Shown here one piece after another: positions 1 through 64,000 of a DNA stretch of 64,000 nucleotides (position 1 is its first letter; each line of letters starts with the position of its first letter). The notes below the pieces were generated by a model. The model made no database searches. It saw only the letters and a list, made by a program, of their open reading frames with translations, and had not been told where the DNA came from. A program made the position numbers and the translations under genes. The stretch is from Planctomycetota bacterium (GTDB lineage: Bacteria > Planctomycetota > Phycisphaerae > Phycisphaerales > Phycisphaeraceae). The stretch spans positions 248,001 through 312,000 of the forward strand of contig JAIOPN010000014.1 in the NCBI GenBank assembly GCA_021413865.1. Reading direction: 5' to 3'.

Positions 1-385
1 CGATCAGCCCGTCGATGAAGCGTTCGGCCAAGAGCCTGGGCGTCTTGCCGTTGGCGTGTCGGCCGTCGAGCCCGACGAACACCATCAGTTGGTCGCGTTC
101 GAGCAGGTAATGGTTGACGCCCCAGAGCGCCTCATGCACCGCCGGGCCCGGCGTCCGCCCCGCTCCGTCGGAGACGACCATCACGCCGATCGCGTCGTGG
201 CGTGACGAGGCCTGGCCCTTGCGGCGCATGATCATGTCCGGCCGATAGCGCAGGTCCTTGGCGGCCTGCTGCACCGCCTGGACGGACTCGGGCCTGAACT
301 TGTGGCCATGACCATTAAGGATCAGGCATACGCTTGGCACGGACAGGCCCGTCTTGTGGGCGATGTCCTTCAAAGTCGCTGCCAT
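1..385 (-). CDS. LacI-family transcriptional regulator, N-terminal part (runs off the window)
   Basis: The reverse strand reads MAATLKDIAHKTGLSVPSVC, the helix-turn-helix of LacI/GalR repressors, followed by hinge residues (RYRPD) and the start of the sugar-binding-like domain (IGVMVVSD). About 128 residues are present; the stop lies beyond position 1. The ATG at 385 is preceded by an AAAGGAG ribosome site with 5 bases spacing, so the start is well supported. In this family the protein binds palindromic operators as a dimer and responds to a small ligand, usually a sugar. The ligand cannot be deduced. The next gene on the right diverges. Confidence 0.93.
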   Translation of the reverse strand, partial: MAATLKDIAHKTGLSVPSVCLILNGHGHKFRPESVQAVQQAAKDLRYRPDMIMRRKGQASSRHDAIGVMVVSDGAGRTPGPAVHEALWGVNHYLLERDQLMVFVGLDGRHANGKTPRLLAERFIDGLI

Positions 386-997
386 GGCGACTCCTTTCTT
401 CCGTTTGCGAACAGCGGGGAACATCCATCGTGACGCCAAGCCCCGCATCGTCTCCTGCCTCCCACCACAGACCTCCACAACCTGTACCTTGGCAAGGTCA
501 GTGCCAATCCAGTTGAGAGAGGCATCGCAGCGATCTAAGCCTTTGCATAAACGTCATAACCACGGTTTGAGACCCCAATATGGGGCCCGGAGACCTCCGT
601 CACGCTGAGACGACATGCACCCCGGCCACGCGTGCCCAAAATGTGGGCAGCGGGAAAAACGAACAGTTCGGCCCACGCCCGCCACAAAGCAGCGCGCCGG
701 GCCCGCGAAGCACAGCCGGGTCGGCAGTGTCCTAATTTGAATCTCAGGGGTGGCTGGGGCAGAGTCTTCGATGCCCCAGCCTGCTCTAAACGCCAAACTG
801 GGCCTTCGCAAAGCCTCAGCCCCAGCCACCCATTTCAAACTACGCACCGCCGCCGGTTGGCCTCGCGGAATAAATATGTCGATCCCCCACCGATCCACGG
901 AAGTGCCGGCGCTGTATAACATGCACTACGCAACTAGAGCGCCTGATGCGCCCGGTCACCGCATCGGCCAGACCCTCCGGGTAGAGAGAACCGCGAC
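386..997. other. 612-base gene-less region between lacI-type gene and secreted protein gene
   Basis: No credible gene was found. The left part should hold the promoter of the LacI-type gene. It contains the short palindrome AACCACGGTT (558-567) and a hairpin-forming CCCCAATATGGGG. The right part carries repeat A, listed separately at 748-831. Short open frames here are created by that repeat and by high G+C. Confidence 0.6.
748..831 (+). repeat. Interspersed palindromic repeat, family A, copy 1
   Basis: An 84-base element bounded by GGGTGGCTGGG and CCCAGCCACCC inverted ends. It holds two imperfect hairpin halves: GGGGCAGAGTCTTCGATGCC on the left and a segment with TTCGCAAAGCCTCAGCCCC on the right. 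Related copies occur at 21446-21531 (opposite orientation) and 51831-51868 (left half only). It looks like a REP/MITE-type element. Confidence 0.8.
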
Positions 998-3931
998 ATG
1001 CTGTACTTAGGCCAATGCGGGTTTCCCAATCGATTACGCCACCTCCGCCTGCCTAACGTGTTTTTGACCCTCGCCCTCGTGGCCGCGAGCCTCGCGACCG
1101 CGGTGGCGCAGACCACGCCCGACGAGCAACCCGCGACTCAACCGGAAACCCAGCCCAAGGCGCGCCCCGCCGCAACCTTGCCCAAATCGGAAAACACCGA
1201 GCCCGAATTCGACCCCAGCAAGCCCAGCCTCGAGATCGACCTGCTCGATTACCTCTCCGACAAGACGACCGCGATCAGCCCGGTCGCCGCGGATGCCATC
1301 TGGGAGGTCAGGCCCACGCCCGGCTTCCGCCTCGTGCAGGTCCCCGTCAACGTCAAGCCGGGCAAGGCCGAAGGCGAACTCGAATCAAGCAACCTCAAGC
1401 TGCGCGGCGGGCGGTTCCTGACATGGAAGCTCAATGAGACCATCGGGCGTTCAGAAAAAAACAGCTCACTCGAGGCGGAACTGCAGGCCGCCATCCCCGA
1501 CGGCGCCCCGACCCTGGCGCGCAAGATCACCATCACCCCCGATGGCAAGGTCAAGTGGAAACTGGACCGCTTCATCCCCAACGGATACGTCAAGCCGACC
1601 AAACGGCTCTATTCCTACAAACTCGATCCCAAGCTCCTCCAGGCACTGAACCCCCCACCCCAGCCGCCGGTCCGCCGCGCCGCCAACGAAGACCCCAGGA
1701 CGTTCCAGGCGCGCCGGGCGACGCTGGCCGAGAACTACCGCAAGGCGACCCAGTATTACAGCGAGCTCTCCAAGCAGGTGCGTGACCTGCCCGACGAGTT
1801 CGAGGCGCCGCTCCCGACGCGCATCTGGGCGGTCTTCGAGCTCAGCGCCGCGCAGTCCGAGATGCGATTCGAGGGCGCGCCCCCGCTGCCCTGGCGCATC
1901 GTCGCCCACGAGTTCATCGAGCTGCAGCGCTTCTACACACCCGTCACCGTGATCACCGAATTGCAGCCCAAGGCCGGCCTGGGCGTGGACAAGGTCGCCA
2001 AGCCCATACTCCCCAAGCCGGTGATCGACGCCGTCGCCCGCATGAACTCCATCGCGGCGGACAAGCACCCCTACAACCTCCGCCTGGTCTCCTACGCACT
2101 GGCGGAGTCCAGGATCGTCCCCTTGGCGCAGCCGGACGACACGCTCTACAAGCTCATGGAGATGATCCTCCAATCCAGCGACATGACGTCGCGGCAGATC
2201 GTCTTCAAGCAGTTGATCCGCACCATCCCGCCCACGGCCGCCTCGCTGACGCTCAGCAAGAAGGTCGTGCGCGACATGGACCCCTCGACGCAGTTGCTCT
2301 CGCTGGCGGGCATCCTCAAGATCGACCGCGAGGCCGACGCCGCACGCATGGGTGAGACCGCCGGCGAGGTTAACCGTCTGCTGGCCGACCCGACCGGTCC
2401 GCCCGCCAGGGACGTCGCCCGCACCATGCTCGATGCCGCCAAGGGACAGCCCACGGTCATCAACCTCCTCTCCCAGCAGGTCCGCCTGGACAACCTGCCC
2501 CCCGACCGTTTTGACGGCGCCGCCGTGAGCATCATCGAGGCCGCCCCGGACAACACGCTCGCGCAGACCCTGCTCAACACCCGCCTCCTGGGCGCGACGG
2601 ATCCCCGCCTGGTGCTCCGGACGCTCCAAATCCTCGCCGCCGCCGGCGACGCCGCCGCCCCGGTCGTCTCCGGATCGGTCATGGACAAGGTTGTCACCGG
2701 CCTCTTCGGCAAGACCGACAAGCCCGAGGAGAAGCAGTCCGCGGTGCCCGTCGCCAAGCTCACCAAGCTGATCCCCATCGATTCGCCCACGCACGCGCTC
2801 TTCCGCGCCATGCAATCCGGGAACAGCCAGACCCGCGACCTGGCGTGGCAGAGCGTCCCGCACTTCGCGTTCATCGACCCGTCGGAGGCCATCAAGCCCG
2901 GAGCCGGCAAGCCCGCACCGGCCGTGGCGGCCAACGCCAATGCCCCCTCCGAGCTGCACGCCGCCCTGCTTGACGCCGCCCTGGCGCAGAGCCCCACCCC
3001 CCCGCAGGTCATCGTCCCGCTCACCGCGCAGAGCAACCCTTACCGCGCCGCCTCCTCGGTCATCCGCCTCATCCTCCGCGCCAGCGACAAGACCTCCGCC
3101 CGCGGCACCACGGTGCTCATGCAGGCGGGTGCCAAGTGGCCCATCGACCGCGCCGTGCTCGCCCTGAGCTTCGGCGACAAGGCGGCCTTCGCCGCACGCG
3201 TGTACGCCAATGTCCAGGGCACCGCCCCCTACGTCACCGACCTGCTGCGCCAGCGCGTCGAGGCCAACCCCGTCGCCGCCTGGTTCGGCAGGGAACTGGC
3301 CGCCGGGCGGCTGCCCGCCCCGACGGTCTGGGCGGCGCAGTACACCAACAAGGACACCCTTCTTGACCTGACCGTCTCCAACGACCAGGACCTCGCCCGC
3401 GCCGCGGTTGCCGCGATGATCGCCGCCGCCGGCGGCGAAGACACCGACGTCCCCGAGGCCCTCGCCCAACTCCGTAAACTCCCCGATCAGAATACGCCCA
3501 GCCTGCGCAAGCAATGGCCGGCGATCGAGCGCGCCGCCGTGATCCGACGGGTGCAGCGTGCCGTGGGCAATTACCAAGTCATCCTCCGCGTCGCCGAACC
3601 CGGCACCCGTGCGACCGCCGCCCCGGCTCCCACGGACATCCCCATGACCGACCTTGACCTGGGCGCCATCCAACTGGTCGCCGACGGCGAAACCATCCGC
3701 CTGGTCAACCAGACTCTCAGACTCTCCATCCAAACCTCACCGGCGGCGATCCGAGTGGAAAAACCCTCGGAACTGGTGGACTTCAAGGGCGACAAGCTCA
3801 CCGGCCTGCGCCTCGAACAGCTCAACACGCCCTTCAAGCTCTACCCGCTGGACGACGGATCGTGGCGCGGCGACTTCGTCCTCGCCGACCAGCGGCCCGC
3901 ACAACTGGCCTTCAAACGTGTCAACCGCTGA
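998..3931 (+). CDS. Large secreted hypothetical protein, alpha-solenoid (HEAT-like)
   Basis: 977 residues, no family recognised. A hydrophobic stretch (VFLTLALVAASLATAVAQ, about residues 21-38) looks like a signal peptide ending at AQ-TT, though its n-region is unusually long and a later start is possible; no clear ribosome site precedes ATG 998. A P/T/Q-rich linker (PATQPETQP) follows. The middle, roughly 300-800, is alanine- and leucine-rich helical repeat sequence suggestive of HEAT/ARM solenoids. The last 90 residues look beta-rich. The gene converges on topA. Probably an exported protein of the periplasm or surface; a scaffolding role would be inference. Confidence 0.75.
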   Translation: MLYLGQCGFPNRLRHLRLPNVFLTLALVAASLATAVAQTTPDEQPATQPETQPKARPAATLPKSENTEPEFDPSKPSLEIDLLDYLSDKTTAISPVAADAIWEVRPTPGFRLVQVPVNVKPGKAEGELESSNLKLRGGRFLTWKLNETIGRSEKNSSLEAELQAAIPDGAPTLARKITITPDGKVKWKLDRFIPNGYVKPTKRLYSYKLDPKLLQALNPPPQPPVRRAANEDPRTFQARRATLAENYRKATQYYSELSKQVRDLPDEFEAPLPTRIWAVFELSAAQSEMRFEGAPPLPWRIVAHEFIELQRFYTPVTVITELQPKAGLGVDKVAKPILPKPVIDAVARMNSIAADKHPYNLRLVSYALAESRIVPLAQPDDTLYKLMEMILQSSDMTSRQIVFKQLIRTIPPTAASLTLSKKVVRDMDPSTQLLSLAGILKIDREADAARMGETAGEVNRLLADPTGPPARDVARTMLDAAKGQPTVINLLSQQVRLDNLPPDRFDGAAVSIIEAAPDNTLAQTLLNTRLLGATDPRLVLRTLQILAAAGDAAAPVVSGSVMDKVVTGLFGKTDKPEEKQSAVPVAKLTKLIPIDSPTHALFRAMQSGNSQTRDLAWQSVPHFAFIDPSEAIKPGAGKPAPAVAANANAPSELHAALLDAALAQSPTPPQVIVPLTAQSNPYRAASSVIRLILRASDKTSARGTTVLMQAGAKWPIDRAVLALSFGDKAAFAARVYANVQGTAPYVTDLLRQRVEANPVAAWFGRELAAGRLPAPTVWAAQYTNKDTLLDLTVSNDQDLARAAVAAMIAAAGGEDTDVPEALAQLRKLPDQNTPSLRKQWPAIERAAVIRRVQRAVGNYQVILRVAEPGTRATAAPAPTDIPMTDLDLGAIQLVADGETIRLVNQTLRLSIQTSPAAIRVEKPSELVDFKGDKLTGLRLEQLNTPFKLYPLDDGSWRGDFVLADQRPAQLAFKRVNR

Positions 3932-4038
3932 GCAGTTCAACGCCGCACCGGCTGGCGAATTGTTTATTGTTGGCGCACGAAAACAGGGCGCCCGCCGCAT
4001 CCGGGCGGCGTGAAACACACGACAAAAACCGTAATTCG

Positions 4039-6801
4039 TTACACCGTCGCGTCGTCCGCCGCTTCCTCGGACTCGGGGGTCACGGCGGCGGGGCTTGCGG
4101 CCGCATCGCCATCGGCCGAGACGATGCGCGGCACGTAATCATCACCCACCGGCCGGCCCTCGACGGTCTTGATCACCGGCTGCGGGTGCGCCGCCTCGTG
4201 CGCCGCCAGCGCCGTCTCCAGGTCCGCCTGCTTCTTCTCGTCGATGCTCGTCCAGCCCATGCGGCCCCGGCACTTGGGGAACGCCGAGCAGCTCAGCCAA
4301 GGCCCGCGCGCCGAGCGCCGCAGGTTCATCGGGCTGCCGCACTTCGTGCATACCAGGTCCGTCACCAGCGGCGGCGGCTTGGGCGAAACCACGATCCCCT
4401 TCTTCGCATCTAGCTTCACGATGCCCTTGCACTTGGGGTAGTTCTTGCAGCCCAGGAACGGCCCGAACCGGCCCACGCGCCGCGTCATCCCATCGCCGCA
4501 CAGCGGGCAGGCGATGTCCGACAGCTCCGGCTCCTGCGGGTTGCCCTCGCGGTCGATCGGCGCGGCGTAGTCGCAGTCCGGGTATCGGCCGCACGACAGA
4601 AACCGCCCATTGCGCCCGAAGCGATAGACCGTGGGCGCGCCGCACTTGCCGCACTTGAACGGCGCGGGCTCCATCTCCGCCTTGGCGTGAACCATCGACT
4701 CGTGCGCGTCGTCCAGGTTCTTCTTGAACGGGCCGTAAAAATCCTTCAGCATCGTCACCCAGTCGTGGTGCTCCTCCTCGATCTTGTCGAGCTCGAGCTC
4801 CATCGCGCGGGTGTAGGCCACGTCCATGATCTGCGGGAACGCCTCGCACAGTTTCGCGGTGACGACCCTGCCCAGGTCGGTCGCGTAGAGACGGCGGTCG
4901 TTGCGTGACATCGGCGAGACGTACTTGCGGTCCTGGATGGTCTGGATGATCGCCGCGTATGTGCTGGGCCGGCCGATGCCTTCCTCTTCGAGCTTCTTCT
5001 GCAGCGACGCCTCGGTGTAGCGCGGCGGCGGGCTGGTGAAGTGCTGCGTCGGGTCCACGTCGAGCGCGGCCAGCGGCTGGTTTTCCTGCAGCTTCGGCAG
5101 GATCGCCTCGTCACCGCCGGGAGTGCCCGAGACGCGGTAGAAACCGTCGAACGCGATCATCGAGCCGGTGGACTTGAACACCGCATGGCCGACCGGCGCG
5201 CTCCCCTTGACCTCGATCAGCACGGTCGTCGAATCGACCTCGGCGTTGACCATCTGGCAGGCGATGAACCGCTCCCAGATGAGACGGTAGATCTTGTTCT
5301 GCTCCTCGCTGAGGTACTTGTGCACGCGGTCGGGGGTGAGGTCGGCGTCGGTCGGGCGGATCGCCTCGTGGGCCTCCTGCGCCGCCTTGTTGGAGCTGGT
5401 GAAGAAGTTGGGCTTCTCGGGCAGGTACTTGTCGCCGAAGGTCTTGGTGATGTACCCGCGCGCCATCGTCAGCGCCTCGGCCGACAGGTGCGTCGAGTCG
5501 GTGCGCATGTAGGTGATCAGACCGGTCGGCCCGCCGAGGGTCTTGAGGTCGATACCTTCATACAACTGCTGGGCGATGCGCATGGTGCGCTGCAGGCCGA
5601 AGCCCATGCGTGTGGAGGCCGTCTGCTGCAACGTGCTGGTAATGAAGGGCGCCGGGGCGCGGCGGCTGGTGCGGCGCACCTGGATCGAGCGCACCTTCGC
5701 CTCGGGCCGACGCCCGACCGCGCCGCGGAAAACCACCAGAAACTTCGCGGGGCCGCGGCCCTTGGGGTCCTGCGTCTCCTCTTCTTTTTCGACGACGTAG
5801 CCCAGCGCCTTGGCGACGGCGATCGCCTGCTCGCGGTGCTCCGCCTCGAACGGCTTGCCATCCACCTCCATCAGCTCGCCGCGCAGGCAGGCCCGCTGCG
5901 AGAGCCAGATCAACCGGTCTTTGAGCGACGGGCCGTCGAAGCGTGAATTGCTGACCTCGACCTTCGCGGGCAGGGCCACGAGGAACTCGCGCCACGCCTT
6001 GGCCAGGCCGTCCGCCTTCGCCAGATCGGTCGCGAAAATGCCGGAAATCTTCCAGTATTCCTCGGGCAGAAACGCGTCGATCTCCTGCTCGCGCTCGACC
6101 ACGAGGCGCGTCGCCACCGACTGCACGCGCCCCGCGCTCAGGCCGCCGGCGACCTTCTTCCAGAGCAGCGGCGAGACCTGGTAGCCCACGATACGGTCGA
6201 GGATGCGCCGCGCCTGCTGGGCGTTGACGCGGTTCTCGTCGATCGGCCGCGGCTTGGAAAAGGCGTTCTGGATCTCCGCCTTGGTGATGGCGTTGAACAC
6301 CACGCGCTTCGACTCGCTCACCGGCACATCCAGCGCCTGCGCCAGGTGCCAGGCGATCGCCTCGCCCTCGCGGTCCAAGTCGGTCGCGAACCAGATATCC
6401 GCGGCGCTCTTGGCGGCGCGGCGCAGGTCGGTGACGGTCTTCTTCTTCTCCGCCATCACCTCGTAGGTCGGGGCAAAATTGTTCTTGAGGTCCACGCCCG
6501 GCACCGGGTTGTCCTCGCGCTTGGTCCCCTTGGGCGACCGGGCGGGGAGGTCACGCACGTGGCCCACGCTGGCCATCACGATGTAGTCGGAGCCCAGGTA
6601 CTTGTTGATCGTCTTGGCCTTGGTGGGCGACTCGACGATGACCAGGTGCTTGCCCGCGGCGGACTTGCCGCGCTTGCCGCCGGCGGCGGGGGCTTCGGGC
6701 GCATCGACGGCGTCAACCGCGTCGATCGCCGGTTCGGCGGCGCGGGCTCGGCCGGAGGTCTTGCCACCGGGCTTGCGGGTTGTTTTGACGCCTTTGGCCA
6801 T
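4039..6801 (-). CDS. topA: DNA topoisomerase I (type IA)
   Basis: 920 residues. Type IA topoisomerase relaxes negatively supercoiled DNA through a 5'-phosphotyrosine intermediate. The Toprim domain begins KHLVIVESPTKAKTI (about residue 51) and contains DLDREGEAIAWH; the active-site tyrosine is Y431 in GLITYMRTDSTH. The C-terminus has three C4 zinc ribbons (CGKCGAP, CPLCGDG, CTKCGSP, each with a second CX(n)C pair). The start at 6801 (MAKGVKTT) is preferred over a start 34 residues upstream because the upstream part resembles no topoisomerase. Residues 1-50 are a basic, Ala-rich extension. The gene converges with the secreted protein gene on its left. Confidence 0.97.
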   Translation of the reverse strand: MAKGVKTTRKPGGKTSGRARAAEPAIDAVDAVDAPEAPAAGGKRGKSAAGKHLVIVESPTKAKTINKYLGSDYIVMASVGHVRDLPARSPKGTKREDNPVPGVDLKNNFAPTYEVMAEKKKTVTDLRRAAKSAADIWFATDLDREGEAIAWHLAQALDVPVSESKRVVFNAITKAEIQNAFSKPRPIDENRVNAQQARRILDRIVGYQVSPLLWKKVAGGLSAGRVQSVATRLVVEREQEIDAFLPEEYWKISGIFATDLAKADGLAKAWREFLVALPAKVEVSNSRFDGPSLKDRLIWLSQRACLRGELMEVDGKPFEAEHREQAIAVAKALGYVVEKEEETQDPKGRGPAKFLVVFRGAVGRRPEAKVRSIQVRRTSRRAPAPFITSTLQQTASTRMGFGLQRTMRIAQQLYEGIDLKTLGGPTGLITYMRTDSTHLSAEALTMARGYITKTFGDKYLPEKPNFFTSSNKAAQEAHEAIRPTDADLTPDRVHKYLSEEQNKIYRLIWERFIACQMVNAEVDSTTVLIEVKGSAPVGHAVFKSTGSMIAFDGFYRVSGTPGGDEAILPKLQENQPLAALDVDPTQHFTSPPPRYTEASLQKKLEEEGIGRPSTYAAIIQTIQDRKYVSPMSRNDRRLYATDLGRVVTAKLCEAFPQIMDVAYTRAMELELDKIEEEHHDWVTMLKDFYGPFKKNLDDAHESMVHAKAEMEPAPFKCGKCGAPTVYRFGRNGRFLSCGRYPDCDYAAPIDREGNPQEPELSDIACPLCGDGMTRRVGRFGPFLGCKNYPKCKGIVKLDAKKGIVVSPKPPPLVTDLVCTKCGSPMNLRRSARGPWLSCSAFPKCRGRMGWTSIDEKKQADLETALAAHEAAHPQPVIKTVEGRPVGDDYVPRIVSADGDAAASPAAVTPESEEAADDATV

Positions 6802-6962
6802 ACGTTCGCGAGGGCGGGTCGTCCGCCTCCATATAAGGATGCCGTGCGCTTCATTCGCCCAAAAAGGGCGTGTCACTTGAGCAATCGTAGGGAACCTTGT
6901 CAAGCCTAAGGGTACAAGGTCCCGTAATTACGGCACTTATGGGGTTTCCACGAAAACCGCCC

Positions 6963-6987
6963 GTTAGCCGTCGGGCTCGTCCGACGC
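6963..6987 (+). repeat. Diverged half copy of repeat family C
   Basis: GTTAGCCGTCGGGCTCGTCC followed by GACGC resembles one arm of the perfect inverted repeat at 18265-18329. The differences inside its small hairpin (GCCGG/CCGGC becoming GTCGG/CCGAC) are compensatory, so folding is kept. Confidence 0.5.
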
Positions 6988-6997
6988 TGGTCCGCAC

Positions 6998-7089
6998 CGT
7001 AGGGTGGCGCTGAGTCCGCGAAGCCCACCATCTTGTGAGACGATCAAATGCGCGGATGGTGGGCTTCGCGGACTCAGCACCACCCTACG
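6998..7089. repeat. Long inverted repeat (family D) overlapping the miaA stop codon
   Basis: Two 35-base arms (6998-7032 and 7055-7089) pair with a single mismatch around a 22-base loop. The arms start CGTAGGGTGGCGCTGAGTCC. The right arm covers the TAG stop of miaA (7085-7087). It could act as a terminator-like hairpin for miaA, but no T-tract follows; it may instead be a mobile palindrome. The outer CGTAGGGTG motif also appears in the element at 23334-23486. Confidence 0.85.
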
Positions 7090-8092
7090 AAGAGATGATC
7101 TCCGACGCCCGCCGGGCCAGTTCATCGGGCGTCAGCGTCGAGGCGGGCAGCCAATGCACTCCCCGGAACCGCTTGAGCCAGGTGCGCTGCGACTTGGCGA
7201 AACGGCGGGTGAGGATCTTGGTTTTCTCGAACGCCTCGTCGAGCGTCATCTCGTCGTGGAGGTGGGCGAGGACCTGTTTGTAGCCCAGGGCCTCGCGCGC
7301 CTGCGGGCCGAGCTGGTGGTCATTTTCGAGACGAGCCGTTTCATCGGGGAGGGATTCGGACGCCAAGCCGCAAGTGGCGGGGAAGAACATCTCTTTGACT
7401 CGCGCGTTGATGCGCGGGTTGATCAGCTCGGCGGGCCACTGGAGGCCGATGAGGATCGGGCTGTGGCGGTACCCCTGCGGCGCGGATTCTGAACCCGGTG
7501 CCTGGCCGCGTGATTCCGCGCTGCCCCACTCCGTCCACTGTTGCTGCTGGGCGCTGATCGGTTTTCCGGTCAGCTCGTACACCTCCAGGGCACGGACGAG
7601 CTTGCGCGTGTCATTCACGTGGATGCGCTGCGCGGAGGGCGGGTCCACCGCACCGAGCCGATCGTGCAGCTCACGGTTCGAGAGCTGCGTCAACCGGTCG
7701 CGCAGCTCCGGGTCGATGGACGGGCCGTCGAACAGCCCCTCGAGCAGCGCACGGATGTACAGATTCGTCCCGCCGACGACGATCGGCGTGCGCCCGCGAC
7801 CCGCGATCTCGGCGATCAGCGCGTCGGCGCGCGTCAGCCAATCAGCCACGGTGAACCGCTCGGTCGGCTCGGCGATGTCGATCAGGTGGTGCGACACGCG
7901 CTCACGCAGGTGGGCTGGCGGTTTGGCGGTGCCGGCCTCCATCCGGCGATAGACCTGCATCGAGTCCGCGTTGACCACCTCGCCCGGCCGGGCCAACCGC
8001 AGCGCCAGCGACACCGCGAATTCGCTCTTGCCTCCGGCCGTCGGGCCTAGGATCACAATGGGCCGCGCGGGTTGGGTGACGGGCTCGTCCAT
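7085..8092 (-). CDS. miaA: tRNA dimethylallyltransferase
   Basis: 335 residues, normal length. The enzyme transfers a dimethylallyl group to N6 of A37 in tRNAs reading UNN codons. Visible motifs are the P-loop GPTAGGKS (residues 16-23), the catalytic-region DSMQVYR (from D43), HHLIDIAEP, and [15 protein letters not shown]. The gene diverges from acnA with an 82-base gap and lies downstream of nothing on its own strand, so it is probably monocistronic. Its stop codon is embedded in the 35-bp hairpin described separately. Confidence 0.97.
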
Positions 8093-8174
8093 GACTGCGG
8101 AAAGAGTACCCCGAAATCGCTACCATAACGGGCTCGATTCCACGCACCCGGAAGACAGACCCCGGAGAAATCGC

Positions 8175-10925
8175 ATGGCCTCCCCCGCCAACAACCCCTT
8201 CAACGCCCGCACCAAGCTCACCACCGCGCTGGGTGAGAAACATTACTTCCGCCTCGACGCCGCGGGTGACTCCGTGCGCAAGCTCCCCTATTCCATCCGC
8301 GTGCTGCTCGAAGCGGCGCTCCGCAACTGCGACGGCTACATCGTCACCGAAGAAGCGGTGAAGGCCCTGGCGAATTACAACGCCAAGAGCGTCGGTGAAA
8401 TCGAAATCCCCTTCATGCCCGGCCGGGTGGTGCTCCAGGACTTCACCGGCGTGCCCTGCGTCGTCGATCTCGCCGCCATGCGCGCCGCGATGGTCCGCAT
8501 GGGCGGCGACCCGAAAAAAGTGAACCCGCTCGTTCCCTGTGACCTGGTGATCGACCACTCCGTGCAGGTGGACGCGTTCGGCTCAGCGCAGGCGCTGACC
8601 ATCAACTCGCAGCACGAGTTCGAGCGCAACAACGAGCGTTACAAGTTCCTCAAGTGGGGCCAGAAGGCGTTCAACAATTTCAGCGTCGTCCCCCCCGCGA
8701 CGGGGATCGTGCACCAGGTGAACCTGGAAAACCTGGCGAAGGTGGTCTGGGAGAAAGAGGGCACGCTCTTCCCGGATTCGCTGGTCGGCACGGACTCGCA
8801 CACGACGATGATCAACGGGCTGGGCGTGCTGGGCTGGGGCGTGGGCGGCATCGAGGCCGAGGCCGTCATGCTCGGCCAGCCGATCTACATGCTCATCCCC
8901 GAAGTGGTCGGCTTCAAGCTCACCGGCAAGCTCCGCGAGGGCGCCAACGCCACCGACCTGGTCCTCACCGTCACCGAGATGCTCCGCAAGCACGGGGTGG
9001 TTAACAAGTTCGTCGAGTTCTTCGGCCCGGGCCTGGCGGAGATGCCGCTGGCCAACCGCGCCACAATCGCCAACATGGCCCCCGAGTACGGCGCGACCTG
9101 CGGCTTCTTCCCCGTCGATGAGCAGACGCTCAAGTACCTCCACCTCTCGGGCCGCGACGAGAAACTCATCGCCACCATCGAGCAGTACTGCAAGGCCAAC
9201 GGCTTCTGGCGCGACGACAAGGCGGAGATCGCCTACTCCTCCACGCTCGAGCTCGATATGTCCACGGTGGTCCCCTCGCTCGCCGGGCCCAAGCGCCCGC
9301 AGGACCGCATCGCGCTGACCAATGTGAAGGCGTCGTGGCAGAAAGAGCTGCCGAAATTCCTCCAGGGCGGCGGCAAGGGTGGCGGCGACGACGAGGGCGG
9401 GGGCAAGGCCGCCGTCGCGACCGCTGCGGCCAAGGCCGTCACCGAGGAGGACCTGCTGCGCTCCGTCGATGTCGAGTACGACGGGCAGAAGTTCAAGCTC
9501 GCGCACGGCGCGGTCGTGATCGCAGCGATCACCTCCTGCACCAACACCTCGAACCCCGAGGTGATGCTCGGCGCTGGATTGGTCGCGCGCAAGGCGGCGG
9601 CGCTGGGCCTGACGCGCAAGCCGTGGGTGAAGACCTCGTTGGCGCCGGGGTCGAAGGTCGTCACCGAGTATTACGAGAAGGCGGGCCTCACCGGTGATCT
9701 CAATGCGCTGGGTTTCAACCTCGTGGGCTACGGCTGCACGACCTGCATCGGCAACTCGGGCCCGCTGCCCGACGCCATCGACGCCGCCATCGCCAAGGGC
9801 GAATTGGTCGTCGCCTCCGTGCTCTCGGGCAACCGCAATTTCGAGGGGCGTGTGCACCAGTCGGTGAAGGCGAACTACCTCGCCTCGCCGCCGCTTGTCG
9901 TCGCCTACGCGATCGCCGGCAATGTGAACATCGACGTGAGCAAGGACCCGATCGGCACCGCGACCAAGGGGCCGAAGGCAGGTCAGCCCGTCTTCCTCAA
10001 GGACATCTGGCCGACGCAGCAGGAGATCATCGACACCGTTTCACGCTGCGTGACGCGTGAGCAGTTCATCAAGGAATACGCCGACGTCTTCAAGGGCTCG
10101 GGCGAGTGGCAGGCGATCCCGACCACGACGGGCGACCTCTACCAGTGGGACGCGAAGTCCACCTACATCCAGGAGCCGCCCTTCTTCGAAAACCTCGCCC
10201 CCGAGCCCTCGCCGATCAAGCCGATCACCGGGGCGCGGGTGCTGGGCAAGTTCGGCGACTCGGTCACCACCGACCACATCAGCCCGGCGGGCAACATCAA
10301 GAAGGACACCCCCGCGGGCAAGTACCTGATCGAGAACGGCGTGCCCGTGAGCCTCTTCAACAGCTACGGCGCGCGGCGCGGCAACGACCGGGTCATGACC
10401 CGCGGCACCTTCGCCAACATCCGCGTGAAGAACCAGGTCGCCCCCGGCACCGAGGGCGGCTGGACCACCGACTACACCGACGGCAAGGTGAAGTTCATCT
10501 ACGACGCCTCGCTCAACTACAAGGCCAAACACGTGCCGCTCGTCGTGCTCGCGGGCAAGGACTACGGCATGGGCTCGTCGCGCGACTGGGCCGCCAAGGG
10601 GACGTTCCTGCTGGGCGTCAAGGCGGTCATCGCCGAGAGCTTCGAGCGCATCCATCGGTCGAACCTGGTGGGCATGGGCGTGCTCCCGCTCTGCTTCAAG
10701 ACGGGCGAGAGTGCCGCATCGCTGGGCCTCAAGGGTGACGAGACCTTCGACGTGGCCGTGGATGACAAGGTCAGACCGCGGCAGGCGATCAAGGTGACCG
10801 CGACGCGGCCCGACGGCTCGAAGGTTTCCTTCGACACCCTCTGCCGCATCGACACGCCCGTCGAGGTGGACTACTACCGCAACGGCGGCATCCTGCACAC
10901 CGTGCTGCGGAAGATGGCGAAATAA
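8175..10925 (+). CDS. acnA: Aconitate hydratase A
   Basis: 916 residues, the length of the AcnA/IRP type. It interconverts citrate and isocitrate in the TCA cycle with a [4Fe-4S] cluster. The cluster ligands are visible as C455 (SCTNTSNP), C521 and C524 ([11 protein letters not shown]). The swivel domain has [16 protein letters not shown] near the C-terminus. The ATG at 8175 follows GGAGA and fits the conserved N-terminus; the open frame continues upstream into miaA but that part is not conserved. An unusual Gly/Ala/Asp-rich linker (about residues 398-422) interrupts the region before the first cluster cysteine. Confidence 0.97.
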
Positions 10926-10991
10926 AACGGGAGGTTCGTTTCTCCTCCGCGCGGGCCACGCCCAGGGACGAGTCCGCGAGTCCCCGGGGTC

Positions 10992-12269
10992 TTACTTCTT
11001 CGGTGAACCCGGCCCAGGCGGGGCCTTGAGCGTTTCCCAGAAGCGTGCCTCAGCCTCTCCATACTTCTTGTAGAGCGACTCGAGGTGGTCGAGCATCAGC
11101 TTGACCTGCTCGGGGTTGGCCGTCTTGTCGTTGGAGATGGCGCGCAGGCTCTCGACGGCCGCGTCCAGCGCGCCGGCGGCTTGGGCGAAGGAACGGGCCG
11201 CGTCATACAGGTTGTCGTTGGCGATCTCGTTGTCGCCGGGTGCGTAGAGCAGCCGCCAGGGCGAGCGGCGGAGCTCGATGGCGGTGAGCTTGAGCTGGTC
11301 GGTGGTGATCTGCGCGTTGGCCAGGGCGCGCTCGAGCACGGGCCGCTGCGCGGTGACAAAGCCCCGCGCGTCCTCGGAGAGCTTCTTGAAGTTCTCCAGC
11401 GAGGCGATCGCCTTGTCCAGCGCGTCGCTGATCTGCACCATCGTCTTCTCGCGGGCGGTCTTGGTGATCGACTCGAGGTTGTCGATCGAGTTGCGGATGG
11501 CCGGCTCCTTGTCCGAGACGATGCCCTGCACGGTGCCCACCGCCTTGTCCGCCTTGCCGGTGATGCTGTCCACGCGGTCGAACCAGACGGTGCGTCGGTC
11601 CTTCGCGTCGGCGAGGATCGTCTTGAGGTCGGCGGAGGCGGCCTTGAGGTTGTCCAGCGAGGCGTCCACCTTGTCCATCACGGGGCCGGCCTTGTCGAGG
11701 ATGACGCGGATGCGCTGCGTCAGGTCGGGCAGGTCCTTGCGGACATTCGTGGTGATGTTGGCGACGTTGGCGATGATGGTGCGGATCTGCTCGCGCTGCT
11801 CCTCGCCGATGCCCGCCTCGCGGATGAAGTTCTTGGCCAATGAACTGCCGGCGAGCGTGCCCTCGAGCGGCGTCTTGCCGTCGTAGGCCGCGCCCTCGCC
11901 CACGCTGCGGAAGTTGAGCTTGGTGCCCGAGCCCAGGGGCGGGGCGTTGAGCTCGACGACGGCGTTCTGATAGATCTGGTAACGGGCGGGGATGGAGACG
12001 GTCACGATCTTGCCGGTGACACGGGCCTTGCCGGCGTCCAGTTCGTCGATGATCTTGATGACCTCACCGATGGGCTGATCGCCCAGGGTGACAGCGGCGC
12101 CGCCCTTGAGGCCCTGCAGGCCGTCGGCCAGGAAGTAGTGGACCAGCACCTTCTGCCGGGGCAGGAAGAGCCGCTCGAAGTCGGAGAGGATGAAGACGGC
12201 CGCGACCCCCAGCGCCAATGCGGTGAGGACGAAGAGGCCGGCTTTGAAATTGTTGTGTTCTCTGGCCAT
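10992..12269 (-). CDS. MlaD/MCE-domain protein, membrane-anchored
   Basis: 425 residues. An N-terminal membrane anchor (AGLFVLTALALGVAAVFILS) is followed by one MCE domain (VHYFLADGLQGLKGGAAV and GDQPIGEVIKI, about residues 40-140) and a long helical region rich in K, D and A (about 150-400) that likely forms a coiled coil. MlaD proteins are periplasmic lipid-binding subunits of Mla/Mce ABC transporters moving phospholipids between membranes. No permease (MlaE) or ATPase (MlaF) gene lies beside it, so partners must be encoded elsewhere. It converges with acnA. Confidence 0.85.
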   Translation of the reverse strand: MAREHNNFKAGLFVLTALALGVAAVFILSDFERLFLPRQKVLVHYFLADGLQGLKGGAAVTLGDQPIGEVIKIIDELDAGKARVTGKIVTVSIPARYQIYQNAVVELNAPPLGSGTKLNFRSVGEGAAYDGKTPLEGTLAGSSLAKNFIREAGIGEEQREQIRTIIANVANITTNVRKDLPDLTQRIRVILDKAGPVMDKVDASLDNLKAASADLKTILADAKDRRTVWFDRVDSITGKADKAVGTVQGIVSDKEPAIRNSIDNLESITKTAREKTMVQISDALDKAIASLENFKKLSEDARGFVTAQRPVLERALANAQITTDQLKLTAIELRRSPWRLLYAPGDNEIANDNLYDAARSFAQAAGALDAAVESLRAISNDKTANPEQVKLMLDHLESLYKKYGEAEARFWETLKAPPGPGSPKK

Positions 12270-12406
12270 GCGAGGTGCCGCGTCGTGGTCCGGTGCTTGC
12301 AGAGCGTAACCGATCCGTGCGCAGGCTCAAAGGAGCGTCGGGGGCGCAGCAACGGCGGCGGGCGGGTATCCTGTCACGTCAAACACAGCGGCCCAGGGAG
12401 ACGACC

Positions 12407-12757
12407 ATGGAACTCAAGCCCACGATCACCTACGACGACTTCGCCAAGATCGACCTGCGCGTCGCGACCATCCTCGCCGCCGAGCCGCACCCCAACGCCG
12501 ACCGGTTGCTCAAGCTCCAGGTGGACCTGGGCCACGAGAAGCGGCAGATCTGCGCCGGGATCAAGCAGTACTACGACCCGGCGACCCTGATCGGCAAGCA
12601 GGTGATCATCGTCGCCAATCTCGCGCCGCGCTCCCTGCGCGGCGAGGTCTCCAACGGCATGCTGCTCGCCGCCACCGCCAAGGACGGCGACGAGGTCCGC
12701 GACGTGGTCGTGCTCGAGCCCTCCAAGAACGTCCCGCCCGGCTCCACGGTGAGCTGA
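12407..12757 (+). CDS. Stand-alone tRNA-binding domain (MetG beta/C-terminal type)
   Basis: 116 residues, almost entirely one OB-fold EMAP/Trbp111-type domain: FAKIDLRVATILAAEPHPNA, LQVDLGHEKRQICAGI, IIVANLAPRSLRGEVSNGML. This domain forms the C-terminal dimerisation and tRNA-binding module of many methionyl-tRNA synthetases and exists alone in some bacteria as MetRS beta. The start at 12407 follows GGGAG and matches the domain boundary. It diverges from the MlaD gene (137-base gap). A chaperone-like CsaA role is a less likely alternative. Confidence 0.88.
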   Translation: MELKPTITYDDFAKIDLRVATILAAEPHPNADRLLKLQVDLGHEKRQICAGIKQYYDPATLIGKQVIIVANLAPRSLRGEVSNGMLLAATAKDGDEVRDVVVLEPSKNVPPGSTVS

Positions 12758-12773
12758 GGCGCGCCCGGCGGCG

Positions 12774-14738
12774 TCAGTTCTTCCGCTCGGTGTAGCCCAG
12801 ACGCAGCTTGATCGCCTCGGTGGAGAAAACGTTCGGCGCCTTCGTGCCGCTCATGGCGAGGAGCGACTGGTATATCCCCGATGCCAGCCCGGGGCTGACG
12901 GACCGCTGGTTGAACTCCGACAGCGTGATGGGCGTGTAGTCTTCGAGACGGACCAGGTAGAGCGTCATCGTCTGCTCCATCGGGATCGCGGCGCGGCGGG
13001 CGTCCTCGGGCACGATGGCGAGGCCCGACTTGGCGATGCCCTCGGCCAGGCCGAACACGCCGTCCACGAACTTCTCATCGGCGCCCAGCCCCTCGATCCG
13101 CGGCGCTTCGAGCACGCGGGTGCGGCCCAGGGTGCGGCGTGAGAAGGCGTCGGGCTTGAGGACGGAAGCGCTCTGCGCCTTGGCGAGGTCTTCCATCGAC
13201 TTGCCGTGCATCACGGTGGTCCACTGACCCTTCTGGGCGACGAGCTTGCGGAAAGCGGCGACGCGGCGGGCGTCGGTGACGACACGGTCGCGCACCTCGT
13301 CGAGCGACGCGGGGCTGGCGGAGGGCTGGGCGGCGGTGAGGCGGACCAGCGTCCTGTCGCCGAAGAGGTTGAACGCGGGAAGCGTTGGCACGCCGACCTG
13401 GAGGTGCAGCGACGCCGCCGGGTTGGTCGCCGCGTCGGGCTTGAACTCCCTGGCGCTGAACAGGTAGGGCACCAGCGGCAGGTCGCCCATCGGCGTGCGC
13501 ACCTGGAGGAAGGTGAGATTCTGTATCGCAGCTAGGTCCGCGCCGGAGAGCCAGCGGTCCTCGCGCACGACGTCCGGCAGCACGCCGAACTTCTCCTGCA
13601 CGTGCTTGGCGACTTCCGCCAGCGTCAGGGGCTTGAAATCATCGCTCAGCCTGCGGTAGCCGTCCGCCTCGGTCAGGCCGGTCAACTGCTCGTTGAGCAT
13701 GGTTTGCGCGGCGCGGATGATCCGGTCGGTGAGCTCCTGGGCCTTCTCGTCCTGGAGCTTCTTGACCAGCTCGTCGCGCACCTGGCTGTAGGGCTTGGCG
13801 GCGGCCTTGAAGGCGAAGGGCTGGGTCTGGGCGCCGGCGGGGGGCTTGGGCCTGAACTCCTCGGGGTGGGCCTCGTAATACGCCAGCGCGTCGGCCTCAT
13901 CGATCTGCACGGAGGCGGCGACCCGCGCCTGGGGGAGCGACAGGTATTCGAGCTTGAGCCGGTCGGGCGTGCGGTACCCCAGGCCGTATGGCCTGCCCTC
14001 GCCGGGCAGCGCGTCCTTGTACTGCTCGAAGAGCTCCTTGATCAGCGCCTCGTCGGGTGCGGACTTGGGATCGATCAGGGCGTTGGCGCTGAGGCTGAGG
14101 GACACGGCGGTGATTTTCGCCCGCGCGGAAAGGTCGTAGAGGAACCGTTCGAGTACGGGGGTGCTCAGCAGCGGCGCACCGCCAGCCACGTCGAGCATGA
14201 GCATGGCGGCCTGGCGGTTATTGGCCTGGTACATGTTGCCGGCCAGGCCCAGATAGCCCACGCGATCGGACAACTTCACGTGGCCCACGCCCTGCACCAG
14301 CTCGCGGTAGCGCATGAGCACGAGCCAGTCCCGCAAAGCCCTGCGGAGGGTCTGCGGCTGGTAGCCCAGGACCCGGCCGCGGTCGGCCAGCGCCTCGGGC
14401 GTGGTAATGCCCACGGCTTCCTGGGCCTGGTCGATCTCTGCCTCGCTGGCGGAGAGGCCCATCCGCTGGGCGTCAAACAGCGCCAGCGCCCAACCCGTGG
14501 CGTCCTGCGGCGCCAGCGCGCCCATCAGCGGCGACAACTGGTTCAGCGCGCGGAGGTCGTACTCGGCTGCGATCTCGTCTGCACGCCTGATCGACTGGCC
14601 GTCCACCGTCCCGATCACCGGGTTGTCCGAGGGGCCGCTGAGCTTTTGGAACGCCGGCTCGATCAGGAAGATGACCATCAACGCCGCCCCGCCGATGGCG
14701 AGGATGTAATTCTGGTAGAGACGGAAAAACTTCATCAT
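12774..14738 (-). CDS. SurA/PpiD-like membrane-anchored periplasmic protein
   Basis: 654 residues. One N-terminal membrane segment (YILAIGGAALMVIFLIEPAF, residues 10-29) is followed by a SurA_N-like region (VIGTVDGQSIRRADEI, helical EAEIDQAQEAVGITTPEAL) and a long soluble part. The architecture is that of PpiD-type chaperones acting on outer-membrane proteins. I see no convincing parvulin peptidyl-prolyl isomerase motif, so a pure chaperone role is inferred. It lies 49 bases downstream of lptD on the same strand, which fits an outer-membrane assembly operon. ATG codons at 14738 and 14735 are both possible. Confidence 0.7.
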   Translation of the reverse strand: MMKFFRLYQNYILAIGGAALMVIFLIEPAFQKLSGPSDNPVIGTVDGQSIRRADEIAAEYDLRALNQLSPLMGALAPQDATGWALALFDAQRMGLSASEAEIDQAQEAVGITTPEALADRGRVLGYQPQTLRRALRDWLVLMRYRELVQGVGHVKLSDRVGYLGLAGNMYQANNRQAAMLMLDVAGGAPLLSTPVLERFLYDLSARAKITAVSLSLSANALIDPKSAPDEALIKELFEQYKDALPGEGRPYGLGYRTPDRLKLEYLSLPQARVAASVQIDEADALAYYEAHPEEFRPKPPAGAQTQPFAFKAAAKPYSQVRDELVKKLQDEKAQELTDRIIRAAQTMLNEQLTGLTEADGYRRLSDDFKPLTLAEVAKHVQEKFGVLPDVVREDRWLSGADLAAIQNLTFLQVRTPMGDLPLVPYLFSAREFKPDAATNPAASLHLQVGVPTLPAFNLFGDRTLVRLTAAQPSASPASLDEVRDRVVTDARRVAAFRKLVAQKGQWTTVMHGKSMEDLAKAQSASVLKPDAFSRRTLGRTRVLEAPRIEGLGADEKFVDGVFGLAEGIAKSGLAIVPEDARRAAIPMEQTMTLYLVRLEDYTPITLSEFNQRSVSPGLASGIYQSLLAMSGTKAPNVFSTEAIKLRLGYTERKN

Positions 14739-14787
14739 GCCTGGGGGCTCCGGCGAAACACGCGAGTATAGCCGATGGCGCGGGGGG

Positions 14788-17700
14788 TCAGTCGCGCTGG
14801 CGGTCGGTGGTGAACAGGTTGGGGGCGCGGACGTGGAACAGCCCGTCGGGGACGATCATCATCCCCACGGTCGTGTCGTCGTCGATCTGGTCGTAGGAGC
14901 TGAAGACGATGAGGGTCCAGCGCGGGAGCCGGCGGGTGACGCGGACGCTCATGCTCCGCGACTCGTTGCGGGAGAAGTCCAGCGTGTGGGTGAACGTGAG
15001 GGAGTATTTGCGGGAGAGGTCGTAGGTGAAGCCGTAGGTGAAGAGCTTCTCGTCCAGGTCGTGGATCTCGGTGTAATCGACGAAGGTCGCCAGCTCGGGG
15101 GAGTTCTGGAGCTGGGCGCCGGCGCGCCACTGCGCCAGCACGTCGTCCTCGAGATTCTGGATCGCCTCGCCGACGACGGCCAGGGAGTCGGAGACCATCC
15201 ACATGACGTCGGCGTGGAAGTGGTCCCCGCCGAGGCTGTACTCGGGCCTGTAGGAGATGAACCGCGAGATCGAGGTCTCATCCTGGGCGTCGTCGCCCCG
15301 GAGCACCACGTCGGTGTTGACGACCAGCCAGTCGGTGTCGCGCCACCGGCCCGGGCCGCCGCGCTGGGTCTGCAGGGTGTTGCGCAGCCCGAACCTGGCG
15401 CCGGCGCCCTCCTGGATGCCCTCGACGTCCGGGTCGTAAACGGGGTAGTCCTCCGGGTTGACCGAGGATCCCATCAGGAAGAGGTCGGCGCTGGGCTCGA
15501 TGATGTGGCGCATCCGGTGCAGGTCGAGGATGCGGTTGTCCACGTTGTCGTAGGTCCGGGAGAACTGCGTCGCCAGGCGCACGCCGCCGGCGCCCCAGAG
15601 GCGGATCGGTTCGCTGTCGTCGTTAAAGTCGTCGAAGTCTTCGTCGTAGCCCGTGAACCGGCCCGAGACGTAGGGGACCACGTCGAAGATGCTCAGCTTC
15701 ATCGGCGCCTGGATTTCATGCCGGCTGTCGAGGCGGGAGCGGTAGGAATCGGGGAGCCCCGCGTCCTCGGCGGCCTGGTCGAAGGGCGTCCGCGCGGAGG
15801 GGATGCCAAAGAGCATCATGCTGAGCCGGTCGTTGAAGCCCAGGTCGTGCGGGCTGTCCGTGCCCGGCCTGATGCGCATCAGGCCGGCGCGGTTCTCGGT
15901 GTAGTAGGTGAGCCGGTCGTTCCACAGGCTAGTGGCGACGCGGTAGTAGCCCAGCTCCGGGAGCTTGTCCACGTTGTAGCCCGGGGACTGGAGGTTGGGC
16001 GTCTGGGCGACGAAGTCGTTGAGGTCGTATTTCGCCAGCAGGGTGAAGGCCCAGTCCTCCTGCTGTTTCTTGAGATAGACGGAGGTTTCGTAGGGCTTGC
16101 TGGTCTCGGCGCGGGAGCGGAAGTACTCCTCGAGGAAGGTCGGGTCGGAGACGTAGGCGAACTCGAGGGAGAGCTCCCAGTGGCGGGGCAGGAGCTGACG
16201 GTGTCGCCAGAGGGCGAAGCCGCGGGCGTCGCCGTTGAGCTCGACGTTATCGCGGCCGCCGATCTCGTCGGTGCCGCTGTCGTGGGGGGCGAAGTAGCCG
16301 TCGAAGAAACCGAACTGGCGGGGCAGGTCGTAGTCGAGGTTGACGCCCATGCCCGCGCCGTGGCGGCCGTTGTAGTCCAGGTCGCCGCTCAGCTCGACGC
16401 CCGAGGGCTTGGGCTGGCCCGCCAGCGCGAAGAGGTCCCAGGTCGTCTTAATCTTCGCCCCGTCGTTGCTGCTGTAGCCGAACGAGGCCTTCTGGAGCGG
16501 GATGCTCTGGGAGGCGTCGCCGGCGAGGAAGGGCCAGTAGAAGATCGGCGTCGTGCCGAACTTGGCGGTGATGTTCTGGGCGGTGAAAGGCCCGGCCATC
16601 GAGCCGTCCTCGCGGCGCTCCTGCTTGAACGTGATCGTCCGCGCCGCGATCGAGAAGTGCGGCACGCCGAACTCGCTGTTGGTCAGCGCCGCGTTCTTGG
16701 CGGTCCAGGTGTTGGCGGATTCCTGACGCATCTTCTGGGCCCGCACATAGAGCGGGATCTGCTTCTTCACGTCCCAGCCGAACATCACCGCGTCCAGCAC
16801 GATCGCGCGGTTGCGCGTCAGGTCGTAGAACACGCGCGGGGCGCGCACCGTGTACTGGTCGTACGTCGCGACGACGTTGTCCTCGAGGTAGATGCCCCTG
16901 ACGTCCTCCACGCCGGCCTGACGCTCGGTGAGCTGCGCCAACTGGTTCCCGCCCGAGAGGAAGATCACGGCGTTCTGGGCCGTCAGAGTCGCGTCGGGGG
17001 TCTTCTTGTCGCTGCCCTTGTAGAGCACACGGACGTTGCCCATCAGCAGCAGGAGGTTCTCCCCCTCGTTGCCCTGCTGGAAGACGACGCGGTCGGCGCC
17101 GAAGATCACCGTGCCCTTCTGGGCGAAGATCTGATCGGCGGGGGTGATCGCGGTCTTCTTGGGCGAGGCGTCGGTCGGGGCGATGGTCTTGCCCGGGGCC
17201 GCGGCCTGCGCGGGGGGCTCGGGCTCAGGCTTCGCCTTGCTCTTGCCGTGCTTCTTGTCGGCGACGGCCTTGGGCTGCGTCGCGGGGGGATTCGTCTGCG
17301 TCGGGGCAACGGCGGCAACACTTGTCGTGCCGGGCTGCGTGGCCGTGGTCGGCTGCGTCTGCGGCGCCTGCGCGACGTGCTGCGTCGCCGGCGCGGTCGC
17401 GGCGACGGCGCCCTCTTCGCCCGGGGCGGGCTGCGTGGAGGGCTTCTCGGGGTGTTTGGCCTTGGCGCGTGCGGCCAGCGCCGCCTGTGCGCGGTCCGCC
17501 GTGTCATGGGTGATCTGCTCACGCATCGCGTCGCGCTGCGCGAGCATCTCCGGGGTCATGATCGGCGAGCCCGCCGGCACGTCCAGCGCCGGTGCGTTGA
17601 GCTTCGCCAGGTACTCGGCGAAACGCGTCTTCGCCTGCGCGACCAGCGGTTCGCTCTCCGCCGACTGCTTGCGCAGCAGGTCCGTCAGCAGGTCGATGTC

Positions 17701-18198
17701 GCCGGTGGTCGAGACCGTCACCAGGAGGCGCGGCGACTGCGCCTGCACGGGCCCACGGCCGCGCAGCGGCCGGGCGTCGTCCAGGAACATCGAGACGTGG
17801 CGGATCACTTTGCCGGGGCGCTGCTCTTTATCGAGCCGGACCACCATCTTCTCGGCGCGGAAGCCGTACGTCCCCACCGCAAGCGAGCAGTCACCATCGA
17901 GATAGAGCAGCTTGGCGTCGCCGTCTGTCCACGAGGTGGCGCGGCGGCACTTGAGCTCGACCGCCGAGTCGATGACCGGGTCCGCCAACGGGAGTTCGGA
18001 GCGGTTGACGGTCGGCGTTGTGACAGGCGGGGTGATCGGCGCGGGGTCCTGGGCGAGCAGCGCGAACCGATCAGGTGAAACCAGCCCCAGCGTGAGCGCA
18101 CCCGCCACGGCCGCAACGCTCAGGACGCGCCTGTACACCCTCTGGGCATATCGCGTCCTTGTGCCGTCGTGCGGCAGATCGTGATGGGTTCGCCTCAT
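14788..18198 (-). CDS. lptD: LPS-assembly protein LptD (OstA/Imp)
   Basis: 1136 residues, longer than the roughly 780 of E. coli LptD. After a signal-anchor-like segment (about 25-45) come OstA/LptA-type beta-jellyroll stretches (ELKCRRATSWTDGDAKLLYL; FGADRVVFQQGNEGENLLLL; RGIYLEDNVVATYDQYTVRA), split by an A/T/Q/P/K-rich low-complexity linker (about 255-375). The last 550 residues have alternating, aromatic-rich beta-barrel character (IFYWPFLAG, WDLFALAG, YRPEYSLGG). LptD inserts lipopolysaccharide into the outer leaflet together with LptE, not seen here. The gene is probably transcribed with the downstream SurA/PpiD-like gene. Confidence 0.9.
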   Translation of the reverse strand: MRRTHHDLPHDGTRTRYAQRVYRRVLSVAAVAGALTLGLVSPDRFALLAQDPAPITPPVTTPTVNRSELPLADPVIDSAVELKCRRATSWTDGDAKLLYLDGDCSLAVGTYGFRAEKMVVRLDKEQRPGKVIRHVSMFLDDARPLRGRGPVQAQSPRLLVTVSTTGDIDLLTDLLRKQSAESEPLVAQAKTRFAEYLAKLNAPALDVPAGSPIMTPEMLAQRDAMREQITHDTADRAQAALAARAKAKHPEKPSTQPAPGEEGAVAATAPATQHVAQAPQTQPTTATQPGTTSVAAVAPTQTNPPATQPKAVADKKHGKSKAKPEPEPPAQAAAPGKTIAPTDASPKKTAITPADQIFAQKGTVIFGADRVVFQQGNEGENLLLLMGNVRVLYKGSDKKTPDATLTAQNAVIFLSGGNQLAQLTERQAGVEDVRGIYLEDNVVATYDQYTVRAPRVFYDLTRNRAIVLDAVMFGWDVKKQIPLYVRAQKMRQESANTWTAKNAALTNSEFGVPHFSIAARTITFKQERREDGSMAGPFTAQNITAKFGTTPIFYWPFLAGDASQSIPLQKASFGYSSNDGAKIKTTWDLFALAGQPKPSGVELSGDLDYNGRHGAGMGVNLDYDLPRQFGFFDGYFAPHDSGTDEIGGRDNVELNGDARGFALWRHRQLLPRHWELSLEFAYVSDPTFLEEYFRSRAETSKPYETSVYLKKQQEDWAFTLLAKYDLNDFVAQTPNLQSPGYNVDKLPELGYYRVATSLWNDRLTYYTENRAGLMRIRPGTDSPHDLGFNDRLSMMLFGIPSARTPFDQAAEDAGLPDSYRSRLDSRHEIQAPMKLSIFDVVPYVSGRFTGYDEDFDDFNDDSEPIRLWGAGGVRLATQFSRTYDNVDNRILDLHRMRHIIEPSADLFLMGSSVNPEDYPVYDPDVEGIQEGAGARFGLRNTLQTQRGGPGRWRDTDWLVVNTDVVLRGDDAQDETSISRFISYRPEYSLGGDHFHADVMWMVSDSLAVVGEAIQNLEDDVLAQWRAGAQLQNSPELATFVDYTEIHDLDEKLFTYGFTYDLSRKYSLTFTHTLDFSRNESRSMSVRVTRRLPRWTLIVFSSYDQIDDDTTVGMMIVPDGLFHVRAPNLFTTDRQRD

Positions 18199-18264
18199 AA
18201 ACTCCGGCCTGATGCGGGTCAGGCGGCGATTATAGAGGCACGCGACGAGGGGGCAACCGAGCGC

Positions 18265-18329
18265 GTTAGCGGCCGGGCTCGCCCGGCGTTTGCGCGAGAA
18301 GAGAACGCCGGGCGAGCCCGGCCGCTAAC
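18265..18329. repeat. Perfect 26-bp inverted repeat, family C
   Basis: Arms 18265-18290 and 18304-18329 are exact reverse complements (GTTAGCGGCCGGGCTCGCCC plus GGCGTT) separated by 13 bases. Each arm can also fold on itself (GCCGGG/CCCGGC). It lies between the methyltransferase stop and the lptD start, both on the minus strand, and has no T-tract, so it looks more like an interspersed palindrome than a terminator. Confidence 0.85.
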
Positions 18330-18344
18330 AGAACTAAAATCTTC

Positions 18345-19055
18345 TCAATGCCCCTCGACCGCCAGGCGTCTTCCCATCCCCGTTGCGGGAACCTCGGGGA
18401 CGAGCGGTTGCGTGGGTGCAACGGCGGCCTCCGCGCAGGGGTGCGTGAGCACGACGATCTGCCAGAGGTCGATGACGCTCATCTTGAAGCGGTACTCGAC
18501 CCGCAGATCGACCCCGCGGAGGCACTCGTCCAAGGGCAGGTCGCTGCGCCAGCCGATCTTGATGAACATCGGGTTGAAGACGCGCTCGAGCCACGCCATG
18601 ACGGGGTTGGTGGACTGGAAATGGTTGAGCAGGACGATGCGGCCGTTGGGCTTGAGCAGGCGTGTGGCGTGGGCGATGAGGCGGGCCGGGTCGCTGACCA
18701 CGCTGATCACGTGGGTGATCATGATGTGGTCGAAGGACTGCTCGGCGAAGGGGGGGTGCATCGCGTCGCCGCAGATGAGCCTGCAGTGATCCATGCCCAG
18801 GTCGCGGCACTTGCCGGCGGCCTTGGCGAGCATGCCGTCGGAGAGATCGACGCCGACGATCGTCACGTTTTTCGGATAGTGCCTCAGCGTCATGCCCGTG
18901 CCCACGCCCAGGTCGAGCACCAGGTCCCCGGGCTTGAGGTGCAGTTGCTGGGTGGCGCGGAGCTGGCGGGCGCGCACGCAGGCGCCGAAGGTGTAGTCGT
19001 AGAACCACGCCCACAGGTCGTACATCTTCCGCGTGGTCGGCTCTTTCATGTTCAT
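18345..19055 (-). CDS. Class I SAM-dependent methyltransferase, possibly PmtA-like
   Basis: 236 residues. SAM-binding motif I is VLDLGVGTGMTLRHYP, followed by the acidic residue in VGVDLSDGML and by GDAMHPPFAEQSFDHI. The N-terminal KMYDLWAWFYDYTFG resembles phosphatidylethanolamine N-methyltransferases (PmtA) and UbiE-type enzymes, so methylation of a lipid head group is the leading guess, not a proven function. Its ATG overlaps the stop of the upstream thioredoxin-like gene by 4 bases (19052-19055), indicating translational coupling. Confidence 0.8.
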   Translation of the reverse strand: MNMKEPTTRKMYDLWAWFYDYTFGACVRARQLRATQQLHLKPGDLVLDLGVGTGMTLRHYPKNVTIVGVDLSDGMLAKAAGKCRDLGMDHCRLICGDAMHPPFAEQSFDHIMITHVISVVSDPARLIAHATRLLKPNGRIVLLNHFQSTNPVMAWLERVFNPMFIKIGWRSDLPLDECLRGVDLRVEYRFKMSVIDLWQIVVLTHPCAEAAVAPTQPLVPEVPATGMGRRLAVEGH

Positions 19056-19642
19056 CGTGGTTTCTCCGTCGGCGCTGTCGCCGGCCCGGCCAAGACCGCT
19101 TTGACCTTTTCCACAATCGGCTCGACCCGCTCATCCTGCGGGAAAATCTCCGCCGCCAACTTCCCCTCAGTATCGTAAACCAAGAGCGTCGGAACAACTA
19201 GGTCCGACCAGGTATTGGCCAGACCCCGCACCACCGCCAGGCGTTTGTTCGTGTCCGGCACCAGCAAAAAGGCGTCTTTCATCGCCCCGTGCTCCCGCAG
19301 GTACCGAAAAGCCGCGGGCTCCGTCTCATCCGCATCCAGGGTCACCGAGACCAGCCGGACCCGGTCGCTCATCGCCCCAAGCTCCCTGTGCAACGGGTCG
19401 AACAGCGCCACGCAGGGAGGGCACCACGTCGCCCAGAAGTCCAGCACCAGCACCTTGCGCTGCGCGGCAGTCTCGGCGATGACCTTCTTCAACCCCTCCA
19501 GGTCCGTCCGCGGCAATAGCGCCTCCTGTGGCGCGGGGGTCACGGCCTGCCCCCCGGCCGGTGCACCGCTCTCATCGCAGCCAGCCAAACCCCCGGCTAG
19601 AATCAAAATCGCGAACCCGACGCACCATTGCCGCGTTTTCAA
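19052..19642 (-). CDS. Thioredoxin-like lipoprotein (TlpA family)
   Basis: 196 residues. A lipoprotein signal (FAILILAGGLAGC, lipid-modified C22) leads into a thioredoxin fold with the redox motif WCPPC (C74, C77) in LVLDFWATWCPPC and a cis-proline loop (VVPTLLVYD). It is expected in the periplasm, membrane-tethered, reducing or oxidising thiols, for example in cytochrome c maturation. The start is TTG at 19642, preceded by GGGAG; no ATG gives a complete signal peptide. It overlaps the methyltransferase gene by 4 bases. It diverges from the HtrA gene across a 75-base gap. Confidence 0.88.
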   Translation of the reverse strand: MKTRQWCVGFAILILAGGLAGCDESGAPAGGQAVTPAPQEALLPRTDLEGLKKVIAETAAQRKVLVLDFWATWCPPCVALFDPLHRELGAMSDRVRLVSVTLDADETEPAAFRYLREHGAMKDAFLLVPDTNKRLAVVRGLANTWSDLVVPTLLVYDTEGKLAAEIFPQDERVEPIVEKVKAVLAGPATAPTEKPR

Positions 19643-19717
19643 CGTTGTAGCTCCCTAACCGGCGATCCATCAGGGTGATGGATCAACCAGATCATAGACC
19701 CCAAACCCCCAACGATC

Positions 19718-21205
19718 ATGGCACCTCTAACCCCCTACCCGCCTCTCCCCAGCCGCTCGCGGCTTAGCCTCTTCCTCCTCGCCTCCGCCGTGCTAGCCGC
19801 CGCCCTCTACATGGCCCACGCCCACCCCGGCTCGCAGGCCCACGCACAAACCCCCGCCATCCCGCCGGCCGAGTCCCCCACTTCCGCCCCAGCCCAACCC
19901 CCCGCCCCGCCCAGCGACGCCCTACGCCTCCGCCGCACCCCTGTCGTGCAGGTCTTCGAGGAGTGCAAGGACGCCGTCGTCAACATCTCCTCGACCCAGG
20001 TCATCCAGGTGCAGTCCCCGCTGGGTGTCGGCACCCTCTTTGATGAACTCTTCGAGCTGCCCAACATCGGCCAGCGCGACCCGCTGACGCGACAAGTCAA
20101 ACGCACCAGCGTCGGCAGCGGGTTTGTCATCCACTCCTCGGGCTATGTCGTCACCAACGCCCACGTCGTCTCCCGCACCGTCGAACGCAAGGTGATCTTC
20201 CCCGACAAGACCGAGTACGACGCGCAGGTGGTCGCCATCGACGCCGATCGCGACCTGGCCGTGCTCAAGATCGAAGCCAAACAGCCGCTGCACACCCTCA
20301 AACTCGGCCGGAGCGCCGACCTGATGGTGGGTGAGACCGTGATCGCCATCGGCAACCCGCTGGGCTACCAGCACACGGTGACCTCCGGCGTGGTCAGCGC
20401 GCTGGACCGCTCCATCGCCGTGGGCGAGGGCGTCGAGTTCAAAGGCCTCATCCAGACCGACGCCTCGATCAACCCCGGCAACTCCGGCGGCCCGCTGCTC
20501 AACGTGCTGGGCGAGCTCATCGGCATCAACACCGCCATCCGCGGCGACGCGCAGAACATCGGCTTCGCCATCCCCGTCGATCACCTCCGCCAGGTGCTGC
20601 CCGACATGCTCGCCGTCGAGCGCCGCTACCGCATCATCACCGGTATGCGCATCGGCAAGGAGGGCCCCGCCAAGGTGCTCTCCGTTATCAGCGACTCGCC
20701 CGCGTTCCTCGCCGGCCTGCAGCCCGGCGACGTCATCACCTCCGTCAACAGCCAGCCGATCGGCAACGCCATCGACTACAGCATCGCCCTCATCGGCCGC
20801 AAGCGCGGCGAGAGCCTCCGGCTCACCCTCACGCGCGACGGCCGGGCCAACATCTCCACCGACATGGTCCTCGCCGGCCGGCCCAAGCCCGACGGCGATG
20901 CGCTCCTGCGCGACAAGTTCGGCATCACCGCCGACCCGCTCTCCCAGCGCACCATCGACGCGCTGGGTCTGCGCGGCCTGCGCGGGCTCGAGGTCCGCGA
21001 CGTCGAGCCCAACAGCCCCGCCAAGGCGCTGGGCATGCGCCGCGGCGATATCATCGACCACCTCGCCGGCGCGCCGACCGTCGGCCTCGACGAGGTCGGC
21101 GAGATCATCGAAACCATCGAGGCGGGCAGGCGCGTGCCCATCTCCGTCCTCCGCGTCCAGGGCCGAACGATCTACCGCACCCAGACCTCCATCGAGGCCC
21201 GCTGA
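19718..21205 (+). CDS. HtrA/DegP-type periplasmic serine protease with two PDZ domains
   Basis: 495 residues. The signal peptide spans about residues 10-43, followed by a P/A-rich linker. The trypsin-like domain has the triad H149 (TNAHVV), D179 (DRDLAVL) and S256 (NPGNSGGPL). Two PDZ domains follow (about 300-390 and 400-490), with GLQPGDVITSVNSQ and ALGMRRGDIIDHL as carboxylate-loop regions. HtrA proteases degrade or refold misfolded envelope proteins. Codons 12-17 of the signal peptide are formed by an 18-bp palindromic repeat. thiS begins 20 bases after the stop. Confidence 0.94.
   Translation: MAPLTPYPPLPSRSRLSLFLLASAVLAAALYMAHAHPGSQAHAQTPAIPPAESPTSAPAQPPAPPSDALRLRRTPVVQVFEECKDAVVNISSTQVIQVQSPLGVGTLFDELFELPNIGQRDPLTRQVKRTSVGSGFVIHSSGYVVTNAHVVSRTVERKVIFPDKTEYDAQVVAIDADRDLAVLKIEAKQPLHTLKLGRSADLMVGETVIAIGNPLGYQHTVTSGVVSALDRSIAVGEGVEFKGLIQTDASINPGNSGGPLLNVLGELIGINTAIRGDAQNIGFAIPVDHLRQVLPDMLAVERRYRIITGMRIGKEGPAKVLSVISDSPAFLAGLQPGDVITSVNSQPIGNAIDYSIALIGRKRGESLRLTLTRDGRANISTDMVLAGRPKPDGDALLRDKFGITADPLSQRTIDALGLRGLRGLEVRDVEPNSPAKALGMRRGDIIDHLAGAPTVGLDEVGEIIETIEAGRRVPISVLRVQGRTIYRTQTSIEAR
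19751..19768 (+). repeat. 18-bp palindromic repeat (family H) inside the HtrA signal peptide
   Basis: AGCCGCTCGCGGCTTAGC contains the palindrome AGCCGCTCGCGGCT. An exact copy lies at 31626-31643 and a two-mismatch inverted copy at 45712-45729. Here it is read in frame as SRSRLS. Confidence 0.7.
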
Positions 21206-21225
21206 CACACCGCCGGGCAGACCGC

Positions 21226-21426
21226 ATGAAACTGACCATCAACGGCGAACCGTGCGAACTGACGGACGGCAAAACCGTCCGCCAGATGATCGAGGACCTG
21301 GGCTTCAAGGGCCGCGCCGTCGCCGTCGAGGTCAACCGCAAGGTCGTGCCCAAAAAACAGCACGAGACCACGGCCCTGCGCGACGGCGACGCCGTCGAGG
21401 TCGTCACCCTCGTCGGCGGCGGGTGA
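21226..21426 (+). CDS. thiS: Sulfur carrier protein ThiS
   Basis: 66 residues, typical for ThiS. It is a ubiquitin-like carrier whose C-terminal Gly-Gly is thiocarboxylated and donates sulfur for the thiazole ring of thiamine. The sequence shows the beta-grasp start MKLTINGEPCEL and the C-terminal EVVTLVGGG, ending in glycines as required. thiG, its partner, lies in the same direction but is separated by an inserted mscS gene and a family A repeat. No TPP riboswitch was recognised upstream; only 20 bases separate it from the htrA stop. Confidence 0.95.
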   Translation: MKLTINGEPCELTDGKTVRQMIEDLGFKGRAVAVEVNRKVVPKKQHETTALRDGDAVEVVTLVGGG

Positions 21427-21445
21427 TTTGCTTACCACCCCCGAT

Positions 21446-21531
21446 GGGTGGCTGGGTCTGAGGCTTTGCGAAGCCCCAGTTCGGCGCTCGAAGCAGACCG
21501 GGGCATCGAGAAGACTCTGCCCCAGCCACCC
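21446..21531 (-). repeat. Interspersed palindromic repeat, family A, copy 2
   Basis: 86 bases with GGGTGGCTGGG and CCCAGCCACCC ends, inverted relative to the copy at 748-831. GAGGCTTTGCGAAGCC and GGGGCATCGAGAAGACTCTG match the two halves of copy 1 in opposite orientation. It fills most of the gap between thiS and mscS. Confidence 0.8.
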
Positions 21532-21569
21532 GTCACTAAGCGAAAAAAACACAAAAGCCCTGATGTAAC

Positions 21570-22457
21570 ATGTCCGCCATGGCCACACCCGCAACCACAC
21601 AACCCGACCTCCTCGTCGCCCCCGCCGCCACCATCGCCAAGTGGCAGGAAACCCTCATCGAGTTCGCCATCACCTACGGCCTCCAGATCGTCGGCGCGAT
21701 CGTCATCGCCGTCGTGGGCTTCATCCTCGCGTCGTGGCTCGGCCGCATGGTCGACGGCTGGCTGGTCAAGAAACACATCGAGCAGCCCCTCCGCACGCTC
21801 GCCGTCCGCATCACACGCATCATCGTGCTCGCCATCGTCGGCGTCATGGCGCTCCAGAAGTTCGGCGTCGAGGTCCTCCCCATCATCGCGGGCATGGGCG
21901 TCATCGGCGTGGGCATCGGACTGGCCATGCAGGGCGTCCTGGCCAACGTCGTCGCAGGCCTCACCATCATCTTCACCAAGCCCTTCCGCCTCGGCGAATA
22001 CATCGACGTCCAGGGCGAGTACGGCGAGGTCGTCCAAATCGAGCTCTTCTCCACCACCCTCCAGCACGCCGACCTCTCCAAAATCATCATCCCCAACCGC
22101 AAGATCGTCGGCGAGATCCTCCACAACTACGGCACCATCCGACAGCTCGACCTGAGCGTCCCCATCGCCTACGGCTCGGACCTCGACCGCGTCACCGCCG
22201 TCATCAAGAGCATCCTCGATGCCCATCCCTCCGTCCTCAAAAACCCGGCCGCCCAGATCGGTGTCAGCTCGCTCGAAGAATCGGCCGTTATCGTCTTCGT
22301 CCACCCGTGGGTGCCCGTCCCGCTGTATGGCCCCATCACCGCCGAGCTTTACCAGCAGATCGCCGAGCGCTTCCGCGCCGAACGCATTGTGATCCCCTTC
22401 CCGCAGCGCGAGGTCCGCATGCTGGCCGCCGCCGGTTCCACGGGAGCGCAGGCATGA
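21570..22457 (+). CDS. mscS: Small-conductance mechanosensitive channel (MscS family)
   Basis: 295 residues. Three hydrophobic segments occur in the first 130 residues; the pore-lining TM3 is the Gly/Ala-rich [18 protein letters not shown], followed by the family signature [20 protein letters not shown]. The beta domain and C-terminal alpha/beta domain follow. MscS channels open under membrane tension on osmotic downshift. The ATG at 21570 is used; 21579 is possible. Its stop overlaps the thiG start by 4 bases (ATGA), so it appears to be part of a thiS-mscS-thiG unit, an unusual arrangement. Confidence 0.95.
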
Positions 22458-23317
22458 CCACCCCCGCGTCACCCGCTAAGCCGCTCGACGCCCCGCTCGT
22501 CGTCGCCGGCCGCACGCTCGCTTCCCGCCTCATCGTCGGCACGGGCAAGTACAAGGACTTCCCCACCATGCAGGCCGCGCTGGACGCCAGCGGCGCGAGC
22601 GTCGTCACCGTCGCCGTCCGCCGTGAGCGGCTCTACAACGACAAGGGGCAGTCGCTGCTGGATTTCATCGACCTCAAGCGTTACACGATCCTGCCCAACA
22701 CGGCCGGCTGCTTCACCGCCGACGACGCGGTGCGCGTCTCCATGCTCGGCCGTGAACTCCTCGACCAGCTCAACAACCCCGGCAAGGAGTGGGTCAAGCT
22801 CGAAGTCCTGGGCGACAAAAAAACGCTGCTCCCCGACCCCGTCGGAACGCTCGACGCCTGCCGGCAACTGGTGAAGGAGGGCTTCAAGGTGCTCTGCTAC
22901 ACCAGCGACGACCCGATCATGGCCCAGCGGCTCCGCGACGCCGGCGCCGCCAGCGTCATGCCCGCCGGCTCACCGATCGGCTCTGGCCAGGGCGTGCTCA
23001 ACCCCAACAACATCCGCCTCATCCTCGAACTCTTGAAGAGCAAGGAGCACGGCGGCTCGCCCGACTTCCCCGTCATCGTGGACGCCGGCGTCGGCACCGC
23101 GAGCGACATCGTCATCGCCATGGAGCTGGGCGCCGACGGCGTCCTGCTCAACACCGGCATCGCCCACGCCGCCGACCCCGTGAAGATGGCCCACGCCATG
23201 CGCCACGGCCTCGAGGCCGGCCGCCTCGCCTACCTCGCGGGGCGGATCCCCAAACGGTTGTACGCGACGGCCTCAAGCCCGTGGACGGGCGTGATCAGCT
23301 ACATCCCGGGCGAATAA
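22454..23317 (+). CDS. thiG: Thiazole synthase ThiG
   Basis: 287 residues. ThiG condenses deoxyxylulose 5-phosphate, dehydroglycine and ThiS thiocarboxylate into the thiazole phosphate of thiamine. It is a TIM barrel with the Schiff-base lysine K115 in WVKLEVLGD, the N-terminal [10 protein letters not shown], and the phosphate-binding [20 protein letters not shown] and [10 protein letters not shown]. The ATG at 22454 overlaps the mscS stop. The N-terminal ten residues are a short extension. No other thi genes are in the window. Confidence 0.96.
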
Positions 23318-23333
23318 ACAAGAGAGCAACAAT

Positions 23334-23486
23334 GGGTGCCACACTGCATCCCGTAGGGTGCGGTGTGTCTGTCGTCACGGATGAAGATGTCTAACACGGG
23401 TACGACCCGACCCGTCGCGCTGGTTCGTTTAGTGATGATCCATCGTACCCCGCACACCGCACCCTTCGGGATGCAGTGTGGCACCC
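23334..23486. repeat. MITE-like element with 34-bp terminal inverted repeats (family E)
   Basis: Arms 23334-23367 and 23453-23486 (GGGTGCCACACTGCATCCCG then T/A-AGGGTGCGGTGTG) are reverse complements with one mismatch, enclosing 85 bases of unrelated sequence. The gap between thiG and the convergent PhyH gene is otherwise empty. No transposase is present and no clear target-site duplication was seen. Confidence 0.8.
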
Positions 23487-23520
23487 GAGGTTCGCCCCCG
23501 GGAAATCATTGCGAAAACCC

Positions 23521-24279
23521 TCACGCCCCGAACGTCTCACGTCCCTTCGCCCCGTTCACGCTCCGCCCGCACACCTGCAGCGGCTCCTTCCACAAATTCC
23601 CCGAGAGGTTGCACGGGTCGAGCACCGCCGCGTTGCGGTACGTGGTGATGAACGACCAGCGGTCGGCCTTGATCGTGTTGGGGTGCGAGCTGTGCGCCGC
23701 CAGGTCGCTGAAGAAGACCGCGTCGCCGCGCTTCACCTCCAGCGTCGCCACGGGCAGGCCTTCGAGCTCCTTGTCCTCGATGCGCACGCTGAACCCCTCG
23801 GTGGGGAAGTGCTTGCGGGGGAAGACGCGTTTGTGCGAGCCGGGGATGAACATCAGGCAGCCGTTGGCCACCGTCGCGTCGTCCATCGCGATCCAGACCG
23901 ACATCTTCGACGGGCCCTCCCAGTAGAACCAGTCCTGGTGCCAGGGCGAGGGGAAGTCGATCTTCCCGTCCTTGAACACCGCCTTGGCGCTGAGGAACTC
24001 CACGTCCGGCCCGATGATCTGCCGCAAAATCGGCGTCACGCGGTCATCTCGCATCGCGTCGAGCATCGTGGGCGGAAAGTTAGAGCTGTTCCACACCCGC
24101 ACCCCGTGCGGCACCCCGTCCGGCCCGTCCTGCACCATGTGCTGCCGCAGCACGTCCTTCCACCGCAACATCTCGGCGGCGGTGTACAGCCCGGACACGG
24201 CCACAAACCCGTCCCGCTCCCACGCGGTGAGTTGATCCGGCGTGAGGCGTGAAGAAGGCTGAGCGACGGCGGTGGTCAT
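23521..24279 (-). CDS. Phytanoyl-CoA dioxygenase (PhyH) family protein 1
   Basis: 252 residues. Fe(II)/2-oxoglutarate oxygenase fold: the iron ligands are H114 and D116 (SPWHQDWFYW) and a distal histidine, H196 or H199 (DLAAHSSHPN), with R207 a likely 2-oxoglutarate ligand. The signature NGCLMFIPGSHK is typical of PhyH proteins. The substrate is unknown; bacterial relatives hydroxylate lipids, ectoine, amino acids or secondary metabolites. It appears monocistronic, convergent with thiG across the family E repeat. Confidence 0.9.
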   Translation of the reverse strand: MTTAVAQPSSRLTPDQLTAWERDGFVAVSGLYTAAEMLRWKDVLRQHMVQDGPDGVPHGVRVWNSSNFPPTMLDAMRDDRVTPILRQIIGPDVEFLSAKAVFKDGKIDFPSPWHQDWFYWEGPSKMSVWIAMDDATVANGCLMFIPGSHKRVFPRKHFPTEGFSVRIEDKELEGLPVATLEVKRGDAVFFSDLAAHSSHPNTIKADRWSFITTYRNAAVLDPCNLSGNLWKEPLQVCGRSVNGAKGRETFGA

Positions 24280-24361
24280 GGCGGCATCTCCAGCGGTCGG
24301 CGAATCACGCCGATCCCTCTATTGTCGATGCGGTGTGCGGAGAAACTGACAGTATACGCAT

Positions 24362-26200
24362 TTAAGGGGATGGTCGTGTTAGTTCAATTCTCACAGTGAG
24401 TGGTTCATTATCCACTGAAATTATCTCTTCTACAGTACATCCATTCCACTCGTTCCCAAGCTGAAGCCTCGCGCCAGGAGCGACAGTTACCGCGCTGTCA
24501 TCTGCGAATCCAGGAAGTTTGATTTTAAACGTTCGGTAGGTTGGCCCCATAACAGTATATGAAACGGAAAATCTAGTCTGCGGAAATTCGACCGTCACCA
24601 CTTCTCTCGCAGCCAGTGTGATCTCTGTGCGGCCATAGTCAGCTTTGATGACTCGTTTTGATTGCTCTTGAATCACATTATTTTCATTCAGAGCGGTACC
24701 GCCCGTTATTCCGATTTCGCGAGGTGGCGAGGCCTGATCTGAAATTGCCTGAGAATCGGCCGGCTCAGCATGCACTAATATCCCCCATACCGATGATCGC
24801 ACGTCATACGGGTTCCACGTAATCTGTGTCCCAGGCGACCAGCGGGCGGATTGAAACTCCGCGACCACGTCTCCTTTATTGACGATTTGCTCTTCCCGCA
24901 AAGTACGAACAAATAAATAATCTTCTTTCATATCCAAGATGCGGACGGTCCCTTTGTAAGCATTACGGTCAGGACCAATGACTTTGCCGTTTAGAGGGTT
25001 GATAGCCGGCGCGTAAACTTCGCCCCATACCACACGTTGCTTACGCAAAAAGTCTGCCAGCGAAGACCGCTCCTTGGCGTTAAGAGCGTTCGCTTCGACA
25101 CATACCAGACGAAAGTTCAGTTGCGGAATCTGCCGCGTCGATAAATAATACATTACTATACTTGTGGACCTTTGCACCGCGATATGCGACGTATCAGCAG
25201 AAACCACATGCTGTCGCTGCGTCAAGTCATCCACCCTGCACAGTGAGCGTGAGAAGCTGTGATTAAGATTTTCGACCCATAACGTGCTGCCAATTTGGCG
25301 AAGGTAAATATTGTGGTGTGATGGCCGCGTCGAAATAAATTGATTGCCTGCATCGTCATTCGACGACGAGGTAAGTGTGTCAAGATCAAGAACACGACCT
25401 CCGAAGTTAATCTTCGTCGGGGTAGACCAGTCAATGATATCCCCACGGGCGTGAGGACCAGGATATGCCACTGGAAGTTCAATTACCTTACCGCTATCAA
25501 TTTCAACGATTGCTATATAGCGATCGTTGACAAAAACAATTCTCTTCCCATCGGACGACCAGGCGGTGTTTTCAACAGGAGGATCCCAGCCGCGCAACTC
25601 TGATTTCAGATGCGATCCGACCTCTAACCTCTTCACGGTATTCATTGTGTGAAGGTCTTTGATGGTCAATGCAATCGAATAACCTTTGTTGCTATCCCCT
25701 ATCAGCGTTCTAGGGCCGTATACGAATTGTCGTCCGTCGGACGAGAAAGAGAGAGACGGCGTCCATCCGTCTTGATCCACCGTTACGACGGCGCCTACCA
25801 CTATTTCTTCGGCGCGTGCATTGGCGAATCCGGCGGGGATGTCGATTCCTCTTGGGGGCTGACGCGGCGGAGCTTCATGCGGCGTTGTTGACGGTATGAG
25901 TTGGCTAGATTGTTCGGCGAGGTACTTGCTGGCGTTTCCAAGGGCTCTCGTACTAAGTGATACCCAAGTGAATGGTGCAACAATCAAACAACAGAGGAGC
26001 AATACCAGCCCCCCCACGATACGTCTTTGTGCCATTGCGGCGATGGCCAGAATAAACGCAACAACAAGCAACGGGCCATAGATAAAGATCAGCCAGAGCG
26101 AGAACCACATGATCACCATACCCAAGGCGAAACAGAGCCAACCTCCGATAACGGCCCCTTGCTTGACGTGTGGCGTTTGCACCGCAGTCGGCATTTCCAT
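24362..26200 (-). CDS. Unrecognised membrane protein with beta-propeller-like domain, A+T-rich
   Basis: 612 residues, family not recognised. The N-terminus has two to three membrane segments (VIGGWLCFALGMVIMWFSLW; YGPLLVVAFILAIAAM; VGGLVLLLCCLIVAPF, residues about 15-80). A soluble part follows with TolB/WD40-like repeats (WTPSLSFSSDGRQFVYG; NTAWSSDGKRIVFVNDRYIA, about 145-250). The C-terminus (500-612) looks beta-rich. G+C is near 48% in sampled lines, far below neighbours, and codon use is relaxed (many A/T-ending codons), suggesting recent acquisition. It stands alone between PhyH 1 and scpA. Confidence 0.7.
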   Translation of the reverse strand: MEMPTAVQTPHVKQGAVIGGWLCFALGMVIMWFSLWLIFIYGPLLVVAFILAIAAMAQRRIVGGLVLLLCCLIVAPFTWVSLSTRALGNASKYLAEQSSQLIPSTTPHEAPPRQPPRGIDIPAGFANARAEEIVVGAVVTVDQDGWTPSLSFSSDGRQFVYGPRTLIGDSNKGYSIALTIKDLHTMNTVKRLEVGSHLKSELRGWDPPVENTAWSSDGKRIVFVNDRYIAIVEIDSGKVIELPVAYPGPHARGDIIDWSTPTKINFGGRVLDLDTLTSSSNDDAGNQFISTRPSHHNIYLRQIGSTLWVENLNHSFSRSLCRVDDLTQRQHVVSADTSHIAVQRSTSIVMYYLSTRQIPQLNFRLVCVEANALNAKERSSLADFLRKQRVVWGEVYAPAINPLNGKVIGPDRNAYKGTVRILDMKEDYLFVRTLREEQIVNKGDVVAEFQSARWSPGTQITWNPYDVRSSVWGILVHAEPADSQAISDQASPPREIGITGGTALNENNVIQEQSKRVIKADYGRTEITLAAREVVTVEFPQTRFSVSYTVMGPTYRTFKIKLPGFADDSAVTVAPGARLQLGNEWNGCTVEEIISVDNEPLTVRIELTRPSP

Positions 26201-26379
26201 GGTTCTGATTCCTGACGTGAGTTGTGGCCTCCACCCCGACGGCTAAACAGCTAACCTAGATGGGATTGTGTCGATTGAACACTGCCCCATGAGTGCCAAG
26301 GGCCACTCAAATGAGCATACGACGTGATCCTACCACACCGGATCGACATCGATATGCGCGAACCAGCCGCTGAACGATG

Positions 26380-27414
26380 CTAGCTCCGTTCCACCTCTTC
26401 CCCGTCCTTCTCGTCTTCCCCCGCCGCCTCCACCTCATCCACATCAATAATCTCCTCCGGAACCGGCGTGGTGTCCCCCGCTTTGCGGCGGGCCATCCAT
26501 GACGCACGGAGCTTGGCGCGGCGCTCGGCGCGCAGCCGGGCCTCCTCGCTGGGCCAGTCGTATTGCATCTGGCCGGTCGCCGGGTCGCGCCAGTCGGCGG
26601 GCTTGTCGTCGCCGGACGTGGTCTGCTCGGAGGCGGGGCGGAGCTGGAGGGAGATCTCGCCGGCCACGCGGTCCTGCGTCACCTTCACCCTCCGCTGGCG
26701 GACGAGTTCGAGGGTGGCCAGGAAAAGCCCGATCATCTCGCTGCGGTTGGACCGGCCGACGAAGATCTGCTGGAGCGTCATCGACCCGTCGCGGGTGAGG
26801 CGGTCGAGGATGTCCTCGGCGTGTAGGGCGATGGGCGTGTCGTCGTACACCACCTGGTGGGCCGCGTTGACGCCGATCGTCTCGAGGATGCGCGAGAACG
26901 CCTCGCAGAGATCGAGCACGTGGACGTCCTCGAGGTCGATCTCGACGGGCCTCGCGATGTCTTCCTCCTCGCCGGTGAGCACGGGCCGGGCGTCGGTGCG
27001 GGCGGCCGGGGCGCGCATGAAGCGCTGCTCCCACTCCTGTCGGCGGGCCTCCAAACCGTTGGCGGCGTCCTTGAACCTTTTATAGGCGAGGAGCTGCTGG
27101 ACCAGCTCGTAGCGCGGGTCGAGCGGGTTGGTCTCGGTGGGCTGGTCGAGCGCCGCCTCCTCACCCTCGGGGCGGGGGACGAGCATGGCGCTCTTGACCT
27201 CCAGGAGTGAAGCGGCCATGACGAGGAATTCGCCGGCGAGGTCGAAGTCGATCTGCTGGATGAGCTTCAGGTGTTCGAGGTACTGCTCGGTGAGCCTGGC
27301 GACGAGGATGTCGTTGAGATCGATCTCGTGCCTGCGAACGAGGAAGAGCAGCAGGTCCAGCGGGCCGCTGTAGCAATCGAGTTCGACGCGGTAATCTTCG
27401 GCGGTGTGGGTCAT
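26380..27414 (-). CDS. scpA: Segregation and condensation protein A
   Basis: 344 residues, somewhat longer than the usual 250. ScpA is the kleisin that bridges SMC heads and binds ScpB in the bacterial condensin. The N-terminus YRVELDCYSGPLDLLLFLVR and EIDLNDILVARLTEQYLEHL is diagnostic, and DFDLAGEFLVMAASLLEVKS completes the SMC-neck-binding part. The winged-helix C-terminal part is around residues 190-250 (SMTLQQIFVGRSNRSEMIGL). A charged tail of about 90 residues is extra. AGGGAGG lies ahead of the ATG at 27414. scpB and smc are not in the window. Confidence 0.94.
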   Translation of the reverse strand: MTHTAEDYRVELDCYSGPLDLLLFLVRRHEIDLNDILVARLTEQYLEHLKLIQQIDFDLAGEFLVMAASLLEVKSAMLVPRPEGEEAALDQPTETNPLDPRYELVQQLLAYKRFKDAANGLEARRQEWEQRFMRAPAARTDARPVLTGEEEDIARPVEIDLEDVHVLDLCEAFSRILETIGVNAAHQVVYDDTPIALHAEDILDRLTRDGSMTLQQIFVGRSNRSEMIGLFLATLELVRQRRVKVTQDRVAGEISLQLRPASEQTTSGDDKPADWRDPATGQMQYDWPSEEARLRAERRAKLRASWMARRKAGDTTPVPEEIIDVDEVEAAGEDEKDGEEVERS

Positions 27415-27521
27415 GGGCGTCCTCCCTGACGCGTGGGCGAGGCTGGCGGGCCATCGCCGACAGAGGTAGCTTATACCAATCTCGCCGGAAATGCCCGGGT
27501 TTTCCTACCATTGGATCGGAC

Positions 27522-28562
27522 ATGGGCGACGCCAGGGATCAATCCGTGACGCAGCAGACGGAAGATTGGGACGCCTTTGCCCGGGGGGTGCTGGACGCCG
27601 AGGCCCACGCCGTCGCCCGGGTGCCCATCGACGCCTCGTTCCACAAGGCGGTCGATCTCATCCTGCACACCACCGACCCCAAGCGGCACGGCTCGGTCGT
27701 CACCACCGGCCTGGGCAAGAGCCACTTCATCGCCCAGAAAATCTCCGCCACCTTCGCCTCGCTCGGCACGCCCAGCCACTTCCTGCACCCGACCGAGGCG
27801 ATGCACGGCGACCTGGGCCGCATCCGCGCGGCCGACGTCGTCCTCGCCCTCTCCCACAGCGGCGCCACCGAAGAAGTCGTCTCGCTGGCGACCATCCTGC
27901 GGCAGGACGGCGTGCCCGTCATCGCCATCACCGGCAAACGGGAGTCCGACCTTTCTCGCCTCTCCAGCGTGACGCTCTACATCGGCGATATTACCGAGGC
28001 CTGCCCGCTCAACCTCGCACCCACCGCGAGCACGACGGCGATGCTGGCGCTGGGCGACGCGCTGGCGCTGACCGTCTCGCGGCGACGCGACTTCACCGTG
28101 GAGGATTTCAAGCGCGTCCACCCCGGCGGCGGGTTAGGCAAGCAGCTCATGCCGGTGGTCGAGGCGATGCGGTTCCGGGCCGGGCAGAACCTGCCGCTGA
28201 TCAAGACCGACGCCACCGTCCAGCAGGCGTTCGACACCGCGGAGCGCGCCGCGGCCGGGGGCATCCGCCGGGCCGGGGCGCTCATCATCGTGGACGGCGC
28301 GGGCAAGCTGGCGGGCATCTTCACGGACGGCGACTTCCGCCGGACGCTCATCCACCACGGCGCGGCCGCGCTCGCTCAACCGATCGCCGGGTTCATGACG
28401 AAAAACCCGCGCCACCTGACGCACGCCGCCCTGGTGCGCGACGCGGTGCAGCTCGTGCGTGAGCTGCGCATCGACGAGGTTCCGGTCGTGGACGACGCGG
28501 GCCGACCGCTGGGGTTGATCGACGTGCAGGATTTGGTGGCGCTGAAGGTGATCGAGGGGTGA
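27522..28562 (+). CDS. kdsD: Arabinose-5-phosphate isomerase (KpsF/GutQ type)
   Basis: 346 residues: one SIS domain (about 40-190; VVTTGLGKSHFIAQKISATF, LALSHSGATEEV) followed by two CBS domains (about 215-346). The enzyme interconverts ribulose 5-phosphate and arabinose 5-phosphate, the first step toward Kdo. HPGGGLGKQLMPV at the SIS/CBS junction is characteristic of the family. With lpxI, lptD and waaA in the same window it supports an LPS-making cell. It diverges from scpA with a 107-base gap that should hold both promoters. Confidence 0.94.
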   Translation: MGDARDQSVTQQTEDWDAFARGVLDAEAHAVARVPIDASFHKAVDLILHTTDPKRHGSVVTTGLGKSHFIAQKISATFASLGTPSHFLHPTEAMHGDLGRIRAADVVLALSHSGATEEVVSLATILRQDGVPVIAITGKRESDLSRLSSVTLYIGDITEACPLNLAPTASTTAMLALGDALALTVSRRRDFTVEDFKRVHPGGGLGKQLMPVVEAMRFRAGQNLPLIKTDATVQQAFDTAERAAAGGIRRAGALIIVDGAGKLAGIFTDGDFRRTLIHHGAAALAQPIAGFMTKNPRHLTHAALVRDAVQLVRELRIDEVPVVDDAGRPLGLIDVQDLVALKVIEG

Positions 28563-28573
28563 GGTGTTTATTC

Positions 28574-28658
28574 TGGTGGGGCAGGCGTCCCGCCTGCCTC
28601 TTCCAATTCAAGAACCGGCCTCGGAAGGCCGGCGACAGGCGGGACGCCTGCCCCACCA
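28574..28658. repeat. Nested hairpin element, family F
   Basis: Outer arms 28574-28596 and 28636-28658 (TGGTGGGGCAGGCGTCCCGC plus CTG) are perfect complements. Inside the loop, CCGGCCT-CGGA-AGGCCGG forms a second perfect hairpin (28616-28633). It lies between kdsD and the convergent TPR gene and could terminate either, though no T-tract follows. Confidence 0.8.
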
Positions 28659-28711
28659 TACAGATTGAAGAAGCCCCCCATTCGGGGCGGCGCTATACAA
28701 ATACAGAAAAC

Positions 28712-29029
28712 TCATTCCACCGACTGCAATAGCGCCGTCATCTCTTCCGCCCCGTGGAGCGAATCGGGCGTGCCCTTCTTTTTCGCGCGGTCGATGCCGA
28801 TGCGCAGAACTTCCCTCGCGGGCTCATCCTCGCCCTTCTCGATCAACATCTTGGCCTTCTGGAAATAGGCGTAGGCGTAGTCGGCGTCGATCTCCAGTGT
28901 TTTGTCGAGCCACTGGATCGCCGCGTCGAACTCCTGCGCCTTGGCGTGCTCCAGGGCGATGCCGTAGGTGCAGAACGGGTCGGTCGGTTCAAGCTGGTGC
29001 AGCTTGGTGAGTTGGGCGAGTCGGGTCAT
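28712..29029 (-). CDS. Small tetratricopeptide-repeat protein
   Basis: 105 residues. Two TPR-like helix pairs are visible: DPFCTYGIALEHAKAQEFDA then AIQWLDKTLEIDADYAYAYF, the latter with the typical A..W...L..D..YA.AY pattern. No signal peptide, so cytoplasmic. TPR proteins mediate protein contacts; no specific partner can be named. It is 69 bases downstream of the small membrane protein gene on the same strand. Confidence 0.8.
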   Translation of the reverse strand: MTRLAQLTKLHQLEPTDPFCTYGIALEHAKAQEFDAAIQWLDKTLEIDADYAYAYFQKAKMLIEKGEDEPAREVLRIGIDRAKKKGTPDSLHGAEEMTALLQSVE

Positions 29030-29098
29030 GGTGAAAGGGTAGCGGTTATTGCCGCAGCAGGGTGCGCGCGCTTCAGCGGGCCGTGACTGCGGGCGTTC

Positions 29099-29326
29099 TC
29101 ACCGCTGCGTCAGCTCTTCCGAGAGCCGGCGGAGGCGCGCGTTGAAGTAGAACAGGTACGCCAGCGCCCCGACGCCCACGAGGCCGGAGACGACGGCCAT
29201 GATGAGGTTTGTCGCGCTGCCGTTGTCCACGTAGTGCATCCCCGCGTAGATGGAAAACGCGAGGAAAAAGAGGGCCGCCGTCGAGATGAGCACGCGGTGG
29301 AAGTTGTAGAGTGCCATGCCGTTCAT
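29099..29326 (-). CDS. Small two-helix membrane protein
   Basis: 75 residues, no family recognised. Two hydrophobic helices (VLISTAALFFLAFSIYAGM and LIMAVVSGLVGVGALAYLFY) are followed by a charged tail ARLRRLSEELTQR. TAAGGAG lies 7-8 bases ahead of the ATG at 29326, supporting real translation. It sits 52 bases downstream of lpxI, same strand. Confidence 0.75.
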   Translation of the reverse strand: MNGMALYNFHRVLISTAALFFLAFSIYAGMHYVDNGSATNLIMAVVSGLVGVGALAYLFYFNARLRRLSEELTQR

Positions 29327-29378
29327 AGGGACGCTCCTTATCTCTCCGCCCTTAGTTTAGGCGCGATCCGGCGGGGCG

Positions 29379-30248
29379 TCACCCCGCGGCCGGGGCGTGC
29401 TCCCTGCCGACGACCGCGATCCCGTAGCGTTCCGCCAGCTCGATCACCCGGGGCTTGTCGGCGATGATCACCCGGCCGGTCTCGACGACCAGGCACTTCG
29501 CCCCCGCGCTATGCATCGTCTCGATCGTCTGCGGGCCGATGGTCGGCACGTCGAACCGCATGTCCTGCCGCGGCCCGGCGGCCTTGATGAGCGTCCACCC
29601 GCCGATGCGGCAGAGCTCGCCGGCGCGGCGGATCATCGCGTCCGTCCCCTCGATCGCCTCGACGGCGATCACCGCCCGGTCGCGCACCGCCACCGCCTGG
29701 CCGATGTCCAGCTCGTTCAGCCGCACCGCCAGAGGCCATCCGAAGTCGATGTCGCCCGCCTGCTCGGCTGTCGGGCCGCGCCGGGTGAGCACGCCCGATT
29801 CCGCCAGCGCGCCGGGGATGTACCGCGTCGAGTCGATCAAGGTGATCCCGCTCCGTTGTAACTCATCGGCGACGGCGCCCAGCAGCGCGTGGCTCCGCCG
29901 GTCGTGACGCAGGACACGATACCACAGCCGCGCGGCGCGCCAGTCGGGGAACTGCCGCACCAGCCGCAGCGGTTCGTACATCCGCGCCTTCCGAACCACG
30001 CCAATCATCACCGCCTCGCGCACGCCCCACCGCCGCAGCAGGCGGACCCACCTACCCAACCGGATGATCCCCGCGTGGCCGAACTGGTCGCACTCGCCCG
30101 GCAGGTCGCCGTCGTACTGGTCTTTCAATCCCACGCAGGCCACGCGCCGCCCCGCAGCACGCACACCCTGCGCCGTCAGCACCGGTAACCGCCCCCCCCC
30201 GGCGATCAGCCCGATCGGCGGCGCGCTGGTATCCGTCCGTGTCTGCAT
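29379..30248 (-). CDS. lpxI: UDP-2,3-diacylglucosamine pyrophosphatase LpxI
   Basis: 289 residues, normal for LpxI (DUF1009). It hydrolyses UDP-2,3-diacylglucosamine to lipid X in lipid A synthesis, replacing LpxH. Motifs seen are IGLIAGGGRLPVLTAQGVRA at the N-terminus and VPTIGPQTIETMHSAGAKCL with VVETGRVIIADKPRVIELAE near the C-terminus. It diverges from the TauE gene. Confidence 0.93.
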   Translation of the reverse strand: MQTRTDTSAPPIGLIAGGGRLPVLTAQGVRAAGRRVACVGLKDQYDGDLPGECDQFGHAGIIRLGRWVRLLRRWGVREAVMIGVVRKARMYEPLRLVRQFPDWRAARLWYRVLRHDRRSHALLGAVADELQRSGITLIDSTRYIPGALAESGVLTRRGPTAEQAGDIDFGWPLAVRLNELDIGQAVAVRDRAVIAVEAIEGTDAMIRRAGELCRIGGWTLIKAAGPRQDMRFDVPTIGPQTIETMHSAGAKCLVVETGRVIIADKPRVIELAERYGIAVVGREHAPAAG

Positions 30249-30270
30249 CGCGGACCATTATGCACGAGCC

Positions 30271-30373
30271 GTGCGTGGCGCGTAGTGGGGAATATAAAGA
30301 CCCCGACGCTTCGGAAGACCTCAGCATCGGGCTTGGCTCAAAACCGTGCCACGCGCCACGCACCACCCACTAC
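30271..30373. repeat. Inverted GTGCGTGGCGCGT segments in the lpxI/tauE divergent region
   Basis: GTGCGTGGCGCGT (30271-30283) recurs as its exact complement at 30351-30363, 67 bases apart. GTAGTGGG (30282-30289) likewise recurs inverted at 30366-30373. The positions lie in the shared upstream region of two divergent genes, so this may be a repeat or a regulatory arrangement; nothing decides between them. Confidence 0.4.
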
Positions 30374-30383
30374 AATCCCCCTC

Positions 30384-31223
30384 ATGTCCCCCGTCGAGTT
30401 CACCGCCTCCGTCTTCGGCATCGCGCTCACCGCCGGCCTCATCGGCTCCCTGCTTGGCGTCGGCGGGGGCATCGTCGTCGTGCCGGGGCTCGCGCTCCTC
30501 CTGGGGGTGGACGTCCACCTCGCCATCGGCGCTTCGCTCGTCGGCGTCGTCGCCACCTCCACCGGCGCGGCGGCGGCCTACGTCCGCGACGGCCTGGCGA
30601 ACCTGCGCCTGGCCATGCTCCTCGAGGTCGCCACCGTTGCCGGCGCCCTCGCCGGCGCCGTGCTCGCCAACCGCTTCGACCAGCACGTCCTCTTCATGAT
30701 CTTCGGCGGCCTGCTCGTTTACGCCTCCGCCGCGATGTTCATCACCCAAATCCGCGCCAAGACCGACAAGCCCGTCCCGCACGATGCCCTGGCCGACCGC
30801 CTCCGCCTCTCGGGCATGTACCACGACAAGGCCACCGGAAAGGATGTTCACTACCGCGCCACGCGCACCTGGCTGGGCCTCTCCGTCAGCCTCGTCGCCG
30901 GCCTCATCAGCGGCCTGCTGGGCGTCGGCGGGGGCATCCTCAAAGTGCCCACCATGCACCTGGGCATGCGGCTGCCCATCAAGGTCAGCACCGCCACCAG
31001 CAACCTCATGATGGGCGTCACCGCCGCAGCCGGCGCGGGCGTCTTCTTCGCACGCGGGCAGGTCGCGCCGCTCATCGCCGCCCCCGTCGCCGCCGGCGTG
31101 CTCATCGGCGCGACCGCAGGCTCACGCTTCCTCCCCCGCATCCACAGCGCCTGGATCCGTGGGGCCTTCACCGTTCTGATGGTTTATGTCGCCTTCGAGA
31201 TGCTAAGGAAGGGAATCAAGTGA
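30384..31223 (+). CDS. TauE/SafE-family membrane transporter
   Basis: 279 residues with about eight membrane segments. The two-fold repeated signature GLIGSLLGVGGGIVVVPGLA and GLISGLLGVGGGILKVPTMH identifies the TauE/SafE (DUF81) family, linked to export of sulfite, sulfoacetate or other organic anions. The ATG at 30384 starts directly at the first membrane segment; upstream in-frame codons lack conserved character. Its stop overlaps the GTG start of the DUF1634 gene by 4 bases. Confidence 0.9.
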   Translation: MSPVEFTASVFGIALTAGLIGSLLGVGGGIVVVPGLALLLGVDVHLAIGASLVGVVATSTGAAAAYVRDGLANLRLAMLLEVATVAGALAGAVLANRFDQHVLFMIFGGLLVYASAAMFITQIRAKTDKPVPHDALADRLRLSGMYHDKATGKDVHYRATRTWLGLSVSLVAGLISGLLGVGGGILKVPTMHLGMRLPIKVSTATSNLMMGVTAAAGAGVFFARGQVAPLIAAPVAAGVLIGATAGSRFLPRIHSAWIRGAFTVLMVYVAFEMLRKGIK

Positions 31224-31627
31224 GCAGCCCCACCCCCGACCAGGCCACCAACACGCACCGCATCGAACTGCTCATCGGCAACCTCCTCCGCCTGGGCGTC
31301 ATCGTCAGCCTCACGCTCGTCACCCTCGGCACGCTCGTCACCTTCATCGGCGACCGCGACCGGCCCGACGCCGCCTCGCTCGACGTCCTCCACCTCACCC
31401 AGACACGCTTCCCCCACACGCTCACCTCCGTCCTCCGCGAGGCCGCCGCCTTCCACGGCCCGGGCCTGGTCATGCTCGGCATCCTCGTCCTGGTCGCCAC
31501 CCCCGTCGCCCGCGTCGTCGCCGCCGTCGCCCTATTCACCGCCGAGCGCGACCGCATCTATATCGCCCTGACCACCGTGGTCCTTATCATGCTGGTGGTT
31601 TCGTTCTTTCTCGGCCGCGTGGAATAG
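31220..31627 (+). CDS. DUF1634 membrane protein
   Basis: 135 residues with three membrane segments (LLRLGVIVSLTLVTLGTLVT; GLVMLGILVLVATPVARVVA; IALTTVVLIMLVVSFFLG). The start is GTG at 31220, overlapping the TauE stop (GTGA). DUF1634 proteins commonly accompany TauE/SafE transporters and are presumed accessory subunits. RIELLIGNLLRLGV at the start is the family's usual opening. Confidence 0.87.
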   Translation: MSSPTPDQATNTHRIELLIGNLLRLGVIVSLTLVTLGTLVTFIGDRDRPDAASLDVLHLTQTRFPHTLTSVLREAAAFHGPGLVMLGILVLVATPVARVVAAVALFTAERDRIYIALTTVVLIMLVVSFFLGRVE

Positions 31628-31643
31628 CCGCTCGCGGCTTAGC
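31626..31643 (+). repeat. 18-bp palindromic repeat (family H), intergenic copy
   Basis: AGCCGCTCGCGGCTTAGC, identical to 19751-19768, beginning at the last bases of the DUF1634 stop codon. As at the HtrA locus it is followed by a CT-rich run. Confidence 0.65.
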
Positions 31644-31691
31644 GTCTTCTCTTCCTCCTCCCCTCCTTTTCCTCCCACCCGGGACAAAACC

Positions 31692-32537
31692 ATGCTCTTC
31701 ACCACTGAACAACTCGATCTCTACCGCCGTGATGGATACGCCATCATCACCTGCCCCTGGCTCGAGCCGCTGACGCGCGACTGCCTGGCGGCGGTCGCCA
31801 AGGTCGAGGTCACCCCCGACCAGCGCGGCAAGGACGGCATGGGCAACCACGCCCGGCTCAAGCCGCAGATGCCCGAGTCCTACTGGTCGCAGCTCGACCA
31901 CTCGCTCCCCTTCCTGCGCGTCATCCTGCACGACGAGATCGTCGAGCTGCTCCGCCAGGTCAACGCCGACGACGACATCTACATGCGCAACGGCGGCATC
32001 AACGACATGGCCGTCGGCCACGCGGTCGCCTGGCACCGCGACTACGACTGGGACCGCACCGAGGTCATGCACTACTTCACCGGCGGCCGGATCGCCAACG
32101 GCTGCCTGCGCGTCGTCCCCGGCAGCCACAGGGGCACGCGCGACCAGTGGAAGGTCGTCATCGACAAGGCGCGGCAGGAGCAGGGCATCAAGGGCGAGCC
32201 GCGCTCCTTCGCCGCCGAGGTGGACGCGGTGCTCCCCGGCGAGGTCTCGCTGGAAGTCGAACCGAACCAGTTGATCGTCCGCAGCACCGCCATCTACCAC
32301 GCCACGCATACGAACCTGGGCCCGCGCAGCCGGATGATGAGCCACTTCGTTTACCGCGAGCACGAGGCGGACGACCACCGCTTCCGCTGGGAGAACTACC
32401 TGACTCCGGTGCTGCTCGACGCGCTGACGCCCAAACAGAAGCGGCCCCTCTGGCTCGGCCGGGAGTTCGAGATCGCCGAGAAGTTCAAGCCCGAACGCGC
32501 ACGCGAGGACGGCAAGGTGAGTTGGTCGGTGATCTGA
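31692..32537 (+). CDS. Phytanoyl-CoA dioxygenase (PhyH) family protein 2
   Basis: 281 residues. Iron ligands are H115 and D117 (VAWHRDYDWD) with distal H203 or H206 (IYHATHTN); R212 or R214 may bind 2-oxoglutarate. NGCLRVVPGSHRG is the PhyH signature. It is only distantly similar to the other PhyH proteins here. It ends convergently with the protein kinase gene. Substrate unknown. Confidence 0.9.
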   Translation: MLFTTEQLDLYRRDGYAIITCPWLEPLTRDCLAAVAKVEVTPDQRGKDGMGNHARLKPQMPESYWSQLDHSLPFLRVILHDEIVELLRQVNADDDIYMRNGGINDMAVGHAVAWHRDYDWDRTEVMHYFTGGRIANGCLRVVPGSHRGTRDQWKVVIDKARQEQGIKGEPRSFAAEVDAVLPGEVSLEVEPNQLIVRSTAIYHATHTNLGPRSRMMSHFVYREHEADDHRFRWENYLTPVLLDALTPKQKRPLWLGREFEIAEKFKPERAREDGKVSWSVI

Positions 32538-32618
32538 TGGCATGGCCGTCGCCGCCCGACGGAGAGACGGACCGCATATCGGTTTGTTTACGCCGTTTTT
32601 TCATTCGAGACGACAAAC

Positions 32619-33578
32619 TCACCCCGCACACACCGCCATCGCCGCCGCGAAGGCGTGATAGACATCGAACATCGTGGCGAAGCGGTCCGCCGGGTCGGTC
32701 GCCATCAGTTGATGGATGAGCGCGGTGGTCGGCTCGTGCAGGTCGGAGCGAAATGACGAGAGGTCGGGGCAGGGGCCTTCGAGGCGGGCGAGCATGACGT
32801 CGCGCGGGGTCTCGCCCTCGAAGGGCGGGCGCTGGGCGAGCAGGTGGTAGAGCGTGGCGCCGAGGCTGAACATGTCGGCGCGGGCGTCCGCCTCGAGGCC
32901 GCGCACCAGCTCGGGGGCGACGTAGTACGGCGTGCCGATAGTCTTGCCCGCATTCGTGTCGCGGCCGTTGAGCCGCTGGGCGAGGCCGAAGTCGATCAGC
33001 TTGGGCGTGCCGTTCCGCGAGAGGAGGATGTTCCCCGGCTTCACGTCGCCGTGCATCCGGCCCAGCTCGTTCACCGCCCCGAGCGCCGACGCCACCCCCC
33101 AGCCGATCTCCAGTGCGCGGCGCTCGGTCACCGGCTCGGCCTGACCGATCAGCTTGTCGCACCGGCCGCCATCGACCAGCTCCATCGTGATGTAGGGCTG
33201 CCCCATGTCCTCTTCGAAGGCGTACACCTGCGCAATGTTGGGGTGGTTCACCATCGCCAGCACGCGCGCCTCGCGCAGCGCCTCCTGCGTGCAGTCCTTG
33301 CCCACGTCGGCCGCCTGGTAGATGACCTTGAACGCCACCTGCCGCGCGAGCTTCTCGTCGTAGGCCTGATAGACCGCGCCGCTCGACCCTCTGGCCAGCA
33401 GCTTCACCAGCAGGTAGTGCCCGATCTGAGCGGGCACGCGCACGGGCGTGCCGCAGGACGGGCAGTCCATCAGCGACATGGGCTTGGCGCGGGAGATGTC
33501 CACCACGTGCCCCTTGGGGCAGGTGATCTCCTTGATGCGGTTGACGCGGATTTCGCCGACGGGTCGCTGCTCGGCCAT
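32619..33578 (-). CDS. Hanks-type serine/threonine protein kinase with N-terminal zinc-ribbon-like head
   Basis: 319 residues. C20, H24, C39 and C42 (CPKGH...CPSC) form a probable zinc knuckle. The kinase domain has a Gly-rich loop (LARGSSGAVY), the ATP-binding K84 (VAFKVIY), catalytic HGDVKPGN (D178) and DFG (D196). The activation-segment end is GTPYYVAPE. No transmembrane segment is present, so it is cytoplasmic. ATG 33578 is chosen; a TTG at 33599 would add seven residues. It begins 17 bases after the U32 peptidase gene on the same strand, suggesting co-transcription. The HGD form replaces the common HRD. Confidence 0.93.
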   Translation of the reverse strand: MAEQRPVGEIRVNRIKEITCPKGHVVDISRAKPMSLMDCPSCGTPVRVPAQIGHYLLVKLLARGSSGAVYQAYDEKLARQVAFKVIYQAADVGKDCTQEALREARVLAMVNHPNIAQVYAFEEDMGQPYITMELVDGGRCDKLIGQAEPVTERRALEIGWGVASALGAVNELGRMHGDVKPGNILLSRNGTPKLIDFGLAQRLNGRDTNAGKTIGTPYYVAPELVRGLEADARADMFSLGATLYHLLAQRPPFEGETPRDVMLARLEGPCPDLSSFRSDLHEPTTALIHQLMATDPADRFATMFDVYHAFAAAMAVCAG

Positions 33579-33595
33579 GCTGCCCCCACACTGAC

Positions 33596-36118
33596 TCAAT
33601 CGAACTCCATCGTGCCGCGCGTCACGCCCAATTGGTTGAGCACCCGCAACGACAGGCGGGCGCGGCGCGGGTCCTCCCGGCCGGCGATCACCCCCGCATA
33701 ACGGTCCAGCACGGCGTGCGTCTGGTCAACATCATCACGCAGCAGCTCGACGCGGAAATGGCGCAGGCCCATGCCGAGCATCTTCGGCACGTATTCGGCG
33801 GCGGACTGGGCGCGGGCGTTGTACACCGTGTTGCGGCAGCCCACGTCGGCGATCAGCGGGTGCGCCTCGCCCACGCGGTCACGCAGGTCCACCTTGTGCC
33901 GGTCGCAGGGCCTGCCGCAGTCGCGGTGGTCCTTGCCGTTGGAGAGCGTCGCCGCGAAGACGCAGTGCTCCATGTGGAACATGGGCATGTGCTGGTGGAT
34001 CACCGCCTCGAACATCGAGGCGGGGAAGCGGGCGAACATCGCGGCCATCTGCGTCCAGTTCAGGTCGTAGCTGGGCGTCATGCGCGCCACGCCCGCATCG
34101 CGGAGCACCTGCGCGGTCAGTTCGTTGGCGACGTTCATCGAGTAATCGGCGAACAAACGGCCGGCGAAGCCTTCGCGGTAAAACGCCAGGGCGGCGAGGT
34201 TGCGGGCGAGCACGCCGTCGGGCCCGCAGTCGGCGATGTGACGCAGCAGCCCCTCCTCGTGGGGCTTGATGATGCGCGTGGTGGCGACGGCGATCGGCAT
34301 CGCGGCGGCGCGGGCGCGGCCCACCGCCTCGCGGTACCGCTTCACGTCCTCGAAATCGACGTACACCATCGCGGGCCTTGCCAGGCTGTCCGGCGGAGAC
34401 CAGTCCAATACGGCGTCGAGCTGCTCGATCGACCGTGCCATGACGTAGAGCCGGGCGGCATCAACGTCACCCGCGGTGCATGATCCGATTTCCTCGCGCA
34501 TGTGCTGCAGCGCGTCCGGATCGGCGATGCCGTGACACTTGGTTCCCGCGCGCTGGGCCAACAGGGCCTCCACCGCGCGGCGGCGCAGGTCGTTGAGAAC
34601 GCTTTTGGGGGCCATCACGGGGCTGGCCTCGATCGCCTCGCCCGTGTCGTCGGTGAGCGTGACCTCACCCAACTCGAAGGGCGTGTCGCCCAATCGGTTG
34701 AGCTGCTCGCGGAGCAGGGCGACGGTGAGCGGGTGCTTCTTGGCCAGTTCGAGCGGCGCGTCGCCGGTGGCGGAAGCGGATCGACCGGCGGCGTCGGTGA
34801 GTGTGATGCGCAGCGGCGCGCCGAAGACCGCCTCGACGCGCACGGCCAGCGGCTCACGGTGGGCCACGGTGTCGCGCGAAAAGCTCTGCTCCAGGCGGCG
34901 GCGCATCCGCGGATCGTCGGTCTTCCACACCAGGGCCCCGGCCGCAACGGCGGCGAGATTGACGTCGCCATGCCCGAAAATAATCTCCGCGATTGCGGCG
35001 GTTCGCGGCCGGACCTCGAACACACGGCCGCCCTGCTCGTCCTGCTCGGGGTGGCCCTCGTCGAAGACGACGCCGTCGCCGGGGCGGAGCGGGTCGGCCT
35101 TCGCGTCCGACATCTGCATCAACAGGCCGCGCTCGGTGCGGCCGGTGACGGTGCCGACGCGGAGACCGCGGCTCTTGGGGAACCGCGCGGGCACGAGCGA
35201 CTGGTGGTTGATGCCGTCGAGGAAGCCGGGGGTGAAGCCGCGCGAGAAGCTCTGTTGCAGGTCGTTGCGCGCCTGCGTGGAGAGGGTGAACGGCCGATGA
35301 GCGATCGCGGCGTCGATGGCGGCGCGGTAGGCCTGCGTGGTGGCGGCGACGTAATGGGCGCTCTTGAGCCTGCCCTCGATCTTGAAGCTGACCACGCCGC
35401 GGCCGGTAAGCTCGCCGATCTGGTCGTGGCCGGCCAGGTCCTGCGGCGAGAGGAGGTAGGCCCTGTCCCCCATGTCGCGGTGCTCGCCATCCACGATCAG
35501 GTCATACGGCAGGCGGCAGGCCTGGGCGCACTGTCCGCGGTTGGCGCTGCGGCCGCCGATGGATTCACTGGTGAGGCACTGGCCCGAGTAGGAGATACAC
35601 AAGGCCCCGTGCACGAAGACCTCGACGGGCAGCACGGCCTCGCGCGCGATGGCGTCGATGTCGCTCACGGAAAGCTCCCGGGCGAGGATGACGCGTTCGA
35701 CGCCGAGTGACTGCACGAAGGCGATGCCGCGCGGCTCGGTGAGGGTCATCTGCGTCGAGCCGTGCACGGGAAGGGTCGGGGCGATGCGCTTGATGAGCCG
35801 CGCGACGCCCAGGTCCTGCACGATGAGGGCGTCAACGCCCGCCGCCGCCGCGGCGGTGATGAAACGGGCGGCGTCGGCTAGCTCGTCGCTGAAGATGAGC
35901 GTGTTGAGGGTGACGTAGCCGCGCACGTTGTGGCCGTGCAGATAGGCCATGACGTGCGGGAGGTCTTCGAGGGTGAAGTTGGCGGCGCGGTGGCGGGCGT
36001 TGAAGTTGGAGAGGCCGAAATAGACCGCATCGGCGCCGTTGACGACGGCGGCGCGCATGGCCTCTTCATCGCCGGCGGGGGCAAGGAGTTCGGGTTTGGT
36101 GGGCGGGGCGGCGGACAT
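33596..36118 (-). CDS. U32 family peptidase / RlhA-like protein
   Basis: 840 residues. The N-terminal half is a classic U32 barrel: PELLAPAGDEEAMRAAVVNG, ADAVYFGLSNFNARHRAANF, VEVFVHGALCISYSGQCL, SANRGQCAQACRLPY with the conserved cysteines. The C-terminal half (DUF3656-like, with a second cysteine-containing stretch FHMEHCVFAA and CGRPCDRHKVDLRD) matches the long forms related to E. coli RlhA, which takes part in 23S rRNA C2501 hydroxylation. Whether this protein modifies RNA or is a peptidase is inference. The start is ATG 36118; the kinase gene follows closely. Confidence 0.9.
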   Translation of the reverse strand: MSAAPPTKPELLAPAGDEEAMRAAVVNGADAVYFGLSNFNARHRAANFTLEDLPHVMAYLHGHNVRGYVTLNTLIFSDELADAARFITAAAAAGVDALIVQDLGVARLIKRIAPTLPVHGSTQMTLTEPRGIAFVQSLGVERVILARELSVSDIDAIAREAVLPVEVFVHGALCISYSGQCLTSESIGGRSANRGQCAQACRLPYDLIVDGEHRDMGDRAYLLSPQDLAGHDQIGELTGRGVVSFKIEGRLKSAHYVAATTQAYRAAIDAAIAHRPFTLSTQARNDLQQSFSRGFTPGFLDGINHQSLVPARFPKSRGLRVGTVTGRTERGLLMQMSDAKADPLRPGDGVVFDEGHPEQDEQGGRVFEVRPRTAAIAEIIFGHGDVNLAAVAAGALVWKTDDPRMRRRLEQSFSRDTVAHREPLAVRVEAVFGAPLRITLTDAAGRSASATGDAPLELAKKHPLTVALLREQLNRLGDTPFELGEVTLTDDTGEAIEASPVMAPKSVLNDLRRRAVEALLAQRAGTKCHGIADPDALQHMREEIGSCTAGDVDAARLYVMARSIEQLDAVLDWSPPDSLARPAMVYVDFEDVKRYREAVGRARAAAMPIAVATTRIIKPHEEGLLRHIADCGPDGVLARNLAALAFYREGFAGRLFADYSMNVANELTAQVLRDAGVARMTPSYDLNWTQMAAMFARFPASMFEAVIHQHMPMFHMEHCVFAATLSNGKDHRDCGRPCDRHKVDLRDRVGEAHPLIADVGCRNTVYNARAQSAAEYVPKMLGMGLRHFRVELLRDDVDQTHAVLDRYAGVIAGREDPRRARLSLRVLNQLGVTRGTMEFD

Positions 36119-36221
36119 ACGGGATACTGTATGCGGGACCACGCGTTTAAGCCCCTTTTCAGGCGGGCCCGGCGGGCATCCGCACGGGGTGATCGGCCCG
36201 GGGCGTCCCCTTCAGATGGAC

Positions 36222-36255
36222 AAAAAAAAGAACGCCGCGCGGGTGCGCGGCGTTC
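36222..36255 (-). terminator. Intrinsic terminator for the small lipoprotein gene
   Basis: On the minus strand a perfect 11-bp stem (GAACGCCGCGC / GCGCGGCGTTC) with a 4-base loop is followed by eight T residues (A-run 36222-36229 on the plus strand). It sits 36 bases past the lipoprotein stop, a textbook factor-independent terminator. Confidence 0.93.
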
Positions 36256-36291
36256 CGTGGTTTTGATGGTCTGTCGAAGGGAGGGGCCTGA

Positions 36292-36573
36292 TTAGTGGGG
36301 AGCGGCGGAGGTGTCGGTGGTCAGTTCCTTGGCCTTCTCGACACCAGCCTCACCGGTCTTCTTGGCGGCTTCGCCGAGGTCCTTGGCGGCTTCAACGGTG
36401 TCGTGACCGGCTTCCTTGAGATTCTCGCCAGCGCTCTTGGCAGAGTCCTTCGCTGCGTCCATCGACGACGAGCTGGGCGGCTTGGGCAGGGGTGGGGTAG
36501 AGGACTTGTCCTCGCAACCGACAATCATTGCACCCGTCAACGCCAGACCGAGCATCCACTGTTTTGCTGACAT
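36292..36573 (-). CDS. Small Ala/Lys-rich lipoprotein
   Basis: 93 residues, family not recognised. A lipoprotein signal (MLGLALTGAMIVGC, modified C20) is followed by a P/S-rich spacer and an amphipathic helical stretch of AKD/AKE repeats (about 40-85), reminiscent of LEA-like or Lpp-like helices. AAGGGGCT precedes the ATG. A strong terminator follows, so it is a short monocistronic and probably abundant transcript. Confidence 0.82.
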   Translation of the reverse strand: MSAKQWMLGLALTGAMIVGCEDKSSTPPLPKPPSSSSMDAAKDSAKSAGENLKEAGHDTVEAAKDLGEAAKKTGEAGVEKAKELTTDTSAAPH

Positions 36574-36662
36574 GTTGTAGCCCCTTGTGAAAGTGAGATA
36601 AATGGAACTGTATAGCAGGGTAAACCCTGTGGGGTAGCAGTGTCAAACGGTTCTGACGGGAT

Positions 36663-37553
36663 TTATCGGCGTGTGCGTCGCCTTGTTGCGGCGTCGGATT
36701 GCTTGCGAAGGGTTCTCCGGGCGCGGGCCACGATCCAGGCCGTGCGCGGCGTGTCGGATTCCTTCAGCCAGCGTCTGCACACCGCCTCGACCCACTCTGG
36801 CCGGTCCTTGCTCGCGTCGTTGAGCCAGTTGGCGACGGAGTTCTGCACGTAACGGCTCGGGTCGTCGCGCAGCGGCTCGAGGATCGGCAGGCCGAGTTCG
36901 GGATTGCTCCGCAGTTCGGGGATGGATTTGCACCAGACGCCGCGCGGGCGGGTGAGCTCGCTGGCGTACCGGCGGACGTTGGGGTCGTCGGACACGACGA
37001 AGTCCTGCAGCAGCGCGATCGCTTCTTCGATGTGCTGCGCCACCGCGGGGCGGACAGACCACCAGGCGATCTCGCGCACGCCCATGTGCGGGTCGGCGGC
37101 GAAGCGACGGGCAATCACCAACCGCCGAGCCAGGTCGATCGAGGGGTTGGCCATCGCCGCGACCGACGCCCACTGGCGCACGGTGTCGGATCGGTGCGAC
37201 GCGAGAGACTCGAACAACACCCCGCGCCGGCGCGCGGGCAGTTTGTCGAGCGCCTCCCACAGCGATTGACCGATCACGGCCATCCGCTGCATCACGCCCA
37301 CCCCCGCCAGGCCGGCGATCATCGGCCGCAGCGAATCCAGGGCGTCCTCCATCCCCAGGTCACGCAGGACGTTGGCCAGGAGCACACCCATGTCGATCGC
37401 CAGGCTCTCGGCGAGCGTGAGGGCTTCCTCGGCGCCGGCGTTGAGCGCGGCGAGCACCTCGGGCGGGATGTCGGCACGGCTGCGCGCCCCCTTGCGCCGC
37501 GCGGGGGCTTGGGGCTTGGTTCGTGATTGCAACGGGCGCGGCCGCGGGGTCAT
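36663..37553 (-). CDS. DNA alkylation repair protein (AlkC/AlkD-like HEAT repeats)
   Basis: 296 residues of helical repeats. DPNVRRYASELTRPRGVW, PELGLPILEPLRDDPSRYV and NSVANWLNDASKDRPEWVEA match the AlkC/AlkD superfamily, HEAT-repeat glycosylases that excise alkylated bases. Which branch it belongs to, and whether it is active, cannot be judged without alignment. ATG 37553 overlaps the stop of the amidohydrolase gene by 4 bases (ATGA), so translation is coupled. Both ends are Arg/Lys-rich. Confidence 0.85.
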   Translation of the reverse strand: MTPRPRPLQSRTKPQAPARRKGARSRADIPPEVLAALNAGAEEALTLAESLAIDMGVLLANVLRDLGMEDALDSLRPMIAGLAGVGVMQRMAVIGQSLWEALDKLPARRRGVLFESLASHRSDTVRQWASVAAMANPSIDLARRLVIARRFAADPHMGVREIAWWSVRPAVAQHIEEAIALLQDFVVSDDPNVRRYASELTRPRGVWCKSIPELRSNPELGLPILEPLRDDPSRYVQNSVANWLNDASKDRPEWVEAVCRRWLKESDTPRTAWIVARARRTLRKQSDAATRRRTRR

Positions 37554-38902
37554 CGCCGTGAACCCGTTTTTCGCGGCGTGCCACGTTTTACGGGCACAGG
37601 GGCGTTCTTCTTCATCGCGGCGGCGACGGCGCGGCGCTTGGCGGCCATGTCGAATACGTCGAGCTGGTTGAGCCGCAGGAACCGGTCGGCGACCGCGATG
37701 GCGCGGCGCTCGGTCAGGTCGCCGGCATCCACTTCGGCCTGGAGGGCGCGCGTCATCCAGCGCCGCATCTGCGCCGCGTACGCCACGCCGCGCGTCGGCC
37801 AGAACGTGTCCCCGCCGTAGCCGAACATCTTGTTCACCGGCACGGCGTGCAAAAAGCGGCGCACGAAATCCATCGTCGAATAGGGGTCGATCGACCACGC
37901 CCAGCAGAGGTCCACGAAGGCGTTGGGGAAGTGCTTGACGATCGCCAGCATCTCGTCGCTGTAGGGGTAGGCGATGTGCATGAGGACGAACCGCGTGCGC
38001 GGGTATTTGATGAGCAACTCGCAGAGGTTGCCCGCGGGGATGCGGTTGAGCCGCATGTAGCCGGTGCCCGCGTAGTAGCCGGTGTGGATTTTGAAGGGGA
38101 GGTTATGCCTGGCGCACTGCTCGGCGGCCTGACCGATGCACCAGTCGCCGATGCAGAGGCGGGCGTCGGCCGAGGCCTTGTCGCCGTGCCGCAGGACCTC
38201 CTCCAGCGCGGCGACGGCCTCGTTCAGCGGGCGCTCGCGCCACGCCAGCGTCCGGCCGTAGGCGTGCTGGGATTTCACGGCCACCGCGACCGGGGCGTAC
38301 TTGGCGAACAGCGCCGCGATCGCCTGGCGCAGCAGCGACAGGTTCGTGACGGTGTAGCCCGTCTCCCGCGCGATCGCTTCCACGTCGATGTTCCCGTAGG
38401 CAAACTCCGCCATGGAGAGGTCGTAGAAAAAGAAGTCCGGGCCCGAGGCGTCGGGTAAACACGGCCAGCAGAAGTCGTCGGTCTGGATGTGGTCGAGGTT
38501 GGCCACGTCGCGGAGCAGGTGGAGGCGTTGTCCTGGTTTTCGGTAGGCGGCGATGCGCGGCTGGGCGGCGGTGAGGGAGGCGAGGTCGAGTTCATCGATG
38601 CCGTAGAGCAGCTTGGCGTGGATGCGGATCGCCTCGCCGTAGCCGGTGTATTGGATCAGTTCCCAATGCGGCCGGAGCTTGTTCCACCGGGTTTTGAGGC
38701 TGGCGGTGGCGGGGTTGGTCAACTCGTCGGCGAGCGTGACCGGCTGGCCCGCGGAGACCAGGTCGCCGCGCTCGTAGTGGGCGAAGAGCTCCTGGAGGAT
38801 GTCCGTCGGGCCGCTGGCGCGCCACGGATCCTCCTTGATCTGGTGCTCGTGGGTGTTGACGACTCGGAGGGCCTCGATGTGCTGCGCCAGGTCGGTGGTC
38901 AT
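37550..38902 (-). CDS. Amidohydrolase-family metal-dependent hydrolase
   Basis: 450 residues. N-terminal RVVNTHEHQ (H18, H20) is the HxH metal-binding start of an amidohydrolase TIM barrel; LPFKIHTGYYAGTG (third His region), RFVLMHIAYPYSDE (fourth) and MFGYGGDTFWPTRG (catalytic Asp region) follow in order. The pattern resembles the COG2159/glucuronate isomerase-like branch found in planctomycetes. Substrate unknown. It is coupled to the downstream AlkC/AlkD-like gene and begins 13 bases after the YdjY gene, so three genes may form an operon. Confidence 0.85.
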   Translation of the reverse strand: MTTDLAQHIEALRVVNTHEHQIKEDPWRASGPTDILQELFAHYERGDLVSAGQPVTLADELTNPATASLKTRWNKLRPHWELIQYTGYGEAIRIHAKLLYGIDELDLASLTAAQPRIAAYRKPGQRLHLLRDVANLDHIQTDDFCWPCLPDASGPDFFFYDLSMAEFAYGNIDVEAIARETGYTVTNLSLLRQAIAALFAKYAPVAVAVKSQHAYGRTLAWRERPLNEAVAALEEVLRHGDKASADARLCIGDWCIGQAAEQCARHNLPFKIHTGYYAGTGYMRLNRIPAGNLCELLIKYPRTRFVLMHIAYPYSDEMLAIVKHFPNAFVDLCWAWSIDPYSTMDFVRRFLHAVPVNKMFGYGGDTFWPTRGVAYAAQMRRWMTRALQAEVDAGDLTERRAIAVADRFLRLNQLDVFDMAAKRRAVAAAMKKNAPVPVKRGTPRKTGSRR

Positions 38903-38915
38903 GGTCCGCGCCTTC

Positions 38916-39707
38916 TTATTTCCCCGCCGGTTGCGTCGCCGGCTGCGTGGAGGCGGGCGCGGGGCCGGGGCGGAGGCGGATGAGGACGATGGTGCCGACG
39001 GGCGGGATCACCGCGGTGCGGCAGCCCCAGGTGGAGTCGTCGCTCATGTTGGTCATGGCGGACTCGTGGGTGAGCAGATCGTCGGAGAAGTTGACCAGGG
39101 AGATGACCGTGCCGTTGAGGTCGGCGCGGTAGGCGCGCCTGCCCTCGATCTCAGCGAACTCCGAGCCGGTGAAGAGCCAGTGGCCCGCGGGCAGGACCTC
39201 GCCGGTCTTCTGGTTGACGATCCACTCGTTGGCGGGTGTCTCGCGTTCGACCGCGCCGCTGCGGGTGACGATGGTGACGATGACCGACGGGCCGTGCGCG
39301 GGGGAGGATTTGACCTCGTCGCCGTCGCGCCACCAGCGCATCGGCGCGCCGGGTTCGAGGCCGATCATGACCAACGCGAGGTGGATGTGGCTGGGCTGTG
39401 CGGGGGTGGTGAGGATGGCCTCGTAGTCGCGCGTGCCCGGCGTGCAGGCGAGCAGCTCGAGCCACTTGGCCTCGCGCGTGGCCACGCGCGCCTCGATGTC
39501 GATCACCTTGTTGGCCACATCGACGTGGATGTGCGGTAGGCTCGCGGGGTGATCGGCGTCCGTGGCGGGTTGCGTGGCGGGCGGGGCGGCGTCGCCGTCG
39601 GCATGCGCCGGACGTGACGCGAACACCACAGCCGACGCGCAGAGCAATCCAGCCGTGAAAAGGCGGGCGACGCGGCCGCACACAATCCGCGAGATGACGG
39701 TATCCAT
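38916..39707 (-). CDS. YdjY-domain secreted protein
   Basis: 263 residues. Signal peptide (VARLFTAGLLCASAVVFA, cleavage near AHA-DG) and PPATQPATD linker, then the YdjY domain: VDVANKVIDIEARVATREAK, WLELLACTPGTRDYEAILTT, PSHIHLALVMIGLEPG. The C-terminus ends in a STQPATQP tail. YdjY proteins are exported and of unknown function, frequent in planctomycetes. The start at 39707 removes a non-conserved upstream stretch. It diverges from the Gfo/Idh gene. Confidence 0.85.
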   Translation of the reverse strand: MDTVISRIVCGRVARLFTAGLLCASAVVFASRPAHADGDAAPPATQPATDADHPASLPHIHVDVANKVIDIEARVATREAKWLELLACTPGTRDYEAILTTPAQPSHIHLALVMIGLEPGAPMRWWRDGDEVKSSPAHGPSVIVTIVTRSGAVERETPANEWIVNQKTGEVLPAGHWLFTGSEFAEIEGRRAYRADLNGTVISLVNFSDDLLTHESAMTNMSDDSTWGCRTAVIPPVGTIVLIRLRPGPAPASTQPATQPAGK

Positions 39708-39824
39708 GCACACCAGTCTATCGCGACGGCCGGGGCGGCGAAAAATAAAATAGGCGGGCGCCACCGATCACGCTATCACTCCGGCGGCTATAAATGGCTG
39801 TCGTCCACCCGCCCGGAGACGCCC

Positions 39825-40880
39825 ATGGCCACCCCCGCACCCGTCAACGTCGCCTTCATCGGCGCAGGCTCCATCTGCCGCGCCCGCCACATCCCGGGCC
39901 TGCTCAAAATCCCGGGCGTGAAGATCGCGGCCGTGAGCAACCGCTCGCGGCAATCCGGCGAGGCCGTCGCGCGGGAGTTCAACATCCCCAATGTCGAGGA
40001 CGACTGGCACGCCCTGCTCGACCGGCGCGACATCGACGCCATCTTCATCGGCACATGGCCCTACATGCACCGCGAGATATCGGTCGCCGCGCTTGCGGCG
40101 GGCAAGCACGTCTTCTGCCAGGCGCGGATGGCGATGGACCTGGCCGACGCGCGGCGGATGCTCGACGCCGCCCGCGCCCGACCGGAGTTGGTGAACATGA
40201 TCTGCCCGCCGCCGACGCGGATGCCCTTCGAGCCGTGGGTCCGGCGCGTCATCCGGGAGGGGCAACTGGGGACCATCACCTGCGTCGAGCTTGTCAGCGT
40301 CGGCGCGGCCAACACGAATCCGAACGCGGTGCACTGGCGCGAGCGGCGCGAGATGAGCGGGAACCAGGTGATGGCGATGGGCATTTATGCCGAGACGCTC
40401 AACGCCTGGGTCGGGCCGTACGACTCGCTCTCGGCCGTGACCTCCATCCCCCTGCCCGTGAAGCGCGACGCGCAGGGCTTGGCCGTCGAGATCAAGGTGC
40501 CGCAGGTGGTCACGATCACGGGCCGGCTCGCCAACGGCGCGAACGCGGTCGAGCTGCACACGGGCCTGGCCTGCGACCGCGGCACGCCGACCGACCGGCT
40601 CACGATCTGGGGGACGTCGGGCACGATCCGTTATTGCTTCGGCGAGACGATCGACTTCGCCCGCGCCGGCGAGGAGCTGCGCCCCGCCGACGTGCCGGGG
40701 GGCGAGCGGCGCGGCTGGCTGGTCGAGGAGGATTTCATCTCGGCCGTGCGCGCGGTGCGTGAGGGTAAGGCGTGGGCGGTCAGCCCGGACTTCGCCGAGG
40801 GATTAGGTTACATGACCAAGGTGGAAGCGGTGCACGCCTCGGCGTCAACGGGCCGCGCGGTGAAACTGAGTGATTTGTGA
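39825..40880 (+). CDS. Gfo/Idh/MocA-family oxidoreductase with altered EKP motif
   Basis: 351 residues. The N-terminal Rossmann fold shows VNVAFIGAGSICRARHIPG and IDAIFIGTWPYMHREISVAA. The usual catalytic-lysine motif (EKP) after GKHV is replaced by QARMAMD, so the normal lysine is missing. The C-terminal alpha/beta substrate domain is complete. The family oxidises or rearranges sugars and inositols with NAD(P). Loss of the lysine suggests altered chemistry or a non-catalytic role. Its stop overlaps the GTG start of the next gene. Confidence 0.9.
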   Translation: MATPAPVNVAFIGAGSICRARHIPGLLKIPGVKIAAVSNRSRQSGEAVAREFNIPNVEDDWHALLDRRDIDAIFIGTWPYMHREISVAALAAGKHVFCQARMAMDLADARRMLDAARARPELVNMICPPPTRMPFEPWVRRVIREGQLGTITCVELVSVGAANTNPNAVHWRERREMSGNQVMAMGIYAETLNAWVGPYDSLSAVTSIPLPVKRDAQGLAVEIKVPQVVTITGRLANGANAVELHTGLACDRGTPTDRLTIWGTSGTIRYCFGETIDFARAGEELRPADVPGGERRGWLVEEDFISAVRAVREGKAWAVSPDFAEGLGYMTKVEAVHASASTGRAVKLSDL

Positions 40881-41242
40881 ACGCAACCGGTGATACAAAC
40901 CAGCCCCCGCCCGATCACACCGCGCCACTGACGTGGGCGGTGCTGCTGGGGCGATGGATCGAGTTCGCCAAGAGCGCGGTGGCGCTGCCGGACGACGACC
41001 CCGGGAGGCGGATGCGGCGGTGCGTGGTGGACGTGATCACGCTACAGGCGGTCTGGTTCGCGCTGCGTGAGATCGAATCGCTACCCGCCGACGAGTGGGC
41101 GCTGGGGCTGGACCGGGCGCAGGTGTTGATCGACAAGCACGCCGCGATGATCGAGGAGACCTGGGCCGGTGCGGCGATGCCCGCGGCGCTGCGCGAACTG
41201 ATCGGCGACGCTCGCGCCGAGCTGGCGAAACATGTGAAATAG
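40877..41242 (+). CDS. Small conserved-looking hypothetical protein
   Basis: 121 residues, not recognised. Starts at GTG 40877, overlapping the upstream TGA by 4 bases, which argues for real translation. It looks helical and soluble: AVLLGRWIEFAKSAVALPDD, CVVDVITLQAVWFALREIES, EWALGLDRAQVLIDKHAAM. It ends 12 bases from the convergent photolyase stop. A partner role for the oxidoreductase is only an inference from coupling. Confidence 0.75.
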   Translation: MNATGDTNQPPPDHTAPLTWAVLLGRWIEFAKSAVALPDDDPGRRMRRCVVDVITLQAVWFALREIESLPADEWALGLDRAQVLIDKHAAMIEETWAGAAMPAALRELIGDARAELAKHVK

Positions 41243-41254
41243 GGGCCCGCATAG

Positions 41255-42625
41255 TCACGGGCGCGCCATCGACTCCACCTTCGTCACATAGGCCTTGATG
41301 TCGCACTTGCGCTCCAGGCCCTTGTCGTTCATCCAGCGGACGGTGCCGAAGACCGGCCGCCGGGTCCAGGGGCGGTCGTGCTTGCCGAAGCACCACGCCA
41401 CGCCCGCGAAGGAGTTGGGATCGCGGCCGTCCAGCTCGTACTTGTTGTTCAGGTGCAGCGCGGTGGCGAACGCCTCTTGGGGCGTGGCGCTCCACTCGAT
41501 GATCTTCTTGCCCCAGTACATCCGCATGTAGTTGTGCATCTTCCCGGTGAGCACCATCTCCCGCTGCGCCGCGTTCCAGTAGGGGTCGTGCGTCTCCGCG
41601 TTCTCGAACTCGTCGGGTGAATAGACATGGGCGCGGCGGTCCCCGGCCTGGTCGCGCAGCGTCGCCCGTGCCCAGGCGGGGAGGCAGCCATAGGTGTCGT
41701 ACCGCTCGTTGTAGAGCACGAAATTGATCGACAGCTCGCGGCGGACGATCAGCTCTTCGAGGAACACGTCTTTCGCCGCGCGGGGCGCGGCGGATTCCTC
41801 CACGCGCAGCGCCAGGTCCAGAGGTGAGACCTGCCCGAAGTGCAGATAGGGGCTCATGTGCGAGACGCAGTCCAGGCTCGGCTCGTTGCGGAGCGTCGCG
41901 TAGTCGGCGAGCTTGCGGTGGAGGAATGCCGTAAACAGCTTGTCCGCCTCGTCCGCCCCGCCGACGTAATCGCGCACCCGGCGGACGGACCGGTCGATCT
42001 TCAATCTCTCGAGCGTGCCGTCCACGTCTTCGATGTCCAACCGGTCCGGCGCGTTGAACCGCATGGCGAGGGAGCCCTGTTTGGGCCGCGTTTCTCGCGG
42101 CGGGACGAGGAATGTTTTCAGGTGCGCGTGAATCTTCGTCCGGATGGTGCGGGCGGCGAACTCCTCCTTGCGTGACACCGTCTCCGCCGGCACCACGGCG
42201 TCGGTCTCCACCTGGATCGCCTCACATCCCACGTGGCCGGCAACGTGTTCTCGCCATGCGTGCTGGTGGCGCAGGTAACCCCGATCGGTGACGAGCAGGC
42301 TCGCCCCCTTCGCCGCCTCCACCGCCACGCGCTCCGGTGAGCCGTGCCGCACGACGAACTGGATGCCGCGTTTTTTCAGGTCACGCGCCACGCACGCCAG
42401 ACCCTCGAGCATGAAGGCGTAGTGCCGCTCGTTGGCCTCGGGGTAGTCGCCGGTGACGCCGAACGCGACGACCACCGGCACGCCCAGTCCGTTGGCGCGG
42501 GCGATGGCGTATTCGAGCGCGTGGTTGCACCCTGCCCGCTGCGAGGCCTGCATCCAGTAAAGAACGTAACGCCCACGGACGACCGGCTGGGCGTTGAGCC
42601 GACGGATGCGTTCAGGCTGGATCAT
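41255..42625 (-). CDS. phr: Class II cyclobutane pyrimidine dimer photolyase
   Basis: 456 residues, normal for class II. The light-driven flavoenzyme splits UV-induced pyrimidine dimers. Diagnostic stretches are YVLYWMQASQRAGCNHALEY in the antenna domain, SHMSPYLHFGQVSPLDLALR, LEELIVRRELSINFVLYN, and the FAD-domain MRMYWGKKIIEWSATPQEAF and DPNSFAGVAWCFGKHDRPW. It lies 58 bases downstream of the GT4 gene on the same strand. Confidence 0.95.
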   Translation of the reverse strand: MIQPERIRRLNAQPVVRGRYVLYWMQASQRAGCNHALEYAIARANGLGVPVVVAFGVTGDYPEANERHYAFMLEGLACVARDLKKRGIQFVVRHGSPERVAVEAAKGASLLVTDRGYLRHQHAWREHVAGHVGCEAIQVETDAVVPAETVSRKEEFAARTIRTKIHAHLKTFLVPPRETRPKQGSLAMRFNAPDRLDIEDVDGTLERLKIDRSVRRVRDYVGGADEADKLFTAFLHRKLADYATLRNEPSLDCVSHMSPYLHFGQVSPLDLALRVEESAAPRAAKDVFLEELIVRRELSINFVLYNERYDTYGCLPAWARATLRDQAGDRRAHVYSPDEFENAETHDPYWNAAQREMVLTGKMHNYMRMYWGKKIIEWSATPQEAFATALHLNNKYELDGRDPNSFAGVAWCFGKHDRPWTRRPVFGTVRWMNDKGLERKCDIKAYVTKVESMARP

Positions 42626-42683
42626 CGCGGCACGTCCCGGTGTTTCCCGTGAACAATGATAGGGCCTGCGACGTGGATTGAGG

Positions 42684-43832
42684 TCACGCGATCGCGGGCT
42701 GGCCGCGGTGAATCACCTGGAGCAAGGCGTCCTCAAACTGGCCGACGATCGCGCCCCATGAGAGCGTCCGCGCGGTGGCGGCGGCGGCCGAGCGGATGAC
42801 GGGCCAATCGACGCGGCGGCGCACCAGATCGGCGGCGGCCGCGATGAAGCGGGCGGGTTGATCGAAGGGCACGAGGAAGCCGTTCTCCCCCGTGCGGATG
42901 TGCTGGCGGCCGGCGGCGTAGTCATAGGTGAGCACGACCAGGCCGCTGGCCATCGCCTCGGTCACGACGTTGCCGAACGTCTCGGTCGTGCTGGCGAAGA
43001 GGAAAAGGTCCGCCGAGGCGTAATGCTCCGCCAATGATTGGACCCCCTGCCTGCCGGCAAAGATCGCGCCGGGGTGGTCGCGCCGGAGCCCCGCCGCGGC
43101 GGGCCCGTCGCCGACCAGCACCAGCTTGGCGCGGGGCTCGGCCTGTCTCAGGGCCTCGAAGCCGCGCAGGGTCAACGGGATGTTTTTCTCCAGCGCGATG
43201 CGGCCGACGTACATCGCGACCGGGTCGTCCGGCCCGGCGCCCCACGCGCGGCGGAGCTCTTCGCTGCGACGTCCGGGGTTGAAGAGCGTCGCATCGACGC
43301 CGCGGGAAACGACGACGGTGTCACGGAAGCCGTCGCGGGCCAGCGCGTCGCGCGTGTCGTTGCTGGGGACCATGGTGCAGCCGGCGCGGTTGTGGAACCA
43401 GCGGAGGTAGGCGGTGACGCCGCCGCGCACCAGGTTGTAGCCGTAGTGACGGCCGTACTGCGTGAAGTTGGTGTGGAAGCTCGAGCTGATGGGAACACCC
43501 AGCGCGGCGGCCGCGCGGAGGGCGGAGAAACCCAGCGGCCCCTCGGTGGCGACGTGCACGACGTCCGGCGGCGAGCCGCGCCAAAGCTTCAGGAGCCGCG
43601 CCCGGCAGGGCAGGCCCATGCGCAGGCCCTGGTAGCGCGGCATCGGCAGGCCGGGCACCACCAGTTGTTCGAGGTCTCCGGTGCGCGAATCCCCATCGCC
43701 CGCGTGCTGGCGGGGGCGGATGACCTGTATGGAGTGCCCGCGAGATAAGAGGCCGTTGATGACGCGGTCGAGCGTCATCGCCACGCCGTTGATTTCAGGC
43801 GGGAACGTCTCGGTGACCAGCGCGATGCGCAT
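42684..43832 (-). CDS. Glycosyltransferase family 4
   Basis: 382 residues, GT-B fold. RIALVTETFPPEINGVAMTL opens the acceptor domain; HTNFTQYGRHYGYNLV resembles MgtA/SqdX-type enzymes that mannosylate or sulfoquinovosylate diacylglycerol. The donor site has MYVGRIALEKNIPLTL and the EX7E motif ETFGNVVTE. It would act at the inner face of the cytoplasmic membrane on a glycolipid; exact donor unknown. Confidence 0.9.
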   Translation of the reverse strand: MRIALVTETFPPEINGVAMTLDRVINGLLSRGHSIQVIRPRQHAGDGDSRTGDLEQLVVPGLPMPRYQGLRMGLPCRARLLKLWRGSPPDVVHVATEGPLGFSALRAAAALGVPISSSFHTNFTQYGRHYGYNLVRGGVTAYLRWFHNRAGCTMVPSNDTRDALARDGFRDTVVVSRGVDATLFNPGRRSEELRRAWGAGPDDPVAMYVGRIALEKNIPLTLRGFEALRQAEPRAKLVLVGDGPAAAGLRRDHPGAIFAGRQGVQSLAEHYASADLFLFASTTETFGNVVTEAMASGLVVLTYDYAAGRQHIRTGENGFLVPFDQPARFIAAAADLVRRRVDWPVIRSAAAATARTLSWGAIVGQFEDALLQVIHRGQPAIA

Positions 43833-43919
43833 GGGGTCATTATCGGCAGCGTTTGTGAACGCCGTGTTCAGACCCCGGCGACTCGCGGACTCGTCATCGG
43901 GCTTGGCGGGCGGAGGGGA

Positions 43920-44684
43920 TTACGCGGGGAAGTCGATGCCCGCCTCGCCGCGGGCGCGGTTGTAGGCCTCGTCGTCGCCGTGGTAGTTGGGCGCGCAGGG
44001 CGTGAGGCCCAGGCCCAGGAGCTGGCGGGTGAGCGGGTCGGTGGATTGGGCGAGCTCGGCGGGGAGCGGCTGGGTGAAGTAGTTGTCCATCCGCTTGATG
44101 AAATACCGGCCGAAGTAGGGGAAGAGCGCCAGGCGCGCCTGTTTGGAATTGTTCTGCGCCCCGGAGTGGAGCAGCGCGGCGTCGAAGAAGACGGCGGTGC
44201 CGGCGCGGACGGGGGCGAGCACCTCGCCGGGCGCGGGCTTGTCGTTGGGCGGCGCGGGCGGTTCATTGCGGTGGCTGCCGGGGATCACGCGGAGCTGGCC
44301 CATCTCCGGCGTCATGTCGTAGAGATAAATCCCCGTGTTCATCGACAGCGTTTTGTCGCACGTGAACCTGACGTCGCGGTGCCAGCCCACGCCGCCCGCC
44401 CCGGCGGCGGTGTAGAGCAGGTCGAGCGCCAGGAGCTGCACGTCCGGCCCGATCAGGTCGCGCGCGGACTCGACCAGCCTCGGGAGCTTGAATATCTGGC
44501 GGAACGGGGCGCGGCGGTAGAGCACGCGCTCATGCCAGACGCGAACCTGCGTGTCGGCCGGATCGGCGGCGACCAGCGCCAGCGCCGCGGCGCGGATGTC
44601 GTCGAGCAACGCGCCGGTGATCACGTCCTCGAGGACGAGATAACCGTTGGCGTCGAAGAAGGATTTCTGTGCGTCGCTGAGCAT
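43920..44684 (-). CDS. Phytanoyl-CoA dioxygenase (PhyH) family protein 3
   Basis: 254 residues. Iron ligands H102 and D104 (GWHRDVRF), distal H173 (LLHSGAQNN), R184 probable 2-oxoglutarate ligand. LRVIPGSHRNEPP is the PhyH signature. It lies downstream of the two tandem PhyH genes on the same strand, separated by the heptamer repeat (44711-44824). It is less similar to those two than they are to each other. Substrate unknown. Confidence 0.9.
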   Translation of the reverse strand: MLSDAQKSFFDANGYLVLEDVITGALLDDIRAAALALVAADPADTQVRVWHERVLYRRAPFRQIFKLPRLVESARDLIGPDVQLLALDLLYTAAGAGGVGWHRDVRFTCDKTLSMNTGIYLYDMTPEMGQLRVIPGSHRNEPPAPPNDKPAPGEVLAPVRAGTAVFFDAALLHSGAQNNSKQARLALFPYFGRYFIKRMDNYFTQPLPAELAQSTDPLTRQLLGLGLTPCAPNYHGDDEAYNRARGEAGIDFPA

Positions 44685-44710
44685 GGGAGAGAAAGTCCAG
44701 GGTCGGTTAG

Positions 44711-44824
44711 TCCAGAGTCCAGAGTCGCGGAGCGGATTCAGAGAAGAACCACCGCCCCTCCGACTCTGGACTCTGGACTCTGGACTCTGGACTCTGGACT
44801 CTGGACTCTGGACTCTGGACTCTG
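44711..44824. repeat. Heptamer inverted/tandem repeat (family B)
   Basis: Nine uninterrupted copies of GACTCTG (44762-44824) are preceded at 44711-44726 by TCCAGAGTCCAGAGTC, their reverse complement, so the whole can fold into a large hairpin. It fills the gap between two PhyH genes. The same element occurs inside dnaE (60469-60558). Confidence 0.92.
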
Positions 44825-44833
44825 GCTATTTTA

Positions 44834-45667
44834 TTACGCCGGCTGGAGCTGGTTTTCCGGCATGTTTTCGAGCCGGCCCGCCCAGAGGGAGTGGTCGAAC
44901 TTGTCGTTGCCGGTGACGTAGCGCCAGAACTTGATGCGGTTGATCATCTCGATGCGCCACTCGTTGCCCATCCAGCCCTGCGCCCGGCCGAGGATGTGGT
45001 GGACTTCCGGGTTGTCGATGTCGTCGGTGTTCCAGAGGCGGACCTGCTTGACCGTCGGGTTGAGGCGGAGCTTGAACATGTACCGCATCTTGTCGGTGAG
45101 GTTGGGCCTGGCGCAGTGCCAGATGCCGCAGTGGGTGGCGAAGAGCGTGCCCGCCTTGCAGATCGCGGCGGTCTGGCCGACCAGGTTCTGGTAGCGGGAT
45201 ATCTCGAAGGTGTTGACGCGGCGGAAGTGGCTGCCGGGGATGATGAGCGTGCCGCCCATCTCCTTGGGCGTGTCGTGGGGGAAGTAGTAGAACTGGACAT
45301 CGAACGCCCAGGCGCGGGTGTCGATGATCGAGTCCTGGTGGAGGTGCTGGCCTCCGATCGTTTTGGGGGCGACGGTGTGGCCGGCGTGGTGGTCGTAGAG
45401 CGGGTCGGGGCCGACGAGGCTGTGGATGATGCCCTGGACCTGCGGCAGGCGCCAGACCGCGCCCAGGCCGTTGGACTCGGCCCACATCCGCGAGAGCGGC
45501 GTGCCCGACTTGCTGTAACCGGTCCATAGATTGAACGACTTGTCGTCGATCTCGCGCATGGCCTGCTGGTTGACCTCGTCGGGGACGAGGCCCTCGAACA
45601 CCAGCACGCCATTGGCGGCGAACTCGGCCATCTGTTTGGTCGTCAGGAGGTGTTGTTTGTCGGTCAT
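44834..45667 (-). CDS. Phytanoyl-CoA dioxygenase (PhyH) family protein 4, tandem paralogue
   Basis: 277 residues. Iron ligands H110 and D112 (HLHQDSIID), distal H184 (GIWHCARPN), R195 likely 2-oxoglutarate ligand. EMGGTLIIPGSHFRR is the PhyH signature. It has the same length and opening (MTDK..LLT.KQMA.FA) as its neighbour at 45736-46569, and a C-terminal segment starting RYMFKLRLNPTVKQVRLWNT is identical in both, so they arose by duplication. No signal peptide, so cytoplasmic. Confidence 0.93.
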   Translation of the reverse strand: MTDKQHLLTTKQMAEFAANGVLVFEGLVPDEVNQQAMREIDDKSFNLWTGYSKSGTPLSRMWAESNGLGAVWRLPQVQGIIHSLVGPDPLYDHHAGHTVAPKTIGGQHLHQDSIIDTRAWAFDVQFYYFPHDTPKEMGGTLIIPGSHFRRVNTFEISRYQNLVGQTAAICKAGTLFATHCGIWHCARPNLTDKMRYMFKLRLNPTVKQVRLWNTDDIDNPEVHHILGRAQGWMGNEWRIEMINRIKFWRYVTGNDKFDHSLWAGRLENMPENQLQPA

Positions 45668-45711
45668 GGCGGGGCTCCGGATCGATTTGGGAAGTAAAGT
45701 GGAGAACGGAC

Positions 45712-45729
45712 GCTAAGCCGTGAGCGGCG
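45712..45729 (-). repeat. Family H 18-bp palindrome, diverged copy
   Basis: GCTAAGCCGTGAGCGGCG is the reverse complement of the HtrA-locus copy with two mismatches; it lies between the two tandem PhyH genes. Confidence 0.5.
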
Positions 45730-45735
45730 AGGAGA

Positions 45736-46569
45736 TCAGGCCGGCTGGAGGACGCGCTGGGGGTCGTTTTCGAGACGGCCGAGCCAGTAATCGGTGTCGA
45801 ACTTGTCGTCGCCGGTGAGGGCGCGCCAGAACTTGATGCGCTGGACAACCTCGAGGCGGTCCTCGCCGCCCCAGCCATACCAGCCGTGGTTTCGGCCCAG
45901 GATGCGGGGGATATCCGAGTCGTTGATGTCGTCGGTGTTCCAGAGCCGGACCTGCTTGACCGTCGGGTTGAGGCGGAGCTTGAACATGTAGCGCGTGTTG
46001 TCGGTGAGGTTCGGCTGGGCGCAGTGCCAGATGCCGTGGTGCACGAAGACGATCGTGCCGGCCTTGCAGGTGCTGGGCAGTTGGCCCAGGAAGTTTTGGT
46101 AGCGGGCGATGTCCGTCTCGTTCACGCGCCGCAGGTGGCTGCCGGGGAGGATCATCGTGCCGCCCATCTCACGCGGCGTGTCGTGGGCGAAATAGAAGAA
46201 CTGGAGGTCGAAATGCTCCAGCCGCGTGTCGATGATGGCGTCGGCGTGCCAGATCTGGCCGTGCGGCGACTTGGGGGGCACGATGTGCACCTGGTGGTGG
46301 TCGTAGCGCGGCTCGGGGCCGACGAGGCTGTCGATAATGCCGGCGACCTGCGGCAGCTTCAGCATCGCGCCGATGCCGGGTGAACCGACCCACTGCTTCG
46401 ACAACGGAGTGCCGACGTACCCCCCGCCGTGGGGCCAGGGCTTCTCGTCGTATTCCTTCAATGTGGCGCGGTTGATGGCGTCGGGCACCAGGGCGTCGAA
46501 ACGCAGGTAGCCGTCGGCGGCGAACGCGGCCATCTGCTTGGAGGTCAGGAGGTATTTCTTGTCGGTCAT
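45736..46569 (-). CDS. Phytanoyl-CoA dioxygenase (PhyH) family protein 5, tandem paralogue
   Basis: 277 residues. Iron ligands H108 and D110 (QIWHADAII), distal H182 (GIWHCAQPN), with the arginine of NTRYMFKLR as probable 2-oxoglutarate ligand. EMGGTMILPGSHLRR marks the family. Start at ATG 46569, the position equivalent to its paralogue. The region between active-site residues differs from the paralogue mainly in residues 35-65 and 90-110, where substrate specificity could lie. The 90-residue unknown gene is 29 bases upstream on the same strand. Confidence 0.93.
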   Translation of the reverse strand: MTDKKYLLTSKQMAAFAADGYLRFDALVPDAINRATLKEYDEKPWPHGGGYVGTPLSKQWVGSPGIGAMLKLPQVAGIIDSLVGPEPRYDHHQVHIVPPKSPHGQIWHADAIIDTRLEHFDLQFFYFAHDTPREMGGTMILPGSHLRRVNETDIARYQNFLGQLPSTCKAGTIVFVHHGIWHCAQPNLTDNTRYMFKLRLNPTVKQVRLWNTDDINDSDIPRILGRNHGWYGWGGEDRLEVVQRIKFWRALTGDDKFDTDYWLGRLENDPQRVLQPA

Positions 46570-46598
46570 GGCGTGGCTCCGAGAGACAATGCGGCGGG

Positions 46599-46871
46599 TC
46601 AGACCTCGACGAGCTTTTCCAGGGCGAACTCGAACTTGAGGAAACTGGTGGTGTACTCCATGCCGGGGTAGGCGGGGAACTGCTGAGGCAACTGGATGAC
46701 GCGCCAGCCGTCCTTCATCGCCTCCAGCACCGAACCATAGGGGGGCTTGTCGCTGTCGCCCGAGGTGTGGGTTTCCTTGCCCGTGCCGTCGTAAATAGAC
46801 CACGCACAGACGTTGCTGGCCAGGTCGGAGGTGGAGAGATAAAGGATGAGGATCTGCTGGCGGAGGGCCAT
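46599..46871 (-). CDS. Unrecognised 90-residue protein heading the PhyH cluster
   Basis: Starting at ATG 46871 it reads MALRQQILILYLSTSDLASN and then an aromatic, polar, apparently alpha/beta sequence (CAWSIYDGTGKETHTSG, GWRVIQLPQQFPAYPGMEYT, TSFLKFEFALEKLVEV). No signal peptide, no known motif recognised. The coding frame continues upstream to 46982 but with Pro/Gly-rich, unconvincing sequence. Position directly before two tandem PhyH genes suggests a functional link. The smooth composition argues that it is a real gene. Confidence 0.7.
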   Translation of the reverse strand: MALRQQILILYLSTSDLASNVCAWSIYDGTGKETHTSGDSDKPPYGSVLEAMKDGWRVIQLPQQFPAYPGMEYTTSFLKFEFALEKLVEV

Positions 46872-46998
46872 ATGGGGTATCGCACGGTTCGGGGGCAGGT
46901 GAAGACACATCGGCCAAGCCCCGCCACCCACGGGCCCGGCCCAATGACCCAACCACTGTAACGGCACCGGGGGTGGAGGCAAGCGACCCGCCGGCCGG
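46872..46998. other. Upstream region of the PhyH cluster
   Basis: No gene. It must contain the promoter of the small-protein/PhyH unit on the minus strand; no confident -35/-10 pair was recognised. Together with the element at 46999-47158 and the tRNA leader it makes a 370-base stretch without protein coding. Confidence 0.5.
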
Positions 46999-47158
46999 GT
47001 AGTGGTATACTTTGAATCAAGCCTTTTTTGAGGCGGCAGGCTTGTAGTCGGTCAGACGCCCGCCGTTCGGGGTTGTGCTGTTTGTCTTTCATGCCCGCAT
47101 TCTACGGGCACGTCGACGCGGGCGGGAAGGGCGACTTGGTTTCAAAGTATACCACTAC
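46999..47158. repeat. MITE-like element with 18-bp inverted termini (family G)
   Basis: GTAGTGGTATACTTTGAA (46999-47016) and its exact complement (47141-47158) bound 124 bases. The interior has a small hairpin TGCCCG-CATTCTA-CGGGCA. Both ends carry GTATAC. It separates the PhyH cluster from the tRNA promoter. No coding content was seen. Confidence 0.75.
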
Positions 47159-47173
47159 CGCCGGCCGCGCCGC

Positions 47174-47202
47174 TTGACCCACCGGGATATCTCTTCTAAA
47201 TT
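47174..47202 (+). promoter_or_regulatory. Sigma70-type promoter of tRNA-Ile
   Basis: TTGACC (47174-47179) and TAAATT (47197-47202) are separated by exactly 17 bases, and the tRNA 5' end lies about 40 bases after the -10 box, as expected for a short leader. Confidence 0.75.
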
Positions 47203-47243
47203 GAGGGTCTTGGCCGCGTTGCCCTCAACCGGGGCGACGCCGC

Positions 47244-47317
47244 GGGCTCGTAGCTCAGTTGGTCAGAGCGCACCGCTGATAACGGTGAGGTCGGAGGTTC
47301 GAATCCTCTCGGGCCCA
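47244..47317 (+). tRNA. tRNA-Ile (anticodon GAT)
   Basis: 74 nucleotides folding as a complete cloverleaf. The acceptor GGGCTCG pairs with CGGGCCC (one G-U), the D-arm is GCTC/GAGC, the anticodon stem CACCG/CGGTG encloses CTGATAA with anticodon GAT at 47278-47280, and the T-arm is GGAGG-TTCGAAT-CCTCT. A discriminator A follows; CCA is not encoded. It is not next to rRNA genes here. Confidence 0.97.
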
Positions 47318-47372
47318 TTGGTTGGTTTGGACATTTCCCGCAACAATGGGCAGGCCCCGATTTCCGTGGTTG

Positions 47373-47392
47373 AAACGGCTTTGGGCCGTTTT
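47373..47392 (+). terminator. Possible terminator after tRNA-Ile
   Basis: AAACGGC-TTTGG-GCCGTTTT forms a 7-bp stem with a short T run, 56 bases after the tRNA. It is short and A/T-closed, so support is moderate. Confidence 0.45.
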
Positions 47393-47450
47393 GAGGAGTT
47401 GGCCGGACGCCCATCCGCCCATCTATCGGGGCTCCCCGTAAAATAGCACC

Positions 47451-48230
47451 ATGCTCACCAGGGCCCAGTTGCGCAAAATCCACCGTGATGGGTTTGTCCG
47501 CCTCCCGCGTCTCATCCCGCCGGAGATGGTGCGGGCGGCGCGGCGGGCGATCAATCACTCGCTGGGCGAGGAGGGGATGAACAAGGAGGCGCTGCCCACC
47601 ATGCGGGCGCAGTCGTATTGCCGCGAGCTCACCCGTGACCCCGTGATCCTCAACCTGCTGAACGCATCGCCGGCGTTCCCTGCCCTGGAATCGGCGGTCG
47701 GACCGGGCAAGCTGCGGCGGGCGGAAGGGTCACAGATCGCGCTGCGATTCCCGGCAAAGAGCGACGCGGCCGGAAAGCCGCACCCCCACATCGACGGCAT
47801 GTACACGCCGCAGAACGGCGTCAAAGAAGGCACGATCTCCCACTTCACCATGCTCGCCGCGGTGTTCCTCAGCGACGTCACCGCGCCCAACAGCGGCAAC
47901 TTCACCGTCTGGCCCGGCACGCACAGGCTCTTCGAGTCCCATTTCCGCCAACACACGCCGCAGTCGCTGCTCCAGGGCATGCCCACGATCGAGATGCCCG
48001 AGCCGCACCAGGTCCTGGCCCGCGCGGGGGACGTGGTGCTCGCCCACTATCAGGTCGGCCACAGCGTCGCGCCCAATACCTCGCCGAACATCCGCTACGC
48101 CGTCTTCTTCCGCCTCGACCACACCGAGCACGCCTCCTTCGGCTGGGACGTGATGACGGACATCTGGCTGGAATGGGCGGGTGTGCGCGCCGCGGTGGGC
48201 GCGGTTTCTCATCACTCGCAAAGCCGCTGA
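47451..48230 (+). CDS. Phytanoyl-CoA dioxygenase (PhyH) family protein 6
   Basis: 259 residues. Iron ligands H113 and D115 (HPHIDGMYT), distal H199 or H204 (AHYQVGHSVAPN), R215 likely 2-oxoglutarate ligand. NSGNFTVWPGTHRLFE replaces the usual PGSH by PGTH. This subtype differs clearly from the other five. It converges with the LEPR-XLL protein gene. No ribosome site is obvious before ATG 47451. Confidence 0.88.
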   Translation: MLTRAQLRKIHRDGFVRLPRLIPPEMVRAARRAINHSLGEEGMNKEALPTMRAQSYCRELTRDPVILNLLNASPAFPALESAVGPGKLRRAEGSQIALRFPAKSDAAGKPHPHIDGMYTPQNGVKEGTISHFTMLAAVFLSDVTAPNSGNFTVWPGTHRLFESHFRQHTPQSLLQGMPTIEMPEPHQVLARAGDVVLAHYQVGHSVAPNTSPNIRYAVFFRLDHTEHASFGWDVMTDIWLEWAGVRAAVGAVSHHSQSR

Positions 48231-48249
48231 ACGAGATCGCTATAAATCA

Positions 48250-49749
48250 TCACGGCTGGAAGGTGAACGTCACCGCGTAGAACGCCGAGCTGTTGCCCGC
48301 GTCGTCTTTGGCGATGAAGTTGAGCGTGTGCTCGCCGGCGGTGAGCGGGCCGCCGTTGACCTGCTCGATGCGGGAGCGGAGCAGCTCGAAGGTGCCGTTG
48401 GGCTCCAGCAGCGACAGGATGCTGTCGAAGTCGGTCAGTTCGTCGTCGTCGATGCCCAGGCGTAGCGACGTGATCGTGCCCAGGTCGGTGACGCGGCCGA
48501 TCATGGTCGGGTCGCTGGTCGTGCCGTCGCCGTCGGTGCCGGTGTCGTTCTTGAGTTGGGCGACGATGACGGGCGGGGTGTCATCGGGGTCGATGGAGGC
48601 GAGGAGGAAGCGGGGGTCGCCGGCGGGCTCGATGCGGGTGCCGGTGACGGTGACCTTCTTCTTGAAGAGGCCCGCGGCGAAGAGGCTCGTGCCGTTGGCG
48701 GCGCCTTTGACGGAGATGGTGCCGGCGGTGCTGCGCGACTTGCCGGTGACGATGTCGTCGCCGTCGTTGAAGGTGCCGTTGACCGGGTCGAGCCCGACGC
48801 CGAAGACCGAGCCGAAGACCTGGCCTTTGATGGAGAGGCTCTTGAGGGTGCCGGCGAAGAAGAGGTCCGTGTTGTCGCCGGCTCCGCCGAGTTTCGCGTC
48901 GTCGCCCAGGTCGGCCCCGGCGAGGAGGCGGGCGTCGGTCACGTCACCGCCGATGCTCACGGCGCCGATGTCCGTCCCGGCCATGACGCCGGAGAAGGCC
49001 CCCTTGATGGTCACCTTCTTGATCAGGCCCGCCGCGCTCATGCTGAAGCCGTCGCTCACCGAGCCAGCCGAGAGGTTGCCGGTGTCGCTATCGATCGACC
49101 AGGTGCCGCTCAGCGCCCCCTTGACGGAGAGCGCCCCGAGCAGGGCCTTGGTGTAGTTCGGGTCGCTGAGCGTCGCGCCGGCGGCAAAGTCTTCCTTGGA
49201 GGAGACGCTCTGCAACACCGGCGCGGTGATGTGGTCGTCGGAGCCGGTGTCGTCCCAGTCGGTGACCTTAAGGGTCTTGACGGGCGCGCCGGAGGTGAGC
49301 GTGAGGTCGGTCACGCGGCCGAGCGTGATGGTGGAGGACTTGGCCGCGGCGGTGCCTCCGATGCTCAGCGTGTGCTCGGTGCCGGCGAGGAGGTCGCCCA
49401 GCGTGAGCGTGCGGATGTTGCCGCCGACCGTGAGGTCGTTCACCAGGTCGGTCTTCGAACCGCTGATGGATTTCATCGCCCCGTCGGTGGAGATATCGAC
49501 CAGCCGCACGCGGCCGTCGCCCCCCTTGCCGGTGATCTTCAGGCTCGAGCCCTGATCGGTGCCGGTGAGTTGGATGCTGAAGTCGTTGCCGACGGGTACG
49601 AGGTTGATCGCGCCGTTGCCGGTGAGCTTCACCGTGACGGCTGTTCCGTGTGCGTCGGTGAAGGTGACGGGCGGCGCGGACAGGAGCGCTCGGGGCTCGA
49701 GGGCTTCGAGGCAAGGAGTCGGGGCGTTCGGCGTGCGGCGTCGGGGCAT
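48250..49749 (-). CDS. LEPR-XLL-motif surface protein
   Basis: 499 residues. The N-terminal LEALEPRALLS (residues 14-24) is the LEPR-XLL motif of exported planctomycete proteins. A long Gly/Thr/Ser/Asp-rich beta-repeat region follows (about 30-380), repeatedly showing the pattern 'G.I..L.I.G', suggesting a beta-helix or solenoid. The C-terminus (about 390-499) looks like an Ig-like domain (GEHTLNFIAKDDAGNSSAFY). Probably a cell-surface or extracellular structural protein; no enzyme motif seen. Confidence 0.82.
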   Translation of the reverse strand: MPRRRTPNAPTPCLEALEPRALLSAPPVTFTDAHGTAVTVKLTGNGAINLVPVGNDFSIQLTGTDQGSSLKITGKGGDGRVRLVDISTDGAMKSISGSKTDLVNDLTVGGNIRTLTLGDLLAGTEHTLSIGGTAAAKSSTITLGRVTDLTLTSGAPVKTLKVTDWDDTGSDDHITAPVLQSVSSKEDFAAGATLSDPNYTKALLGALSVKGALSGTWSIDSDTGNLSAGSVSDGFSMSAAGLIKKVTIKGAFSGVMAGTDIGAVSIGGDVTDARLLAGADLGDDAKLGGAGDNTDLFFAGTLKSLSIKGQVFGSVFGVGLDPVNGTFNDGDDIVTGKSRSTAGTISVKGAANGTSLFAAGLFKKKVTVTGTRIEPAGDPRFLLASIDPDDTPPVIVAQLKNDTGTDGDGTTSDPTMIGRVTDLGTITSLRLGIDDDELTDFDSILSLLEPNGTFELLRSRIEQVNGGPLTAGEHTLNFIAKDDAGNSSAFYAVTFTFQP

Positions 49750-49841
49750 GGGGGCTCTCGTGCTGGGGTTGGTGGGTGGGAACGAATCATACGCCCACCG
49801 GCGACGAAATCACGACCACAACTTCCGCAGCCAAACAACAA

Positions 49842-49861
49842 CCCCCGGCGTTGACCGGGGG
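49842..49861 (-). terminator. Candidate terminator of the PEP-CTERM gene
   Basis: CCCCCGG-CGTTGA-CCGGGGG forms a 7-bp G+C stem; on the minus strand it is followed by the T-rich TTGTTGTTTGG. It lies 35 bases beyond the PEP-CTERM gene stop. Confidence 0.6.
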
Positions 49862-49896
49862 CTGTGGGAATCGACTCAATTTGTATGGACGTTGCG

Positions 49897-50640
49897 TCAG
49901 GCGCGGCGGCGGCGGAGCAGCAAAAGACCGCCGCCGGCCAGCATGCTCAGGCTGGCGGGCTCAGGGATGACGAAGTCCACGTTATCAAGCGCCAGGCCGG
50001 AGGACTGGTTATGGGATCCGCCATCAACGGCGTTGAAGTAAACATTGACGGTCTGGCCGGCGTAGCCCGCGACGTTGAGGTTCTGCAGATCCCAGTTGTT
50101 GTAGGGGCCTACTGTGTAGTTGGCGAAAGACTGGCCGCGGCCGGGGTTGCTGGTGGGGCTGCCCAGCGGGGTGAGCAACGGGCCGTTGGTCGTCACGAAC
50201 GTGGCGTTGACCACGTTGGTGATGAGATAGGTCGTCGTGCTGCTCGGCCCCTCAATGGTGACATTGAAGCGGTCGTTGTGGGTGGCGTCGCCGGGGGTCT
50301 CGTTGGTGAAGAACCGCCAGTAGAACTGGAGGACAGGGGTATCGGAGGGGATCGCCACGTTGTACTGGGCGACGTTGGCGTTGGTCACGCCGGTGCTGTT
50401 CTCGACATAGCCGAACCACGAGCCGGCGTACGGCAACATGTCAGGCGAGCCGGTGCTCAGGTCGAGCGATTGCACACGCTCACCGTTGTTGTCGGGCGTC
50501 CAGTCCCAGTCCGTAGCGTTGTCGATATTGTTGATTGCGGTGCCGGCCTCAAACCCACCGTTGGAGAGCACCACGGCATGAGCGCTCCCGGCAAACAACA
50601 ATGCGCCAAGTGCCACAACCAGCGTCGATCGGTACACCAT
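49897..50640 (-). CDS. PEP-CTERM sorting-signal protein
   Basis: 247 residues. Signal peptide (LVVALGALLFAGSAHA), a beta-rich middle with aromatic and Asn/Thr-rich sequence (NGGFEAGTAINNIDNATDW; YAGSWFGYVENSTG), and the C-terminal tripartite signal: PEP motif (IPEPASLS), hydrophobic helix (MLAGGGLLLL) and RRRRA. Exosortase recognises this tail and cleaves it for export or anchoring; exosortase itself is not in the window. GGAGG lies 7 bases ahead of the ATG. The 278 bases upstream (50641-50918) are A+T-rich and gene-less and should contain its promoter. Confidence 0.93.
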   Translation of the reverse strand: MVYRSTLVVALGALLFAGSAHAVVLSNGGFEAGTAINNIDNATDWDWTPDNNGERVQSLDLSTGSPDMLPYAGSWFGYVENSTGVTNANVAQYNVAIPSDTPVLQFYWRFFTNETPGDATHNDRFNVTIEGPSSTTTYLITNVVNATFVTTNGPLLTPLGSPTSNPGRGQSFANYTVGPYNNWDLQNLNVAGYAGQTVNVYFNAVDGGSHNQSSGLALDNVDFVIPEPASLSMLAGGGLLLLRRRRA

Positions 50641-50918
50641 GATCCGCCTCCGTTTAGAATTTCAGACCTGTAGACTTCCCACCCAGAACCGGCGGCGATC
50701 GACATGGAGTGCCGCAGGCTTACACCGAACTTCACACCGGGCACTTACAAAGCAGCCCAGTGACACACAAGAAATTACCCGAACTGAGTCGGAGTGTGCA
50801 AGACCAAAATCATTGAAATCCAAGATTTAATCACGCAAGTTTCGACGGACCAAAAAAGAGGATGATTCGCAATAACTCGTTTATTATCAAAGGTTTAATA
50901 TATTAAGACGACTCCGTG

Positions 50919-51776
50919 CTAACCGGCCAGCAGCGCCCACGTAATATTCACCAGATTGAAAACCAGGTGCACCATCACCGCCGACCAGATCGACCCCCGC
51001 CGCTCATACAACGACCCCATCACCACGCCCAGCACGAATATCCCCGGCAGCAGAAACGGCCAGACGGCGCCGATGTGCACCGCCGTGAAGAGCGTCGAGG
51101 CCAGCAGCACCACCGCCCAGCGCCGCTCCCGGCCCAGCACGCCCAGCAGGCAGGTCTGCACCAGGCCGCGGAAGATCAACTCCTCCATCACCGGCGTCAG
51201 TACCACCGCCGAGAGGACCATCAGAACAATCGGCGGCCACGAGCGGGCGTTGTCGATGGCCGTGAGCAGGGTGTGCCCCTGCGCCGGCTCCTGCTGATGC
51301 AGCAGACGGGCCAGGCTCAGCCCCACCATCTGAGCGCCCATCACAAGCCCCATCGCCACCACCGCGACGCCCGCGCCGACCAGCGCGTCGCGCCGCGGCC
51401 GATCGGACAGAACCCCCAGCGCCCGCAAGCCCTCCCGCCCACGGGTCCGCTGCGCCAGCACCAGCATGTACAGCACCGTGGGCAACTGCATCCCCGCCTG
51501 CAGCAGCAGGGTCTTCAGGGCCCACGCGGCCGATGACTTGTCCGCATTTGCACCCTCGGGCGTGAGGTGCCGCGCCGCCGCGCCCGCGGCGACCATCCCG
51601 ACGAACATGATCCCGATGCCGACGAATAACTCTTCCACCCCCCAGCCCAGGTCCCTCCCGGGCGAATCCCTGAAGAGGCCCGGGCGCAGCCACCCGAGGG
51701 CCGAGGCCAGCGTGACCGACGCCAGACCGATCGCGCCCAGCACCGCGATCTCGTTCCACGAGGGGAGCCCCTGCAT
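50919..51776 (-). CDS. CPBP-family intramembrane (CAAX-like) protease
   Basis: About 285 residues from ATG 51776, with about eight membrane segments. Motifs of the family are EELIFRGLVQ (Glu-Glu and Arg of motif 1), the His of TAVHIGAVWPFL and the C-terminal MVHLVFNLVN. The start is uncertain: an in-frame ATG at 51878 would add 34 residues encoded largely by repeat A, so the later start is preferred. In bacteria such proteases process or protect small secreted peptides; the target is unknown. Confidence 0.87.
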   Translation of the reverse strand: MQGLPSWNEIAVLGAIGLASVTLASALGWLRPGLFRDSPGRDLGWGVEELFVGIGIMFVGMVAAGAAARHLTPEGANADKSSAAWALKTLLLQAGMQLPTVLYMLVLAQRTRGREGLRALGVLSDRPRRDALVGAGVAVVAMGLVMGAQMVGLSLARLLHQQEPAQGHTLLTAIDNARSWPPIVLMVLSAVVLTPVMEELIFRGLVQTCLLGVLGRERRWAVVLLASTLFTAVHIGAVWPFLLPGIFVLGVVMGSLYERRGSIWSAVMVHLVFNLVNITWALLAG

Positions 51777-51830
51777 GCGGGCAATGTCGGGCGGAACGGG
51801 GTGTTTGTCCAACCCGCCACGGGCGCCTAC

Positions 51831-51868
51831 AGCAGGCTGGGGCATCGAAGACTCTGCCCCAGCCACCC
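51831..51868 (-). repeat. Family A repeat, half copy
   Basis: This 38-base stretch, beginning AGCAGGCTGGGGCATCGAAG and ending CTGCCCCAGCCACCC, is an exact reverse complement of the left half (748-785) of copy 1. The other half is missing or strongly diverged. It overlaps the possible extended N-terminus of the CAAX protease gene. Confidence 0.8.
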
Positions 51869-51986
51869 TGATATTCAAACCAGGACACTACCTCCGTTGG
51901 CGCATCGCGTCGGCGGGATGGCGTCAGAGAGCGCACGGTGTTATGCTGGGTGATTCGGCGCTGCCTGCCGGTGGACGGAGTGTGGG

Positions 51987-55493
<3,507 letters not shown>

Positions 55494-55515
55494 AACGGCC
55501 GCGCCCCTCGCGCTC

Positions 55516-56358
55516 TCAGGGCGTCTTGGGCTTGTCGGCCGGGGGGACGGGCTGGTCCTCGACGGCCCCGGGCATCAATTCATTGGTCAGCACCACCTCG
55601 ACGCGCTGGTTGGTTTCCTGGCCGGGGCCGGTGTAAACCGAGCGGCGCAGCCGTTCGTTGTCGCCCGAGGCGATGATGCGCATCCGCTGCCACTCGACGC
55701 CCATGTTTTCCAGCTCACGGGCGATGACCATCGCGCGGCTGAAGGAGAGCGACATGCCGTGGTCGTCGAAGGCCTGGCTCTCGGCGGGAGAGGTGTGGCC
55801 GCGCACCTCGACCATCAGCCTCAGGCCGCGGGCGTGGTCGGCGACGCTGGCGAGGGTCTCCCTGGCCTCCTCGCCCAACTGCGTCGAGCGCGCCGCGAAG
55901 GGGATCGCCGCCGCGATGCCGTGGTAATCCGTCGGTCGGATGGACTGTGTCTTGTTGGCGTTGCCGCGCGGGCCGTGGTCCTCGGCCTGGGCCTGGGACA
56001 TGCGCTCCCGGAGCCGGTGCGCCAGCAGCGCCTCGCCGGGGTTGGTCGAGTCGATGCGGACCGGGTTGTTGAAGCCTTCACGGATGCTCAGCGCCCAGTC
56101 CAGCTCCGCGGCGCTGGGCGAGCCGCCCGTGCCCGTGCCGTCGGAGGCGCCGCCCCCCTTGGGGCCCATGTTGAGCGCCAGGAGGATCACGAAGAAGCCC
56201 ATCATCAGCGCCGTGTTGTCGGCGAAGGAGATGATCCATTCGGCCGCGCCTTCCGGGTGCTCCTCTTCGTGGCCCGCGTCGGCGCCGTGGCCGTGACCGC
56301 CACCGCCGCCGTGCGGGGCGGCGTGGCCTTTGGATTTGTTGTGTTCGTCTTCGCTCAC
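55516..56358 (-). CDS. motB: Flagellar motor protein MotB (OmpA-like domain)
   Basis: 280 residues. A His/Gly-rich cytoplasmic N-terminus (residues 11-34) precedes the membrane helix WIISFADNTALMMGFFVILL, with the proton-carrying aspartate D47. The OmpA/peptidoglycan-binding domain is about 150-262 (VEVRGHTSPAESQAF; SRAMVIARELENMGVEW; NQRVEVVLT). The start is GTG 56358. It follows motA by 33 bases and shares its transcript. Confidence 0.93.
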   Translation of the reverse strand: MSEDEHNKSKGHAAPHGGGGGHGHGADAGHEEEHPEGAAEWIISFADNTALMMGFFVILLALNMGPKGGGASDGTGTGGSPSAAELDWALSIREGFNNPVRIDSTNPGEALLAHRLRERMSQAQAEDHGPRGNANKTQSIRPTDYHGIAAAIPFAARSTQLGEEARETLASVADHARGLRLMVEVRGHTSPAESQAFDDHGMSLSFSRAMVIARELENMGVEWQRMRIIASGDNERLRRSVYTGPGQETNQRVEVVLTNELMPGAVEDQPVPPADKPKTP

Positions 56359-56391
56359 GGCCTGTGTTCCGTTTCTGTTGGAGCCGCGGGG

Positions 56392-57177
56392 TCAGGCCGC
56401 CTTACGCAAAGCCTCGCGCTGGGCGCCGGGGAGGAAGGCCTGCATCTTGTCCATCGTGGTGCGCGGGTTGTCGCCCATCTGGATGGAGAGCACGCCCTGC
56501 ATCATCATCTCGCGGTTGAGGATCTCTTCGGCGCTGCGCATGCCGAGCTTGTCGGCGACGGGGCCGGCCAGCGCGTTGGCCACCACGGTGCCGTACATCG
56601 TGGCGCAGACGGCGATGGCGAGCATGTGGCCCAGCTTGCCGATCTCGGCTCCCTCGAGGTTGCCGAACATGCCGATCTGGCCCACGAGCGTGCCGACGAG
56701 CGCCCAGCCGGGGCCGTACGACTTGATCAGCTCGAAGAACTTCTTGCCCGCCTTGTGACGCTCGCGCATGGACATGATCTCCATGCGCATCAGGGCCTCG
56801 ATGTTGCCCGGGTCCATGCCGTCGATCGCCATGCGGAGGCCGGCGGCGAGGAACTTCTCGTCCTGCAGCGCCGCGATGTCGGACTCCAGCGCCAGGATGC
56901 CGTCGCGGCGGGCCTTGTCCGCGAGCTGCGACAGGAGCTTGACGATCACGAGCGGGCTCTTGGCCTTGTAGAACATGAACTTCTTGATGTACCCGCCGGC
57001 GTGCATGATCTTGTCCATGGGCATGGCGATGAAGATCACGCTCATGCTGCCGCCGCCGACCATCAGCACGCCCTCGAACGAATAGAACATCGCCAGGTGG
57101 CCGTGCGACACCTCGAAGAAGACCATGCCCAGGCAGAGCCCGCCGATCACCAAACCAATGAGACTTGCGATATCCAT
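56392..57177 (-). CDS. motA: Flagellar motor protein MotA
   Basis: 261 residues, four membrane segments. MotA/MotB form the stator that converts ion flow into torque. The helices contain the conserved prolines in SYGPGWALVGTLVGQIGMF and YGTVVANALAGPVADKL. The ATG at 57177 follows GGAGG; a TTG upstream is rejected. The 276-base region before it, up to dnaE, contains no gene and likely carries the motAB promoter. Confidence 0.95.
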   Translation of the reverse strand: MDIASLIGLVIGGLCLGMVFFEVSHGHLAMFYSFEGVLMVGGGSMSVIFIAMPMDKIMHAGGYIKKFMFYKAKSPLVIVKLLSQLADKARRDGILALESDIAALQDEKFLAAGLRMAIDGMDPGNIEALMRMEIMSMRERHKAGKKFFELIKSYGPGWALVGTLVGQIGMFGNLEGAEIGKLGHMLAIAVCATMYGTVVANALAGPVADKLGMRSAEEILNREMMMQGVLSIQMGDNPRTTMDKMQAFLPGAQREALRKAA

Positions 57178-57453
57178 GCGAGTTCGCCTCCGCTCACCCA
57201 ACCCCGCTTACGGGTGTGACGCCTGTATGCGTCACGCCGGCGGGGCAGGTCGGTCTTCGGAACAACAAAGGACATCGACCGGTTCGGACGGCGGGTTAAT
57301 GCCAATAACAGCACGGGCGAATCGAATTTTGTTCGGCAACCCCCCGCGCGGAAAAATCTTGAGATAGGTCAGCGCACCAACCAGCCAAGCCCGATGCCGA
57401 GGCCCGCCGAAGCGCCGGGGTCTTGATCGCGCACGGCAGCCTGAAAACCACCC

Positions 57454-60400
57454 CTAATATCGGTCGATGCTCTCGCAGAACTCCTCGTCCGTGGTCGAGC
57501 GGCGCAGCGGGTTGACGACCTGCTGGTCCGCCGCGACGGCGGGGCCGGCGGAAGAGGTGATGCGCGGCATGCCCGACAACCGGCAGCAGCCGGGTGAGTG
57601 CAGCACGGTGGCGACGCGTGCGGGCAGGTCGGGATCGACGGCCACGCGGACACCGTTAAGCCGCATCCGCGCCGCGACGCCGTTCTGCACAACGGTGACG
57701 AAGACCTGCGCGATGGGCCCGCCGCGCTGGCCGGTGGATTGCCTCAGCAGGTCACGCAGCCGCCCCAGGTCGGCGGCGAGTGCGGCGTCGATGGCGACGG
57801 GCTTGCGGCCATTCCCATTTCCGTTGCCGTTCCCATTGCCGTGCGCCGCGTCATCGCCGTTGGCCGTGACCGTGATGTCAACGCTCTGCGTCAGCTCGGC
57901 GACGGCGCGCTCGATGGGGATCACGCGGTCCACGATGATGCTCGGTTCCTCGCGGCGGCGGTCGATCTTGCCCTTGATGAACACCAGCGAGTCCTGCTGG
58001 AGCAGCGGTGCGGCGACTGCGAAGGTGTCGGCGAAGCAGACGCCGTCGATCTTCCCCGTCGGGTCCTCGATGCTGATCATCGCCATCTTCTGGCCGGCGC
58101 TGCGGCCGTTCTTCACGAAGGTGTGGCGGACGGAGGTGAGCATGCCGCCGATCGTGACCTGCACGTCGGCCGCGAGCTTCCGCACGTCCGCCGTCCACGC
58201 GGAGCCGAACCGCTCCAGCGTCTCGCGGTGCTGGTCCAGCGGGTGGCTCGAAATGTAGAACCCCAGCACGCTCTTCTCGTGCTTGAGCTTCTCGTTGCCG
58301 GCCCAGGGCGTGGTGCGCGGGAGGGTGACGGCGTGGTCGGCGGCGGGCCTGCCCTTGGCGGCGTCGCCGGCGATGGAATCGAAGAAGTTGAGCTGGCCCG
58401 AGTCCCGGTCCGCGGCGGCGCGCTGGCCGGACTGCATCGCGGCGTCGATCGCCTCCACCATCGCGGCCCGCTGGTCCATCCCGTGCACCGAGTCGAACGC
58501 GCCGCACTTGACCAGCGCCTCGATCGTCGCCCGGTTCACCAGCCCCATCGGGGCCCGCTCGCAGAAATCGAAGAGGCTCTTGAACGGCCCGTCCTTCTCC
58601 CGCGCCTCGATGATCCCACGGATCGCCTTCTCGCCCACCCCCTTGACCGCCGACAGGCCGAAGCGGATGTGCCCGTGGTTGGCGTCGCGCGGCTGGCCCT
58701 TGTCGAACACGACGGTGAACCCCACGTCCGACAGGTTGATGTCCGGCTGCCGCACCTCGACGCCGCGGTGCCCGTCGGGGGACATCACGCGGCGGCACTC
58801 GCCGATGTACTCGACCACCTTCGTCAGGTCCACGGATTCATACGTCAGCACCGCCGCCATGTACTGCACGGGGAAGTACGTCTTGAGGTATGCCGTCTGG
58901 TACGCCACGATCGCGTAGCCCGTCGAGTGCGACTTGTTGAAGCCATAGCCGGCGAACTTAAGGATCAGCTCGAAGAGGTCTTCCGCGGCCTTGGGCGTCA
59001 GGCCCTGCTTCTCCGCCCCCTCGATGAACTTGGGCCGGACCGCGTCGATGTCTTTCTGCTTCTTCTTGGAGATGTTCTTGATCAGCGTGTAAGCCGCGCG
59101 GAGCGGGATGCCGCCCAGGCCGTGCACGATCTGCATGACCTGTTCCTGGTAGACCATCACCCCATACGTCTCGGCGGTGTACTGCTCGACGATGGCGTGC
59201 GCCCTGGGCACCGCCTGCCGGCCGTGCTTGCGGTTGTTGTAGTCGGGGATGAGGTCCATCGGCCCGGGGCGGAAGAGGGCGTTGGCGGCGATGAGGTCCT
59301 CCAGCCGGTCGGGCTTCATGCTCATGAGCAGCCCGCGCATGCCGTCTGACTCGAACTGGAACACGCCCGCCGTCTCGCCGCGCCGAAAAAGATCGAGCAC
59401 CTTCGGGTCGTCGTAGGCGAGACGGTCGAGGTCGAGCGGATCAAATAAAGGATCGGGGCTCGGCGCGCCGCCCTGCCGCCCCGCGAGGACCGTGTCGCGG
59501 ATCGTCTCGGACGAGAGCGAGGCGCGGATGAGCGTCTTGGCCTTCTCGATGATCGAGAGCGTGCGCAGGCCCAGGAAGTCCATCTTGAGCAGGCCGACCT
59601 TCTCGACGGTCGGGCCGTCCCACTGCGTGACGAGCTGGTTGCTGCCCGCGGGCTGATAAAGCGGGATGATGTTGTCGAGAGGCTGTGTGGCGATGACGAC
59701 GCCTGCGGCATGCACGCCCGCGTGCCGGGTCAGCCCCTCGAGCCGCTGCGCGGTGTCGAGCAGGCGGCGCGTGATGGGGTTGTCGTCGTAGAGCTTGCGG
59801 AGGTCGGGCTCCTGGTCGAGCGCCTCGCCGATCGTGGTGCCCAGCGCCTCGGGGATGAGCTTGGCGATCTTGTCCACCTCGGGCAGCGGGATATTGAGCA
59901 CGCGGCCGACGTCGCGGATGGCGGCGCGGGCCTTGAGGGTGCCGAAGGTGATGATCTGCGCGACGTGGCCGTACTTCTGCCGGACGTAGTCGATGATCGC
60001 CTGCCGGCCGTCCTGGCAGATGTCGATATCGATGTCGGGGTATTCGCTGCGGTCGGGGTCGGTGAAGCGCTCGAAGAGCAGGCCGTAGGTGATGGGGCAG
60101 GCGTTGGAGAGGCCCAGGCAGTAGCCGACCATGGTGCCGACGCCCGAGCCGCGCGCGGTGGCGGGGATGCCGCGTCGGCGGGCCTCGTTGACGAAGTCCC
60201 AGACGATGAGGAAGTAGGCCGAGATGGTCTTGTCGGCCAGGACTTTCAGCTCGCGCTCGAGCCGGGCGCGGTGGGCGTCGGTGACGCCCGCCTCGCCGTA
60301 TCGCCAGATCAACCCGGCGTTGGCCAGTTCGCTCAATGCGGTGTCGCACTGCGATTTGAGCTCGGGTGCGGTGATCGCCTTGTCGTTCTGCTCATCGAAG

Positions 60401-61455
60401 GGGAGGAGCTTGAAGCGCGAGCAGAAGGATTGGTACCAGGCGGTGGAGCCGACGGGGTCGGTGCTAAGCCCAGAGTCCAGAGTCCCGAGTCCAGAGTCGG
60501 GAGTTCCGGAGGGAGCATTTCTCTTGACTCTGGACTTTGGACTCTGGACTCTCGACTCTTCCGTTTGCAGCTTTTCAATCTTGACCACCGGGGCGTAGCT
60601 GGTTTTGAAGTCGAGCTGCACGTCGCACATGTCGGCGATGCGCACCGTGTTGGCGCAAGCCTCGCCCCAGCGCCGGTGGTCCCACGCGGCGTACATCTCG
60701 GCGTTCGACTTGAGATACAACTGCGTCGGGTAACGCATCCGCGATTCGTCGCTCACCAGCTTGCCCGTCGAGATGCAGCAGAGCGCGTCGTGCGGCGCGT
60801 GGTCGTCGGCCAGGAGGAAGTGCACGTCATTCGTCGCCACCACGCCAACGCCCAACCGATCGGCCAGGTCCATCAACTCGGGGTTCACCTTGTCCTGCTC
60901 GACGATGTGCTTCTGCACCTCGATGAAAAACCGGTCCGGGCCGAACACGCTCAGGTAAATCTCCGCGATCTCTTTCGCTTTTTTGCGGTTGTCCTGCATG
61001 ATCGCCGCGGGGATCTCACCGCCCAGGCAGGCGCTGGTGCAGATCAGCCCCTCGGAGTGGGCCTTGAGCACGTCCTTGTCGATGCGCGGCTTGTAATAGA
61101 AGCCCTCGGTGTAGGCGATCGAGGAGAGCTTGAGGAGGTTGCGGTAACCGACGCGGTTCTGCGCCAGCAGGAGCAGGTGGTGGCCGCCGTCCTTCACGCC
61201 CGTGGTCTGGCGGTCGTGTCGGCTGCCGGTGGCCATGTAGGCCTCGATGCCCATGATCGGCTTGACGCCGTGGGCGACGGCCTTGTTGTAGAAATCGACG
61301 ATGCCGAACAGGCAGCCGTGGTCCGTCACCGCCAGCGCGGACTGGTCGAGCTCCTTGGCGCGCTTGACCATGTCCTCGATACGGCAGGCGCCGTCGAGCA
61401 GGCTGAACTGGCTGTGCACGTGCAGGTGCACAAATCGGTTGGGCGCGTCGGCCAT
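57454..61455 (-). CDS. dnaE: DNA polymerase III alpha subunit
   Basis: 1333 residues, longer than E. coli DnaE (1160). The PHP domain starts FVHLHVHSQFSLLDGACR; the catalytic palm holds D475 and D477 (YPDIDIDIC). Further polymerase motifs are ARGSGVGTMVGYCLGLSNAC, FRPGPMDLIPDY and KSHSTGYAIVAYQ. The C-terminal OB domain is around 1130-1200, followed by a Gly/Asn-rich stretch (GNGNGNGNGNGR). Residues about 299-333 (ESRVQSPKSRV...DSGLGTLDSGL) are encoded by a heptamer repeat element with no counterpart in other DnaE. The start at 61455 (MADAPNRF) precedes the PHP domain directly. Confidence 0.96.
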   Translation of the reverse strand: MADAPNRFVHLHVHSQFSLLDGACRIEDMVKRAKELDQSALAVTDHGCLFGIVDFYNKAVAHGVKPIMGIEAYMATGSRHDRQTTGVKDGGHHLLLLAQNRVGYRNLLKLSSIAYTEGFYYKPRIDKDVLKAHSEGLICTSACLGGEIPAAIMQDNRKKAKEIAEIYLSVFGPDRFFIEVQKHIVEQDKVNPELMDLADRLGVGVVATNDVHFLLADDHAPHDALCCISTGKLVSDESRMRYPTQLYLKSNAEMYAAWDHRRWGEACANTVRIADMCDVQLDFKTSYAPVVKIEKLQTEESRVQSPKSRVKRNAPSGTPDSGLGTLDSGLSTDPVGSTAWYQSFCSRFKLLPFDEQNDKAITAPELKSQCDTALSELANAGLIWRYGEAGVTDAHRARLERELKVLADKTISAYFLIVWDFVNEARRRGIPATARGSGVGTMVGYCLGLSNACPITYGLLFERFTDPDRSEYPDIDIDICQDGRQAIIDYVRQKYGHVAQIITFGTLKARAAIRDVGRVLNIPLPEVDKIAKLIPEALGTTIGEALDQEPDLRKLYDDNPITRRLLDTAQRLEGLTRHAGVHAAGVVIATQPLDNIIPLYQPAGSNQLVTQWDGPTVEKVGLLKMDFLGLRTLSIIEKAKTLIRASLSSETIRDTVLAGRQGGAPSPDPLFDPLDLDRLAYDDPKVLDLFRRGETAGVFQFESDGMRGLLMSMKPDRLEDLIAANALFRPGPMDLIPDYNNRKHGRQAVPRAHAIVEQYTAETYGVMVYQEQVMQIVHGLGGIPLRAAYTLIKNISKKKQKDIDAVRPKFIEGAEKQGLTPKAAEDLFELILKFAGYGFNKSHSTGYAIVAYQTAYLKTYFPVQYMAAVLTYESVDLTKVVEYIGECRRVMSPDGHRGVEVRQPDINLSDVGFTVVFDKGQPRDANHGHIRFGLSAVKGVGEKAIRGIIEAREKDGPFKSLFDFCERAPMGLVNRATIEALVKCGAFDSVHGMDQRAAMVEAIDAAMQSGQRAAADRDSGQLNFFDSIAGDAAKGRPAADHAVTLPRTTPWAGNEKLKHEKSVLGFYISSHPLDQHRETLERFGSAWTADVRKLAADVQVTIGGMLTSVRHTFVKNGRSAGQKMAMISIEDPTGKIDGVCFADTFAVAAPLLQQDSLVFIKGKIDRRREEPSIIVDRVIPIERAVAELTQSVDITVTANGDDAAHGNGNGNGNGNGRKPVAIDAALAADLGRLRDLLRQSTGQRGGPIAQVFVTVVQNGVAARMRLNGVRVAVDPDLPARVATVLHSPGCCRLSGMPRITSSAGPAVAADQQVVNPLRRSTTDEEFCESIDRY
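60469..60558. repeat. Heptamer inverted repeat (family B) inside dnaE
   Basis: CCAGAGT-type heptamers (60469-60498) and their complements, GACTCTGGAC with variants (60526-60558), flank a central 28-base spacer. All are in frame with dnaE, so the reading frame stays open through the element. Confidence 0.9.
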
Positions 61456-61536
61456 CCCTGGCTTTCTCAAATCAGGCGTGCGTGACTCCACTCATATCAC
61501 CTACGCCGGGCCGTGTCGAGCAAAAATAGAACCCGC

Positions 61537-62292
61537 TCACTCCGTCTCCGCCGCGAGCTTGCGCAGGTCCGCGAGCACCGTTTCGTTGTCCCAGACCGCC
61601 CCCGTGTAGCTGCGCACGAACCGGCCCTTCTTGTCGATGAGGATGAGGTCGATGAAGTGGCCGATGTTCCCGTCGGGCTCGGGGGCGATGTCCACGCCCA
61701 GCTCGCGCAGCATCGCCATATATTTGTCGCGGTCGGGGCGGAGCATGACGCCGTTGCTGAAATCAAAGCCGTGGTCCTTGCCGAACTGCAGCATGCGCGG
61801 CGGGGTGTCGAAGTCGGGGTCGTAGCTGACGAGGGCGAAGCGGAGTTTTTCCTCCAGGCCGGCCTTCGCCGCGCCACGCTGGAGCATGGCCATGGTCGAG
61901 GCGATCAGGGGGCACATCTCGGGGTTGGGGCAGCGGGTGAAGAAAAAGGAGACGGCCACGGGCGTGCCGACCAGGTCGGCGAGTTTGAGCATCTGGCCAT
62001 CCTGATTGGTCGCTTGGAAGTCGAGGTTGATCTCGGGGCGTTTATCCGGCTCGACCCACGGGGTGGAACGCGCCGTCTTGCCTTTGCTCACCGCGGCGGC
62101 GGGCTGGGTCGCCGGCGGCGCGGCCGTCGGCGCGGGAGCGGTGGCGGGTTTAGCAATCGCAACATCCTGCGGCGGTGGTGTTGGGCTCGACCCGCCCGTC
62201 GTCACATGACTTTTCGACGTGTAGTCATCGCAACCCGCCAGCGACAGCACGCCGACCAGCACCAGCCCGACCCAGCGATCTGCACGAACCAT
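61537..62292 (-). CDS. Sco1/SenC-type copper chaperone lipoprotein
   Basis: 251 residues. Lipoprotein signal VGLVLVGVLSLAGC, then a long P/A/T/Q-rich linker (ATQPAA) to about residue 85, then a thioredoxin-like Sco domain. The metal or redox cysteines are spaced CPNPEMC (CX5C) rather than CXXXC, and the distal histidine is in NIGHFIDLILID. Sco proteins deliver copper to cytochrome oxidase. ATG 62292 is chosen because AGGAG lies 6 bases ahead; ATG 62298 would touch that site. Confidence 0.88.
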   Translation of the reverse strand: MVRADRWVGLVLVGVLSLAGCDDYTSKSHVTTGGSSPTPPPQDVAIAKPATAPAPTAAPPATQPAAAVSKGKTARSTPWVEPDKRPEINLDFQATNQDGQMLKLADLVGTPVAVSFFFTRCPNPEMCPLIASTMAMLQRGAAKAGLEEKLRFALVSYDPDFDTPPRMLQFGKDHGFDFSNGVMLRPDRDKYMAMLRELGVDIAPEPDGNIGHFIDLILIDKKGRFVRSYTGAVWDNETVLADLRKLAAETE

Positions 62293-62411
62293 GGTCATCT
62301 CCTGAACCTTCCGGGGGACGGCATTGTAGGCGGAGCACACCATCGGGATCGGCTTGTCATCCCGCGCCCACGCCGCTAGCCTGTCCGCCTCACTCAAAAG
62401 GGAGAACCGCC

Positions 62412-63173
62412 GTGGCATTACCGATCGCCCTGCAGCTCTACACCATCCGCGACGTGCTGGCCAAGGACTTCGAGGGCGGCCTCAAGGCCGTCGCCAAGAT
62501 GGGCTACAAGTACGTCGAGTTCGCCGGCCTCTACGACCACAAGCCCGCCGACGTCCGCAAGATGATCGACGGCCTGGGCCTGACCGCCACCTCCTCGCAC
62601 ACCGGCATCGACGGCATCGAAGCCGACCTCAAGGGCGTCATCGACGCCGCGAAAACCATCGGCTACCGCCACGTCGTCGTGCCCTACCTGCCCAACGAGT
62701 TCTGGAGCCCCAAGGGTTACGCGCTGACCGCCAAGCGGTTCAACAAGGCGGGCAAGGCGCTCGCCAAGGCGGGCCTCTCCTTCGCGTACCACAACCACAG
62801 CTTCGAGTTCCACCGCATGGCCGGCTGGGCGCGCGGGATGGACATCATCTACGACACCACCGACCGCAAGGCCGTCAACGCCGAGCTGGACGTCTTCTGG
62901 GTGTGGCACGGCAACGACTGCCCGGTCACTTGGATGAAAAAACTCGCCAAGCGCGTCCCCCTGCTCCACATCAAGGACATGTCCGCCAAGCCGGACCGCT
63001 CCTTCACCGAGGTGGGCACGGGCATCGTGGACATCGAGTCGGTGGTCAAGGCCGCGCCGCGCGCCGGCGTCGAATACCTCATCATCGAGCAGGACGGCAA
63101 CTGGATCGACGGCGACCCGCTCAAGTCCGTCGCGCTCAGCCTCAAGAACCTCAAGCGCATCGTCGGCAAGTGA
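62412..63173 (+). CDS. Sugar phosphate isomerase/epimerase-like TIM-barrel protein
   Basis: 253 residues, GTG start at 62412 (GGGAG upstream). PIALQLYTIRDVLAKDFEG and GYKYVEFAGLYDHKPADVRK are the family opening; metal-site residues appear in AYHNHSFEF, LLHIKDMSA and a C-terminal Glu in YLIIEQDG (xylose isomerase-like TIM barrel). Relatives isomerise or epimerise inositol and ketose sugars; substrate unknown. It diverges from the Sco1 gene and is followed 42 bases later by waaA. Confidence 0.88.
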   Translation: MALPIALQLYTIRDVLAKDFEGGLKAVAKMGYKYVEFAGLYDHKPADVRKMIDGLGLTATSSHTGIDGIEADLKGVIDAAKTIGYRHVVVPYLPNEFWSPKGYALTAKRFNKAGKALAKAGLSFAYHNHSFEFHRMAGWARGMDIIYDTTDRKAVNAELDVFWVWHGNDCPVTWMKKLAKRVPLLHIKDMSAKPDRSFTEVGTGIVDIESVVKAAPRAGVEYLIIEQDGNWIDGDPLKSVALSLKNLKRIVGK

Positions 63174-63215
63174 CGGCCGTGGGCTTCCCACGCCGCCTCC
63201 CCTACAATGCCCGCC

Positions 63216-64000
63216 ATGTCACTGCTGTATGACATCGCCTACGCGATCGCGGCGGTGGCGTCGGCTCCGCTCTGGGGCTGGCGGCTCTGGCGGACCGGCA
63301 AGTGGCGCACCGACTGGGCGTCGCGCCTGGGCCGGTGCTCGCTCCCGTCCGACGACCGCCCCACCGTGCTCATCCACGCCGTCAGCGTCGGCGAGGTCAA
63401 CGCCTGTCGGCTCCTCGTGCGCCGCATCAGTGAGCGCTCGAACGGCCGCGTGCGCGTCGTCGTCTGCACCACCACCGACACGGGCACGGCCCGCGCGAAA
63501 CAACTCTTCGAGCCCGACCACGCCGTCGTGCGCTACCCGCTGGACTTCACGCGGTGCGTCCGCCGATTCCTCGACGCGGTGAGGCCCGGCATCGTCGCGC
63601 TGGCGGAGCTGGAGGTGTGGCCGAACTTCGTGCGCGAGTGCGGGCGGCGCGGCGTGCCGGTCTGTGTGGTCAACGGCAGGCTCAGCGCCCGGAGCTTCGG
63701 CCGATACAAGCTCGTGCGGCCGGTCCTGCGGCCGACCTTCGCCAAACTCGCCGCCGCCGCGGTGCAGACGCGGGAGTACGCCGACCGTTTTATCGCGCTG
63801 GGCGTCGATCCGGCGCGGGTCAGCGTGACCGACTCCATGAAGTGGGACACCGCCGATGTCGTCGAGGCGGACAAACTGCCCGGTGTTGATGAGCTTGCCC
63901 GCGCGTTGGGCATCGATCGCACCAAGCCCCTGATCGTCGCCGGCTCCACCGGGCCGGGCGAAGAAGCGCTCCTCCTCCGCACCTGCCCGGAATCGGCGCA
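63216..64000 (+). CDS. waaA: 3-deoxy-D-manno-octulosonic acid transferase (Kdo transferase), 5' part
   Basis: The first 261 residues are visible; the 3' end is outside the window. One N-terminal hydrophobic anchor (YDIAYAIAAVASAPLWGW) is followed by IHAVSVGEVNACRLLV, ALAELEVWPNFVRECG, NGRLSARSFGRYKLV and IVAGSTGPGEEALLL, all diagnostic for WaaA/KdtA. The enzyme adds Kdo to lipid IVA at the cytoplasmic membrane. ATG 63207 is three codons upstream in frame and also possible. Together with kdsD, lpxI and lptD it supports LPS biosynthesis. Confidence 0.93.
   Translation, partial: MSLLYDIAYAIAAVASAPLWGWRLWRTGKWRTDWASRLGRCSLPSDDRPTVLIHAVSVGEVNACRLLVRRISERSNGRVRVVVCTTTDTGTARAKQLFEPDHAVVRYPLDFTRCVRRFLDAVRPGIVALAELEVWPNFVRECGRRGVPVCVVNGRLSARSFGRYKLVRPVLRPTFAKLAAAAVQTREYADRFIALGVDPARVSVTDSMKWDTADVVEADKLPGVDELARALGIDRTKPLIVAGSTGPGEEALLLRTCPESA

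What the first reader, a model, noticed from the sequence alone, without database searches (positions are those of the whole stretch)
60457..60560. Repeat element inserted in frame in the dnaE polymerase gene
Residues about 299-333 of DnaE are encoded by GACTCTG/CAGAGTC heptamers arranged as an inverted repeat. The frame stays open (SRVQSPKSRV...DSGLGTLDSGL), so an essential replicative polymerase appears to carry a repeat-derived, probably disordered insert just after the PHP domain. The same repeat is intergenic at 44711-44824. Seven-base units read in three frames without stops on both strands here, which may let the element spread through genes.
Basis: partly seen in the sequence, partly recalled or inferred. 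Interest (0 to 1): 0.7.

Follow-up and report, generated by a model that had tools for sequence, protein, structure and literature searches.

The report
Heptamer palindromes inside essential bacterial genes
A short hairpin made of repeated seven-letter units sits, without breaking the reading frame, inside the DNA-copying enzyme and at least five other core genes of this bacterium, and some related bacteria carry different seven- or eight-letter repeats in the same protein loops.

Summary
Window 60467-60560 is a hairpin of CAGAGTC/GACTCTG heptamers, open in frame in dnaE. It belongs to a dispersed family of 22 places in this 4.37-Mb assembly (79 exact GACTCTGGACTCTG matches, reversed control 0, none in 40 relatives). 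Arms most often hold four units (20 of 37) around unrelated filler. Two-armed copies also sit in frame inside mutS, dnaG, recJ, purL and tgt; each of the six proteins passes at least one curated NCBIfam model. The inserts look translated: tryptophan codons number 0 in the true frame against 11 and 9 in the other two. Most striking, relatives carry other 7- or 8-mer tandem repeats in the same loops (13 inserts in four of eight genomes compared). Only 4 of these 13 fold clearly better than shuffles, so palindromy is firm here, not there. One such unit, AACTCGA, occurs 58 times as an exact pair in one relative and in none of eight other genomes. In other phyla GACTCTG arrays interrupt UvrA, UvrC, tRNA synthetases and QueC; 11 of 11 domain-bracketed one-armed tracts use the tryptophan-free orientation. 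Best reading: lineage-private, RPE-like repeat elements tolerated in permissive loops. How they spread is unknown.

The parts
57454..61491 (-). dnaE, DNA polymerase III alpha subunit, 1345 aa from GTG 61491 (or 1333 aa from ATG 61455)
   Evidence: Pfam PHP, DNA_pol3_alpha, finger, HHH_6, OB; NCBIfam NF004226 1186 bits, cut-off 1002; only match reported in the own genome, where 10 of 31 first-look candidates were scored
60467..60560 (.). palindromic heptamer element inside dnaE, in frame
60471..60498 (-). arm of 4 units (GACTCTG on minus strand; one variant GACTCGG where a Trp codon would fall)
60499..60525 (.). 27-nt filler (loop), no clear homology to fillers of 14 other copies
60526..60560 (+). 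arm of 5 units (GACTCTG, GACTTTG, GACTCTG, GACTCTC, GACTCTT)
44709..44828 (.). second element, intergenic, between two minus-strand genes (43920-44684 and 44834-45667 by a simple coding score)
44713..44726 (-). left arm, 2 exact units preceded by AGTC
44727..44761 (.). 35-nt filler
44762..44824 (+). right arm, 9 exact GACTCTG units

Best explanation
The dnaE segment is one copy of a dispersed, palindromic short element: AGTC-(CAGAGTC)n - filler - (GACTCTG)m-GACT, typically with four units per arm. Copies have been spread through this genome by an unidentified process. Those that land in genes survive only where the protein has a permissive loop and where the insert keeps the frame. The unit makes this easy: 7 = 1 mod 3, so every frame of a pure array reads the same stop-free cycle (QSPESRV on one strand, DSGLWTL on the other). 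The insert is transcribed and translated as part of the protein; Trp codons in it are removed by selection. It works like the Rickettsia palindromic elements, but is built of tandem heptamers and is private to the lineage: related genera have other 7- or 8-mer units in the same loops, some with and some without a clear second arm. Shown: structure, dispersal, frame, Trp avoidance, recurrence of tandem units at the same loops. Inferred: mobility, neutrality for the host, translation into protein.
For: 79 exact 14-mers in G000, reversed control 0, and none in 40 relatives. 22 places analysed; exactly four units in 20 of 37 arms. In-frame two-armed copies in dnaE, purL, dnaG, recJ, mutS, tgt; each protein is over the cut-off of at least one NCBIfam model named for it, though not of every model it hits. 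Trp 0/11/9 in true/+1/+2 frames. Unit-to-unit span a multiple of 3 in 5 of 6 in-gene copies against 3 of 9 intergenic (15 copies measured). The six in-gene segments fold better than codon shuffles, z -4.9 to -9.9. Relatives: period-7 or -8 inserts with other units at the same loops. AACTCGA double unit 58 hits in G023, 0 in 8 other genomes. Units shared between genes of one genome but not between genomes argue against purely local slippage. Other phyla: 11 of 11 one-armed tracts bracketed by Pfam domains read CAGAGTC in sense, against 6 of 12 in frames without any Pfam family.
Against: In relatives only 4 of 13 periodic inserts fold clearly better than codon shuffles (z <= -2), against 3 of 20 non-periodic ones, so the palindromic form is firm only in this genome. 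Fillers show no clear homology between copies, unlike a mobile element that is copied whole. No transposase or reverse transcriptase could be tied to the element; other transposase families were not sought. Target-site duplications were not tested. No other genome of the same genus was among those searched, so a recent move cannot be shown. Translation is inferred from codon patterns, not from peptides. In dnaE, purL and tgt the loop is long or variable in relatives too, so a clean empty site is not seen there. The tgt copy has a span that is not a multiple of three.
Confidence: 0.7

Rival explanations
1. Local replication slippage and hairpin template switching in fast-evolving loops: each loop makes its own tandem heptamer, and the inverted arm is copied across the hairpin. 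No mobility.
For: Loops vary in length among relatives. In mutS and purL the two arms carry matching variants (CGGAGTC opposite GACTCCG), as template switching would leave. Fillers are unrelated. Most periodic inserts of relatives lack a clear hairpin (9 of 13).
Against: The same unit recurs at 22 places in G000 and, by my grouping of the 58 matches, at about 39 places in G023, but not in the relatives searched. Different genes of one genome share a unit, e.g. AACTCGA in MutS, DnaG and PurL of G023. Independent slippage would not be expected to choose the same 7-mer.
Confidence: 0.15
2. The arrays are added by a repeat-synthesising enzyme (telomerase-like or DRT-type reverse transcriptase, or another templated polymerase) at both 3' ends of a break, which are then joined over filler DNA.
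For: Explains fixed arm orientation, unequal arm lengths and unrelated filler. G000 has one RVT_1 gene, scored Drt8 at 4e-157. DRT10 is reported to make tandem repeats (9 nt in one system) from an ncRNA template (PMC12632851, a preprint, passages).
Against: G008 and G018 carry such inserts but no RVT_1 match (G018 is 82% complete), and G007 has an RT but no periodic insert at the six sites. No heptamer template seen in the 3447 bases around the G000 RT beyond chance.
Confidence: 0.06
3. RAYT/REP-type or other MITE system: the arms are terminal inverted repeats moved by a transposase elsewhere in the genome.
For: Fixed outer ends: A at -4 and G at -3, each in 33 of 38 junctions. Five Y1_Tnp genes in G000.
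Against: No heptamer arrays in the fetched flanks of the five Y1_Tnp genes (one single unit in L014). Ends are AGTC, not the GTAG/CGTC tags in the title of PMC3733652 (search listing only).
Confidence: 0.06
4. Chance or assembly artefact: low-complexity sequence mistaken for an insert.
For: The assembly is in 67 contigs and repeats can misjoin.
Against: Each of the six interrupted proteins matches a family model over its cut-off; frames are kept in six genes; other genomes show repeats at the same loops; shuffles give none.
Confidence: 0.03

Closest known systems
Rickettsia palindromic elements (RPE), as described in PMC2229807 and PMC10969869 (passages read)
   Same: About 100-150 bp palindromes, intergenic and in frame inside conserved protein genes, translated in at least one tested case (gmk, per PMC2229807)
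   Different: Here built of tandem heptamers with unequal arms and unrelated filler; the unit is private to the lineage; different units recur at the same loops in related genera
Heptanucleotide tandem repeats: TAACTGA (PMC4679880, abstract and sections 3, 15, 24) and GGGAATC, GGGGAYT (PMC4692102, abstract and passages)
   Same: 7-nt units dispersed in some lineages, near genes, some within ORFs
   Different: TAACTGA is reported as 169 direct sets and one indirect repeat, with in-ORF copies mostly near protein ends (one exception, a beta-prime-like ORF). Here inverted pairs are the norm, and copies lie inside core domains
Borg tandem repeats (PMC9879509, abstract and passages)
   Same: Tandem repeats within genes create in-frame peptide repeats
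   Different: Borg in-gene units are reported as always divisible by three; here units are 7 or 8 nt and the frame is kept by total length
DRT10 / telomerase-like repeat synthesis (PMC12632851, passages)
   Same: Could in principle make short tandem DNA units
   Different: No such link found here

Membership tests
Rickettsia palindromic elements (RPE) | Palindromic, about 105-150 bp | tested here: met
   Hairpin z -3.5 to -11.0 for all nine copies folded; unit-to-unit spans 90-126 nt for the six two-armed in-gene copies
Rickettsia palindromic elements (RPE) | In-frame copies in conserved protein genes as well as intergenic copies | tested here: met
   Six two-armed plus one one-armed copy of 22 places lie in genes; two more places only touch a gene's stop
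Rickettsia palindromic elements (RPE) | Sequence homology to the RPE families | tested here: inconclusive
   No RPE model among NCBIfam hits at E<=1e-10 for six proteins; I did not check that RPE models are in the library, and the threshold is strict for a short insert
Rickettsia palindromic elements (RPE) | Found in Rickettsia | not tested
MITE | Terminal inverted repeats | tested here: met
   Arms and fixed outer ends
MITE | Target-site duplication | not tested
   Flanks printed but no formal test
MITE | Related autonomous transposon in trans | tested here: inconclusive
   Only Y1_Tnp and RVT_1 were sought; no link seen
REP/RAYT | Repeat flanks its TnpA-REP gene | tested here: not met
   No arrays in the fetched flanks of five Y1_Tnp genes, three of which lie near contig ends
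Heptanucleotide tandem repeats | Tandem units of 7 nt, lineage specific | tested here: met
DRT10-like repeat synthesis | Reverse transcriptase with template in every bearer | tested here: not met
   G008 and G018 without RVT_1 match; G018 is only 82% complete

The most novel reading that the evidence does not exclude
Many bacterial lineages carry a private, fast-changing class of 7- or 8-mer repeat elements, often palindromic, that is continually written into genomes by an unknown machine. Core replication and repair proteins (DnaE, DnaG, MutS, RecJ, UvrA, UvrC) repeatedly carry its products as translated loops, at the same sites in different lineages.
Probability: 0.28. Interest if true: 0.85.

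Novelty: new variant of a known kind. Interest (0 to 1): 0.67.

Why it matters
Coding palindromes are best known from Rickettsia. Here the phenomenon appears with a frame-friendly twist (a stop-free unit of length 1 mod 3) and with recurrence of different repeats at the same loops in related genera. That makes two open questions testable: how short palindromes spread without a visible transposase, and how proteins gain new loops. It also warns that variable loops in phylogenetic marker proteins may be repeat-derived and not homologous between genera.

Tried and rejected
Transposase link: five Y1_Tnp genes, no arrays in their fetched flanks. Reverse transcriptase link: one RVT_1 in G000, Drt8-like, no template nearby (1 match with 2 mismatches, chance mean 0.7), and no match in two bearers. 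Translational skipping of the segment: judged less likely because frame is kept in all six genes and Trp is avoided. Filler copying: alignments only slightly above shuffles (mean 7.9 against 6.3, maxima 13 against 12, 105 pairs of 15 fillers), which the shared purine-to-pyrimidine bias may explain.

Palindromes in relatives: I first took the inserts of relatives to be palindromic by eye; folding against codon shuffles supports that for 4 of 13 periodic inserts (DnaE of G008, G023 and G018; PurL of G024), against 3 of 20 other inserts. I lowered the main confidence from 0.72 to 0.70 and the novel case from 0.30 to 0.28 for this.

Results against specificity: in IMG/VR viral contigs the forward 21-mer gave 3 stretches and its reversed control gave 1, so heptamer arrays of other sequence also occur there. 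For G008 the pattern GGGATTNGGGATTNGGG gave 12 matches and its reversed control also 12; the two patterns overlap by design, so that control says little. The ACATCSM pattern matched 13 of 29 genomes, with 10 matches in G008 and 32 in G024; G006 had more control than true matches (6 against 1). Lag 4 also reaches z 3 in two G024 octamer inserts (3.9 and 3.0), as half of 8. Enrichment of variants at the second unit from outside (16 of 37 against 24 of 101 at units 1, 3 and 4) is only a weak hint of common descent.

Rows dropped: one search used wrong reading frames and was replaced; three of 30 rows (L140, L149, L168) were wrong ORFs; two of 30 (L149, L168) did not match my anchor; the script stopped with an error after scoring 29 of 30. 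Pfam was run on 30 of 44 stop-free frames. TGT was read in 6 and RecJ in 7 of the 8 relatives. One search printed only its first 100 of 170 matches, so very degenerate copies may be missing from the 22. One of the 22 (L032 at 3005) was left out of the unit counts, and two two-armed copies (L019 at 3004, L032 at 3260) out.

Full report
What is in the window. The dnaE gene (57454-61491, minus strand) holds an inverted pair of heptamer arrays at 60467-60560: four CAGAGTC-type units, a 27-nt filler and five GACTCTG-type units on the plus strand. It folds far better than shuffles (DNA z -5.9, RNA z -7.7). A scan of the window at lags 5-12 found runs only at lag 7, all in this element and the intergenic one at 44709-44828. 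The protein gave one match in its own genome, with 10 of 31 first-look candidates scored, and passes the NCBIfam model NF004226 for Pol III alpha. Pfam places the PHP domain at 10-183 and the polymerase domain from 374 on, with the insert at about 298-329 between them. Against the solved chain 2hpi (a Thermus enzyme, recalled) the match stops at chain residue 304, at the start of the insert.

The family in this genome. The exact 14-mer GACTCTGGACTCTG occurs 79 times in the 4.37-Mb assembly, 0 times reversed, and in 0 of 40 relatives. These and near matches collapse to 22 places that I read. The pattern is AGTC-(CAGAGTC)n - filler - (GACTCTG)m-GACT, in this orientation wherever both arms were found. 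Of 37 arms, 20 have exactly four units; those with 9 or more (9, 9, 11 and 15) are intergenic. Within 176 units the AGTC part is nearly invariant (171-175 of 176 per position), and the first three bases vary more. Fillers of 15 two-armed copies are 27-72 nt, purine-rich at the start (mean 0.80) and pyrimidine-rich at the end (purines 0.23), without clear homology.

In genes. A simple coding score puts 9 of the 22 places over a gene, two of them (L018, L019) only at its stop, so 7 lie inside. Pfam and NCBIfam name them: dnaE, purL, dnaG, recJ, mutS and tgt (two-armed), and a peptidyl-arginine deiminase-family gene (Pfam only, one-armed). In MutS the aligned blocks stop at residue 604 and resume at 609 of chain 5akb (E. 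coli MutS, recalled), just before the GPNMxGKS motif, so the insert sits where that structure has four residues. In TGT the blocks stop at residue 152 and resume at 155 of chain 6h42. In DnaG and RecJ the insert splits or lies within the family domain.

Translation. For the seven in-gene copies, Trp codons number 0 in the true frame and 11 and 9 in the other two; stops 0 against 3. If the 20 Trp codons fell into frames at random, this has probability (2/3)^20, about 3e-4 (my arithmetic). In mutS and purL the place of the Trp codon reads CGG, and the opposite arm carries the matching change, which is silent there (Pro CCG for CCA), so the hairpin is kept. The unit-to-unit span is a multiple of three in 5 of 6 in-gene copies (tgt is the exception) and in 3 of 9 intergenic ones.

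Relatives. In the DnaE linker, 3 of 29 genomes scored, the own one included, have strong period 7: own z 8.7, G008 z 10.0, G023 z 6.8; G018 is weak at 2.7; no other lag from 4 to 13 passed 3 in any of the 29. The units differ: GACTCTG, ACATCGA, ACATCCC, AATCCGA. At the five other sites (six to eight relatives each): MutS has AACTCGA in G023 (z7 4.8), GGGATTN in G008 (6.5) and an octamer in G024 (z8 6.2); PurL has AACTCGA in G023 (6.3) and octamers in G024 (z8 6.3) and G018 (z8 3.7); DnaG has AACTCGA in G023 (4.5) and AATCCGA in G018 (4.0); RecJ and TGT have G/C-rich heptamers in G008 (z7 4.1; z7 3.3 with z8 3.7). With the three DnaE linkers of G008, G023 and G018 (the last weak) that makes 13 periodic inserts in four of the eight relatives. 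G017, G007, G048 and G004 show no z of 3 or more at the sites scored (G004 was not read for TGT), and where loops were too short to score they hold 4-7 residues. Folding against codon shuffles gives z -4.9 to -9.9 for all six own segments, z <= -2 for 4 of the 13 periodic inserts of relatives, and for 3 of 20 non-periodic ones; so many inserts in relatives are one-armed or too degenerate to show a hairpin. A second DnaE loop (about residues 660-700) has heptamer runs in four genomes (G008, G024, G020, G042). Across 69 gene loci (320,752 bases, own locus and a few overlapping loci included; lags 5, 7, 8, 10 and 11 scanned) there were 22 runs: 17 at lag 7, 4 at lag 8, 1 at lag 11, none at 5 or 10; by my reading of the coordinates 18 of the 22 fall in these loops. 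The exact pair AACTCGAAACTCGA has 58 matches in G023 at about 39 places (my grouping), seven of them as minus/plus pairs 53-117 bases apart, and none in eight other genomes, reversed control 0.

Other phyla. Of 44 tracts in long open frames, 30 were run against Pfam: 12 gave no family and 18 did. Of the 18, eleven one-armed tracts lie between or inside Pfam domains as printed: UvrA twice (L086, L112, in the same interval between the interaction and DNA-binding domains), UvrC, leucyl-, methionyl- and a glutamyl/glutaminyl-type tRNA synthetase, a HemN-like protein, UbiD, a 2-oxoacid dehydrogenase E2, QueC and a hydantoinase B. All 11 read CAGAGTC in sense (QSPESRV, no Trp); among the 12 frames without a Pfam family it is 6 of 12. 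A two-armed copy interrupts an AcrB-family gene (L066). The remaining six (L041, L054, L075, L133, L134, L135) also read CAGAGTC in sense, but the printed domains do not bracket the tract.

Interpretation. Sharing of one unit among unrelated genes of a genome, with different units in other genera, fits dispersed lineage-private elements better than local slippage. The closest described kind is the Rickettsia palindromic element, said to be fused in frame in conserved genes and translated in at least one tested case (PMC2229807 and PMC10969869, passages). Heptamer repeats themselves are known: TAACTGA (PMC4679880, abstract and sections 3, 15, 24) and G-rich heptamers (PMC4692102, abstract and passages). 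Nine searches for related reports (open-access PMC only) showed none in their listings that joins the two; a tenth was on repeat-making reverse transcriptases. One RPE paper by Ogata and colleagues was looked up and not held; their work is cited through the reviews.

How it spreads is open. Y1_Tnp and RVT_1 genes show no link. The arrangement of unequal arms in fixed orientation around unrelated filler would suit addition of repeats at both ends of a break, but nothing found here supports an enzyme for it. The taxon of the window was not established.

Noticed in passing
L137 848-921, 5607-5641, 6730-6815: A contig filed as viral (IMGVR_UViG_3300035688_000092) carries at least three GACTCTG/GACTCTC arrays, two of them two-armed; it may be a bacterial fragment or a phage with the host's repeats.
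   Followed up: no
L136 1326-2111 and L138 118-1449: Two viral contigs share a similar-looking protein region with three heptamer units at the same place (KAESRVQSPE, by eye), possibly a conserved insert in a phage protein.
   Followed up: no
L241 1105-2712 (G000:C11): A Drt8-type defence reverse transcriptase (PADLOC E 4e-157), the only RVT_1 match in the assembly, beside a phosphatidyltransferase-like membrane protein gene (label recalled, not searched).
   Followed up: partly
L012 and L013, bases 1-1947 (G000:C64 and C6): Y1_Tnp genes at identical positions (103-447) at the ends of two contigs, as expected of a repeated insertion sequence that broke the assembly.
   Followed up: no
L203 1963-1997, L235 504-611, L236 394-427: Period-8 units (GGCTCGGT, GGCACGGA, GGCTCGAT) instead of period 7 in MutS and PurL loops of G024 and G018; 8 = 2 mod 3, so again one reading cycle in all frames.
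   Followed up: partly
G000 elements, intergenic copies: Several intergenic copies lie within 5-47 bases of the start of a flanking gene, and some abut the stop of the next, so they may affect expression; not tested statistically.
   Followed up: no
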